40,302 nt of DNA, taken from contig JAFGVM010000071.1 of NCBI GenBank assembly GCA_016937995.1, positions 1-40,302 of the forward strand, in the 5' to 3' direction. This document shows positions 1 through 40,302 of this stretch, in pieces (within the stretch, counting starts at the first letter, position 1; each line of letters begins with the position of its first letter). The position numbers and the translations under genes were made by a program. This DNA comes from Candidatus Delongbacteria bacterium (GTDB lineage Bacteria > UBA4055). The notes below the pieces were generated by a model that was not told the DNA's origin, did not search any database, and worked only from the letters and a program-made list of their open reading frames with translations.

Positions 1-10
1 ATTTATCGCA

Positions 11-40
11 TAAAAAAAGGGAGTGAACACTCCCTTTAAA
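11..40 (-). terminator. Rho-independent terminator of the DUF6754 membrane operon
   Basis: A 9-bp perfect stem (16-24 with 29-37) closes a 4-base loop. Read on the minus strand it is followed by a run of seven T. It lies just beyond the stop codon of the last gene of the four-gene membrane operon, so it should end that transcript. The sequence on the other side is also T-rich, so it may work in both directions. Confidence 0.85.
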
Positions 41-57
41 AAATATCAGATCATAAT

Positions 58-810
58 TTATAAAACACCCTCATCATTGAATTCGCGTTCCTTGTGGAAG
101 AATTTGAAATAAACTATCAGGAATACTACAATAACAGCCGATGATACTATAGATTCGTACGGATGATCTACAAGTAGAATAGATCTATCAATGAACAATG
201 ATACTCTTCCCATAACAGTTGAACCGAATGCCGCACCAAAGAAGATCATCATTATCAAAATACCTACCCTTGCTGTTTTTCCAAGTAATCCTCTGTGAGG
301 CTTTGAGAAAAAGAAATACATCAAAGCTGAAAAAGTACCGAATACTAATACGATCCATTTTGAAGTCTCATAAAAAGTTCCCTGATTAACGTTCTCCATA
401 AGACTTGTACTCTGCATAAGTATGTTCTGTACCTGAATAGGTATCTGCATACCTGCCATATATCCGAAAATGAATCCGAAATAGTAATTTGCGACCCAGG
501 CTTTTTTTCTACTGAATCTGAAAAGCATTGTAGAAGCAAGAAGTAACCAGAAAATGATCGTAAGATCAGATAAATGGAACTCTACGAACATATCTGTTAA
601 CGGCATAATGAAAAAAGGTTTTACACTTATATGCCACAGTAATGTCCAGAAATATCCTAACGATATACCAATAAAGATATTTTCACCAATTTTAAATAAT
701 GGATTGTCTCTATACAAAAATGACATTATCATAAGAGTAGCTATAACAGGCACCCAGTTCGTAAAAAAATCATTTAAAAAGATTGCATCCAAAAATGTAT
801 TCAAGTCCAT
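58..810 (-). CDS. Polytopic membrane protein of unknown function, last gene of the DUF6754 operon
   Basis: This 250-residue protein is almost all hydrophobic, with about six to seven likely transmembrane segments (roughly residues 17-34, 42-60, 82-98, 108-122, 150-168, 180-203, 216-237) and a short charged C-terminal tail. I recognise no catalytic motif or named family. A strong AAGGAGGT site lies just before the ATG, and the ATG overlaps the stop codon of the upstream gene by one base, so the two genes are probably translationally coupled. It is the fourth gene of a tight unit that starts with the 621-aa DUF6754-like protein, and a terminator follows. It is most likely a membrane subunit of one complex made by these four genes; that is inference from gene order only. 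Confidence 0.85.
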   Translation of the reverse strand: MDLNTFLDAIFLNDFFTNWVPVIATLMIMSFLYRDNPLFKIGENIFIGISLGYFWTLLWHISVKPFFIMPLTDMFVEFHLSDLTIIFWLLLASTMLFRFSRKKAWVANYYFGFIFGYMAGMQIPIQVQNILMQSTSLMENVNQGTFYETSKWIVLVFGTFSALMYFFFSKPHRGLLGKTARVGILIMMIFFGAAFGSTVMGRVSLFIDRSILLVDHPYESIVSSAVIVVFLIVYFKFFHKEREFNDEGVL

Positions 811-1649
811 TACTTACCTCCTTTCTTACGTTCTATGAAATAAACAATATTACCTATCAGAACGAGTCCGAATATGACCAAATGTGAAAATGTTAAGGAC
901 GACAATCCTTTTGTTGCACTTCCGTAATAGTCAACTTTATATTTTTCTGAAACTAACTTCTCATATTCAGCTGCACCTCTAAGTCCGTTACTTAATCCAA
1001 CAAGCTGTCCTGTTTGATAGTAAGGAATAAAGTCAGGACCAAGCACCGCTGTAACAGCAAGAGCAAATTTGTAATGAAACCTGATCTGCATATCAATGAA
1101 AGCCTGATGCCAGCCCGAACCGGTAAGACCCAGCATAAAATCAATATCCTCCAAAGTTTCAACTCCTTCAAATATCTTTCCTTCTTTCTTGAATGTCCCT
1201 TTATAATCTGAGACCATACTGAATATCTGAATATTAGGCATAATAGGGATATAGTCCATATGTATGTAATCTACTCCTTCCTCCAAATTCCTGAATTCTT
1301 CCATGTTCATTATTTTTTTAACTGTCTCTTTTCCAAGTCCCATTCCGTTAACTGACGCACCATAATAAATAAATACTTTTAGTTTCTTGATCAAACAATG
1401 CTTATAAAAAGCTTCAAAAAATGGTAAAAGTTCAGCTTTTTGTGTTGGTGTGAATGCAAAATCTATATGTACGGCATCTCCTTCTTTCAAGGCTTCTATC
1501 TCATCAAAGATGGCTTTTGTTTCTTTCGAAGCTGAGACCGGGAATTTAAGAAAATCAAATCCTGGAATCAGAGGAATAATGATCGACAGAAACACCAAAA
1601 GATATATAATCCTTCTGTCGAGATTTTTAAGTTTTTCTAATATGTTCAT
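810..1649 (-). CDS. Membrane-anchored extracytoplasmic-domain protein of unknown function
   Basis: This 279-residue protein has one hydrophobic helix near the N-terminus (about 13-31), a soluble middle of about 215 residues, and a second helix near the C-terminus (about 248-270) followed by a basic RKKGGK end. The middle alternates strand-like and helix-like stretches (VHIDFAF, LKVFIYYGAS), which hints at an alpha/beta fold. It also has a glycine- and tryptophan-rich patch (GLTGSGWHQAF, near 173-183). By the positive-inside rule the middle domain is probably outside the cytoplasm, but this is uncertain. It is the third gene of the DUF6754 unit, and its stop overlaps the next start. I know of no characterised homologue. 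Confidence 0.85.
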   Translation of the reverse strand: MNILEKLKNLDRRIIYLLVFLSIIIPLIPGFDFLKFPVSASKETKAIFDEIEALKEGDAVHIDFAFTPTQKAELLPFFEAFYKHCLIKKLKVFIYYGASVNGMGLGKETVKKIMNMEEFRNLEEGVDYIHMDYIPIMPNIQIFSMVSDYKGTFKKEGKIFEGVETLEDIDFMLGLTGSGWHQAFIDMQIRFHYKFALAVTAVLGPDFIPYYQTGQLVGLSNGLRGAAEYEKLVSEKYKVDYYGSATKGLSSLTFSHLVIFGLVLIGNIVYFIERKKGGK

Positions 1650-1677
1650 ATTTCAACCTTTATTATTTTCTTTTATT

Positions 1678-2292
1678 TTATTCAGACAAGTGTGATCTTT
1701 CAAGACCAAAGAATATTCTTATCATCATAGTTATCATACCAAGATAACCTCCAAAGATGATCGCTCTTCTTCCTGCACTTGAAGGAGCATCCATGATCCA
1801 TTCACCTATCACAGGTATCTTATCCCACATTGCTTCACCCAGAGTAATCTTACTTAGCATCACGAACACAGAAGCAATAAGCAACACTGCTGATTCAAGA
1901 GATTTAGCTTTAAATGATCTGTAAGCTGCTGATGCTATGTAAAAAGCAAGTAATGCAAATACTGTTGCCTGGAAAGGAATGTATACATTGAAGAACATTG
2001 AACTGAAAGGTGTTCCGGCCGCTGTTCCTCTTTGAACACCAAGGAATATCATAAGAATTATCATTGATACTCTCAGAATAGAGTAGTACCTTTCATTGTT
2101 GTACTTTATTTTATAGTAATTCTGTCTTACAACAGAATATGCAGCGATCATTATTCCTACTACACCACCGATTTTCAATCCGTTGGAAAAAAATATCTTA
2201 AGATTATCAAAGAACATCCCTGCAAAGAAGAACTCCAGATACCATAAGCTGGCAGCAATAAGTCCTAATAAAATTGGTATTTCTTTTTTCAT
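1678..2292 (-). CDS. Polytopic membrane protein of unknown function, second gene of the DUF6754 operon
   Basis: This is a very hydrophobic protein of 204 residues with about five to six transmembrane segments. The frame is open to 2349 (223 residues). I prefer the ATG at 2292 because it gives an N-terminus (MKKEIP followed by a membrane helix) typical of inner-membrane proteins, has an AAGGA site upstream, and avoids a 37-base overlap with the preceding gene. With this start the gap to the 621-aa gene is 20 bases. No family motif is recognised. A conserved-looking soluble loop near the end (WDKIPVIGEWIMDAPSSAGRR) could face a partner. Gene order suggests it works with the DUF6754-like protein. 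Confidence 0.8.
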   Translation of the reverse strand: MKKEIPILLGLIAASLWYLEFFFAGMFFDNLKIFFSNGLKIGGVVGIMIAAYSVVRQNYYKIKYNNERYYSILRVSMIILMIFLGVQRGTAAGTPFSSMFFNVYIPFQATVFALLAFYIASAAYRSFKAKSLESAVLLIASVFVMLSKITLGEAMWDKIPVIGEWIMDAPSSAGRRAIIFGGYLGMITMMIRIFFGLERSHLSE

Positions 2293-2312
2293 TTTATCAT
2301 TATCCTTTTTTA

Positions 2313-4178
2313 TTAATGTGTTGACAACAAGTCTCTTATAAACGTCCATTCTGGATTTAAAGTCAGTAATATAGTACTGATAACGAACAAACTACCAAAT
2401 ATCAGCTTTCCGTAATCAGAAAGTTTCAGATTTGATAAAATTTGGGCATCTCTTGAAAGATAAGCTGCAGCTGCATAAAGTTCCTCACCTATCAAAGTGT
2501 AATCACATGCAGTAATGAAGAATGGCAGCTGAGCAGCTGAAACAGTACCTGCGACCTGTATAGCTCCTGCTGCAAAACCAGCTTCTGATATCAGTAATGA
2601 CTCAGCGGCATAATAACCAAAGTGAAGTGCTGTAGCCGGTTTCTTTCTGGCAATTATACCTGATAGACCTGCTGCAAAAGCAAACTGGTCCTGTACAAGA
2701 AAAAAACAGTTATCTTTTTTATGATCTTCAGGATAACCTGCATCTAAAAAACCTGATGCTATCATTTCTTCTGCTATCTGAAGAACGATAGGGTCATAGG
2801 CAGGATAAATTATCTCAGCTTTAAATTCAGCGACTTTTTTTGCAACACTTCTCAGAATAAGCATACTTGCAATAGTCTGAGGCTCAGTGAATCCACCTAA
2901 TCCCGAGTCATATATAATGGGTTTACCCATTTCTGTTGCTCTTCCTACTGCTTCATCGATCGCATCCAGGCCGGGGATCCTTCTTATAAAGATCGAATCT
3001 TTCTTTTTTCTAACGGTGAGAAAAACATAAAAGAAAAGAATGAAGAACATAAATGTGAAAATCAAGACGTTAGTTCTGTATGTTCTAAAACCAGAATCGA
3101 CGTCAAATCTAAAATATTTTTTTGATGCAGAACCCAGGTCCTGGGCAAATTTAATTTTAAGTATATTTTTAAAGTATGTTTCAAATTCCGGATCATCATC
3201 AATTAATTTCTTAACCAGTTCATTGCCTACATCGTAAGTACCGTTAAAACTTCTGTACTGGTTAACTACTCCAAGTATTCTTGTAACCTCGGTAGAGTAA
3301 ACATTGTCTATCGTAACTGCTTTCGCATCGAGCCATTTTTCATGAAGTTCTTTTGATTTTAACTCATCATCTTCTTCTTCAGCTTTCTTTTTTGCCTGAT
3401 ATGTGGTCTCAATGTTAGTTGCGATCTCTTCGAGATACTTCTCTTTATTACCTCTAACATAATCTCCAAGTTTCTTTGAGAAAAGTTCAAGTTTTTCCTG
3501 TAAGTCATCATCAATGTAAAGGAAGTAGACCCTTTTATCTGTTACACGTGTAACTTCTGCGTAAATATTGTCAAGCATTTCATCGTAACCAATGGTATAT
3601 CTCATAAGAACCTTGTATGAGCTTTGTAATTTATCACCATAGTCCTTTATACCATTGTTATCAGCTGCTTCAAGTCTGATAAGATCGTCAATTGCAGTAA
3701 GTTGATCCTGCATTGGTTTAGAAAGATGACCTACAAGTGCCGGATTCTCAATTTCTCCGGCCAATTCTTTGTCTATCCATGATAAATTATTTTCGAGTAG
3801 ATTTCTCAGTGTTTCAGAAACACCGTTATCTTTCAATTCCAGAATTGCTACTCTGATCTTCTCAAGTTCTACTGCAGTAATTTTGTTAGGATCTTCTCCT
3901 GATTTGAAAAAATCTTCCATAAATCCTATAATCCGGGGAAGAAGAATATCATAATCTCGGGTTACATCCCATTCATCGCTGATCTTTGTAAATTCTTCGG
4001 CAACTTCTTTACAAAGCTTTTCTTCATCGCTAAGCTCTTTTACAGGCTCAGCAAAAACAGTTGAATCTGTTTCAGTTACTGATAAAGAATCCTGTTTACT
4101 TTCAGGTGCGGTGTCGATTTGTGCATACATATACAAGACGAGCATCAAAAGTATCAGGATTGATAAAGTCCTTTTCAT
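2313..4178 (-). CDS. DUF6754-like membrane protein with large periplasmic helical region
   Basis: This 621-residue protein starts with a signal-type helix (1-20). A charged, mostly helical region of about 345 residues follows, including a lysine/glutamate-rich coiled-coil-like stretch near 240-285. A transmembrane helix lies at about 370-388. The cytoplasmic alpha/beta domain (about 398-590) contains IPGLDAIDEAVGRATEMGKP, and a last hydrophobic helix lies near 594-611. From memory, the GLDAIDEAVGRATEMG block is the hallmark of Pfam DUF6754, whose function is unknown; this needs a profile search. It heads a four-gene unit with three other membrane proteins and sits behind a TTGACA promoter. 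The domain layout resembles a sensor or scaffold that passes a signal across the membrane, but no enzymatic motif supports a specific role. Confidence 0.8.
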   Translation of the reverse strand: MKRTLSILILLMLVLYMYAQIDTAPESKQDSLSVTETDSTVFAEPVKELSDEEKLCKEVAEEFTKISDEWDVTRDYDILLPRIIGFMEDFFKSGEDPNKITAVELEKIRVAILELKDNGVSETLRNLLENNLSWIDKELAGEIENPALVGHLSKPMQDQLTAIDDLIRLEAADNNGIKDYGDKLQSSYKVLMRYTIGYDEMLDNIYAEVTRVTDKRVYFLYIDDDLQEKLELFSKKLGDYVRGNKEKYLEEIATNIETTYQAKKKAEEEDDELKSKELHEKWLDAKAVTIDNVYSTEVTRILGVVNQYRSFNGTYDVGNELVKKLIDDDPEFETYFKNILKIKFAQDLGSASKKYFRFDVDSGFRTYRTNVLIFTFMFFILFFYVFLTVRKKKDSIFIRRIPGLDAIDEAVGRATEMGKPIIYDSGLGGFTEPQTIASMLILRSVAKKVAEFKAEIIYPAYDPIVLQIAEEMIASGFLDAGYPEDHKKDNCFFLVQDQFAFAAGLSGIIARKKPATALHFGYYAAESLLISEAGFAAGAIQVAGTVSAAQLPFFITACDYTLIGEELYAAAAYLSRDAQILSNLKLSDYGKLIFGSLFVISTILLTLNPEWTFIRDLLSTH

Positions 4179-4227
4179 AAAAGTCTTTTCCGTTTTTTAT
4201 TATTAATCATTTATCTTCAAGACAAGG

Positions 4228-4256
4228 ATATTAAGTAAATAAAAAAAAAATGTCAA
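4228..4256 (-). promoter_or_regulatory. Sigma70-type promoter of the DUF6754 operon
   Basis: On the minus strand a perfect TTGACA (-35, at 4251-4256) is separated by 17 bases, mostly T, from TAATAT (-10, at 4228-4233). Transcription would start near 4221, about 43 bases before the ATG at 4178. A weak 6-bp hairpin (4256-4271) sits directly upstream and, followed by the T-rich spacer, might also help end the lipoprotein transcript. Confidence 0.65.
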
Positions 4257-4303
4257 ACTAATAATTTAGTTCTTTATATGGGATTTTTTGCATTTCTGAG
4301 GTA

Positions 4304-5443
4304 TCAGTAGCTGTAAACTTTTACGATCATATTTGTATCATCATAAATCAGCAACTTATCATCAACAAATACTTTACTAAATTCATCCTCAGCTCTGTAA
4401 AAATCATTATCTTTATTAAAATTAACTGTGTTCAAAAAAACACCTGATTTAAATATGTCAACTACAAATTGGAACTGATCAGATTTTTCAGTTTTCCGTG
4501 CACTTTCAACCAGTAAATAACCATTTTTATCAATGTACAATTTTTTAATAGAATTTTTAAAGGTCATTTTATCAGTATCTATATTTGCTCTTCTGAATCT
4601 TCTTTCTGTGATCTCTTTCATGTAGGCAATTTCCTCATCACTGTATCTGATACGGGCAAAATTTTTCTTTATTGTTTCAATATGTTTTCCATCTGAATCG
4701 TAAACTTTTATGGAATATTTACTGTTACTCGTTTCGACAACATATACTTTTTCGTTATCAGTCGTGAATTCAATGATATGGTCCATCGGATTATAAGTTT
4801 CCCAGTCAAAATCAAAAGATTCAGAATAGAGTGAATGGAGAACGTTGAACTTCCTGTCAAAGATAGAAAGTTGAATAGTCATTACCCTTGCACCGCTGTT
4901 TCTAGAAACGTTGGATAACATACCTACAAACTTATCGTTATTAAATTTTGTGAACGATCTTGGAGTACCTGTATCTCTGGGCATCAAAATATCACTGATA
5001 TAATTACCGTCCGAATCAAATTTCAGAACTTTCCGTGCTCTCATATCAGAAACGTAGATAGTATCTTCCGAGATGACCATATCAGATGGACGGACCATCT
5101 CCCCTGGACCGTTACCTCTCTTCCCCATTGAAAGAATATATTCTCCTTTCGTATCGAACTTCTTTACAACTGACTTTCTTCTATCAAGGATATACAGATT
5201 CCCTTTACTGTCAGTTTTCACCATTGAAATATCATTCAGAACAACATTTGTGTCAGCGATATCTTCTTCATATTCACCAACTGAAAAAAGTTCTTTTGTG
5301 GTATATTTAAAATTTTTGTCAGATGGATTTGTATTCTTGTAAATTTTAACAGCATCAATACCTTTAGAAGAATTATCTTTTTTTGAGCAGCCGGCAAAAA
5401 CCAAGATCAAGCTTATTATAACAAAATAGAATATCTTTTTCAT
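4304..5443 (-). CDS. Lipoprotein with 6-bladed beta-propeller (NHL-like) domain
   Basis: This 379-residue protein begins with a lipoprotein signal peptide and a lipobox (LVFAGC), so Cys19 should be lipidated and the protein anchored in a membrane facing the periplasm or the surface. The rest is made of NHL/YWTD-like blades, for example DSKGNLYILDRR with VKKFDTKGEY, and ISEDTIYVSDMRARKVLKFD with GNYISDI. It matches the general type annotated as 6-bladed beta-propeller protein in Bacteroidetes-like genomes. No catalytic residues are evident, so a binding role is more likely than an enzymatic one. An AAGGAGA site precedes the ATG. It appears to be a single-gene unit between the tRNA and the DUF6754 operon. 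Confidence 0.85.
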   Translation of the reverse strand: MKKIFYFVIISLILVFAGCSKKDNSSKGIDAVKIYKNTNPSDKNFKYTTKELFSVGEYEEDIADTNVVLNDISMVKTDSKGNLYILDRRKSVVKKFDTKGEYILSMGKRGNGPGEMVRPSDMVISEDTIYVSDMRARKVLKFDSDGNYISDILMPRDTGTPRSFTKFNNDKFVGMLSNVSRNSGARVMTIQLSIFDRKFNVLHSLYSESFDFDWETYNPMDHIIEFTTDNEKVYVVETSNSKYSIKVYDSDGKHIETIKKNFARIRYSDEEIAYMKEITERRFRRANIDTDKMTFKNSIKKLYIDKNGYLLVESARKTEKSDQFQFVVDIFKSGVFLNTVNFNKDNDFYRAEDEFSKVFVDDKLLIYDDTNMIVKVYSY

Positions 5444-5537
5444 CTGAACATCTCCTTATATTACCAAAGTTAACGGAAAGTAATGAAAATTATTTCAAAT
5501 TTCTAATGATTAATATCAAATTATTATAAAAAAGCAC

Positions 5538-5566
5538 TTGCCAAGGTTTTTATTTTATTTTATATT
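5538..5566 (+). promoter_or_regulatory. Promoter of the tRNA gene
   Basis: TTGCCA (5538-5543) is separated by 17 bases from TATATT (5561-5566), which places the transcription start about 7 bases before the mature tRNA. The -10 region reads TATATTTG, which by chance or descent also fits the Bacteroidetes TAnnTTTG box. The -35 and the 17-base spacing fit the usual sigma70 pattern seen at other genes here. Confidence 0.7.
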
Positions 5567-5579
5567 TGCATCGGTTTAT

Positions 5580-5653
5580 GGCGGTATAGCTCAGTTGGTT
5601 AGAGCAGTGGAATCATAATCCACGTGTCCGCGGTTCAAATCCGTGTACCGCTA
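5580..5653 (+). tRNA. tRNA with CAU anticodon, probably elongator tRNA-Met
   Basis: A 74-base cloverleaf can be drawn by eye. The acceptor stem has a G-U first pair. The D-arm is TAGCTCAGTTGGTTAGAGCA, the anticodon stem GTGGA/TCCAC holds loop ATCATAA (anticodon CAT), the variable loop has five bases, and the T-arm loop is TTCAAAT. The CCA end is not encoded. The anticodon stem lacks the three G-C pairs of initiator tRNA, so this is not tRNA-fMet. The choice between elongator Met and lysidine-modified Ile2 cannot be settled by eye; Met is more likely. It has its own promoter and terminator. Confidence 0.93.
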
Positions 5654-5654
5654 C

Positions 5655-5685
5655 AAAAAAACTCCGATCTATCGGAGTTTTTTTA
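5655..5685. terminator. Bidirectional terminator between the tRNA and the methyltransferase gene
   Basis: ACTCCGAT (5661-5668) pairs with ATCGGAGT (5671-5678), and the flanking A/T runs extend the stem. T-runs follow on both strands. It can end the tRNA transcript on the plus strand and the long degP-psd-pssA-rib operon on the minus strand. It overlaps the last codon and stop of the methyltransferase gene. Confidence 0.88.
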
Positions 5686-6558
5686 TTTCGTTAATTTGAG
5701 TACTACAAAAACTCTGTTTTGCATACCGAAAAGATCAGCTAAAAACCATAATAACGGTATTGAAAATCGTACAGCATATTTATTAAAAGTGCTTAAATAA
5801 GAGGTCTTTCCGATAATCTCTCTTATCGGTGAATTTATTTTTTCATTTAATTCTATCTCAAAACCGAGATCTTTCAAAATTTCAAATGTTTTCGAACTGA
5901 ACTTATGAATATGACCGTCTGGATTTACTCCATAGTAATTCAGTCTGTGACCGGTCAATTTATCTCCAAGCCTGGCAAATTTATGAATCAGACTGTTCTG
6001 AGTAGGAGTTTCAATTATCAATGAGCCTTCATTTCTTAGAATTCTCTTACACTCCAAAAGAAATTCTTTAGGATGAGGAAGATGTTCTATAAGATTAAAT
6101 GCAAAAATCATATCGAATGAGTTTTGATCATAAAAATTATCCAATGCTCCAAAACGTGATCTTATTTTTCTTTTGTTACAATATTCTACTGCATTATGGT
6201 TAATATCACAACCTTCAGCCTGTAATCCGAATTCCTCGCAAACGTCAAGAAAAAATCCCAATCCCGATCCCACATCGAGTATTTTCTTAATCTTGATATC
6301 AGGAATTAATTTTAGAATACCTGCAAGCTGCTTTCTAAATCTTTCCTTCTGAAAACTTTCCTCTTTAAGATAAACATCCTCTGCCCAGTATTCTGAATCA
6401 ATTGCTTTATCAAAATTTTGAGTGGTAAGTGGATCTGACCATAAAAGTTCACATTTAGGACACTGCAATATTTTGTATCTTGAACCTTTACCGTAAAAAA
6501 CACCTGTAAAACCTTCTCCACAGATGTCACAGTATTTCTGATTTTGATCATTGATCAT
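5683..6558 (-). CDS. Class I SAM-dependent methyltransferase with N-terminal zinc ribbon
   Basis: This 291-residue protein has a zinc-ribbon-like start with two CxxC pairs (Cys10/Cys13 and Cys33/Cys36), then a Rossmann-type methyltransferase domain. Motif I is LDVGSGLGFF (94-103), an acidic CDIN follows beta-strand 2, and the motif-IV-like FDMIFAFNLIEHLPHP is typical of Methyltransf_11/12/23 proteins. The substrate is unknown; this class often acts on sugars, lipids or cofactors during envelope glycan synthesis. The ATG lies inside a heptamer repeat (6544-6564), 3 bases after the ribBA stop, with only a weak ribosome site, so translation probably depends on ribBA. It is the last gene of the operon. 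Confidence 0.88.
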   Translation of the reverse strand: MINDQNQKYCDICGEGFTGVFYGKGSRYKILQCPKCELLWSDPLTTQNFDKAIDSEYWAEDVYLKEESFQKERFRKQLAGILKLIPDIKIKKILDVGSGLGFFLDVCEEFGLQAEGCDINHNAVEYCNKRKIRSRFGALDNFYDQNSFDMIFAFNLIEHLPHPKEFLLECKRILRNEGSLIIETPTQNSLIHKFARLGDKLTGHRLNYYGVNPDGHIHKFSSKTFEILKDLGFEIELNEKINSPIREIIGKTSYLSTFNKYAVRFSIPLLWFLADLFGMQNRVFVVLKLTK

Positions 6559-6564
6559 TGATTA
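6544..6564. repeat. Heptamer tandem array at the methyltransferase start (unit TTGATCA)
   Basis: Three consecutive 7-base units, TTGATCA, TTGATCA and TTGATTA, cover the ribBA-methyltransferase junction and encode the first residues of the methyltransferase (MIND). The unit differs from those of the other arrays in this window but the period is the same. Confidence 0.7.
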
Positions 6565-7764
6565 TTTCTTACCCAGTATCATGTGTCCCATCTTGTCACG
6601 TTTTGTTTTAAGATAGTGTTCATTCTCGACCTTACAGCCTACCTCAATAGGCACTCTTTCAACATTTTTCAAACCATAACCCTGTAAACCTACTAGTTTT
6701 TTAGGATTATTGGTCATAAGCCTTATGTTCTTAATTCCCAGATCAACAAGGATCTGAGCACCTATACCGTAATCCCTAAGATCTGCAGGAAAACCGAGTT
6801 CTTCGTTAGCTTCCACAGTATCAAGTCCATTGTCCTGTAAATGATATGCTTTTATCTTTGCTCTGAGGCCTATTCCTCTGCCTTCCTGACGCATATAAAC
6901 AAGAACTCCACGTCCTTCTTTGGATATCATTTCCAATGCTGCATGAAGCTGGTCACCACAGTCACATCTGCCGCTACCGAAAACATCTCCGGTAAGACAT
7001 TCTGAATGTACCCTGACCAGAACAGGTTCTTCAGTCTTAACATCTCCTTTGACCAAAGCTATATGCTCCTGATCATCTATTTTTGACAAATAGTATTTTA
7101 TCTTGAATTCTCCATACATAGTAGGAAGATCTGCAACAGTTTCACACTCAACGAGTTTTTCCCTTTGCCTGCGGTACTCAATAAGGTCCTGAATTGTCGC
7201 AAGTTTGATACCGTGTTTTTTTGCAAAGACCTTAAGTTCAGGCAATCGTGCCATTGAACCGTCTTCGTTCATTATCTCACAGATTACACCTGCAGGTTTT
7301 AATCCAGCCATTCTGGACAGGTCTACCGCTGCCTCTGTGTGGCCTGATCTTACGAGCACTCCTCCGTTCCTTGCGATCAAAGGGAACATATGACCCGGTT
7401 TTGCAAAATCAGATGGTTTTGAATTATCATCTATTAACGCATTGACTGATTTATACCTGTCGAAAGCAGAAATACCTGTTGTTGTACCGTGTATATAATC
7501 AACTGATATTGTAAAATTAGTATGCTTGGCATCAGTATTGTTATTTGTCATCAGTTCTAATTCTTTTTGCTTAGCGAGATCTTCAGTCACAGGCATACAA
7601 ATAAGACCTCTTGCATATTTGGTCATAAAATTTATAGTTTCAGGTGTAGCTAATTCTGCCGCCATTACCAGATCACCCTCGTTCTCTCTGTTTTCATCAT
7701 CAAGAAGTATGATCATTTTACCATGTTTTATGTCTTCAACTATGTCTTCAATTTTACTAAGCAT
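6562..7764 (-). CDS. ribBA: Bifunctional DHBP synthase / GTP cyclohydrolase II
   Basis: This 400-residue fusion catalyses two early steps of riboflavin synthesis. Residues 1-200 are RibB, which converts ribulose 5-phosphate to 3,4-dihydroxy-2-butanone 4-phosphate; it has the acidic [10 protein letters not shown] loop (22-31) and the RSGHTEA segment near 139-145. Residues 205-400 are RibA, which opens GTP; it has the zinc cysteines Cys256, Cys267 and Cys269 in SECLTGD...GRCDCGD and the RQEGRGIGL segment. Both halves look complete and the length is normal for RibBA. GGGAT lies before the ATG. It follows ribE by 89 bases, and an intergenic heptamer repeat lies in the gap. I see no FMN riboswitch ahead of either gene. 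Confidence 0.97.
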
Positions 7765-7835
7765 TATTTATCCCTAATGTTTTTATTTTTTATACTTCAG
7801 ACCCTTTAATAAATTCAGGTGAACAATATTCTACC

Positions 7836-7850
7836 TGGTCACTGGTCACT
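7836..7850. repeat. Short heptamer repeat between ribE and ribBA (unit GGTCACT)
   Basis: Two 7-base units form TGGTCACTGGTCACT just past the ribE stop codon. On the other strand they read AGTGACC twice. The unit is the same class as in the arrays at 16171, 16551 and 33266. Confidence 0.65.
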
Positions 7851-7853
7851 ATC

Positions 7854-8486
7854 TCAATACCCGAGTTCCGTTAAACGATCCATCGTTAATCCAGAGTCTT
7901 TATTTTTTAACATACTTTCTATATACCTTCCGATGATATCAGTTTCAATATTTAATTCAGTCCCGGTCTTCCAGTATTGAGCGGTAGTTCTTTTTAATGT
8001 GTGAGGGATTATAGCAAGTCTAAAATAATTATCATTCACTTCCGCAACCGTCAAACTTATACCGTCAATGCATACTGAACCTTTATGAACAATATATTTC
8101 TTCAGTTCTCCTGGATAATTTATCGTAAATTCTGTTCCAGTAATATTGTTGACTATCTTGGATATTTTTCCCTTCGCATCAACATGTCCCTGAACAATAT
8201 GCCCACCAAGTCTGTCTGAAACTCTCATCGCAGGTTCAAGATTTACTTTTTCCATCAATTTCAATTTATTCAGGGTTGTAAGGTTCAAACTTTCTTTCAC
8301 TGCCTGAACAGTAAAAGATCCTTTATCAACCGCAACAACTGTTAAACATACACCATTGACAGCTATTGAATCATCGATAGCAGCATCCTCGGTTACGATA
8401 GTGCTTCCTACAGTGATTTCTGCACCGTCACCGATGTTTTTGATGTTTTTGATATTCCCTATTTCTTTGATAAGACCAGTAAACAT
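7854..8486 (-). CDS. ribE: Riboflavin synthase, alpha chain
   Basis: The protein catalyses dismutation of two 6,7-dimethyl-8-ribityllumazine molecules to riboflavin. It has 210 residues starting at MFTGLI, the near-invariant N-terminus of the family. The frame is open to 8507, but MFTGLI at 8486 is the better start and lies 1 base after the pssA stop. The two homologous lumazine-binding barrels are visible: the first with VNGVCLTV and RLGGHIVQGHVD, the second with IDGISLTVAEV and IIPHTLKRTT. The length fits the family. No ribH (lumazine synthase) or ribD is in the window, so the pathway must be completed elsewhere. Some genomes call this gene ribC. Confidence 0.96.
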   Translation of the reverse strand: MFTGLIKEIGNIKNIKNIGDGAEITVGSTIVTEDAAIDDSIAVNGVCLTVVAVDKGSFTVQAVKESLNLTTLNKLKLMEKVNLEPAMRVSDRLGGHIVQGHVDAKGKISKIVNNITGTEFTINYPGELKKYIVHKGSVCIDGISLTVAEVNDNYFRLAIIPHTLKRTTAQYWKTGTELNIETDIIGRYIESMLKNKDSGLTMDRLTELGY

Positions 8487-8487
8487 A

Positions 8488-9252
8488 TTATTCCGTTTCG
8501 TTCTCAATTTCTTTATCTTCAGATTTCATTTTTTCGATAATACTGCCCACTACTCCAGAGAGAACAAAAAATAACATCAGCGGGAATAGCAATGACATTT
8601 TAAACTTTACTACTACGAATATGAGCAGAATAACACTCAGTATCTTAAGGTTTCTTTTTATAAAATTCTCTTTTCTTTTGAACATTATAGGAAAACCCTG
8701 ATATTTTATCCGGGATATCATAAGATATGATACAATGATAGATGTTGCTGTCAACCATTTAAAGTGCTTGAGAGAGCCGTAAGTCTCAAATTCAAAAAGA
8801 ACGAAAGAGATTATTGTCATTGCTGCCGCTGGTGACGGTAACCCTGAGAAGAATTTTTTGGAATGTCCGACCAATTCAGTATTGAATCTTGCAAGTCGTA
8901 TTCCAGTGAACATCAAAGGCAGAAAGGAAAAGAATATTATCAGATGCTTTAGATCTTCCAGTCCTGGATATTTGTCAATATATACATTCTTGTACAGACT
9001 GTACATGAGTATAGAAGGAGCCATTCCGAAAGTAATTATATCAGCAAGTGAATCGAATTCAACTCCAAAATCAGATGTACTTTTTACAAGTCTTGCAACT
9101 TTGCCGTCCAATGCATCGCATACACCTCCGAGAAGAACAAAATAAGCACCCCATATGTAATTCCCTTCTATAGAGGATAATACAGACCAGAAACCGAAGA
9201 ACATATTCCCTATCGTCAGAGAATTTGGAAAGATTGACATCCTTCTACCCAT
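8488..9252 (-). CDS. pssA: CDP-diacylglycerol-serine O-phosphatidyltransferase
   Basis: This membrane enzyme joins CDP-diacylglycerol and L-serine to make phosphatidylserine. The 254-residue protein carries the complete CDP-alcohol phosphatidyltransferase signature between residues 49 and 71 (DGKVAR, then G63, D67 and D71). About six to seven hydrophobic segments surround it, and a charged tail (KMKSEDKEIENETE) ends the protein. An AGGAG site sits 6 bases before the ATG. It lies 8 bases downstream of psd, whose product decarboxylates the PssA product, so the two form the standard route to phosphatidylethanolamine. The N-terminal MGRRMSIFPNSLT is typical of the Gram-positive/FCB type of PssA, not the E. 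coli type. Confidence 0.95.
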   Translation of the reverse strand: MGRRMSIFPNSLTIGNMFFGFWSVLSSIEGNYIWGAYFVLLGGVCDALDGKVARLVKSTSDFGVEFDSLADIITFGMAPSILMYSLYKNVYIDKYPGLEDLKHLIIFFSFLPLMFTGIRLARFNTELVGHSKKFFSGLPSPAAAMTIISFVLFEFETYGSLKHFKWLTATSIIVSYLMISRIKYQGFPIMFKRKENFIKRNLKILSVILLIFVVVKFKMSLLFPLMLFFVLSGVVGSIIEKMKSEDKEIENETE

Positions 9253-9260
9253 TTTTACTC

Positions 9261-9944
9261 CTAGTTAAAAAATTCTCCGATCACGGTCTCACCTGCTTTA
9301 ACTTTATCACCGACCTTTACCTTTATATCTGTCTCGTCAGGTAAAATTATATCAACCCTTGAACCGAATTTTATCAGACCCAGCTTTTGAGCCTGTTCAA
9401 CTTCATCGCCTACATCAGCATAACATACTATTCTCTGGGCTATCAGACCGGCTATCTGCTTAACAGTAACGTGATTACCGTTCGCATTTATACCGACAAT
9501 GGCCTGTTCATTATATTCACTCGCCTTATCGTTCCAGGCAGCCATGAATTTACCTTTTTTATAGTTCACATATTCAACTTTACCTTTAACCGGATACCTG
9601 TTTACATGAACATTGAAAACACTCATAAAAATGGATACTATCTGAGATTCCTCCATCCTGTACTCTTCATCCAGGTATTTGTCGACCTTGATCACTTTAC
9701 CGTCAGCCGGAGCGATAATTGCCCTGTCATTTTCATCCTCCATTTCAGGATATCTTTCAGGATCTCTGAAAAACCAGAAAGAAAAGAAAAATACAATTAC
9801 AAAGAAACCCAGAACTACCATCATCAGGTAGGATAGGTATTCATGATAATACATCTGAACGTATAGCACAACTCCTATGATAAGAACTATCCAGAGGATC
9901 TTTCTTATCACCTTACCACTTCCGTTTGCAAGTTTGAAAGCCAT
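9261..9944 (-). CDS. psd: Phosphatidylserine decarboxylase, short PSD-B-like form
   Basis: The enzyme converts phosphatidylserine to phosphatidylethanolamine using a pyruvoyl group made by self-cleavage. It has 227 residues, with two N-terminal membrane helices (about 14-30 and 40-57) and then the catalytic domain. The conserved MSVFNVHVNRYPVKG (107-121) and the self-processing site FGSR (193-196, cleavage expected before Ser195) are present. The short length and GSR instead of LGST place it with the short bacterial/archaeal form. GGGAG precedes the ATG. It lies between the HtrA protease gene (19-base gap) and pssA (8-base gap) in one operon. Confidence 0.95.
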   Translation of the reverse strand: MAFKLANGSGKVIRKILWIVLIIGVVLYVQMYYHEYLSYLMMVVLGFFVIVFFFSFWFFRDPERYPEMEDENDRAIIAPADGKVIKVDKYLDEEYRMEESQIVSIFMSVFNVHVNRYPVKGKVEYVNYKKGKFMAAWNDKASEYNEQAIVGINANGNHVTVKQIAGLIAQRIVCYADVGDEVEQAQKLGLIKFGSRVDIILPDETDIKVKVGDKVKAGETVIGEFFN

Positions 9945-9963
9945 ACTGTCTCCCTATATAAAT

Positions 9964-11112
9964 TTATTTTTTGAATGCTTCAAGTATCATTACAAGCTTT
10001 TTATACTTTGAATCTCTCAGAACAATGAACTCGACCCTGTCACCTACTTTGTAATCTTTAGCTTCAAGTAGAGCTTTGCCCATGTCATAGTAGTTATTTA
10101 TCTTAACATTTTCTACTGCTATAATAACGTCACCTATTTCAAAACCAGCTTTTTCAGCAGGACTGTCTGCCTGGATCTTTTCAACAAGTACTCCGTTTGG
10201 TTTTTTATCATCAGTGACCTGATCCGGTAAATCTGCAAGTTTAAATCCGAAATAAATATTTCTGTTGATCTCACCACTCTCTATCAGTGTATTTGCAATA
10301 CTTATGACCTTGTTGATCGGTATAGCAAAACCTATTCCAATGCTGCCTCCACCTTCTTTTGAGTAGATCATTGTGTTCATACCGACAACCTCACCCTCAG
10401 AGTTGACCAGAGGACCCCCGCTGTTACCGGGATTGATCGAAGCATCTGTCTGTATCATATTTTCATAAAAGTGTCTGTCCTTTGCACTGAAACCGAAATT
10501 AATATCAACACCTGATATCACACCAACAGTTATCAATGGATTGTTAACATATTCAAATAGACCATATGGATTCCCGAAAGCGATAACCCACTCACCTCTT
10601 ATCAGTTCTTCATCCGACATTTTTGCAAATTTATGTTCTTCAACGTCTATTTTAAGAACTGCGATATCACTTCTTTCATCAAATCCAACTATTTTAGCCT
10701 GATACTCTTTACCTTCAGTTGTTGTAATTATGATCTGCTTTGCATCTGTAATGACATGATTGTTCGTTATTATGTATCCGTCCGGAGAATAAATAAAACC
10801 ACTTCCTGCACTTGGAATAGCCTTATTTCTGTACTGTGGTGGAAAAAAATTTGAAAAGAAAGGGTCATTGTCAAAAACTGTCTTCACTTTTTGTTTTTTT
10901 ACTTTAACTACATTGATACCGACAACAGACGGACTTACTTCTTTGACAGCTTTAGTAATCGCATTTTCTCTGGAAACATTTATTTCCTGAGATCCATGTG
11001 TAACTACCGGTTGAACTTTTTCCACCCCATCACGGTGAGAATAAAAATAAAAGATCAGTAAGATCAGTGAACCGGTTATTAAACCCGATATGAATGTTCT
11101 TAGATTATCCAT
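9964..11112 (-). CDS. HtrA/DegP-family periplasmic serine protease, single PDZ domain
   Basis: This 382-residue protein has an N-terminal membrane anchor (about 8-24), a trypsin-like protease domain with the complete triad His119 (TNNHV), Asp149 (RSDIAV) and Ser231 (GNSGGP), and one C-terminal PDZ domain (about 285-375). A loop with FFSNFFPPQYRNK (85-97) corresponds to the flexible LA loop. One PDZ domain and an uncleaved-looking anchor make it closer to DegS/HtrA-type than to two-PDZ DegP; it probably handles misfolded envelope proteins. It is the first gene of the operon with psd, pssA, ribE and ribBA, and the promoter at 11165-11193 lies directly upstream. No gene symbol is assigned because the subfamily is uncertain. 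Confidence 0.93.
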   Translation of the reverse strand: MDNLRTFISGLITGSLILLIFYFYSHRDGVEKVQPVVTHGSQEINVSRENAITKAVKEVSPSVVGINVVKVKKQKVKTVFDNDPFFSNFFPPQYRNKAIPSAGSGFIYSPDGYIITNNHVITDAKQIIITTTEGKEYQAKIVGFDERSDIAVLKIDVEEHKFAKMSDEELIRGEWVIAFGNPYGLFEYVNNPLITVGVISGVDINFGFSAKDRHFYENMIQTDASINPGNSGGPLVNSEGEVVGMNTMIYSKEGGGSIGIGFAIPINKVISIANTLIESGEINRNIYFGFKLADLPDQVTDDKKPNGVLVEKIQADSPAEKAGFEIGDVIIAVENVKINNYYDMGKALLEAKDYKVGDRVEFIVLRDSKYKKLVMILEAFKK

Positions 11113-11164
11113 TTGTTAAACCAAATCTTCCCTGTTCCAAAGTTATAATATTAAATTATGCCTA

Positions 11165-11193
11165 AATATAATCCTTTATATAGAAGAAAACAA
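11165..11193 (-). promoter_or_regulatory. Promoter of the htrA-psd-pssA-rib operon
   Basis: On the minus strand TTGTTT (11188-11193) is followed after 17 bases by TATATT (11165-11170). The expected start lies near 11158, giving a leader of about 46 bases before the ATG at 11112. Confidence 0.55.
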
Positions 11194-11208
11194 TAATAAT
11201 GTTGACTC

Positions 11209-12834
11209 TTAGTTTTTTTGATCTTTGCAGTCAAGGTAATGTTGATATCCACCATCATAGATCTTTATCAGACCATGATCAACTTCAAAAACTCGATTGA
11301 CAAGTTCTTTTAGAAAATATCTGTCATGACTTACAAGTAAAATTGTTCCCTGATATTGCTTCAAGGCATCTAACAGTATTACCCTGGATTTAATATCAAG
11401 ATGATTCGTAGGCTCATCAAGGATCAGACAATTGTGCGGTGTTGAAAGAAGATACGCTAATATTACACGGGCTTTTTCTCCTCCGGAAAGGTACTTTATT
11501 TTTTTATATACTTCATCTCCTCTGAATAAAAAAGATGCTAAAAGATTTCTTACGGACGGTTCTGTCATTTGCTGTAGCTTAGACTGAACTTCTTCAAGTA
11601 CCGTAGCTTCAGAATTCAAATGTTCTAGTGTGGTTTGACCAAAATAACCTATTGAAATACTCGGCCCGATAATGGCTTCACCCTCTGTCATTTTTACCTG
11701 ATGACTGATAACTCTTAAGAAAGTTGACTTTCCGGCTCCGTTCACACCCACTACCGCGATCTTATTTTGCCTTTCAACCATTGCTGTAAGTCCGGAAAAT
11801 ACCTTCTTTTCACTTCCATCTGAATTTTGCCAGCTCTTTCCAAGATCTTTTATAGAAATAACATCATTCCCTCCTCTTGGTATTTCGGCTAATTCAATAT
11901 TGATCTCGTTCTCGTCAGGAACAAGCTCGACCTTCTCTATCTTGTCAATTTTCTTGACCCTGGACTGTACCTGAGCTGCATGACTTGCTCTTGCTTTGAA
12001 CCTTGCGATAAACTCTTCCTCTTTTTTTAACATACTCTGCTGACGTGAGAATTTGGCGGCATTGTTTCGGATCAATATTTCTTTCTCCCTCTCATAAAAA
12101 TTATAATCACCTGAAAAAGTTGTCACCTTTCCATTTGAAACTTCAATTATCTTTTTTACGACCCTGTTCATAAATTCACGGTCATGAGTTGTTAAGAGAA
12201 AAGCTCCTTTGAACTTGACCAACCACTCTTCAAGCCAGATTATAGTTTCCATATCAAGATAATTTGTAGGCTCATCCATCAATATGAGATCAGGGTTCAT
12301 GATAAGAACTTTTGCAAGAGCAATACGCATTTTCCAGCCACTGGAAAAATCTTCTACAGGTTTGCTATGATCTTCAGGAAAAATACCGAGACCCGTAAGT
12401 ATTTCCTGTGCATTGGATTCTATTTCATAACCTCCGATTGCTTCATATTCCACCTGATCATCACCCATTTTTTCTAAAATAGTATCCATTTCACTCTGAT
12501 CCAGTTCAAGATCGGAGAGTCTTGTATGATATTCGTGCAATCTCTCTGAGAGTATGCTGATCCTTTCATTTCCTGAAATAACCTCATCAAGTGCACTTCT
12601 TCCTGACATTTCCTCCACATTTTGAGAAAAATAAGCGATCCTCGTATTATTTTGAATACTTATTGTTCCCTCATCAGGTTTCAATTCACCTACAATAAGT
12701 CTGAAAAAAGTTGTTTTGCCGGTTCCGTTCGGTCCCACCAGACCGATCTTTTCTCCCTGATTTATTTGAAAACTTGCACCGGTATATAATGGAACTCCAC
12801 TCATATTTTTCGTTATATTTGATAAGCTAATCAT
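11209..12834 (-). CDS. ABC-F family ATPase (soluble, duplicated ABC domains)
   Basis: This 541-residue protein has two ATP-binding cassettes and no membrane segment. The first has Walker A GPNGTGKTT (34-42), a signature with SSGWKMRIALAK, and Walker B MDEPTNYLD. The second has GVNGAGKST, LSGGEKARV and LDEPTNHLD. Between them is the charged alpha-helical P-site-tRNA-interaction linker. ABC-F proteins bind the ribosomal E site and help translation; some protect against antibiotics. The sequence looks like a housekeeping member (YdiF/YheS/YbiT-like), but the subfamily cannot be fixed by eye, so resistance is not claimed. AGGAGAAAGC precedes the ATG. It is transcribed away from the hutU unit. Confidence 0.93.
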   Translation of the reverse strand: MISLSNITKNMSGVPLYTGASFQINQGEKIGLVGPNGTGKTTFFRLIVGELKPDEGTISIQNNTRIAYFSQNVEEMSGRSALDEVISGNERISILSERLHEYHTRLSDLELDQSEMDTILEKMGDDQVEYEAIGGYEIESNAQEILTGLGIFPEDHSKPVEDFSSGWKMRIALAKVLIMNPDLILMDEPTNYLDMETIIWLEEWLVKFKGAFLLTTHDREFMNRVVKKIIEVSNGKVTTFSGDYNFYEREKEILIRNNAAKFSRQQSMLKKEEEFIARFKARASHAAQVQSRVKKIDKIEKVELVPDENEINIELAEIPRGGNDVISIKDLGKSWQNSDGSEKKVFSGLTAMVERQNKIAVVGVNGAGKSTFLRVISHQVKMTEGEAIIGPSISIGYFGQTTLEHLNSEATVLEEVQSKLQQMTEPSVRNLLASFLFRGDEVYKKIKYLSGGEKARVILAYLLSTPHNCLILDEPTNHLDIKSRVILLDALKQYQGTILLVSHDRYFLKELVNRVFEVDHGLIKIYDGGYQHYLDCKDQKN

Positions 12835-12936
12835 GCTTTCTCCTATGATTTTGTAAAGAGGCGCTAATTTAACGAATAAATTCTCGATTTCATACTATTT
12901 TTAAATTATTATTTGTTTTTTTCATTATAAAAAAAA

Positions 12937-12965
12937 TTGAATTTAACCAATAAATGCAATATCTT
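12937..12965 (+). promoter_or_regulatory. Probable promoter of the hutU-patB unit
   Basis: TTGAAT (12937-12942) and TATCTT (12960-12965) are 17 bases apart in the 164-base divergent gap between the ABC-F gene and hutU. The start would be near 12972, about 27 bases before the hutU ATG. The boxes are imperfect. Confidence 0.4.
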
Positions 12966-12998
12966 CCCTCTTTAAATAATATCAACAGGAGAGAAGAT

Positions 12999-14996
12999 AT
13001 GATCAATGAATTCCAGAAAGAGATCATGGAAGGAATACCGAAAGTACTTCCTGAATTGAAACAATATGATCCTAATATCAACCATGCACCAAAAAGAAAA
13101 GATATTTTATCCTTGGCTGAGAAAAAATTAGCCATAAAAAATGCTTTGAGATATTTTGACAAGGAACATCATTCAGTTCTTGCTAAAGAATTTGCTGAAG
13201 AATTAAAACTATATGGTCGTATTTACATGTACCGTTTCAGACCAAGTTACAAAATAACAGCCAGATCTATAGAAGAATTCCCGCATAAAAGTAAACAGGC
13301 TGCTGCTATAATGCTTATGATATCGAACAATCTTGATCATGCAGTAGCTCAGCATCCTCACGAACTTATTACTTACGGCGGAAATGGAGCTGTTTTTCAA
13401 AACTGGGCTCAGTATAGATTAACTATGAAATATCTTTCTGAAATGACAGATAAGCAGACGCTGGTCATGTATTCTGGTCATCCAATGGGTCTCTTTCCTT
13501 CTCATAAAGATGCACCGAGAGTTGTTGTAACAAATGGAATGGTCATCCCGAATTACTCAAAACCTGATGACTGGGAAAAATTCAATGCACTTGGTGTTTC
13601 TCAGTATGGTCAAATGACAGCTGGTTCATTCATGTATATCGGACCTCAGGGAATAGTTCACGGTACAACAATAACTGTACTTAATGCAGGCAGAAAGATA
13701 GGCAAGGATGGTCTTGGCGGTAAATTATTCGTTACTTCCGGTCTTGGTGGAATGTCTGGTGCTCAGGCCAAAGCAGCTGTCATAGCCGGAGCTATCGGAG
13801 TAATTGCAGAGATAAACCCTAAAGCTGTCCATACGAGACATTCTCAGGGATGGGTCGATGAGGTTTATGAAGATCTTGATGAACTGTTAGAAAGGATCAG
13901 AAAAGCGAAAGCGAACAAAGAAGCGGTTTCTTTAGCATATCAGGGAAATATCGTTGATCTATGGGAAATATTCGTTGAAAAAAATATTTTTGTTGAGATA
14001 GGTTCAGACCAGACTTCGCTTCATAATCCCTGGGCAGGTGGTTATTATCCTGTTGGTCAAAGCTATGAAGATTCAGTTATAATGATGGCTGAAAAACCTG
14101 AGTTGTTCAAAGAAAAAGTTCAGGCATCTCTAAGAAGACACGTTTCAGCTGTAAATGCTTTGACTGCTAAAGGTATGTATTTCTTTGATTATGGCAATGC
14201 TTTCCTTCTTGAATCAAGCAGAGCCGGTGCTGATATAATGAAAGAAGATGGAAATTTTAAATACCCTTCCTATGTGCAGGATATTATGGGGCCAATGTGC
14301 TTTGATTTCGGTTTTGGTCCTTTCAGATGGGTCTGTACTTCATCTGATCCTGAAGATCTGTTGAAAAGTGACAAGATAGCAATAGAAGTTCTCGAAGAAA
14401 TGGCAAAAACATCCCCCGCTGAGATCACTCAGCAGATGCAGGATAATATCAAATGGATAAAAGGTGCTCAGGAGAACAAGCTTGTTGTTGGTTCACAGGC
14501 AAGGATCCTTTATGCTGATGCAGAAGGTAGAATAAAGATCGCCAAGGCTTTTAACAAAGCTATAAAAGAAGGATATATTACTGCTCCTATCGTACTTGGC
14601 AGAGATCACCATGATGTTTCAGGAACTGATTCTCCTTACAGAGAAACTTCCAATATATATGACGGTTCGTCTTTTACAGCAGATATGGCTATTCAGAACG
14701 TTATCGGAGATTCATTCAGGGGTGCTACCTGGGTCTCTATCCACAACGGTGGAGGTGTCGGCTGGGGTGAAGTTATTAATGGAGGTTTTGGAATGCTGCT
14801 TGATGGTACTCCTCAGTCAGACATAAGGCTTAAGTCAATGCTATTCTGGGATGTGAACAACGGTATCAGCAGAAGAAGCTGGGCCAGAAATGAAGGGGCA
14901 GTTTTCGCTATAAAAAGAGCAATGGAAGCTAATCCTGATCTTAAAGTTACCCTCCCGAACATTGCAGATGATGAATTGATCGATGGTTTGTTTTAA
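12999..14996 (+). CDS. hutU: Urocanate hydratase (long form)
   Basis: This 665-residue enzyme converts urocanate to imidazolone propionate, the second step of histidine breakdown, with a tightly bound NAD+. Family hallmarks are visible: YGGNGAVFQNWAQYRLTM, MYSGHPMGLFPSHKDAPRVVVTNGM, a glycine-rich NAD-binding stretch GKLFVTSGLGGMSGAQAKA, and the cysteine-containing GPFRWVCTSSDPEDL. The length is about 100 residues above the common 550-residue bacterial enzyme and fits the longer form found in some Firmicutes, Bacteroidetes and animals. I place the start at 12999 because AGGAGAG lies just before it; an ATG 45 bases upstream has no ribosome site. No hutH, hutI or hutG is nearby. The stop overlaps the start of the patB-like gene. 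Confidence 0.96.
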   Translation: MINEFQKEIMEGIPKVLPELKQYDPNINHAPKRKDILSLAEKKLAIKNALRYFDKEHHSVLAKEFAEELKLYGRIYMYRFRPSYKITARSIEEFPHKSKQAAAIMLMISNNLDHAVAQHPHELITYGGNGAVFQNWAQYRLTMKYLSEMTDKQTLVMYSGHPMGLFPSHKDAPRVVVTNGMVIPNYSKPDDWEKFNALGVSQYGQMTAGSFMYIGPQGIVHGTTITVLNAGRKIGKDGLGGKLFVTSGLGGMSGAQAKAAVIAGAIGVIAEINPKAVHTRHSQGWVDEVYEDLDELLERIRKAKANKEAVSLAYQGNIVDLWEIFVEKNIFVEIGSDQTSLHNPWAGGYYPVGQSYEDSVIMMAEKPELFKEKVQASLRRHVSAVNALTAKGMYFFDYGNAFLLESSRAGADIMKEDGNFKYPSYVQDIMGPMCFDFGFGPFRWVCTSSDPEDLLKSDKIAIEVLEEMAKTSPAEITQQMQDNIKWIKGAQENKLVVGSQARILYADAEGRIKIAKAFNKAIKEGYITAPIVLGRDHHDVSGTDSPYRETSNIYDGSSFTADMAIQNVIGDSFRGATWVSIHNGGGVGWGEVINGGFGMLLDGTPQSDIRLKSMLFWDVNNGISRRSWARNEGAVFAIKRAMEANPDLKVTLPNIADDELIDGLF

Positions 14997-16171
14997 TGAA
15001 AAATAAATGTAATTTTGATAAAGGGATCGACCGTAGAAACACAAATTGTATCAAATGGGATATCAACCATTTGATCTTCGGAGAAAAAGATGTTCTTCCG
15101 ATGTGGGTCGCAGATATGGACTTTGAAGCCCCTCCAAAAGTTATAGAAGCTTTGATCGACAGAGCTAAACATGGTGCCTACGGATATACACTTCATCCCA
15201 GGAGTCTTAAAGAAGCTATCACTGACTGGGAATTCAGACGACACAACTTGAAGATCCAAAGCGACTGGATATCATTTTCTCCCGGGATCGTTCCTGCTGT
15301 TAATTTCTTCGTGGACTGTTTTACAAAAGAAGGTGATGGAATTATAATTCAGACACCTGTCTATTATCCGTTCATATATGCCTGTGACAGGAACAACAGA
15401 AAACTTGTAAATAATCAGCTTATCCAAACTAAAAATGGGTATGAGATCAACTTTGATCAGTTAGAGGATCAATTATCTGATCCGGATACTAAAATGATGA
15501 TAATTTCAAGCCCTCACAATCCTGTTGGAAAAGTTTTCACTGCAGATGAACTTACTAAGATGGCTGAATTCTGTGCTGATAACGGTGTTATCCTTATTTC
15601 AGACGAGATACATCAGGATATTATTTTCAGTGGAAATGAACATATATGTACTTCCTCGCTGTCAGAGAAAATTGCTCAGAATACGATAACCTGTGTAGCT
15701 CCAAGTAAAACATTTAATCTTGCAGGTCTCGGTTTTTCTGCATTGATCATTCCTGATGAGGAAAAAAGGAATAAATTTCAGAAATACATGGATGCAAAAG
15801 GTATTCATGGATCGAACCTTTTTGGCATAATTGCCGGAGAAGCTGCTTACAGACACGGAAATGACTGGCTGAACGAGCTTCTGATCTACCTTGAAGGTAA
15901 TATTGATTATATGGAGAATTTTTTCAAAGAACATCTACCTAAGATAAAAATGCAACGGCCTCAGTCAACTTATCTTGCCTGGCTGAATTTCAGGGAGTAT
16001 GGTTATTCTCAGAAAGAACTTGTCGATAAAATGGTCAAAGAAGCAAAGCTTGGTCTAAACGATGGTTCAGCCTTCGGAGCCGGTGGAGAAGGTTTTATGA
16101 GACTTAACTTTGCCTGCCCACGGTCAACAATAGAAGAAGCTATGAAGAGAATGAAAACTGTGTTTTCATAG
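14996..16171 (+). CDS. PatB/MalY-type PLP-dependent C-S beta-lyase
   Basis: This 391-residue protein is a fold-type I PLP enzyme of the MalY/PatB class, which removes sulfur from cystathionine or cysteine-like substrates to give pyruvate, ammonia and a thiol. The N-terminal FDKGIDRRNTNCIKWD, PMWVADMDFEAPP and the PLP lysine Lys238 in APSKTFNLAG are class marks, as are SSPHNPVGKVF and ISDEIHQD. The length is typical. The start ATG overlaps the hutU stop (TAATG), so the two genes are translationally coupled. This is an unusual pairing: a histidine-breakdown enzyme with a C-S lyase. The true substrate may differ from cystathionine; an aminotransferase activity is possible. Confidence 0.92.
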   Translation: MKNKCNFDKGIDRRNTNCIKWDINHLIFGEKDVLPMWVADMDFEAPPKVIEALIDRAKHGAYGYTLHPRSLKEAITDWEFRRHNLKIQSDWISFSPGIVPAVNFFVDCFTKEGDGIIIQTPVYYPFIYACDRNNRKLVNNQLIQTKNGYEINFDQLEDQLSDPDTKMMIISSPHNPVGKVFTADELTKMAEFCADNGVILISDEIHQDIIFSGNEHICTSSLSEKIAQNTITCVAPSKTFNLAGLGFSALIIPDEEKRNKFQKYMDAKGIHGSNLFGIIAGEAAYRHGNDWLNELLIYLEGNIDYMENFFKEHLPKIKMQRPQSTYLAWLNFREYGYSQKELVDKMVKEAKLGLNDGSAFGAGGEGFMRLNFACPRSTIEEAMKRMKTVFS

Positions 16172-16203
16172 TGGTCAGTGGACAGTGATCAGTGGTCAGT
16201 ACT
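16171..16203. repeat. Heptamer tandem array after the patB-like gene (unit GTGGTCA)
   Basis: Four contiguous 7-base units, GTGGTCA, GTGGACA, GTGATCA and GTGGTCA, start at the last base of the patB stop codon and end in a partial unit. No hairpin is formed, so it is not a terminator. Confidence 0.8.
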
Positions 16204-16206
16204 TAA

Positions 16207-16434
16207 CTACTCGTCATCCGGGCGCATTGTGTATCCTTTTTTCGCCATCTTGATAGCTTCCATCAATTCATTTATTATCTTTATACATTTATCATTTTTA
16301 TAGAAACCACAAGTAAAATCACCTATGTACAAAGTACTGTGACCTGGAATATTGGGATGATTTTTATAACTGACAATATCCCCACCTTTCAATAAATAAA
16401 TACTTTCACCTCTACTGTTCATGATCGCAAACAT
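16207..16434 (-). CDS. Small protein of unknown function (75 aa)
   Basis: I do not recognise this 75-residue protein. It starts MFAIMNSRGESIYLLKGG, continues with a strand-rich segment containing two cysteines (CGFYKNDKC, residues 42-50), and ends in a helix and basic region (NELMEAIKMAKKGYTMRPDDE). It lacks a signal peptide or membrane segment. It is probably a real gene: AAGGAGGT lies at ideal spacing before the ATG, and a good TTGCAA-N17-TAAAAT promoter stands 46 bases upstream, after the terminator of the M18 peptidase gene. It is therefore its own transcription unit. It converges with the patB-like gene across a heptamer array. Confidence 0.72.
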   Translation of the reverse strand: MFAIMNSRGESIYLLKGGDIVSYKNHPNIPGHSTLYIGDFTCGFYKNDKCIKIINELMEAIKMAKKGYTMRPDDE

Positions 16435-16486
16435 AGTACCTCCTTTGTCATATTTATCTAATAGCTATTTTCTAACTTATGTATTT

Positions 16487-16515
16487 ATTTTAATAAAATT
16501 CAGTTAATTTTGCAA
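16487..16515 (-). promoter_or_regulatory. Promoter of the 75-aa orphan gene
   Basis: On the minus strand TTGCAA (16510-16515) and TAAAAT (16487-16492) are 17 bases apart. The terminator of the M18 gene ends just upstream, so the small gene does not depend on read-through. Confidence 0.6.
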
Positions 16516-16520
16516 GAATA

Positions 16521-16547
16521 AAAAAAGGCGTATATCCATACGCCTTT
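16521..16547 (-). terminator. Terminator of the M14-M18 peptidase unit
   Basis: AAAGGCGTAT (16524-16533) pairs perfectly with ATACGCCTTT (16538-16547) around a 4-base loop. A T-run follows on the minus strand. It lies about 46 bases past the M18 stop codon. Confidence 0.85.
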
Positions 16548-16550
16548 ACA

Positions 16551-16582
16551 ACTGACCGGTGTTCACTGTCCACTGGTCACTG
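16551..16582. repeat. Heptamer tandem array after the M18 peptidase gene (unit TCACTGG class)
   Basis: Units TCACTGT, CCACTGG and TCACTGG, with degraded units on the left (CTGACCGGTG), form a 7-base periodic run. On the minus strand they read as CAGTGAC-like units, the same class as the array at 16171 but in the opposite orientation. The array lies between the M18 stop codon and its terminator, so it is transcribed. Confidence 0.7.
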
Positions 16583-16583
16583 G

Positions 16584-16613
16584 AAAGGATTTTTAGTACT
16601 CTAAAAATCCTTT
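16584..16613. repeat. Perfect 13-bp inverted repeat across the M18 stop codon
   Basis: AAAGGATTTTTAG (16584-16596) and CTAAAAATCCTTT (16601-16613) are exact inverted copies separated by 4 bases. The right arm encodes the last residues of the peptidase, and the left arm contains the stop codon and the bases after it. No T-run follows on the minus strand, so it is not a standard terminator, but the mRNA could fold here and affect 3' end stability. Confidence 0.75.
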
Positions 16614-17876
16614 CATAGCTTCGATCATGTACATATGATCATCTACTCCGCAAGTCTCTCTGGTGGAATGCATTGCCCACAAAGCATTTCCAACATCAAC
16701 AGTCCTGATGCCGATATTTGTTGCTATCATTGAACCGATCGTTCCTCCGCCTCTTACATCAGACCTGTTCACAAATTTCTGATATGGTATCTTTTTCTTC
16801 TTGCATATCATCTCAAATACTGAAGATGATTCTGCAGTTGTTGCATATCTTGTATTCGCATTGATCTTTATCACCGGACCTTTGTTTATATAAACTGTGT
16901 TCTTATCATCGAACTTTCCACCGTAGTTAGGATGAAAAGCATGTGCTCCGTCAGCGCTCATGTAATATGATACTGAAATCGCTCTGAAATAATCCTCTCT
17001 ACTGCCTGAAAGCCTTTCAAGAATATCTGCTGTCAATGATGAATTCCCGCCGTTTGTGGTCGAAGAACCCACTTCCTCATTGTCATATAATGCAATGATC
17101 TGGGTACTGTCTGATGTTTTAGCATCAAGAATTGCTTTAATAGACGCATGTACCATAGATTTATTATCAATATTCCTGTTACTTATGAACTCATCGTTCA
17201 TACCTGATATCACCCCTTTCTGAACAGGATAGATCTCCATATCATAATTTACGATTTCAGAACCTTTTACTTTTAACTTTTTTGCGATCTGTTCTTTCAT
17301 CCATTCATCGGTCAGTTTTTCTTCACTAAGACCGATAACAGGGACTAAATGATCCTGCGGGTTTATATTGTAAGCTTTATTAACATCACTGTTATAATGG
17401 ATCGCAAGTTGCGGAATATTGAAGATCAAATTGTCCAGTTCAACAAGTTTTATCTCATAACCTGATCCCTTTTTGATAACCACTCTTCCAGCAAGAGAAA
17501 GGTCCTTATCCATCCAGCTGGCAAATATCGGCCCTCCGTAGATCTCTGTTGCAAGTTGAACACAACCTCCTTTTGTGTAAAGAGAGTTGGGTTTAAGTTT
17601 GATCGCCGGTGAATCAGTATGTGATCCGATCATTCTAAAACCTGCAACATTAGGTTTCTTCTTCCCTATTATACCTGCTATCAAAGAAGTATTATGTCTG
17701 ACAATGTAAAATTTATCACCTGCTTTTAGATTCCACTTTTGAGATTCTTCAAGTTTTTTATATCCTGCCTTCTTTAGAATCTTTTCTGATTCAACCACAC
17801 AGTGCGAACTTGTTGGTGAATTATCGATGAAACTATTCAGATCTTTTGCGATCTCCAGCATCTCTTTATTATTCAT
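16593..17876 (-). CDS. apeB: M18-family aminopeptidase
   Basis: This 427-residue cytosolic metallopeptidase belongs to family M18 (aspartyl aminopeptidase/ApeB), which removes N-terminal, often acidic, residues using two metal ions. Family marks are FIDNSPTSSHCV near the start, the metal-binding GSHTDSP (His86), YGGPIFASWMDKDLSLAGRV, the catalytic/metal DNEEVGS, and a late ANTRYATTAES to MHSTRETCG stretch. The length fits the family. AGGAAGAG precedes the ATG, 14 bases after the M14 peptidase gene, so the two are probably one unit: a secreted carboxypeptidase and a cytosolic aminopeptidase for peptide use. A hairpin spans the stop codon and a terminator lies downstream. Confidence 0.95.
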   Translation of the reverse strand: MNNKEMLEIAKDLNSFIDNSPTSSHCVVESEKILKKAGYKKLEESQKWNLKAGDKFYIVRHNTSLIAGIIGKKKPNVAGFRMIGSHTDSPAIKLKPNSLYTKGGCVQLATEIYGGPIFASWMDKDLSLAGRVVIKKGSGYEIKLVELDNLIFNIPQLAIHYNSDVNKAYNINPQDHLVPVIGLSEEKLTDEWMKEQIAKKLKVKGSEIVNYDMEIYPVQKGVISGMNDEFISNRNIDNKSMVHASIKAILDAKTSDSTQIIALYDNEEVGSSTTNGGNSSLTADILERLSGSREDYFRAISVSYYMSADGAHAFHPNYGGKFDDKNTVYINKGPVIKINANTRYATTAESSSVFEMICKKKKIPYQKFVNRSDVRGGGTIGSMIATNIGIRTVDVGNALWAMHSTRETCGVDDHMYMIEAMKGFLEY

Positions 17877-17890
17877 TACTCTTCCTATTA

Positions 17891-19552
17891 TTATTTAATT
17901 AAGACCATTTTATTTGCCTGAACTATTCCATCGTCCGTTCTAAGCACACCGTAGTAAATTCCACTTGATAATTTATCTCCGTTAAATTCAAATGAGAACT
18001 TTCCGGCTGTGAATTTATTGTCAACAACTTTCTCGACCAGTTTTCCTGCCTGATCATATATATTTATGCTTATATTTTGATGTTTATCATTGATGAAAGA
18101 AATTGTTGTTGTCGGATTGAACGGATTCGGATAATTTTGTTCTAATTGTAAATTGTCCATTGTAAATTGTTCATTGTCTATCCCTGTATTTTTAACAAGC
18201 TGGACATTTACTTCAGTTGCTTCTTTAAAAACCCCTGTATCATCAGTAACTACGATATTATCTATTGTCTGAGGAAAGTACCCCGGACAGGAAACGGTCA
18301 TTGTATATGTTCCCGGTATCAGTATTCTGTAATAATCCCCTTTATCAGGATCTGTGTAATAATCTTTGTCAATACCTGCTATCTGGATAGTTGCTGCAAC
18401 AGGTACACCTGACACAGAATCAGTGACTACCCCGTAGATACCTTTATGAGCAGCTGATAAGTACCAGAACATTGAATTTCTATTCTCTTGCCAATAAACC
18501 GGCATTGAGCTGTAAGAAGGCCATTTTGTACCGGATATTTCCAGTGTCATGTCCATATCATTATGATATCTGTAGTTCCAGTCCTGCATTCCGCCATCTA
18601 TTGAATACCAGTCACATCCATTGGTTACTCCATCCGTAAATGAAGAACTGCCGAACAATCTTGGATTCCTGCTTGCATAACCATAAGCCAGCCAGTAAGC
18701 ATGAGCATCATCAGGAGCTGCAGCATAGGCACCATTTGCTACACCAAAATCCTTATCAAATACAAAATTGGCAACTTCAGCTCCACCGTGAAAGTTTGTC
18801 GATAGAATAAAGTTGTGTGCTTTTGTCCAGCTGATCATTGCCTGGTTCTCAGGAATTGTGCTGACTAATATCGTATCAGGTTCATAATAAGTTCCTTCAG
18901 GGAAATTTCTGTTTAAATCAATATAGTTAGCATTATATCTCTGTCCAAGTTCATTTCCATCTGGATTCATTAATGGCATTATGTATAGCTCAGTGTTGTT
19001 TACTATAAACTGCATTGTATCATTATCTGCGTAATATCCTTGAAGAATATCCTCGATCATATACATTTCCATTTCCATTCCGGTAACTTCATCACCGTGC
19101 ATTGTCGAAACGAACTTTACTTCTGGTTCTGCTTCTTCTATGTCAAGGCTGTCTGTGATCTTAAGTACCCATAATTCTCTTCCCTGTACAGTCGTTCCTA
19201 TCTGTATTCTTTGACATATCTCAGGATATCTATTCTGCCAAGCAAGCATTGAATCTCCAATAGACTGGTTGTCGTAGAATTGAGTTGCATCTTTAGGGAT
19301 TTGCAATGGTGTCCAGCTAACAGTGTAACCTGCTTCAGTCAACATGGAAAATTCTTCTTCTGTTACATATACCTTAATAGATTCAGGTAATCCTTTTGCA
19401 GTGAAACTTGTTCGGTCTATATCAATTTTGTTGTCCTGAAGAAATTTTATATCATCAAGACCTGATATCTTTACTACTGCATATTCGTGAAGTTTTACGA
19501 AAGCTGAAAGCATTGTTAGAGATATTAGTATTATTAGTATCGTTCTCTTCAT
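17891..19552 (-). CDS. Secreted M14 zinc carboxypeptidase with C-terminal sorting domain
   Basis: This 553-residue protein has a signal peptide (about 1-18) and a short propeptide-like region. The M14 domain carries zinc ligands His152 and Glu155 (MHGDEVTG) and His255 (NFHGGAE), and the catalytic Glu338 (LEISGT). A carboxypeptidase-regulatory beta-sandwich follows (about 370-450, GVVTDSVSGVPVAATI). The C-terminal 90 residues begin NYPNPFNPTTTISF and form the FlgD-like/type IX-like sorting domain, so the enzyme is probably exported across the outer membrane or held on the surface. The linker before that domain is encoded by a heptamer array (18143-18177). It is the first gene of the pair with the M18 peptidase. 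Confidence 0.93.
   Translation of the reverse strand: MKRTILIILISLTMLSAFVKLHEYAVVKISGLDDIKFLQDNKIDIDRTSFTAKGLPESIKVYVTEEEFSMLTEAGYTVSWTPLQIPKDATQFYDNQSIGDSMLAWQNRYPEICQRIQIGTTVQGRELWVLKITDSLDIEEAEPEVKFVSTMHGDEVTGMEMEMYMIEDILQGYYADNDTMQFIVNNTELYIMPLMNPDGNELGQRYNANYIDLNRNFPEGTYYEPDTILVSTIPENQAMISWTKAHNFILSTNFHGGAEVANFVFDKDFGVANGAYAAAPDDAHAYWLAYGYASRNPRLFGSSSFTDGVTNGCDWYSIDGGMQDWNYRYHNDMDMTLEISGTKWPSYSSMPVYWQENRNSMFWYLSAAHKGIYGVVTDSVSGVPVAATIQIAGIDKDYYTDPDKGDYYRILIPGTYTMTVSCPGYFPQTIDNIVVTDDTGVFKEATEVNVQLVKNTGIDNEQFTMDNLQLEQNYPNPFNPTTTISFINDKHQNISINIYDQAGKLVEKVVDNKFTAGKFSFEFNGDKLSSGIYYGVLRTDDGIVQANKMVLIK
18143..18177. repeat. In-frame heptamer array inside the M14 peptidase gene (unit ACAATTT class)
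   Basis: Five contiguous 7-base units read on the coding (minus) strand as ACAATGA, ACAATTT, ACAATGG, ACAATTT and ACAATTA. They are translated as the linker NEQFTMDNLQL directly before the sorting domain. Five units are 35 bases, not a multiple of three, so the frame was kept by the flanking bases. Confidence 0.8.
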
Positions 19553-19640
19553 AGTTTTTCCTTTTCTCCACAGGTTAAAACCTGCGGTTAATTAAGTTAT
19601 ATACCGCTGAGATAGGCTAACTAACTGTCCACTCCGAAAG

Positions 19641-20339
19641 TTACAGCTTTCGCAACGAATCCACCAATGCGGTCTTTGAATTCGTTCTTTCATCTCTTTT
19701 TTTAATTACTTTCGCTGGAGTTCCGGCCACTACCATTTCCTCCGGAACATCTTCCGTAACTACTGCTCCTGCTGCCACTACTGCATTCTTTCCTACCCTT
19801 ACTCCTTCAAGGATGACCGCATTTGCACCTATAACTACACCGTCTTCAATCACTACCGGCTGAGCCGAAGGTGGTTCTATAACTCCAGCAATTACCGCTC
19901 CTGCACCAATATGACACCTCTTGCCGATCAGAGCTCTGCCACCAATGACCACATTCAGATCGATCATTGTTTCGTCACCGATAACCGCTCCGACATTTAT
20001 AACTGATCCCATCATAATAATACAGTTATTACCTATTTCAGCCGTTTCTCTGATAAATACACCCGGTTCGATACGTGAGTTAATGTTCTTGAGATCTATC
20101 ATTGGTACAGCAGAATTACGTCTGTCATTCTTAATATGGACATCGAGTATCATATCACAATTGTCAACAAGAATTGACTCAACCTCAAGCCATTCTCCTA
20201 TAATCGTTCCGAAATCATCATTTCCGAAATATTTAACTTTTGAAAAATCTATCTTGCTGAGATCACCTTTGACAAATACTTCCACAGGTGTCTTTTTCTT
20301 TGAGTTACTGATAAAGTCGATCAAACCTTGAGTGTCCAT
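19641..20339 (-). CDS. dapH: Tetrahydrodipicolinate N-acetyltransferase
   Basis: This trimeric left-handed-beta-helix enzyme acetylates 2,3,4,5-tetrahydrodipicolinate in the acetylase branch of lysine/diaminopimelate synthesis, which supplies peptidoglycan. The N-terminal 80 residues match the DapH-specific domain, and the rest shows hexapeptide repeats ([61 protein letters not shown]). The length of 232 residues fits the family. I prefer the ATG at 20339 to the one at 20348, because GGGG touches the upstream ATG but lies 9 bases before the downstream one. It appears to be a single gene; other dap genes are not in the window. Confidence 0.95.
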
Positions 20340-20419
20340 AAAATACATCCCCGGTTAAGATTACTCTTAAATATCCGTATTTAAAGGAGAATAATCAATA
20401 ATAAAAATTAGTTCTGGGC

Positions 20420-20440
20420 TTATAGTTTATAGTTATAATT
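20420..20440. repeat. Heptamer array at the deacetylase-fold gene stop (unit TTATAGT)
   Basis: Two exact 7-base units TTATAGT (20420-20426, 20427-20433) and a related third unit (TATAATT) overlap the stop codon at 20433-20435. The unit is unlike that of the TGGTCAG-type arrays but the period and the gene-end position are the same. Confidence 0.6.
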
Positions 20441-21746
20441 TCAATGCTTCTTTAAATGCTTTAAAAACAAATTCAGGAGATGAATTGTGCAGAAGAAGGA
20501 TCAGATCACCACCATAAGCATCAATGATATGCTTATATTTTTTAATTTCATCGATGATCTCGGTCTTATTCATTTTAATGTGAGAATTAAGTGTTGCATC
20601 CATTACGATCAAGGGATGCTCAATAATATCGTAAGGTTTTCTTTCTTTAAAATTCCATGGTCTGAACGGATAACTGGTACCACATCTGAAACCTGCATAC
20701 CTTGAATAACCGAGAGAATACTCATTCTTAAAACCAGCTTTCTGAAGAAGATCAAATGAAATTTCCACATCGAATCTGAGGAAGTGTGCTCTGACAGAAT
20801 CTACTTTGATATTCAGTTTCTTTTCAAGAAGTTCTTTCTCAGATAAAATATTATCAAGTGATGACATGGAATCATAACCGTAATGCAGGCCGATCTCTCC
20901 CCCGTTTTCCAGAATTAATTCAGCTGTTTTAGAAAAATCTTGATCAGCGAACCAACCTGAGTCATAGATACTCTTTTCAGCTACCGGAATGAAGAACACA
21001 GGTTTTTCTGTAGTGAATTCAGATATTTGTATCAATTCTTCAAAAGTATTGTAGGGATCCTTTGAATTAATGAGGATCTTCATACAGAAGTCTCTGAAGT
21101 TCTGATAGAACATTTTCAGAGAATGTCTCTTTAAAATATCACCTACCAGTTTTTTAAAAATATTAAAATTTGAAAATTTCCTATAATCGTCAATATCTGA
21201 AGTCAGAGTAATCTTATTTTCATGGTCTTTCATTTCAACGTCTGGATCAAGTTCGATGATAAATGACCGGAGCAGAATAGCATATTCATTCACTATCGGT
21301 CTACCTATGAAATTTTCCTTCACAGCCAAACTTATTTTACCGGGAAATCTTCCGTGTTCATCTTTTTCAGGAACAGCAATTTCCTCCCAGCGGGTTATCA
21401 TAAAGAACACTGATGAAATAATATCAATTCCACAATGGATATGATCTTCTGATATGCTTATTCTTTCATCCCCGAACATAATCGGTAATTCTGCGATCTC
21501 TGCACAGTTCAGCATCTTTAATTTTACCGGGATATTTTCAGGTTTAATGTAATCAATTTCAACACGGGCAAAAAAATCATCAGATAAAGTAAGTATCTTG
21601 CCATTGGGAAATTCAAATATATAGTTATTGTATTCTCCGGTAAGGATTAGATACTCAATGCCGAGTATTTCCTTTAAAACAAAATTAATCACATAACTCT
21701 TCTCGGGTACAAATTTATCAGATATTTTAACGATCAGAGGTTTCAT
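20433..21746 (-). CDS. Polysaccharide-deacetylase-fold protein (DUF7033-like N-terminus)
   Basis: This 437-residue protein has an N-terminal beta-rich region (about 1-150) like the domain annotated as DUF7033, and a NodB-like barrel. The barrel shows LTSDIDDY (181-188), which is the metal-binding aspartate motif, a later GEIGLHYGYDS (284-293) and RAHFLRFD (near 317-324). The usual HxxxH pair is not in its standard form, so it may use a variant site or lack deacetylase activity. It probably acts on a cell-envelope glycan. It starts 3 bases after the lptG stop, so it is cotranscribed with lptF and lptG. This fits a role in lipopolysaccharide or other envelope sugars; the substrate is unknown. 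Confidence 0.85.
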   Translation of the reverse strand: MKPLIVKISDKFVPEKSYVINFVLKEILGIEYLILTGEYNNYIFEFPNGKILTLSDDFFARVEIDYIKPENIPVKLKMLNCAEIAELPIMFGDERISISEDHIHCGIDIISSVFFMITRWEEIAVPEKDEHGRFPGKISLAVKENFIGRPIVNEYAILLRSFIIELDPDVEMKDHENKITLTSDIDDYRKFSNFNIFKKLVGDILKRHSLKMFYQNFRDFCMKILINSKDPYNTFEELIQISEFTTEKPVFFIPVAEKSIYDSGWFADQDFSKTAELILENGGEIGLHYGYDSMSSLDNILSEKELLEKKLNIKVDSVRAHFLRFDVEISFDLLQKAGFKNEYSLGYSRYAGFRCGTSYPFRPWNFKERKPYDIIEHPLIVMDATLNSHIKMNKTEIIDEIKKYKHIIDAYGGDLILLLHNSSPEFVFKAFKEALKL

Positions 21747-21749
21747 GGA

Positions 21750-22817
21750 TCACTTCGTAAATTTTAACATTATAATTCCGATAGAACCAAAGATTAAATT
21801 CGGGGTCCAGGAAGCAACAATAATATTTAATGTACCTACAGCACCCCAGTTTTTAAACATGATTATCAGAAGATAATACACAAAAGAAATACCGACAGAA
21901 ATACCAAAATTAACTGATGTTGAACTTCTTATTCTTCCTGTACTTAACGGTATCGCTAGTAAGATCAGCACAAGTGTTATAAGACTGTATGAGACCTTTG
22001 ACATTTTCTCAACTTCCCATTTTGTCATATCGACACCAAGCTTCTTTTTGGATTTAATATATTCATCCAGCTCAAACCAGCCCATTTCAACAGGTTTAAG
22101 TTCGATCTCCTTTATGTCTTCAGGTTTGAAATCCAGGAACATGTTCAAGGAATCAAGATGTTCGTATGAAGTGGAATCAGAAAAGAACTCTCTTCTTGTA
22201 ACATTTGCAAGTGACCATTTTGAATTATTATATACCATTGATTCAGCATCCAGTCTGAAAGATATCCTTCCGTTACTGATACCCTGAATTGATACTCCTA
22301 TAGCAACATCCTGATGGTCATCGTAATGTGATATGTAAACAATGCTGTTCTTCTCCTGATAAACATATTCATTTTTCTTTTTTGTAAAATGACTCCTTTT
22401 ATTCAGATAAAATTTCTCAGCTTCATAGTGTTTACGTGAGGCAACAGGAAGAATTATCTCTGAAAAATAGAAATGAAAAGCTGATAAGAATATACCTGTA
22501 ACAATAAATGGCATAGCTATCCTGGCCAGACTGATACCGGAAGACATCATTGCAACAGTTTCCTGGTATTTTGAAAGATTTCCAAGAGTAAATAACAGAG
22601 CCATGAAACTTACAACCGGGAATATTTGAGATATTATTTCAGGGATCTTCAGAGTATAGTAGATTATATAGCCTAGCAAAGGTGTTTTGGCATCAAGGAA
22701 CTTGTTTAAATGATCGAAAAGATCAATTACGACATAGATCATTATCATTGTAGCCATTGCGAACAACAATGTTATGAAGAATTTCTTTAGTATGTATGCG
22801 TCCAGTTTTCTTATCAT
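21750..22817 (-). CDS. lptG: LPS export permease LptG
   Basis: This 355-residue YjgP/YjgQ-family protein is one of two inner-membrane permease subunits of the LptB2FG exporter, which moves lipopolysaccharide to the periplasmic bridge. The layout is typical: membrane helices at about 12-32, 45-65 and 95-115, a periplasmic beta-jellyroll (about 130-250), then three C-terminal helices. The N-terminal MIRKLDAYILKKFFITLLFA is a family mark. It is paired with the lptF-like gene 50 bases upstream. The choice between G and F rests on the KLDAYILKKF start and gene order, so the assignment is probable but could be swapped. lptB, lptA and lptC are not in the window. Confidence 0.9.
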   Translation of the reverse strand: MIRKLDAYILKKFFITLLFAMATMIMIYVVIDLFDHLNKFLDAKTPLLGYIIYYTLKIPEIISQIFPVVSFMALLFTLGNLSKYQETVAMMSSGISLARIAMPFIVTGIFLSAFHFYFSEIILPVASRKHYEAEKFYLNKRSHFTKKKNEYVYQEKNSIVYISHYDDHQDVAIGVSIQGISNGRISFRLDAESMVYNNSKWSLANVTRREFFSDSTSYEHLDSLNMFLDFKPEDIKEIELKPVEMGWFELDEYIKSKKKLGVDMTKWEVEKMSKVSYSLITLVLILLAIPLSTGRIRSSTSVNFGISVGISFVYYLLIIMFKNWGAVGTLNIIVASWTPNLIFGSIGIIMLKFTK

Positions 22818-22821
22818 TTGT

Positions 22822-22863
22822 AGGGTTTAGAGTTTAAAGTTTTAAATCCACAACTTACAACCG
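22822..22863. repeat. Heptamer-periodic array between lptF and lptG (units AGRGTTT and ACAACTT)
   Basis: AGGGTTT, AGAGTTT and AAAGTTT are contiguous, then after one degraded unit ACAACTT and ACAACCG follow. The whole stretch keeps a 7-base step. It fills nearly all of the 50-base gap between the two permease genes and lies just ahead of the lptG start codon. Confidence 0.65.
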
Positions 22864-22867
22864 ATCC

Positions 22868-24061
22868 TTATTCAATACTTTTGCTAGTAAATTTTCTCTT
22901 TATCCATCCTAACGGAGTTGTTATAAATGCAAAATGCAATTTTGTTCCTTTTGATGCAAGACGTATCATAAATAGAGACAATATCCCGATTATAATGTTT
23001 GCATTCCACATAGCCCACATCGGATCAAGCTTACCTCTGTCGGCCAGATCCTCACCGGAGATCAGAAAGAACCAGTAGATAGTGAATATCAAAATACTCA
23101 TTGATGCTGAAGCTCCCATTCCTCCCCTGCCTGACATCAATCCTAATGGTGCTCCGACCAAGAACATTATTATACATGCAAACGACAACGCATATTTTTT
23201 ATAATATTCTACTTCAACCTGGGAAATAGCTATTTTTGAGGCTCTCTTATTCTTTAATCTGGTGATCTTTGCTCTTAGACTGTCTACGCTTTTTTCCCTG
23301 TCACCGTAACTGCCTTTATCTTTGACTTCAAAATCAATACCGCTTACTTCCTTTAAAAGTTCCATTTTTGAAAATTTGGACCTAAAATAACCATCAGGTT
23401 TTTTCGGATCAAGATTTGCGATCTCTCCGTCATAGAGAACGATCTTATACCTTTTTATATCCTGTTCGTAAGTGATATAACCTTTTTCAGCTGTGATGGT
23501 CCTTCTCTCGTTAGTACTTAATGAACTCTCAAGAACAACAACTTTAATCAGTTCATTTTTTTCATTATCAACTTTTTCTGCTTTAATAACAAATCCCGGG
23601 ATATCATTAACAAAAATTCCGGGTTCAATGACAGCAAGTGGTTTTTTCCTGGTAATAGATGATTTTAATATCTTGCTCTGATGATTCATCTCGGGAAGAA
23701 TATTATTATGAAAATACATCATCCCGAAGCTAAGCAGTAACGACCATATCAATCCGGGTAACATCAATTGATAGATTGAAATCCCTCCGGACTGGATAAC
23801 GCTCCATTCGTTATCCTGGGATAATCGACCGTAAGCAACTAATGCTGCCACAAGTACCGACATTGGAACAGCAAGAGCTAAGATCCAGCCCATACTAAGA
23901 TAGAAGAATTCTAAAATAACTACAAAATCCAGTCCTTTTCCAACAAATCTCGTCATCATTTTCATAACTATGTTCAAAATGAAAAGGAACAGTATCACCC
24001 CAAGTGACATAAAGAACGGGAACACGTGCTCTTTAGAAATATATTTAGATATGATTTTCAT
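22868..24061 (-). CDS. lptF: LPS export permease LptF
   Basis: This 397-residue YjgP/YjgQ-family membrane protein is the partner of LptG in the LptB2FG exporter. It starts MKIISKYISKEHVFPFFMSLGVILFLFIL, has three N-terminal helices, a periplasmic jellyroll (about 130-260), and three C-terminal helices (about 290-375) with GAPLGLMSGRGGMGASASMS, the small-residue stretch typical of the family. A basic tail (GWIKRKFTSKS) faces the cytoplasm. It is the first gene of the lptF-lptG-deacetylase unit, and a terminator of the preceding protease gene lies 50 bases upstream. Lpt genes imply an outer membrane with LPS. Confidence 0.92.
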   Translation of the reverse strand: MKIISKYISKEHVFPFFMSLGVILFLFILNIVMKMMTRFVGKGLDFVVILEFFYLSMGWILALAVPMSVLVAALVAYGRLSQDNEWSVIQSGGISIYQLMLPGLIWSLLLSFGMMYFHNNILPEMNHQSKILKSSITRKKPLAVIEPGIFVNDIPGFVIKAEKVDNEKNELIKVVVLESSLSTNERRTITAEKGYITYEQDIKRYKIVLYDGEIANLDPKKPDGYFRSKFSKMELLKEVSGIDFEVKDKGSYGDREKSVDSLRAKITRLKNKRASKIAISQVEVEYYKKYALSFACIIMFLVGAPLGLMSGRGGMGASASMSILIFTIYWFFLISGEDLADRGKLDPMWAMWNANIIIGILSLFMIRLASKGTKLHFAFITTPLGWIKRKFTSKSIE

Positions 24062-24110
24062 GTTTGAAAATTAGCCTCTACATATTAAAATTGCAATTAA
24101 ATAAAAAACG

Positions 24111-24136
24111 AAAAAAGGGCGTATGAATACGCCCTT
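24111..24136 (-). terminator. Terminator of the tricorn-like protease unit
   Basis: AAGGGCGTA (24115-24123) pairs with TACGCCCTT (24128-24136) around a TGAA loop, and a T-run follows on the minus strand. It lies about 25 bases past the stop codon of the protease gene. The stem closely resembles the terminator at 16521-16547. Confidence 0.88.
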
Positions 24137-24160
24137 AAAGAAATTATCATTCATAACCGA

Positions 24161-27100
24161 TCATCTATTATCAATTGCTTTTAACATTTCCTCAACTGCT
24201 CTTTCTAACTGAACATCGTTATCCTCGATCTTATCCTTAAAAGACATATCGATCCTGATATCCGGCTGAGTTCCGTTACCCTCCATATTTTCACCGTTCA
24301 GTCTCCACCACCCTGCAAGAGGCATTCTCATACTGGATCCGTCCATAAGAGTATGTGAACTTGTTCCTATTACCGCACCGCTCGTTGGCGTTCCGATAAC
24401 TTTACCTAAACCAAGGTCTTTGTAAAGGGTAGGAAATATCTCAGCATCTGAAAAAGATCTGTCATTAATGATCACTGTACTCGGTTTGTCCCAGATATCG
24501 AAAGGTGTTTTTCTTTTGACTGCATGATCCCATCTCGCACTACTGTATGCATACTGTTTTTTTGTAAGAACTTCTATCAGCCTGTCATGTGTATACCCGC
24601 CACCGTTAAATCTTACATCAATTATCAAAGCCTCTTTATTGAAGTTATCTGTAAAAAGATCATCCAGGAATTTTTCATAAGAAGATTCATTCATTCCCCT
24701 GATATGAAGATATCCAACTTTACCTTTTGACAATTCGTCCACTTTGAGCTTTCTGTCATTCACCCAGTCATCATATTTAAGCATATAGTCACTGGACAAA
24801 CCTTTAACACTGATCTCTTCCTCAATTTTACCGGATCTTATCTTAAGTTTTATCTTATCATCCACTTTATTTACAAAAAGCTCATCAATGTCAGTATCTC
24901 TTTCAATATTCACATCATCAACAGATAGTAATACATCACCTGCTTTAATATCATGCACTTCAGCAAGTTTTGACTGAAAATAAACTTTTGATATCTTCAA
25001 ACCTTTATCCATCCTGTCCTTAAAGTCGAATTCAGCTCCAATAACAGCTACAGGAAGTGCTGGGACTTCACTTTCCTGATTCGGATAGTAACCTGTATGT
25101 GAACTATTGATATTACCTATCATTTCATCTATAAGAAAACCGAAACTGTCTGCAATATGGTACTGGTCCATATATTTTTTGAATCTATCATACATCTTAT
25201 CAAGGTTTACACCATGCATTTCAGGATCGTAAAAACCTCTTTTGAAAGATGTATATATCTCATCGAACAACTGGGAATAGATCTTCTGCTGATCGTAAGA
25301 ATATTTTATATCAAAAGGAGTATCTTTGATCTTCTTTGATTTCATATCAAAAGCTTTTATTTTATTTCTCTGAAGATAAAATACACCTCCTGTTGAATCA
25401 GCATATGAAACATCAGTTATTTTCCCACCGGTTATTTCAGTGATCAGTTCATCATCCTTTGCCTGAAAATCTGTTTTTCTTAGATATATCTTGTCACTGA
25501 ATTCGTTAATGTAAAATATCTTCTGATCCTCTGTGAGCTTTATAATATAATTAATGCCGGGTTTGTTCAGAAGCGGATTACCTTTTTCTTTAAGTCCGGT
25601 TGTAAAGAACTCAGACGGTTCTTTCTTCTCCTTTTTAGTTTTGTCTTTCTTTTTATCTTTTTGCGGGGTAAAAATTTCTTTCCATTTATCTTTTTCGAAA
25701 TGGTAATCACTGACCTTCTTCAGGTCAGTTCTATAGACTGCATCACCAATATTATAAAATAAGAATTCCTCTTTGGGATCTATTGACATTCTCCATAACC
25801 ATTCATTATATGAAGAGATCATCTTTTCCTTCTTTTCTTCCAGATTGAGTATGTAGAGATTTATACTGTACAATCCTCCCACAAGCTCTGTATATAACAG
25901 CAGATTACCGTCATTGGAAAGATCAATATCAAGAACATATTTATCAGGAACGATCTCTTCGTAAATATCTTTTTTCCGATCTCTTACAGCCAGTCTGAAC
26001 CTGTCATCACCTTCAGAATAAAATACGAACATCTTTCCTTTGATGATCTTCAATTTATCGATTATTTTATCTTTACTCCATTCTATCAGCTCTGAATTTA
26101 TAGGATCTTTAACAGAAGTTTTGAACAGTTTTGTTTCACCTTTTACAAATGCTGTATAATAAATAGTTTCATTATCATCAGATATGACAAAATCTCCTAT
26201 ACCTTTTGCATCCCCGGTTATCCGAATCTCCTCCCCACCCTCAAAAGGTACAGCAAAAAGATCAAATTTATACCTGAAAAGTATCCAATCCCCTTTGGGT
26301 GATACATAGAATTTATCAGTAGTAGAAATATTGTTCAGAATTACTTTTGGACTTTGAATAATATCTTCAGCAATATTTATTTTCAATTCTTTAGCAACTT
26401 TATCTGTCGGGTCCAGAACCCATAATTTGTCAAAATATTCAAAAACCATCCTGTCATTTTTATAGGCAATTGAAATATCTCTTGCTGACCATTTATTGAA
26501 ATTTGTTATCTGCTCCACTTTAGGATCTTTTTTTTCTAATTCAATTTCTGGAATATTACAGATCTGGAATAGATTACTGTCAGATCGTGCAAAATAAATT
26601 CCTTTGCCTGTTTTGGAGAACACAGGATATCTTTCCGTCAGAGGAGAATCATAGACATCAGTGTAATCATTGATATTCAAATCAAAAAGATGAAGACTTC
26701 CGTTCGCACTACCGGTGTATTTTTCTCTGAAAGGATCACCATTGTTACAAAATATAAATTTATCATTATCAGATGAAAGATCACCGTATAAATTTCCGAA
26801 AATATCAAGATCAGTCAAACCGGTTCCGTCTATTTTTACCCTGTACATCTTATTTCCTACGAATCTCTCCCCTTTCATCAGCAATAAATACTGTGAGTCC
26901 TTATACCAGTCAACAACGAAATAATCTCCTGTAATAACTTTGACCGCACTTCCTCCGTTCGATGGAATTACATAAACAGCTCCATAACCTTCCCTGTCTG
27001 AATTAAATGCTATCATTTTTCCATCAGGTGAGTAATCAGGATTATAATCCGCTCCTTTTACTGAAGTTAGCCTTTTGGCTTCCCCGCCTTTATAGGAAAC

Positions 27101-27235
27101 CGTCCAAAGATCATTCATATACCTGAAACATATCATATCCCCTTCAGGAGATATTGCAGGATCTGACATAAAATTCGGTTCAATTGAGAATAATTGAATT
27201 GCAAGAATTAACAGAACTATTAAATAATTTTTCAT
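24161..27235 (-). CDS. Tricorn-like S41-family protease with beta-propeller and PDZ domains
   Basis: This 1024-residue exported protease has a signal peptide (about 1-17) and an N-terminal PD40 beta-propeller region (SPEGDMICFRYMNDLW, YSPDGKMIAFNSDREG). A second propeller follows, then a charged linker with KKDKKKDKTKKEKKE, a tricorn C1-like domain, a PDZ domain (about 745-830) and the tail-specific protease fold. By alignment with archaeal tricorn, the active-site residues appear intact: Ser712-His713 (NINSSHTG), Ser929-Asp930 (RSFSDAEIF) and Glu985 (NMEGNG). It probably degrades peptides in the periplasm, unlike cytosolic archaeal tricorn. GAGGA precedes the ATG, 9 bases after the upstream gene. 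Confidence 0.93.
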   Translation of the reverse strand: MKNYLIVLLILAIQLFSIEPNFMSDPAISPEGDMICFRYMNDLWTVSYKGGEAKRLTSVKGADYNPDYSPDGKMIAFNSDREGYGAVYVIPSNGGSAVKVITGDYFVVDWYKDSQYLLLMKGERFVGNKMYRVKIDGTGLTDLDIFGNLYGDLSSDNDKFIFCNNGDPFREKYTGSANGSLHLFDLNINDYTDVYDSPLTERYPVFSKTGKGIYFARSDSNLFQICNIPEIELEKKDPKVEQITNFNKWSARDISIAYKNDRMVFEYFDKLWVLDPTDKVAKELKINIAEDIIQSPKVILNNISTTDKFYVSPKGDWILFRYKFDLFAVPFEGGEEIRITGDAKGIGDFVISDDNETIYYTAFVKGETKLFKTSVKDPINSELIEWSKDKIIDKLKIIKGKMFVFYSEGDDRFRLAVRDRKKDIYEEIVPDKYVLDIDLSNDGNLLLYTELVGGLYSINLYILNLEEKKEKMISSYNEWLWRMSIDPKEEFLFYNIGDAVYRTDLKKVSDYHFEKDKWKEIFTPQKDKKKDKTKKEKKEPSEFFTTGLKEKGNPLLNKPGINYIIKLTEDQKIFYINEFSDKIYLRKTDFQAKDDELITEITGGKITDVSYADSTGGVFYLQRNKIKAFDMKSKKIKDTPFDIKYSYDQQKIYSQLFDEIYTSFKRGFYDPEMHGVNLDKMYDRFKKYMDQYHIADSFGFLIDEMIGNINSSHTGYYPNQESEVPALPVAVIGAEFDFKDRMDKGLKISKVYFQSKLAEVHDIKAGDVLLSVDDVNIERDTDIDELFVNKVDDKIKLKIRSGKIEEEISVKGLSSDYMLKYDDWVNDRKLKVDELSKGKVGYLHIRGMNESSYEKFLDDLFTDNFNKEALIIDVRFNGGGYTHDRLIEVLTKKQYAYSSARWDHAVKRKTPFDIWDKPSTVIINDRSFSDAEIFPTLYKDLGLGKVIGTPTSGAVIGTSSHTLMDGSSMRMPLAGWWRLNGENMEGNGTQPDIRIDMSFKDKIEDNDVQLERAVEEMLKAIDNR

Positions 27236-27244
27236 TTTTTCCTC

Positions 27245-27814
27245 TTATGTTATGCTTTCAATATTGTCATTATTTTTATTCATTAAACCGGGTATTCTTA
27301 TGAACATAATAACACCGACCACTGCAAATACAAGACCGATTACAGGCTGGATCCAGGTACTTCCGGTAATACCCGGTTCCAGAACAGCTTCAGCAGGCTG
27401 GTCTTTCATATAATAGACCCTGACTTTTTTAGCTACAGGATATCTTCTTACTATACTTGAAGCATGTCCGCGGTCACTTGACCCGTAATCTCCGTAGGAG
27501 ACCCTGTCTCCTGTCAGCAGCATTGTTCCGATAGTATAAGTATATTTTATATCGGCGTGATATGACGAAGTTCTATTTCCTTTTCCTGAACGACTACTTT
27601 TGTGCCGAATTTCGGACAATATTATTTTACCCGTAGTACTCGGCCAATCCAAACTTTCCTTGGCTAAAGAAATTGTTGAATAACCTTTATAACTTAATCC
27701 TAAACCAACAGCAAAAAATATCAATGGAAATATTCTTGAAAAGAAAAACCTGGTAAAAGGTGATCTCATTTTCCTGGTCTTACCCTGATATACATTAATA
27801 TTGATATCACCCAT
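27245..27814 (-). CDS. DUF3592-like membrane protein
   Basis: This is a 189-residue protein starting MGDININVYQ. Two membrane helices (about 25-45 and 155-172) flank an extracytoplasmic beta-rich region. That region includes WPSTTGKIILSEIRH, IKYTYTIGTMLLTGDRVSYGD and KKVRVYYMKDQPAEAVLEPG, the pattern of DUF3592 proteins. The frame extends to a TTG at 27826, but GGAGGAG sits right before the ATG at 27814, which I take as the start. Its function is unknown. It lies 9 bases upstream of the tricorn-like protease gene, so the two are cotranscribed and may share a role at the membrane. Confidence 0.85.
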   Translation of the reverse strand: MGDININVYQGKTRKMRSPFTRFFFSRIFPLIFFAVGLGLSYKGYSTISLAKESLDWPSTTGKIILSEIRHKSSRSGKGNRTSSYHADIKYTYTIGTMLLTGDRVSYGDYGSSDRGHASSIVRRYPVAKKVRVYYMKDQPAEAVLEPGITGSTWIQPVIGLVFAVVGVIMFIRIPGLMNKNNDNIESIT

Positions 27815-27947
27815 TATCTCCTCCAAAAGTTAAATTCTCAATACGGTAAACTTATTAAATCAATACACACTTTGGCAAGTCTTTTTAAAATAATTCCTTA
27901 CTAAAATCATTTTTTTCAATAATAATTATATTTTCTGTAATTTTCAA

Positions 27948-27976
27948 TTGCGTAAATGATAACTAGGCATTATATT
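27948..27976 (+). promoter_or_regulatory. Candidate promoter of the GNAT fusion gene
   Basis: TTGCGT (27948-27953) and TATATT (27971-27976) are 17 bases apart in the 283-base gap, the longest non-coding stretch in the window. The leader would be about 115 bases and contains two copies of CTCGCACA (27994-28001, 28008-28015), 14 bases apart from start to start. I see nothing else in this gap. Confidence 0.4.
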
Positions 27977-28097
27977 TATGCGAACTATTCAATCTCGCAC
28001 ATTCCACCTCGCACAAAACCCTAATAAAACAATTAGCATTTTATCAGTTAACTTAAATCTTAGATGCTATAGTTACACATAAAAAAAAGGAGGTTAA

Positions 28098-31000
28098 ATG
28101 TCTAAAATTAAAATCGTGGAATATAAAAAAGATTACGCAGCAGGAGTTGCAACAATGTGGAATTGTTCTACAGATGGTTGGAACGGAGCTGATTTTTCTA
28201 CGACTGAAAAAAAAGTATTATTAAAAGAAAGTATGTCACCGCATGTTAATTTATTTTTAGCAGTTGATGAAGCTGTAAAAAGTGATGAACCTAAAGTTGT
28301 TGGGTATTGTAAATTATCAAAGGACTCAAAAGATGAGAACGCTCTATATATTGCGTTGTTAAGTGTTATACCTGAATATTTTAATAAAAAGGTCGGGAAG
28401 GCACTTGTTCTGGAATCGGTCAAAAGAACAATTGAACTAAGTTATCCGCGATTATATTTACATACCTGGAGTGGAAATACAAGAGCTGTTCCTCTGTATA
28501 AAAAAACAGGCTTCTTCTGGGAACAGGGTCAGGAGATCCATCTAATAAATCATATTCCATTTGTACTGAATTGTGATGCTGTAAAAGATTATTTTAAAAA
28601 AGTTGACTGGTATAATGACAGCAAAAGAAAAATCGATATTACTCCAGACGGAAGAAAAGACAATAAATTTGAGTATTATACATATTCCTGGGAAAAGAAC
28701 AAAAAGAAATTAGTGCTTGAGTTCGATAAGTGCGGAAAGGGTCTTAGAAAGATCGATTGTGATGATTATACTATAACAGCTACTGTTTGCAATAGAGATC
28801 TTAGTTTCGGCAAAAAACATAAGATATCCTATGAATTCATCAATAAATGCTCAAAACCATTAAAGATCGAAATGAAAGGTATCAGTAATGAAGGAATTGA
28901 ATTCAAGTATAATTTTAAAACAGAAGTTAAGAAGACTCTTAAGACCGATGCTGAATTCTTTGTTAATCCTATAACTGTTGAACAGGACAGAAGAGGAACT
29001 CATCCAAAGATCTGTACAAACATTAAGATCAATGGTAAATTAGCTGCATTTAAATCAGGGATAGTTCCCAAATTCCCGTTGTACGTAAATCTGTTGAACA
29101 AAGCTGAATTCAACTATTCCGGACAGAAAGAAGAAATGTACTTGAACTGTGAAAGTTTTCTTGATGAAAAAGCAAGATTTGAATTCGATCTTAGTTATGG
29201 AGATGGTATCATATTTGAAAATCCGAAAGTATCGTTCGAACTGAAGGCAAATGAAAAGATCTCAATACCTGTTAAAACGATCATAAACAAAGGATATCTT
29301 TATTCAAAAAAGTTTGATATTACTGCAATACTCCAGAACGGTAAGAAAATAAAGTTCAATGAAACTGTTGTGGCCAGAGCATATACTCATAAAAGTATGG
29401 GATTCAATGAAACTGAACACCGTTATGAGTCAAATATCGGTAAATTCGCTTTGAATATACTAAAGAAAAGGCAAAATTGTTTTACATATTTTCTAGATCA
29501 TGAAGTTAACGGACAGGAAATATTCTTTCCTACTCCAAAACTGGGACTACCTTATACTGATGAATTCGATCATAGAGAAGTGGATAGAGTCGAATACACT
29601 GAAGAAAAAAACTCTTCTGTCATGAAAGGTATCTATACATCTGAGAATATCAAAGATCTTGAATTTGCGATCTGCTACAGACTATTCCCTAATGGCATCA
29701 TAGAAAAATGGATGGAATTCTCTAACACCGGAAAGAAAAAACTTGGTAAAGATATTATCTATTGTGACAGATTTGTTATCAATCGTGAAAATATGGTTTT
29801 ACCTTACAAGAACAAATTCGTGAAGATCCAGACAGGAGTTGATCATAACCTGAATAAATTTGATTCAAAGCATTTTACTGAAAACTGGATCTATTCCGGT
29901 GATAAGAAAAAAAGTGCAGGTATAACCTGGCCAGAAGAGTATGAGTTAAAGCTGGTAGAGTGGTATTTTGCAATAGAATATTCTCTTGAAGGGCTAAAAC
30001 CCGGAAAGAGCATGATAACCAAGCCTATAACTTTTTTCCTGAATACTTTTGATCTTAAGAACTTTAGAAATTTTGTTCAGAAGAACAGTAAGCTAAAAGA
30101 AGTCAGTATTTCGCGATCTGCAGAATTGACGTTGAACGGTCAGAACCCTTTCATCCGTAAAAACATCAAAGTTGAATTGAAAGAAGCAAGGATCATTCCA
30201 CTGAATGCCGAACTTAGTATTTCATCCTCAACAAAAGCTTTTAAAAAACAGCATTTCAGTTTAAAGGAAGGATCTAACCTATCAGGTCTGAGTGCAAAGA
30301 TAGAAATAAGATCTGATAAAGATATTGAGTTGGTCAACTGCAATATCCGTCAAAAAGCACATGAATCTAATGTTGTAAAAGCTTTATTCCCGATGAGAAA
30401 TAGGATCAAATTAACTGAAACTACAGAAGAAAGCAAAAAGGTATATTCTGTTGACAATGGTACTTTATGCTTTAAAACTTCACCTGATTTTGCTCCTAAT
30501 ATCTTTTCTCTTAAGCATAACGGGATCGAATGGGTGGATTCTTCTTTCCCTCAAACGTGTTCAAAATCATGGTGGACACCATGGTATGGCGGATTATTCA
30601 TGAATATTGGCGGATTCAGTGAAAAAGAACTTCTGGAAGAAAAATTATCTGCTGAATTTGTTAAGATCGAGGATAATTTAAATAATAAATGGAAGGGTGT
30701 AAAAATAATCGTAAAAGTCGTTAAAAATGAAGAATACAAAGGTTTAACTATCGAACAATATCATCTTACACTGCCAGGAACTCCAGTTGTATTGAACTTC
30801 AATAAGATCATTAACAGATCAAAAAAATACTTCAACTCAAGCTATTATAAACTTTCCTTTTTCAACAGGGGGGAAAAAAATATCAGGGATCATTACTGGA
30901 GGTATTTCAACAACAATGATGACATATGCAAATTGTATCACGGTTATGAGAACCTTAATATTTCAGTTGATCACGATAAAGTAACTTCACTGAACTGTGA

Positions 31001-31217
31001 TGGTATTGATAATAAAATTTTATTCTTTCACCCGAATAAAATTGAATATATCGCAGCTTGTGCAAATGAAGCTGTGATACCAAAAGTATCTGCGGAAGAA
31101 TTCAATGTAAAAAATGGGTCATCATTTGTAACTTCCTATGAATTTATGATATTCACAGATATGGATATCAATTATAAGGAATTAGAAGACCTTAAAAATA
31201 TCCGGTTCGAAGTATAA
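28098..31217 (+). CDS. GNAT-domain protein fused to a large beta-rich region
   Basis: This 1039-residue protein begins with a GNAT acetyltransferase domain (about 1-155). Motif A is SVIPEYFNKKVGKALVLESV, followed by LYLHTWSGNTRAVPLYKKTGFFWE. The remaining 880 residues are predicted beta-rich. A segment near 345-425 looks like the Ig-like NEW3 domain. A C-terminal part (about 770-1030, CFKTSPDFAPNIFSLKHNG with WWTPWYGGLFMNIGG) resembles galactose-mutarotase-like or glycoside-hydrolase accessory domains. I see no signal peptide, so it is probably cytosolic. AAGGAGG lies at ideal spacing before the ATG. Substrates are unknown; sugar or glycopeptide acetylation is a guess. It is a single gene with its own terminator. 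Confidence 0.85.
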   Translation: MSKIKIVEYKKDYAAGVATMWNCSTDGWNGADFSTTEKKVLLKESMSPHVNLFLAVDEAVKSDEPKVVGYCKLSKDSKDENALYIALLSVIPEYFNKKVGKALVLESVKRTIELSYPRLYLHTWSGNTRAVPLYKKTGFFWEQGQEIHLINHIPFVLNCDAVKDYFKKVDWYNDSKRKIDITPDGRKDNKFEYYTYSWEKNKKKLVLEFDKCGKGLRKIDCDDYTITATVCNRDLSFGKKHKISYEFINKCSKPLKIEMKGISNEGIEFKYNFKTEVKKTLKTDAEFFVNPITVEQDRRGTHPKICTNIKINGKLAAFKSGIVPKFPLYVNLLNKAEFNYSGQKEEMYLNCESFLDEKARFEFDLSYGDGIIFENPKVSFELKANEKISIPVKTIINKGYLYSKKFDITAILQNGKKIKFNETVVARAYTHKSMGFNETEHRYESNIGKFALNILKKRQNCFTYFLDHEVNGQEIFFPTPKLGLPYTDEFDHREVDRVEYTEEKNSSVMKGIYTSENIKDLEFAICYRLFPNGIIEKWMEFSNTGKKKLGKDIIYCDRFVINRENMVLPYKNKFVKIQTGVDHNLNKFDSKHFTENWIYSGDKKKSAGITWPEEYELKLVEWYFAIEYSLEGLKPGKSMITKPITFFLNTFDLKNFRNFVQKNSKLKEVSISRSAELTLNGQNPFIRKNIKVELKEARIIPLNAELSISSSTKAFKKQHFSLKEGSNLSGLSAKIEIRSDKDIELVNCNIRQKAHESNVVKALFPMRNRIKLTETTEESKKVYSVDNGTLCFKTSPDFAPNIFSLKHNGIEWVDSSFPQTCSKSWWTPWYGGLFMNIGGFSEKELLEEKLSAEFVKIEDNLNNKWKGVKIIVKVVKNEEYKGLTIEQYHLTLPGTPVVLNFNKIINRSKKYFNSSYYKLSFFNRGEKNIRDHYWRYFNNNDDICKLYHGYENLNISVDHDKVTSLNCDGIDNKILFFHPNKIEYIAACANEAVIPKVSAEEFNVKNGSSFVTSYEFMIFTDMDINYKELEDLKNIRFEV

Positions 31218-31242
31218 TAAAGGAGCTCATTTACTTAAGCTA

Positions 31243-31274
31243 AAAGCTCTCCCCTTTCGCGGGAGAGTTTTTAA
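31243..31274 (+). terminator. Terminator of the GNAT fusion gene
   Basis: CTCTCCC (31247-31253) pairs with GGGAGAG (31261-31267) around a 7-base loop, and TTTTT follows. It lies about 30 bases after the stop codon. Confidence 0.85.
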
Positions 31275-31349
31275 TTTCAGTTTAAGTTTATAGATTGAAC
31301 TTGATCTTTTATTAGATTATTTTTATTCAATATTTTCTAAAAATAAATC

Positions 31350-31378
31350 TTGCAGAATGAAAATAATCAAAGTTTATT
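31350..31378 (+). promoter_or_regulatory. Candidate promoter of the regulator-dehydrogenase unit
   Basis: TTGCAG (31350-31355) and TTTATT (31373-31378) are 17 bases apart. Downstream, a perfect 12-base palindrome TTAATTAATTAA (31401-31412) lies between the expected start and the ribosome site, where an autoregulating XRE protein could bind. Confidence 0.35.
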
Positions 31379-31434
31379 TCACATGGTAATGAAGTATTAG
31401 TTAATTAATTAAACTTCGATATTTGAGGAGATAA

Positions 31435-31983
31435 ATGAAAAGAATAGGCTTAAGAATAAAGGCTAAAAGGGAAAGCATGGGTCTTCAGATAAAAGATCTA
31501 TCCGGTATTATTGAAGTTTCATCAAGCCTTATCTCACAAATTGAAAAAGCAAAAGCTTATCCTTCTATTTTCACTTTAAAAAAAATAGCAGAAGCATTGA
31601 ATACAACTATCAGTGAATTACTTGGCGAAAATGAGAACAGGGCTGTAAAACCGGTTATGAGATTAAATAATAGAAAATTTGTAAGGCAGAATGATAACGG
31701 AACATCTCTTTTTCTTTTATCTAATCATGATCCTCTAAAACAGATGGAACCTTATCTGGTACATTTTGAGCAAGGTTCTGATTCCTCAGAAATCATGACC
31801 AGTAATTATCCCTGTCAGGAATTCTGCTATATTTTGAAAGGTAATATTGAAGTTAAGAGAGACAAGAAGAAGATCCTTCTGCACGAAGGTGACAGTTTTT
31901 ACTTTAATTCTCACGAAAAGCATATTTTCAAGAATATTGATAAAACAGAAACAGAATTGATATGGGTTGTTAAATTAAATTAA
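31435..31983 (+). CDS. XRE-family regulator with C-terminal cupin domain
   Basis: This 182-residue DNA-binding regulator has an N-terminal helix-turn-helix (about 6-60: IKAKRESMGLQIKDLSG, SSSLISQIEKAKAYPS, LKKIAEALNTTISELLG) and a C-terminal cupin_2 barrel (about 105-178: YPCQEFCYILKGNIEVKRDKKK, LHEGDSFYFNSHEKH). The layout is that of the PuuR/SutR type, in which the cupin binds a small ligand and alters DNA binding. GAGGAG precedes the ATG. It is 49 bases upstream of the dehydrogenase gene, so it may sense that enzyme's substrate or product and control the unit; this is inference. A palindrome upstream is a possible operator. Confidence 0.92.
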   Translation: MKRIGLRIKAKRESMGLQIKDLSGIIEVSSSLISQIEKAKAYPSIFTLKKIAEALNTTISELLGENENRAVKPVMRLNNRKFVRQNDNGTSLFLLSNHDPLKQMEPYLVHFEQGSDSSEIMTSNYPCQEFCYILKGNIEVKRDKKKILLHEGDSFYFNSHEKHIFKNIDKTETELIWVVKLN

Positions 31984-32032
31984 AAATTAACATTAAATAT
32001 TGAGAAATACAATCAAATCAAAGGAGAAGAAC

Positions 32033-33259
32033 ATGACTAAAAGAACTATCGTAGCAATGCCGGGTGACGGTATCGGTAGAGTTGTCCTTGACGAAGCTAT
32101 CAGAGTTTTATCTGCAGCCGGTTTCGAGGCTGATTACGTTGAAGGAGACATTGGGTGGGAATTCTGGTGTACAGAAGGTAATCCCCTTCCACAGAGAACT
32201 ATAGACCTTCTTGAAAAGCACAAAGTTGCTCTGTTTGGAGCTATTACTTCAAAACCTAAAGATGATGCATTCAATGAACTGGCACCTGAACTTCAGGCTA
32301 AAGGTCTTGTTTATTCAAGCCCTATTGTAGGTCTAAGACAGCATTTTGGCCTTGATATTTGCTTAAGACCATGTAAATCTTACATCGGTAATCCTCTTAA
32401 CTTTATCAGAAGAGGTCAGGGTAATGCTATAGAAGAACCTGCAGTTGATGCACAGATATTCCGTCAGAACACTGAAGGCCTTTACGGTGGTGTTGAATGG
32501 TCTAATCCTCCTAAGCAGGTACATGACGCTCTAATGACACACCCTAAGTTCGTTAAAAACTTTGGATCGACTCCTGTTGAAGAACTTTCAGTATCTACCA
32601 GAATTTTCACAAAGAAAGCTACTGAAAGAATTCTTAGAGCAGCTTTTGAGCATGCTAAGAAATACGGTTATAAATCAGTTACTGTTTGTGAGAAACCAAA
32701 TGTGATCAGAGAAACTTCCGGAATGATGTATAAAATGGCTCAGCAGATCCAAAAAGCTGATTACCCTAACATAGAACTTTGGAATACTAATATTGACGCA
32801 CAGATGATGTGGTTAACTAAGAATCCTGAGAACTATGGAGTTATCGTGGCAGGAAATATGTTCGGTGATATCGTTTCTGACGGTTTTGCAGGACTTATCG
32901 GTGGACTTGGATTCGCTTGTAGTGCACAGTATAATCCTGAAACAGGTGTTGCTGTATTTGAGCCTACTCACGGATCAGCTCCAAAGTACGCTGATTATGA
33001 AACTTCAATTGTAAATCCAATTGCAATGATCGAATCAGCATGTATGATGCTTGATTATATTGATGAGCAGGAATGTGCTAAGAAGATCAGAAAAGCGGTA
33101 GCTGACGTTATTTCTGAAGGTAAAGTAAGAACTTATGATATGATGAAGATGACCGGCAGAGCGGATGTTTGTGAAAAAGGTGCTGCTTCAACTCAGGAAA
33201 TGGCACAGGCTATTATTGATAAAATGCAGGGTGGAAAATGCTGCTGTGGATGTAAGTAG
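32033..33259 (+). CDS. Isocitrate/isopropylmalate dehydrogenase family enzyme with Cys-rich tail
   Basis: This 408-residue oxidative decarboxylase starts MTKRTIVAMPGDGIG. Its NTEGLYGGVEW loop and ICLRP arginines fit isocitrate rather than isopropylmalate dehydrogenases. The general-acid lysine (VCEKPNV), catalytic tyrosine (EGLYGG) and metal aspartates (NTNIDAQ, GDIVSDG) are present. HGSAPKYA with Lys-Tyr and a later TYD suggest NADP use. The residue matching Asn115 of E. coli Icd appears to be Ile, so the substrate is not certain; homoisocitrate-like acids are possible. The protein ends in KCCCGCK, an unusual four-cysteine tail. AAGGAGAAG precedes the ATG; an upstream in-frame start at about 32000 has no such site. 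It is cotranscribed with the XRE-cupin regulator. Confidence 0.9.
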   Translation: MTKRTIVAMPGDGIGRVVLDEAIRVLSAAGFEADYVEGDIGWEFWCTEGNPLPQRTIDLLEKHKVALFGAITSKPKDDAFNELAPELQAKGLVYSSPIVGLRQHFGLDICLRPCKSYIGNPLNFIRRGQGNAIEEPAVDAQIFRQNTEGLYGGVEWSNPPKQVHDALMTHPKFVKNFGSTPVEELSVSTRIFTKKATERILRAAFEHAKKYGYKSVTVCEKPNVIRETSGMMYKMAQQIQKADYPNIELWNTNIDAQMMWLTKNPENYGVIVAGNMFGDIVSDGFAGLIGGLGFACSAQYNPETGVAVFEPTHGSAPKYADYETSIVNPIAMIESACMMLDYIDEQECAKKIRKAVADVISEGKVRTYDMMKMTGRADVCEKGAASTQEMAQAIIDKMQGGKCCCGCK

Positions 33260-33265
33260 ATGTCC

Positions 33266-33289
33266 GTGGACTGTGGTCAGTGGTCAGTT
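33266..33289. repeat. Heptamer tandem array after the dehydrogenase gene (unit GTGGTCA)
   Basis: GTGGACT, GTGGTCA, GTGGTCA and a partial unit follow the stop codon by 6 bases and run into the terminator. The unit and orientation relative to the upstream gene match the array at 16171. Confidence 0.8.
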
Positions 33290-33320
33290 AAAAGGGATGC
33301 GGAGCATCCCTTTTTCTTTT
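33290..33320 (+). terminator. Terminator of the regulator-dehydrogenase unit
   Basis: AAAAGGGATGC (33290-33300) pairs with GCATCCCTTTT (33304-33314) around a GGA loop, followed by a T-rich run. Confidence 0.88.
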
Positions 33321-33338
33321 GTGTATGAGAAATATCTT

Positions 33339-33367
33339 TTTACAATCAGGCTTTTTTTTATTATATT
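33339..33367 (+). promoter_or_regulatory. Promoter of the GLUG protein gene
   Basis: TTTACA (33339-33344) and TATATT (33362-33367) are 17 bases apart, placing the start near 33375. This leaves a 31-base leader to the GTG at 33406 and makes the GTG at 33379 an unlikely start. Confidence 0.6.
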
Positions 33368-33405
33368 AACTTTTTAAGGTGAAAAGTTTAACGAATGGAG
33401 GTAAT

Positions 33406-36102
33406 GTGAAAAAAGTAATCTCGATGTTAATTCTTATTTTAGGAATGAGCCTTCTTGCTCAGACTTCGACGCCACCGTCTGCAGGTGACGGTTCCAGCGG
33501 AAATCCTTATCAGATAGGAACACTTGAAAATCTTTACTGGATAGCTTCAAATTCCGGTGAATGGAACAAATATTATATCCAGACAGCTGATATTGATGCG
33601 TCATCGACATCTACCTGGAACAGCGGAACCGGATGGACCCCGATCGGTAACATGACAACTAAGTTTACCGGTAACTACAACGGTAACAAACACACTATCA
33701 GCGGATTATATATTAACAGACCGTCTAATGAAGATCTTGGTTTTTTTGGAGTTGTACAGGGAGGTACGATCAATTATTTAGGAATAAAAAATATCACCAT
33801 TTCAGGATACCGTTACATTGGTGCACTAGCTGGTAGGATCGTAAGCAGTAGTCCTGTAAATTACTGTTTTACAACGGGAGTTGTCACAGCCTCTTATGAT
33901 TATTCCTATACCGGAGGATTATTCGGTTATTCTTATGAAACTGATACATTCAACTGTTATACCAGAACAAATGTTAACGGAAGACAAAACCTTGGTGGTT
34001 TTATTGGACTTTCTTCATTTTCAGATATAACAAACTGCTATTCTACCGGTCTGGTGACCAGCTACCATCCTAATTATGAAGGTGGTTTTATAGGTGGATG
34101 GACAGGAAATGATCTGTATCCGGGTTTGACTGCAAATTTCTGGGATATTCAGTCTTCAGGTACTTCAATTGGTATTATCGGAAGAGATTTTCCGGGAGTA
34201 ACTGGTAAAACTACTTTGGAAATGCAAACTGATACGACTTTCACAAACGCAGGATGGAATTTTTCTACTGTTTGGGGAATCGACGGCTCCTATAACGGTG
34301 GATATCCCTTCCTTCTCTGGGAAAGAATGTCTCTACCTATACTAACAACTCAGGATGTAAGCGATATTTCTACAACTACAGCAACCGGAAACGGAACAAT
34401 AGTTGACCCCGGATTCCCTTATCCTACCCAGCATGGTTTCTGCTGGAACACTTCCGGTTTACCTTCTCTATCTGATTCAAAAACTGAGGAAGGTATTATC
34501 GACTCAACAGGGACTTTCTCTTCTCAGCTGCTTATGCTGGACAACTATACCACTTACTATGTAAGAGCATATGCTACAAATGATCTAGGTACATCATACA
34601 GTGATGAAGTTATATTCACAACATTAGCCATTCTACCTGCTACTCCTTCCGGTTCTGGAACAGATATAGATCCTTATCTTATATCAAACATGGAAGAATT
34701 GTACTGGATAGCAGAAGATTACCATAATTGGGATAAATTCTATCTACAAACTGCAGATATTGATGCTTCAATAACTGCTTCAATTAACAATGGAGAAGGG
34801 TGGTTATCTATCGGAGATCAGTATGAAAGTTTTACAGGTTCATACGACGGACAGAATTACTCAATTTCAAATTTATTTATTGACCACCTTTACGGATATT
34901 ATACCGGTCTTTTCGGACAGGCACAATACGCATCAATATCAAATGTGAACTTGATCGATGCTGAAATTACATCCGGTGACTACACAGGAACTCTGATAGG
35001 TTATAGCAACAGTTCTGTCGTAGATAACTGTTCTGCTTCCGGCTATGTGAACGGTCAGGGGATGATAGGTGGTCTGATTGGTGCTACTTCAGGTAACAGT
35101 TCTCCACTAATAACAAACTGTTCTTACACAGGAACAGTTTCGGGAGAAAGCAATATTGGGGGGCTTATCGGCCAAATACAAAACTATGCAATCATTCAAA
35201 ATTGCTTTACTGATGCTGTTGTTACAGCTACATCCAATTATTGCGGAGGTTTAATTGGTGAAGTATACAGTTATTCAACAGTTGAGAATTGTTATTCTTC
35301 CGGTTCGGTTCACGGAATGTATACTTTCGGTGGTTTTATAGGCATGTTAAACAATGAATGTACGGTATTAAACTGTTACAGTGAATCTGATGTTTATGGT
35401 GATCAAATAGATTATTACTACTACTATGAATACAGTGAGCAAGTTGGAGGTTTTATCGGTCATAACTATGTTTCTGATATATATAATTCATATTCAACAG
35501 GTTCTGTATACGGACTATATGATGTAGGTGGCTTCATTGGAACTAACAATGGAACCACAGATGTTATTAACTGTTTTAGCTCCGGTAGTGTTACAAGTGA
35601 CGATAATCCCGGTGGTTTCATAGGATATTTAAACAACGGTAGTAGCGCTGTTATTACTAATTGTTTCTGGGATATTGAAACTTCCGGTCAGACCACTTCG
35701 CAAGGTGGATCAGGTGTTGTAGGAAAAACTACTGCTGAGATGACAACTCAAGCAACATTTACTGATGCTACTTGGGATTTTGTAATTGAAACAACAAATG
35801 GTACTGATGACTATTGGAATATTAATGCTGGAGTTAATTCCGGATATCCATTCTTAAGCTGGCAGGATGTTGTTTTACCGCTAGGTATTCCTCAAAATCT
35901 TGTCATCACCCGATCTACCGATCCTGAACTTACCTGGGATGCAGTTTCAGGTGCAACTTCTTATACTGTCTACTATTCTGAGGATCCATATGCTACCTTC
36001 CCTACATCATGGACTGAAGTGACAGGAATCACTGGAACAAGTTGGACAGACACTGATGCAACAGAATCTAAGAAATTCTATATTGTAGTTGCAGTGAATT
36101 AA
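33406..36102 (+). CDS. Exported GLUG-repeat adhesin-like protein
   Basis: This 898-residue protein starts at a GTG with GGAGG 4 bases upstream and has a signal peptide (about 1-19, ending LLAQ). Two long right-handed beta-helix-like regions (about 25-300 and 415-795) carry GLUG motifs (YTGGLFGYS, NLGGFIGLS, NIGGLIGQI, YCGGLIGEV, DVGGFIGTN), alternating with NCY/NCF turns. Between them is an Ig-like domain ending YYVRAYATNDLGTSYS, and the last 80 residues form a fibronectin-type III domain. Both beta-helix regions start with the same DGSSGNPYQI-type and YIQTADIDAS segments, pointing to internal duplication. No C-terminal sorting domain is seen, so the route to the surface is unclear. It is probably an adhesin or polysaccharide-binding protein. 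Confidence 0.9.
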   Translation: MKKVISMLILILGMSLLAQTSTPPSAGDGSSGNPYQIGTLENLYWIASNSGEWNKYYIQTADIDASSTSTWNSGTGWTPIGNMTTKFTGNYNGNKHTISGLYINRPSNEDLGFFGVVQGGTINYLGIKNITISGYRYIGALAGRIVSSSPVNYCFTTGVVTASYDYSYTGGLFGYSYETDTFNCYTRTNVNGRQNLGGFIGLSSFSDITNCYSTGLVTSYHPNYEGGFIGGWTGNDLYPGLTANFWDIQSSGTSIGIIGRDFPGVTGKTTLEMQTDTTFTNAGWNFSTVWGIDGSYNGGYPFLLWERMSLPILTTQDVSDISTTTATGNGTIVDPGFPYPTQHGFCWNTSGLPSLSDSKTEEGIIDSTGTFSSQLLMLDNYTTYYVRAYATNDLGTSYSDEVIFTTLAILPATPSGSGTDIDPYLISNMEELYWIAEDYHNWDKFYLQTADIDASITASINNGEGWLSIGDQYESFTGSYDGQNYSISNLFIDHLYGYYTGLFGQAQYASISNVNLIDAEITSGDYTGTLIGYSNSSVVDNCSASGYVNGQGMIGGLIGATSGNSSPLITNCSYTGTVSGESNIGGLIGQIQNYAIIQNCFTDAVVTATSNYCGGLIGEVYSYSTVENCYSSGSVHGMYTFGGFIGMLNNECTVLNCYSESDVYGDQIDYYYYYEYSEQVGGFIGHNYVSDIYNSYSTGSVYGLYDVGGFIGTNNGTTDVINCFSSGSVTSDDNPGGFIGYLNNGSSAVITNCFWDIETSGQTTSQGGSGVVGKTTAEMTTQATFTDATWDFVIETTNGTDDYWNINAGVNSGYPFLSWQDVVLPLGIPQNLVITRSTDPELTWDAVSGATSYTVYYSEDPYATFPTSWTEVTGITGTSWTDTDATESKKFYIVVAVN

Positions 36103-36117
36103 TCTAATAACTTGTAA

Positions 36118-36149
36118 AAAAAAGCCCGATAGACTATCGGGCTTTTTTT
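36118..36149 (+). terminator. Terminator of the GLUG protein gene
   Basis: AAAGCCCGATA (36121-36131) pairs with TATCGGGCTTT (36135-36145) around a 3-base loop, followed by a T-run. A long A-run on the other side would allow action on both strands. The stem core GCCCGAT is the same as in the terminator at 39474. Confidence 0.9.
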
Positions 36150-36197
36150 CTATAGATGTGCAATATCTCAGTATCTTATGATTAGAAACTTTATAAC

Positions 36198-36226
36198 TTG
36201 CTTATATAATTCTTATCATTTATAAT
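36198..36226 (+). promoter_or_regulatory. Promoter of the WD40-caspase gene
   Basis: TTGCTT (36198-36203) and a perfect TATAAT (36221-36226) are exactly 17 bases apart. The expected start near 36233 leaves about 32 bases to the ATG at 36265, which has GGAG upstream. Confidence 0.7.
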
Positions 36227-36264
36227 TTATTTCATACAAGAACATCTAAATACGGAGTGAATTT

Positions 36265-39200
36265 ATGCGCTATTTGATATCAGTTTTTTTAACTATCTTC
36301 TTTATTTTACTGCAAGCTCAAGGCGTTCCTGAGGAAGAAGTTCTCACCGATTATTACCAAAGCGTAAAATCTATCAATACTAATCCTCAGATAAAAGTAC
36401 AACTCGGTCATTCTGAGCCAATAAATTCAGCAGTTTTCAGTCCTGATGGTAAATATATTGCTTCGGGTGGAAATGATAATTGCGTTAAATTATGGGATGT
36501 AAAGACCAGCAAAGAGATTTATACATTAAAAAATCATTCAAAAAAAGTTACTTCTGTTAAATTCTCTCCTGATGGTAAATACATTGCTTCAGGATCTGAA
36601 GACAAGACAATTGTTTTAGTTGACGTAATTACTCAAAAAGTGATCAGGCGATTCAAGGATCATGACTCAAGGATCCTTTCAATTGATTTTTCTCCGGATG
36701 GTACTCAGATCATTTCAGGATTTAGTGATGGCACTCTGATATTATTCAATGTACAAAATGGGAATACTATAAAAAAATACTTCACTCAGGACACAGATAT
36801 CAATGCAGTCGCTTTTTCTCCTGACGGAGATTCATTCGCTTCACTTTCTAAAGAAAATCTTAAAATATGGGAAAAGAATACCGATATAGCGATCAGAACT
36901 CTTTCTTCTGAAGTAAGCGGAAGAGGACTTGCATATTCACCCGACGGAAAATTTTTAGCTTCAAATGTAAAAGGCAACAAGATCAAGATATGGAAAGTAT
37001 CTTCCGGTAAAGAAATTAATACTTATGAAGATAACACATCTTTTATCAATACAATTTCATATTCCCCAAACGGCAAATATCTTGCATCAGGGTCTTCGAT
37101 TTTCGATAACTCTGTTAAGGTATGGAACCTAGAAACCGGATATTCTGCAAGTACCTACAGATTTTATGAAAGCGGAGTTACATCAGTTGCATTTTCGAAA
37201 GACAGCAAATTTTTATTGTCTGCTTCAGAGGATAAGACCATAGTATACTTTAATACCGATGATATAAGTAAAAGAATGACAATAAAAGGCCAATCAAGAT
37301 CGATCGAATGTCTGGCAATATCTGTTGACAATAAATATGTTATCGCAGGATCTAATGATAATACTTCAAAGATCTGGGATATTGGTCATGGAAAAGAAAT
37401 ATATGTTCTAAAAGGGCACTTATTGCCTGTGAAATGTGCTGATTTTTCTTCTGATGGAAAATATGCTGCAACTGGTTCCTGGGATAATACTATAAGAATA
37501 TACAATATGGCTAACGGAGAACATTTAAAAACACTCAAAGATCATACCGAATGTGTAACATCTATCTGCTTTTCACCTGATGGACAACTTCTTGTATCTG
37601 GTTCTAATGATAAAAAAGTAAAGATTTGGGATATTTCTACCGGAGAAGTAAAGTTCACATTCGATGAAGACTATTATGATATAAATATGGTAACATTTTC
37701 TTCTGACGGGCAATATATAGCTTTTTGTGGTGATGACAGAACTGTAAATGTCATGGATGTATACTCAGGGAGTAGAATTATTACGTATAAAGGACATAAC
37801 AATTCAGTTCATTCGGTCTCATTTACACCTGATAAAAGCAAAATTGTATCAGCAACATGGGGTGAATTAAATATCTGGGATAGTAATAGTGGAGAAACGA
37901 TCAAAACTTTAGACGGAAACTATAAGATCACTTTGTCACCGGATGGGAAATATGCTTTGTTAGGCAATAAAACCACACCTGATCTTGACCTTTTAGATTT
38001 GATCAACGATTCTAAAATAGTAACTTTGAAAAATTGTTCAATTGAAGCTAATTCCATGGCGATCTCATCAGATGGTAAATATGTAGTTTTGGGATCATTG
38101 GATGGGACACTAAACTACTGGGATGTAAAAAGCGGACAACTCATTTATTCAAGTATAATAACTGCCGATGGAGAGTATTTAAGCTGGACTCCGGAAGGTT
38201 TTTTCGCAGGGAATGAAGAACTGGCCAGAGAAACTGTTTACATCGTAAATAACATGAATATAATTGATATTGATCAGTTCTATGAACTATTCTACCGTCC
38301 TGATCTTCTTCAGGCAAAGATCGAAGGAAAAGATATTTCAAAATACAAAGTTAATATTGCAGATCTGTTGAACAACAACGGACTTCCACCTGAAGTGCAA
38401 TTTATAACTGAAGCAGGATATAGTGATAAAAGGGAAATTCAGTTAAGAATGAAAGTGAAAGACATGGGTGGCGGGATTGGAAATGTAACTTTATTTATAG
38501 ATGGAATGCCTGTTGCGATAAACCAGAAAGGACGGGGAATCAAGATCGTACAAAAGAAAAATGGAAATGAGGATTATAATTACGAAGCATTGATTACTCT
38601 TAGGTACGGAAAAAACAACATCGAACTTTCTGCATACAACAAAAGCAACAGTATTGAATCAAGAAAGTCTAAAATTGAAATTGTTTATGAATCGGAAAAG
38701 GTAAACAAGCCTGATCTGCATGTTTTCATGGTTGCAGTTGATAAATATCGAGATAAAGCCCTTTGGTTGAACTATTCTAAAAATGATGCTGATGCGGTAG
38801 GAAAAGCTTTCAGTGATAAATCAAAAAAGATATTTAACAAAATATCATTGTATAAACTGTATGATAATGAAGTAACCAAAGATCTGCTTTCTGCAAAATT
38901 TACAGAGATCGGGAAAAATATCAAACCTGACGATGTATTTATTTTCTACCTAGCAGGTCATGGTGTTACTAATGACAGTGATGGGGATTATTACTATCTT
39001 CCGTCTGATTTTAGATATACAGGCAGTGAAGCAATTGTTTCAGGTGGTATATCAAAGCAGATCATCATGGAAAATCTGTTAAAGATCAAAGCTCAGAAAT
39101 TGATCCTGCTATTTGACACTTGTAACTCAGGATCATTTATTGATAAACCTGCCAGCAGAGGTATATCAGAAAAAACTGCAATTGACAGATTGAAGAAAAC

Positions 39201-39465
39201 AATCGGAAGAGCTATCATCGTTGCCAGTTCTGAAAGCCAGGTAGCATTGGAAGGATTTGAAGACCATGGAGTTTTTACGTATGCATTAATTCAAGGTTTG
39301 CTTGGAAAAGCTGATTTTAACAAAAATGATCAGATAACTGTTGGTGAAATCACAATGTATGTAGAAAATGAAGTTCCTGAACTTACATATAAAAAATGGG
39401 GTTACGAGCAAATTCCTCAGAAAGTATTACCAAAACAGGACTTCCCTATCGGATTGGTAAAGTAA
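36265..39465 (+). CDS. Exported WD40-repeat protein with C-terminal caspase (C14) domain
   Basis: This 1066-residue protein has a signal peptide (about 1-19), then 14 WD40 repeats (about 45-625), enough for two seven-bladed propellers (for example VNSVxFSPDGKYIASGS and VKLWDVKTG types). Next come a linker with YLSWTPEGFFAGNEELARE and LFYRPDLLQ, an Ig-like segment (about 710-800), and a caspase-fold domain (about 812-1060). The catalytic dyad is intact: His899 (YLAGHGV) and Cys953 (FDTCNSG). Such orthocaspases cleave after basic residues. The export signal is notable because propeller-caspase proteins are usually described as cytosolic. The gene has its own promoter and is flanked by two near-identical terminators. 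Confidence 0.93.
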   Translation: MRYLISVFLTIFFILLQAQGVPEEEVLTDYYQSVKSINTNPQIKVQLGHSEPINSAVFSPDGKYIASGGNDNCVKLWDVKTSKEIYTLKNHSKKVTSVKFSPDGKYIASGSEDKTIVLVDVITQKVIRRFKDHDSRILSIDFSPDGTQIISGFSDGTLILFNVQNGNTIKKYFTQDTDINAVAFSPDGDSFASLSKENLKIWEKNTDIAIRTLSSEVSGRGLAYSPDGKFLASNVKGNKIKIWKVSSGKEINTYEDNTSFINTISYSPNGKYLASGSSIFDNSVKVWNLETGYSASTYRFYESGVTSVAFSKDSKFLLSASEDKTIVYFNTDDISKRMTIKGQSRSIECLAISVDNKYVIAGSNDNTSKIWDIGHGKEIYVLKGHLLPVKCADFSSDGKYAATGSWDNTIRIYNMANGEHLKTLKDHTECVTSICFSPDGQLLVSGSNDKKVKIWDISTGEVKFTFDEDYYDINMVTFSSDGQYIAFCGDDRTVNVMDVYSGSRIITYKGHNNSVHSVSFTPDKSKIVSATWGELNIWDSNSGETIKTLDGNYKITLSPDGKYALLGNKTTPDLDLLDLINDSKIVTLKNCSIEANSMAISSDGKYVVLGSLDGTLNYWDVKSGQLIYSSIITADGEYLSWTPEGFFAGNEELARETVYIVNNMNIIDIDQFYELFYRPDLLQAKIEGKDISKYKVNIADLLNNNGLPPEVQFITEAGYSDKREIQLRMKVKDMGGGIGNVTLFIDGMPVAINQKGRGIKIVQKKNGNEDYNYEALITLRYGKNNIELSAYNKSNSIESRKSKIEIVYESEKVNKPDLHVFMVAVDKYRDKALWLNYSKNDADAVGKAFSDKSKKIFNKISLYKLYDNEVTKDLLSAKFTEIGKNIKPDDVFIFYLAGHGVTNDSDGDYYYLPSDFRYTGSEAIVSGGISKQIIMENLLKIKAQKLILLFDTCNSGSFIDKPASRGISEKTAIDRLKKTIGRAIIVASSESQVALEGFEDHGVFTYALIQGLLGKADFNKNDQITVGEITMYVENEVPELTYKKWGYEQIPQKVLPKQDFPIGLVK

Positions 39466-39473
39466 GGATGACT

Positions 39474-39507
39474 AAAAAGCCCGATCTAATTATCGGGCTT
39501 TTTTTTA
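39474..39507. terminator. Bidirectional terminator between the caspase and LRR genes
   Basis: GCCCGAT (39479-39485) pairs with ATCGGGC (39492-39498), extended by A/T runs on both sides, with a 6-base loop. It separates two convergent genes and can end both transcripts. Confidence 0.9.
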
Positions 39508-39519
39508 TTCAGTTTTTTA

Positions 39520-40302
39520 CTACCAAGAGACCATGATGCCCCTTGACTGCAGCTCTGGGATATATATATCTATAGATAGTGAATCCAGCGGATTAAAAGT
39601 TAGTTCAAGGTTTCCCAATCCTGCAAAATCCAAGTTTTGAACAAGCGGATAAATATCACTGACATTATTGTTCTCAAGATAAATGTTCCTGATTTTGGAT
39701 AAATTCCTGAATGCAGTTATATCAGTTACATTATTATTCCGGAGATTTACGTCGTTAAGTTCGCTAATATTACTCATTACAGTTATATCGTCAACCTGAT
39801 TGTCGTTCAGATCTAAATTGGTGATATTTGATAATAAATTCAAAGAAGTTATATCGCTTATATCGTTATTATCAAGCCTTAGAATTTTTATTCCGGTTAA
39901 ATTTTCAAGCGGAGTAATATCGGTGATCTGGTTTTGTGAAAAAATAATACCGGTTAAACCGGTTAAATTACTCAATGCGGTTATTTCTTCGATCTGATTG
40001 AAAGAAAAATCGACGTAATTAAGTGCGGTTAAATTTCGTAATGCTGAAATATCACTTATATTATTATATCCAATATCCAACAATTCTAATTCCGACAGTT
40101 CTTCCAGAGGAGATATATCTGAGATCAAATTTTTATCAAGGTGAAGAATTTTTAAATTTTTAAGATCACTGAGCTGAGTAAGATCGCTGATCTTATTTTC
40201 AAATAGATCAAGAGATTCAAGTGACCTGAAGTATTCCATACCTGAAAGATCAATGATATTCAAAATATAAGCTTCGAATTCAATAATATTCCCTATATCT
40301 GA
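39520..40302 (-). CDS. Internalin-like leucine-rich repeat protein (5' end outside the window)
   Basis: The frame is open to the window edge; the codon at 40263 is TTG inside the gene, not a convincing start, so the N-terminus is missing. The visible 260 residues hold about nine tandem 22-residue leucine-rich repeats of the internalin/SDS22 type (LKNLKILHLDKNLISDISPL, LTNLDLNDNQVDDITVM), preceded by LSGMEYFRSLESLDLFENKI. The protein ends shortly after the last repeat with IPELQSRGIMVSW, and no C-terminal anchor is seen. It is probably exported and binds protein or glycan ligands. It converges with the WD40-caspase gene. Confidence 0.88.
   Translation of the reverse strand, partial: SDIGNIIEFEAYILNIIDLSGMEYFRSLESLDLFENKISDLTQLSDLKNLKILHLDKNLISDISPLEELSELELLDIGYNNISDISALRNLTALNYVDFSFNQIEEITALSNLTGLTGIIFSQNQITDITPLENLTGIKILRLDNNDISDITSLNLLSNITNLDLNDNQVDDITVMSNISELNDVNLRNNNVTDITAFRNLSKIRNIYLENNNVSDIYPLVQNLDFAGLGNLELTFNPLDSLSIDIYIPELQSRGIMVSW

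Follow-up and report, generated by a model that had tools for sequence, protein, structure and literature searches.

The window, a 40,302-nt stretch that is contig C17 of the Candidatus Delongbacteria genome G000 (2.75 Mb in 99 contigs), carries tandem arrays of 7-nt units that are part of a genome-wide set. The arrays share a single period and a degenerate unit consensus, lie mostly at or shortly after stop codons, have a preferred orientation with an excess of stop triplets in the sense strand, and turn over between congeners. The most parsimonious reading is that they belong to a known class, the heptameric long simple sequence repeats.

Period-7 arrays in the window

Eight sites in the window had been described in the first-pass annotation as strict arrays of 7-nt units. 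All eight do carry period-7 sequence, although "strict" is too strong for sites of such unequal quality: four are strong, two consist of about two copies and two are weak, with only 16 of 25 lag-7 matches at 16551–16582. The arrays, and an ORF located between two of them, are the following:

6544–6566, no strand assigned: strong array of the near-palindromic unit TTGATCA (TRF, 3.3 copies, 93%; 13/14 lag-7 matches), overlapping the stop codon of a ribBA-type gene (6562–7764, minus) and the start of a methyltransferase gene (5683–6558, minus; both Pfam)
7835–7850, minus: short exact array, sense unit AGTGACC, 2.3 copies, singly near chance; 3 nt past the stop of a lumazine-binding (riboflavin synthase-like) gene (7854–8507, minus; Pfam)
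16170–16200, plus: strong array AGTGGTC AGTGGAC AGTGATC AGTGGTC AGT (20/26 lag-7 matches), the first two bases of which are the final two of the TAG stop of an aminotransferase gene (14996–16171)
16207–16434, minus: putative coding ORF of 75 aa, between the arrays at 16170–16200 and 16560–16583
16560–16583, minus: best segment of 16551–16582, a weak array convergent with and inverted relative to that at 16170–16200; 3' of an M18 aminopeptidase gene (16593–17876, minus)
18144–18177, minus: strong array (21/28 lag-7 matches) within the CDS of a secreted M14 carboxypeptidase (17891–19552; Pfam)
20420–20434, no strand assigned: exact TTATAGT, 2.1 copies, singly near chance, at the stop codon of a gene at 20433–21746 (minus)
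22821–22842, no strand assigned: best segment of 22822–22863, a weak, degenerate array (AGGGTTT/AGAGTTT/AAAGTTT) between two LptF/LptG-type permease genes (Pfam)
33266–33288, plus: strong array GTGGACT GTGGTCA GTGGTCA GT (14/17 lag-7 matches), 6 nt past the stop of an Iso_dh-family gene (32000–33259; Pfam)

For comparison we used GH31, a Candidatus Delongbacteria MAG in which the M18 aminopeptidase of the window is 88% identical. The array within the carboxypeptidase gene lies in the linker preceding the Por secretion tail, and the linker of GH31 is period-7-like at the same place, with different bases. The 75-aa ORF is missing at the corresponding GH31 site and had no match in the 40 other genomes searched; it could be an orphan gene, or a chance ORF within an expanded gap. 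Searching the window against Rfam returned a tRNA only.

Genome-wide excess of period 7

Tandem segments were scanned at every lag in 1.12 Mb of G000 and 0.85 Mb of GH31. A simple longest-ORF rule defined the ORFs, and it places start codons and small genes only approximately. In the window, 11 period-7 segments reached a score of at least 8, against 1.2 expected under a second-order Markov null, while the other periods from 5 to 12 gave between 0 and 8 segments, the 8 being those of the codon-related period 12. A simple autocorrelation by lag revealed nothing but codon periodicity in the window; run and segment statistics were needed.

Taken alone the window is suggestive, and the genome scan is decisive. 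At a score of at least 14, the 1.12 Mb of G000 contained 27 arrays of period 7, compared with 0–2 for each of the periods 3–6 and 8–13 and 5 for period 14, and among intergenic segments scoring at least 10 there were 46 of period 7 and 0–6 of the periods 4–6 and 8–13. The result was repeated in GH31, where 15 arrays had period 7 and any other period gave at most 3. Seven, the fixed period claimed from the window, is thus the sole period between 3 and 13 with a clear excess. The density is about 70 arrays per Mb genome-wide. Four arrays (on C12, C66, C46 and C4), two of them longer than 80 bp, occur in the first 100 nt of a contig, against 0.2 expected; this indicates that the assembly breaks at long arrays and that their true lengths are underestimated.

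A shared unit consensus

To compare the units, the profiles of 60 G000 arrays were aligned over strand and phase, with units whose positions had been permuted internally as the null. The consensus approximates A-R-T-K-R-D-V, or roughly A [G/A/T] T [G/T] [A/G] [T/G/A] A/V, and holds 5.48 bits of information versus 3.67 +/- 0.08 for the permuted units; AGTGATA, AGTGGTC, AGTTAGA, AGTCAGA, AATTGAC, AGTTGTG and AGTTATG are among its members. The units do change from site to site, as had been claimed, but they are variants of one degenerate heptamer rather than the unrelated sequences that they were taken for. Among the intergenic segments scoring at least 10, 38 of 46 exceeded the 80th percentile of permuted units, a figure that is not independent, since largely the same arrays went into training the profile. 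Identity between units barely falls with their distance (0.891, 0.884, 0.877), and local homogenisation is therefore not visible in these short arrays.

A four-unit pattern made from the consensus was then compared with its reversed control across 290 genomes, a pattern-based search that leaves out lineages with other units. Matches were obtained in 72 genomes, which are mostly from outside the family, with counts for pattern and control of 145 and 12 in G117, 86 and 2 in G253, and 74 and 6 in G285. The reversed control was the commoner one in several genomes (12 versus 154 in G076), so the consensus is not universal. In G117 and G253, which are from an unrelated family, the AATTGAC/AATGGAC arrays inspected recur between similar flanks, ...TTATAGAGA[array]TTATAAGATAGAACACAAAG... 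Their surroundings differ from those in G000, and with these shared flanks of their own they look like a dispersed repeat that contains an array.

Position and orientation relative to stop codons

Although ORFs make up 92% of the bases of G000, 53 of the 60 arrays (88%) lie outside them. The enrichment at gene borders that had been noticed in the window is borne out, and can be narrowed: the border is mainly the 3' end of a gene, at its stop codon, and the arrays take a preferred orientation there. Lack of a period-7 excess or of border enrichment had been named beforehand as grounds for abandoning the observation, and both excess and enrichment were found in the 1.12 Mb of G000, the excess in GH31 as well.

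Position was evaluated in 70 arrays located in gaps between same-direction genes, pooled from G000 and GH31. The array started before the upstream stop or at most 20 nt past it in 41 of the 70; intergenic bases within 20 nt past a stop amount to 14.6%. Median distances were 7 nt from the upstream stop and 63 nt from the downstream start, and 50 of the 70 arrays were nearer the stop. Several of the first 60 arrays start two bases into the gene overlap, the stop codon being formed by a T and the AR of the array, as at 16170. Where the overlap is deeper, the ORF rule is partly responsible: an array running into a reading frame supplies its stop.

The purine-rich strand was in sense in 37 of the 41 stop-proximal arrays versus 11 of the 29 others. 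When the overlap with genes was trimmed, stop triplets were more numerous in the sense than in the antisense strand in 43 arrays and less numerous in 15 (p = 3e-4), a significant test with a moderate effect; the trend was weaker in arrays more than 20 nt from a stop (16 versus 8). All three frames were closed in sense in 25 of 51 G000 arrays and in antisense in 13, compared with 16.8 +/- 2.5 for permuted units. Since 7 equals 1 modulo 3, successive units put the stop in successive frames, and three stop-bearing units close all three. Purine bias alone was rejected as the cause of the orientation, as arrays far from stops are purine-rich in just 11 of 29 cases, and pyrimidine-rich sense arrays still lean toward stops (10 versus 6). 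Together, these counts indicate that neither purine bias nor stop content alone explains everything.

Turnover between congeners and paralogues

The array was missing in GH31 at 7 of 10 compared sites, including 16170 and 22821 of the window; that at 16560–16583 is also absent there. At C63:26915, G000 has an array where GH31 has overlapping stop and start codons. The orthologous pairs that bear on whole-unit changes of copy number are few: one differs by one unit, one is identical and one was rewritten. At C67:5268 the congeners keep the layout and GH31 has one 7-nt unit fewer, while at C14:7018 the units differ (TAGGGGT, versus AGTGGTC in GH31) and the same hairpin follows. The identical array, of 31 nt (C8:1117–1147 and GH31 L127:8538–8568), is inside a 53-nt identical stretch, although the neighbouring coding sequence differs by about a fifth between the species and the adjacent hairpin also differs. 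Two paralogous gene ends in G000, C36:36420 (AGTGGTC/AGTGATT/AGTGGTT) and C66:15152 (AGTTGTG/AGTTGCG), have arrays that begin with the same TAG. The unit differences at C36/C66 and at C14:7018 are the outcome expected of turnover by expansion and contraction.

Origin of the arrays

Our preferred explanation, to which we give an even chance of being right, is that slippage-made arrays survive in the free space past stop codons, with translation filtering their units and orientation. Replication slippage or unequal exchange would make and rewrite arrays by adding or losing single units of 7 nt, a length that the footprint of the polymerase would favour, as in Mrazek's proposal. Survival would be expected mainly where a 92%-coding genome has free space, which is just past a stop and before the upstream signals of the next gene, and units or orientations with sense-strand stop codons would be those that translation tolerates best. 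We thus infer slippage as the generator, the post-stop position as survivorship and translation as the sieve.

The first-pass annotation had argued that slippage cannot give unrelated units at a fixed period, and knew of no mechanism for such a set. Slippage set by the stretch of about 7 nt that the DNA polymerase contacts was, however, suggested by Mrazek et al. (2007), as cited in PMC4679880 and PMC4692102; the units are related, and homologous sites with different units fit expansion and contraction. Slippage alone does not predict an A-R-T-K-R-D-V consensus shared across many loci. Local homogenisation is likewise not visible in the short arrays, an array identical between species (C8:1117) is odd for neutral, slippage-prone DNA, and arrays can arise together with GTAG hairpins at sites empty in GH31. 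Slippage covers neither the shared consensus nor the single array that is perfectly conserved, which is why we also retain site-specific action or function as alternatives. Loss of mismatch repair was rejected as a cause, since all 13 genomes of the family have MutS-family genes, whether they bear arrays or not.

The joint appearance with hairpins, at C81:58079 and C28:16641, could mean that the arrays are parts of, or travel with, mobile repeats dispersed between genes (REP hairpins of the GTAG type), which a Y1 tyrosine transposase may move, in blocks of array and hairpin that insert after stops and then decay. The site at C63:26915, which has only overlapping codons in GH31, would also suit such insertion, and G000 has one Y1_Tnp gene. 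In its tandem gaps of 60–150 nt, 7 hold both elements, 14 an array only, 7 a REP only and 152 neither (odds ratio 10.9, p = 2e-4); in 10 of 11 cases the REP follows the array. Array matches and clear GTAGGGG hairpins are found in the same five of 13 family genomes, and neither in the other eight; the call for one of the five, G004, is a judgement, as its raw count is not above the control though several of its matches are good hairpins. Yet most arrays have no adjoining REP, and the gaps of 60–150 nt in GH31 show no association (0 with both). G001 has 98 REP matches, compared with 92 in G000, and 5 array matches only, while G004 has 39 array matches, has few REPs and lacks Y1_Tnp. The two species share an identical array at C8:1117 beside REPs that differ, and neither a target-site duplication nor shared array flanks were seen. 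A composite of array and REP was rejected as the whole story on the GH31 gaps and the disagreeing counts of G001 and G004, and we consider the mobile origin unlikely, if worth keeping in view; the pattern speaks for intergenic space that tolerates both, or for their occasional joint insertion, not for one element.

Selection on mRNA 3' ends, with the arrays acting as all-frame stop cassettes or as binding sites for a repeat-reading factor, would account for the start at the stop codon, the orientation (37/41), the sense stop excess and a frame closure above that of permuted units. It would equally suit the conserved consensus, the 31-nt array that the congeners share unchanged, and the array layout that two paralogous operon gaps (C36, C66) retain with different units. 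Nevertheless, survivorship yields the same position bias, only a small minority of genes carry an array, 7 of the 10 compared sites have none in the congener and 8 of 13 family genomes have no match to the consensus pattern. By its title, PMC6764699 moreover reports no eubacterial evidence for selection on fail-safe additional in-frame stops, and we regard such a function as rather improbable. A bolder proposal, and in our opinion a doubtful one, is that a sequence-specific process common to distant bacteria makes or keeps A-R-T-K-R-D-V heptamers at gene 3' ends. The agent would be a transposase or repair enzyme that acts on single strands and copies units of 7 nt, or else an RNA-binding factor taking one heptamer per subunit; if so, the array would be a real regulatory or mobile unit and not slippage debris. 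That the arrays are instead products of chance, composition or assembly, AT-rich short repeats picked by eye, is very hard to credit. Several window sites are weak, and four long arrays are no further than 100 nt from contig starts, the places at which assemblies break, but the 27 arrays against 0–2 for other periods were repeated in the congener, the consensus is far above the permuted null, and unrelated bacterial families carry arrays that fit the same pattern. For the genome as a whole chance is refuted, although the arrays at 20420–20434 and 7835–7850 could singly still be due to it.

Other dispersed repeats

The sole Y1 transposase gene of G000 (PF01797, C56:32618–32959) is a possible RAYT for the REPs of this genome, in which about 90 GTAGGGG hairpin pattern matches were counted. 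Two more dispersed hairpin repeats, AAGTCACACTGAG...GTGTAAGACTTTT and GATTGCCACGGATT...AATCCTCGCAATGACA, are intergenic (e.g., the flanks of C41b:13592 and C81:23230 and a flank of C28:19380). In the window, positions 19562–19614 have about 79% identity to two other places in the sampled sequence and are probably another dispersed intergenic repeat.

Comparison with known heptameric repeats

The exact 7-base preference of bacteria has been a puzzle since at least 2007, with one idea, the polymerase footprint, to explain it. Any mechanism has to satisfy three constraints from the G000 set: the units follow one degenerate consensus, the arrays start at the stop codon, and their sense orientation is fixed. 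With a few dozen loci, models of sequence-blind slippage and of site-specific action can both be put to the test. The set also carries a warning: arrays can supply a gene's stop or apparent start codon, and can end contigs in MAGs.

The kinship to heptameric repeats of other bacteria that had been suspected from the window is confirmed, although some known systems fit poorly. Phase-variable contingency loci have the repeat in the promoter or 5' coding part, where its copy number switches expression, whereas most G000 arrays are at 3' ends. GTAG-tagged REP palindromes (PMC3733652) are intergenic, mostly downstream of genes, and occur in the same gaps of G000; they are hairpins, however, and the arrays are direct repeats without the GC-rich palindrome and GTAG foot of a REP or BIME, with palindromes adjoining a minority of them. 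The GGGAATC and GGGGA(T/C)T repeats of Xanthomonas and Nostoc (PMC4692102) are, like ours, heptameric and intergenic, and vary in length and sequence between relatives, but their units have quadruplex-forming G-runs, which most G000 units do not.

Closer are the TAACTGA direct repeats of Beggiatoaceae, cyanobacteria and Bacteroidetes (MacGregor 2015, PMC4679880), which are also heptameric, short and intergenic, have indels in 7-nt increments between Cyanothece strains (PMC4679880) and in some species are mixed with other heptamers. Read on the other strand, TAACTGA is AGTTATC, which fits the G000 consensus, though three copies of AGTTATC at up to 2 mismatches had no match in G000. The BOGUAY arrays of TAACTGA have one dominant unit and lie just upstream of starts, whereas those of G000 have many units and are mostly after stops (50 of 70 nearer the stop).

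According to the papers that cite Mrazek et al. (2007), PMC4679880 and PMC4692102, heptanucleotides are the most abundant class of long simple sequence repeats in most prokaryotes. As in that class, the G000 arrays have a period-7 excess, a mostly noncoding, intergenic location and a lineage-patchy distribution. What sets them apart from it, as far as those citing papers describe it, is the shared sequence recipe and the placement at stop codons: the units of G000 share a degenerate consensus, and the arrays start at stops and are oriented.
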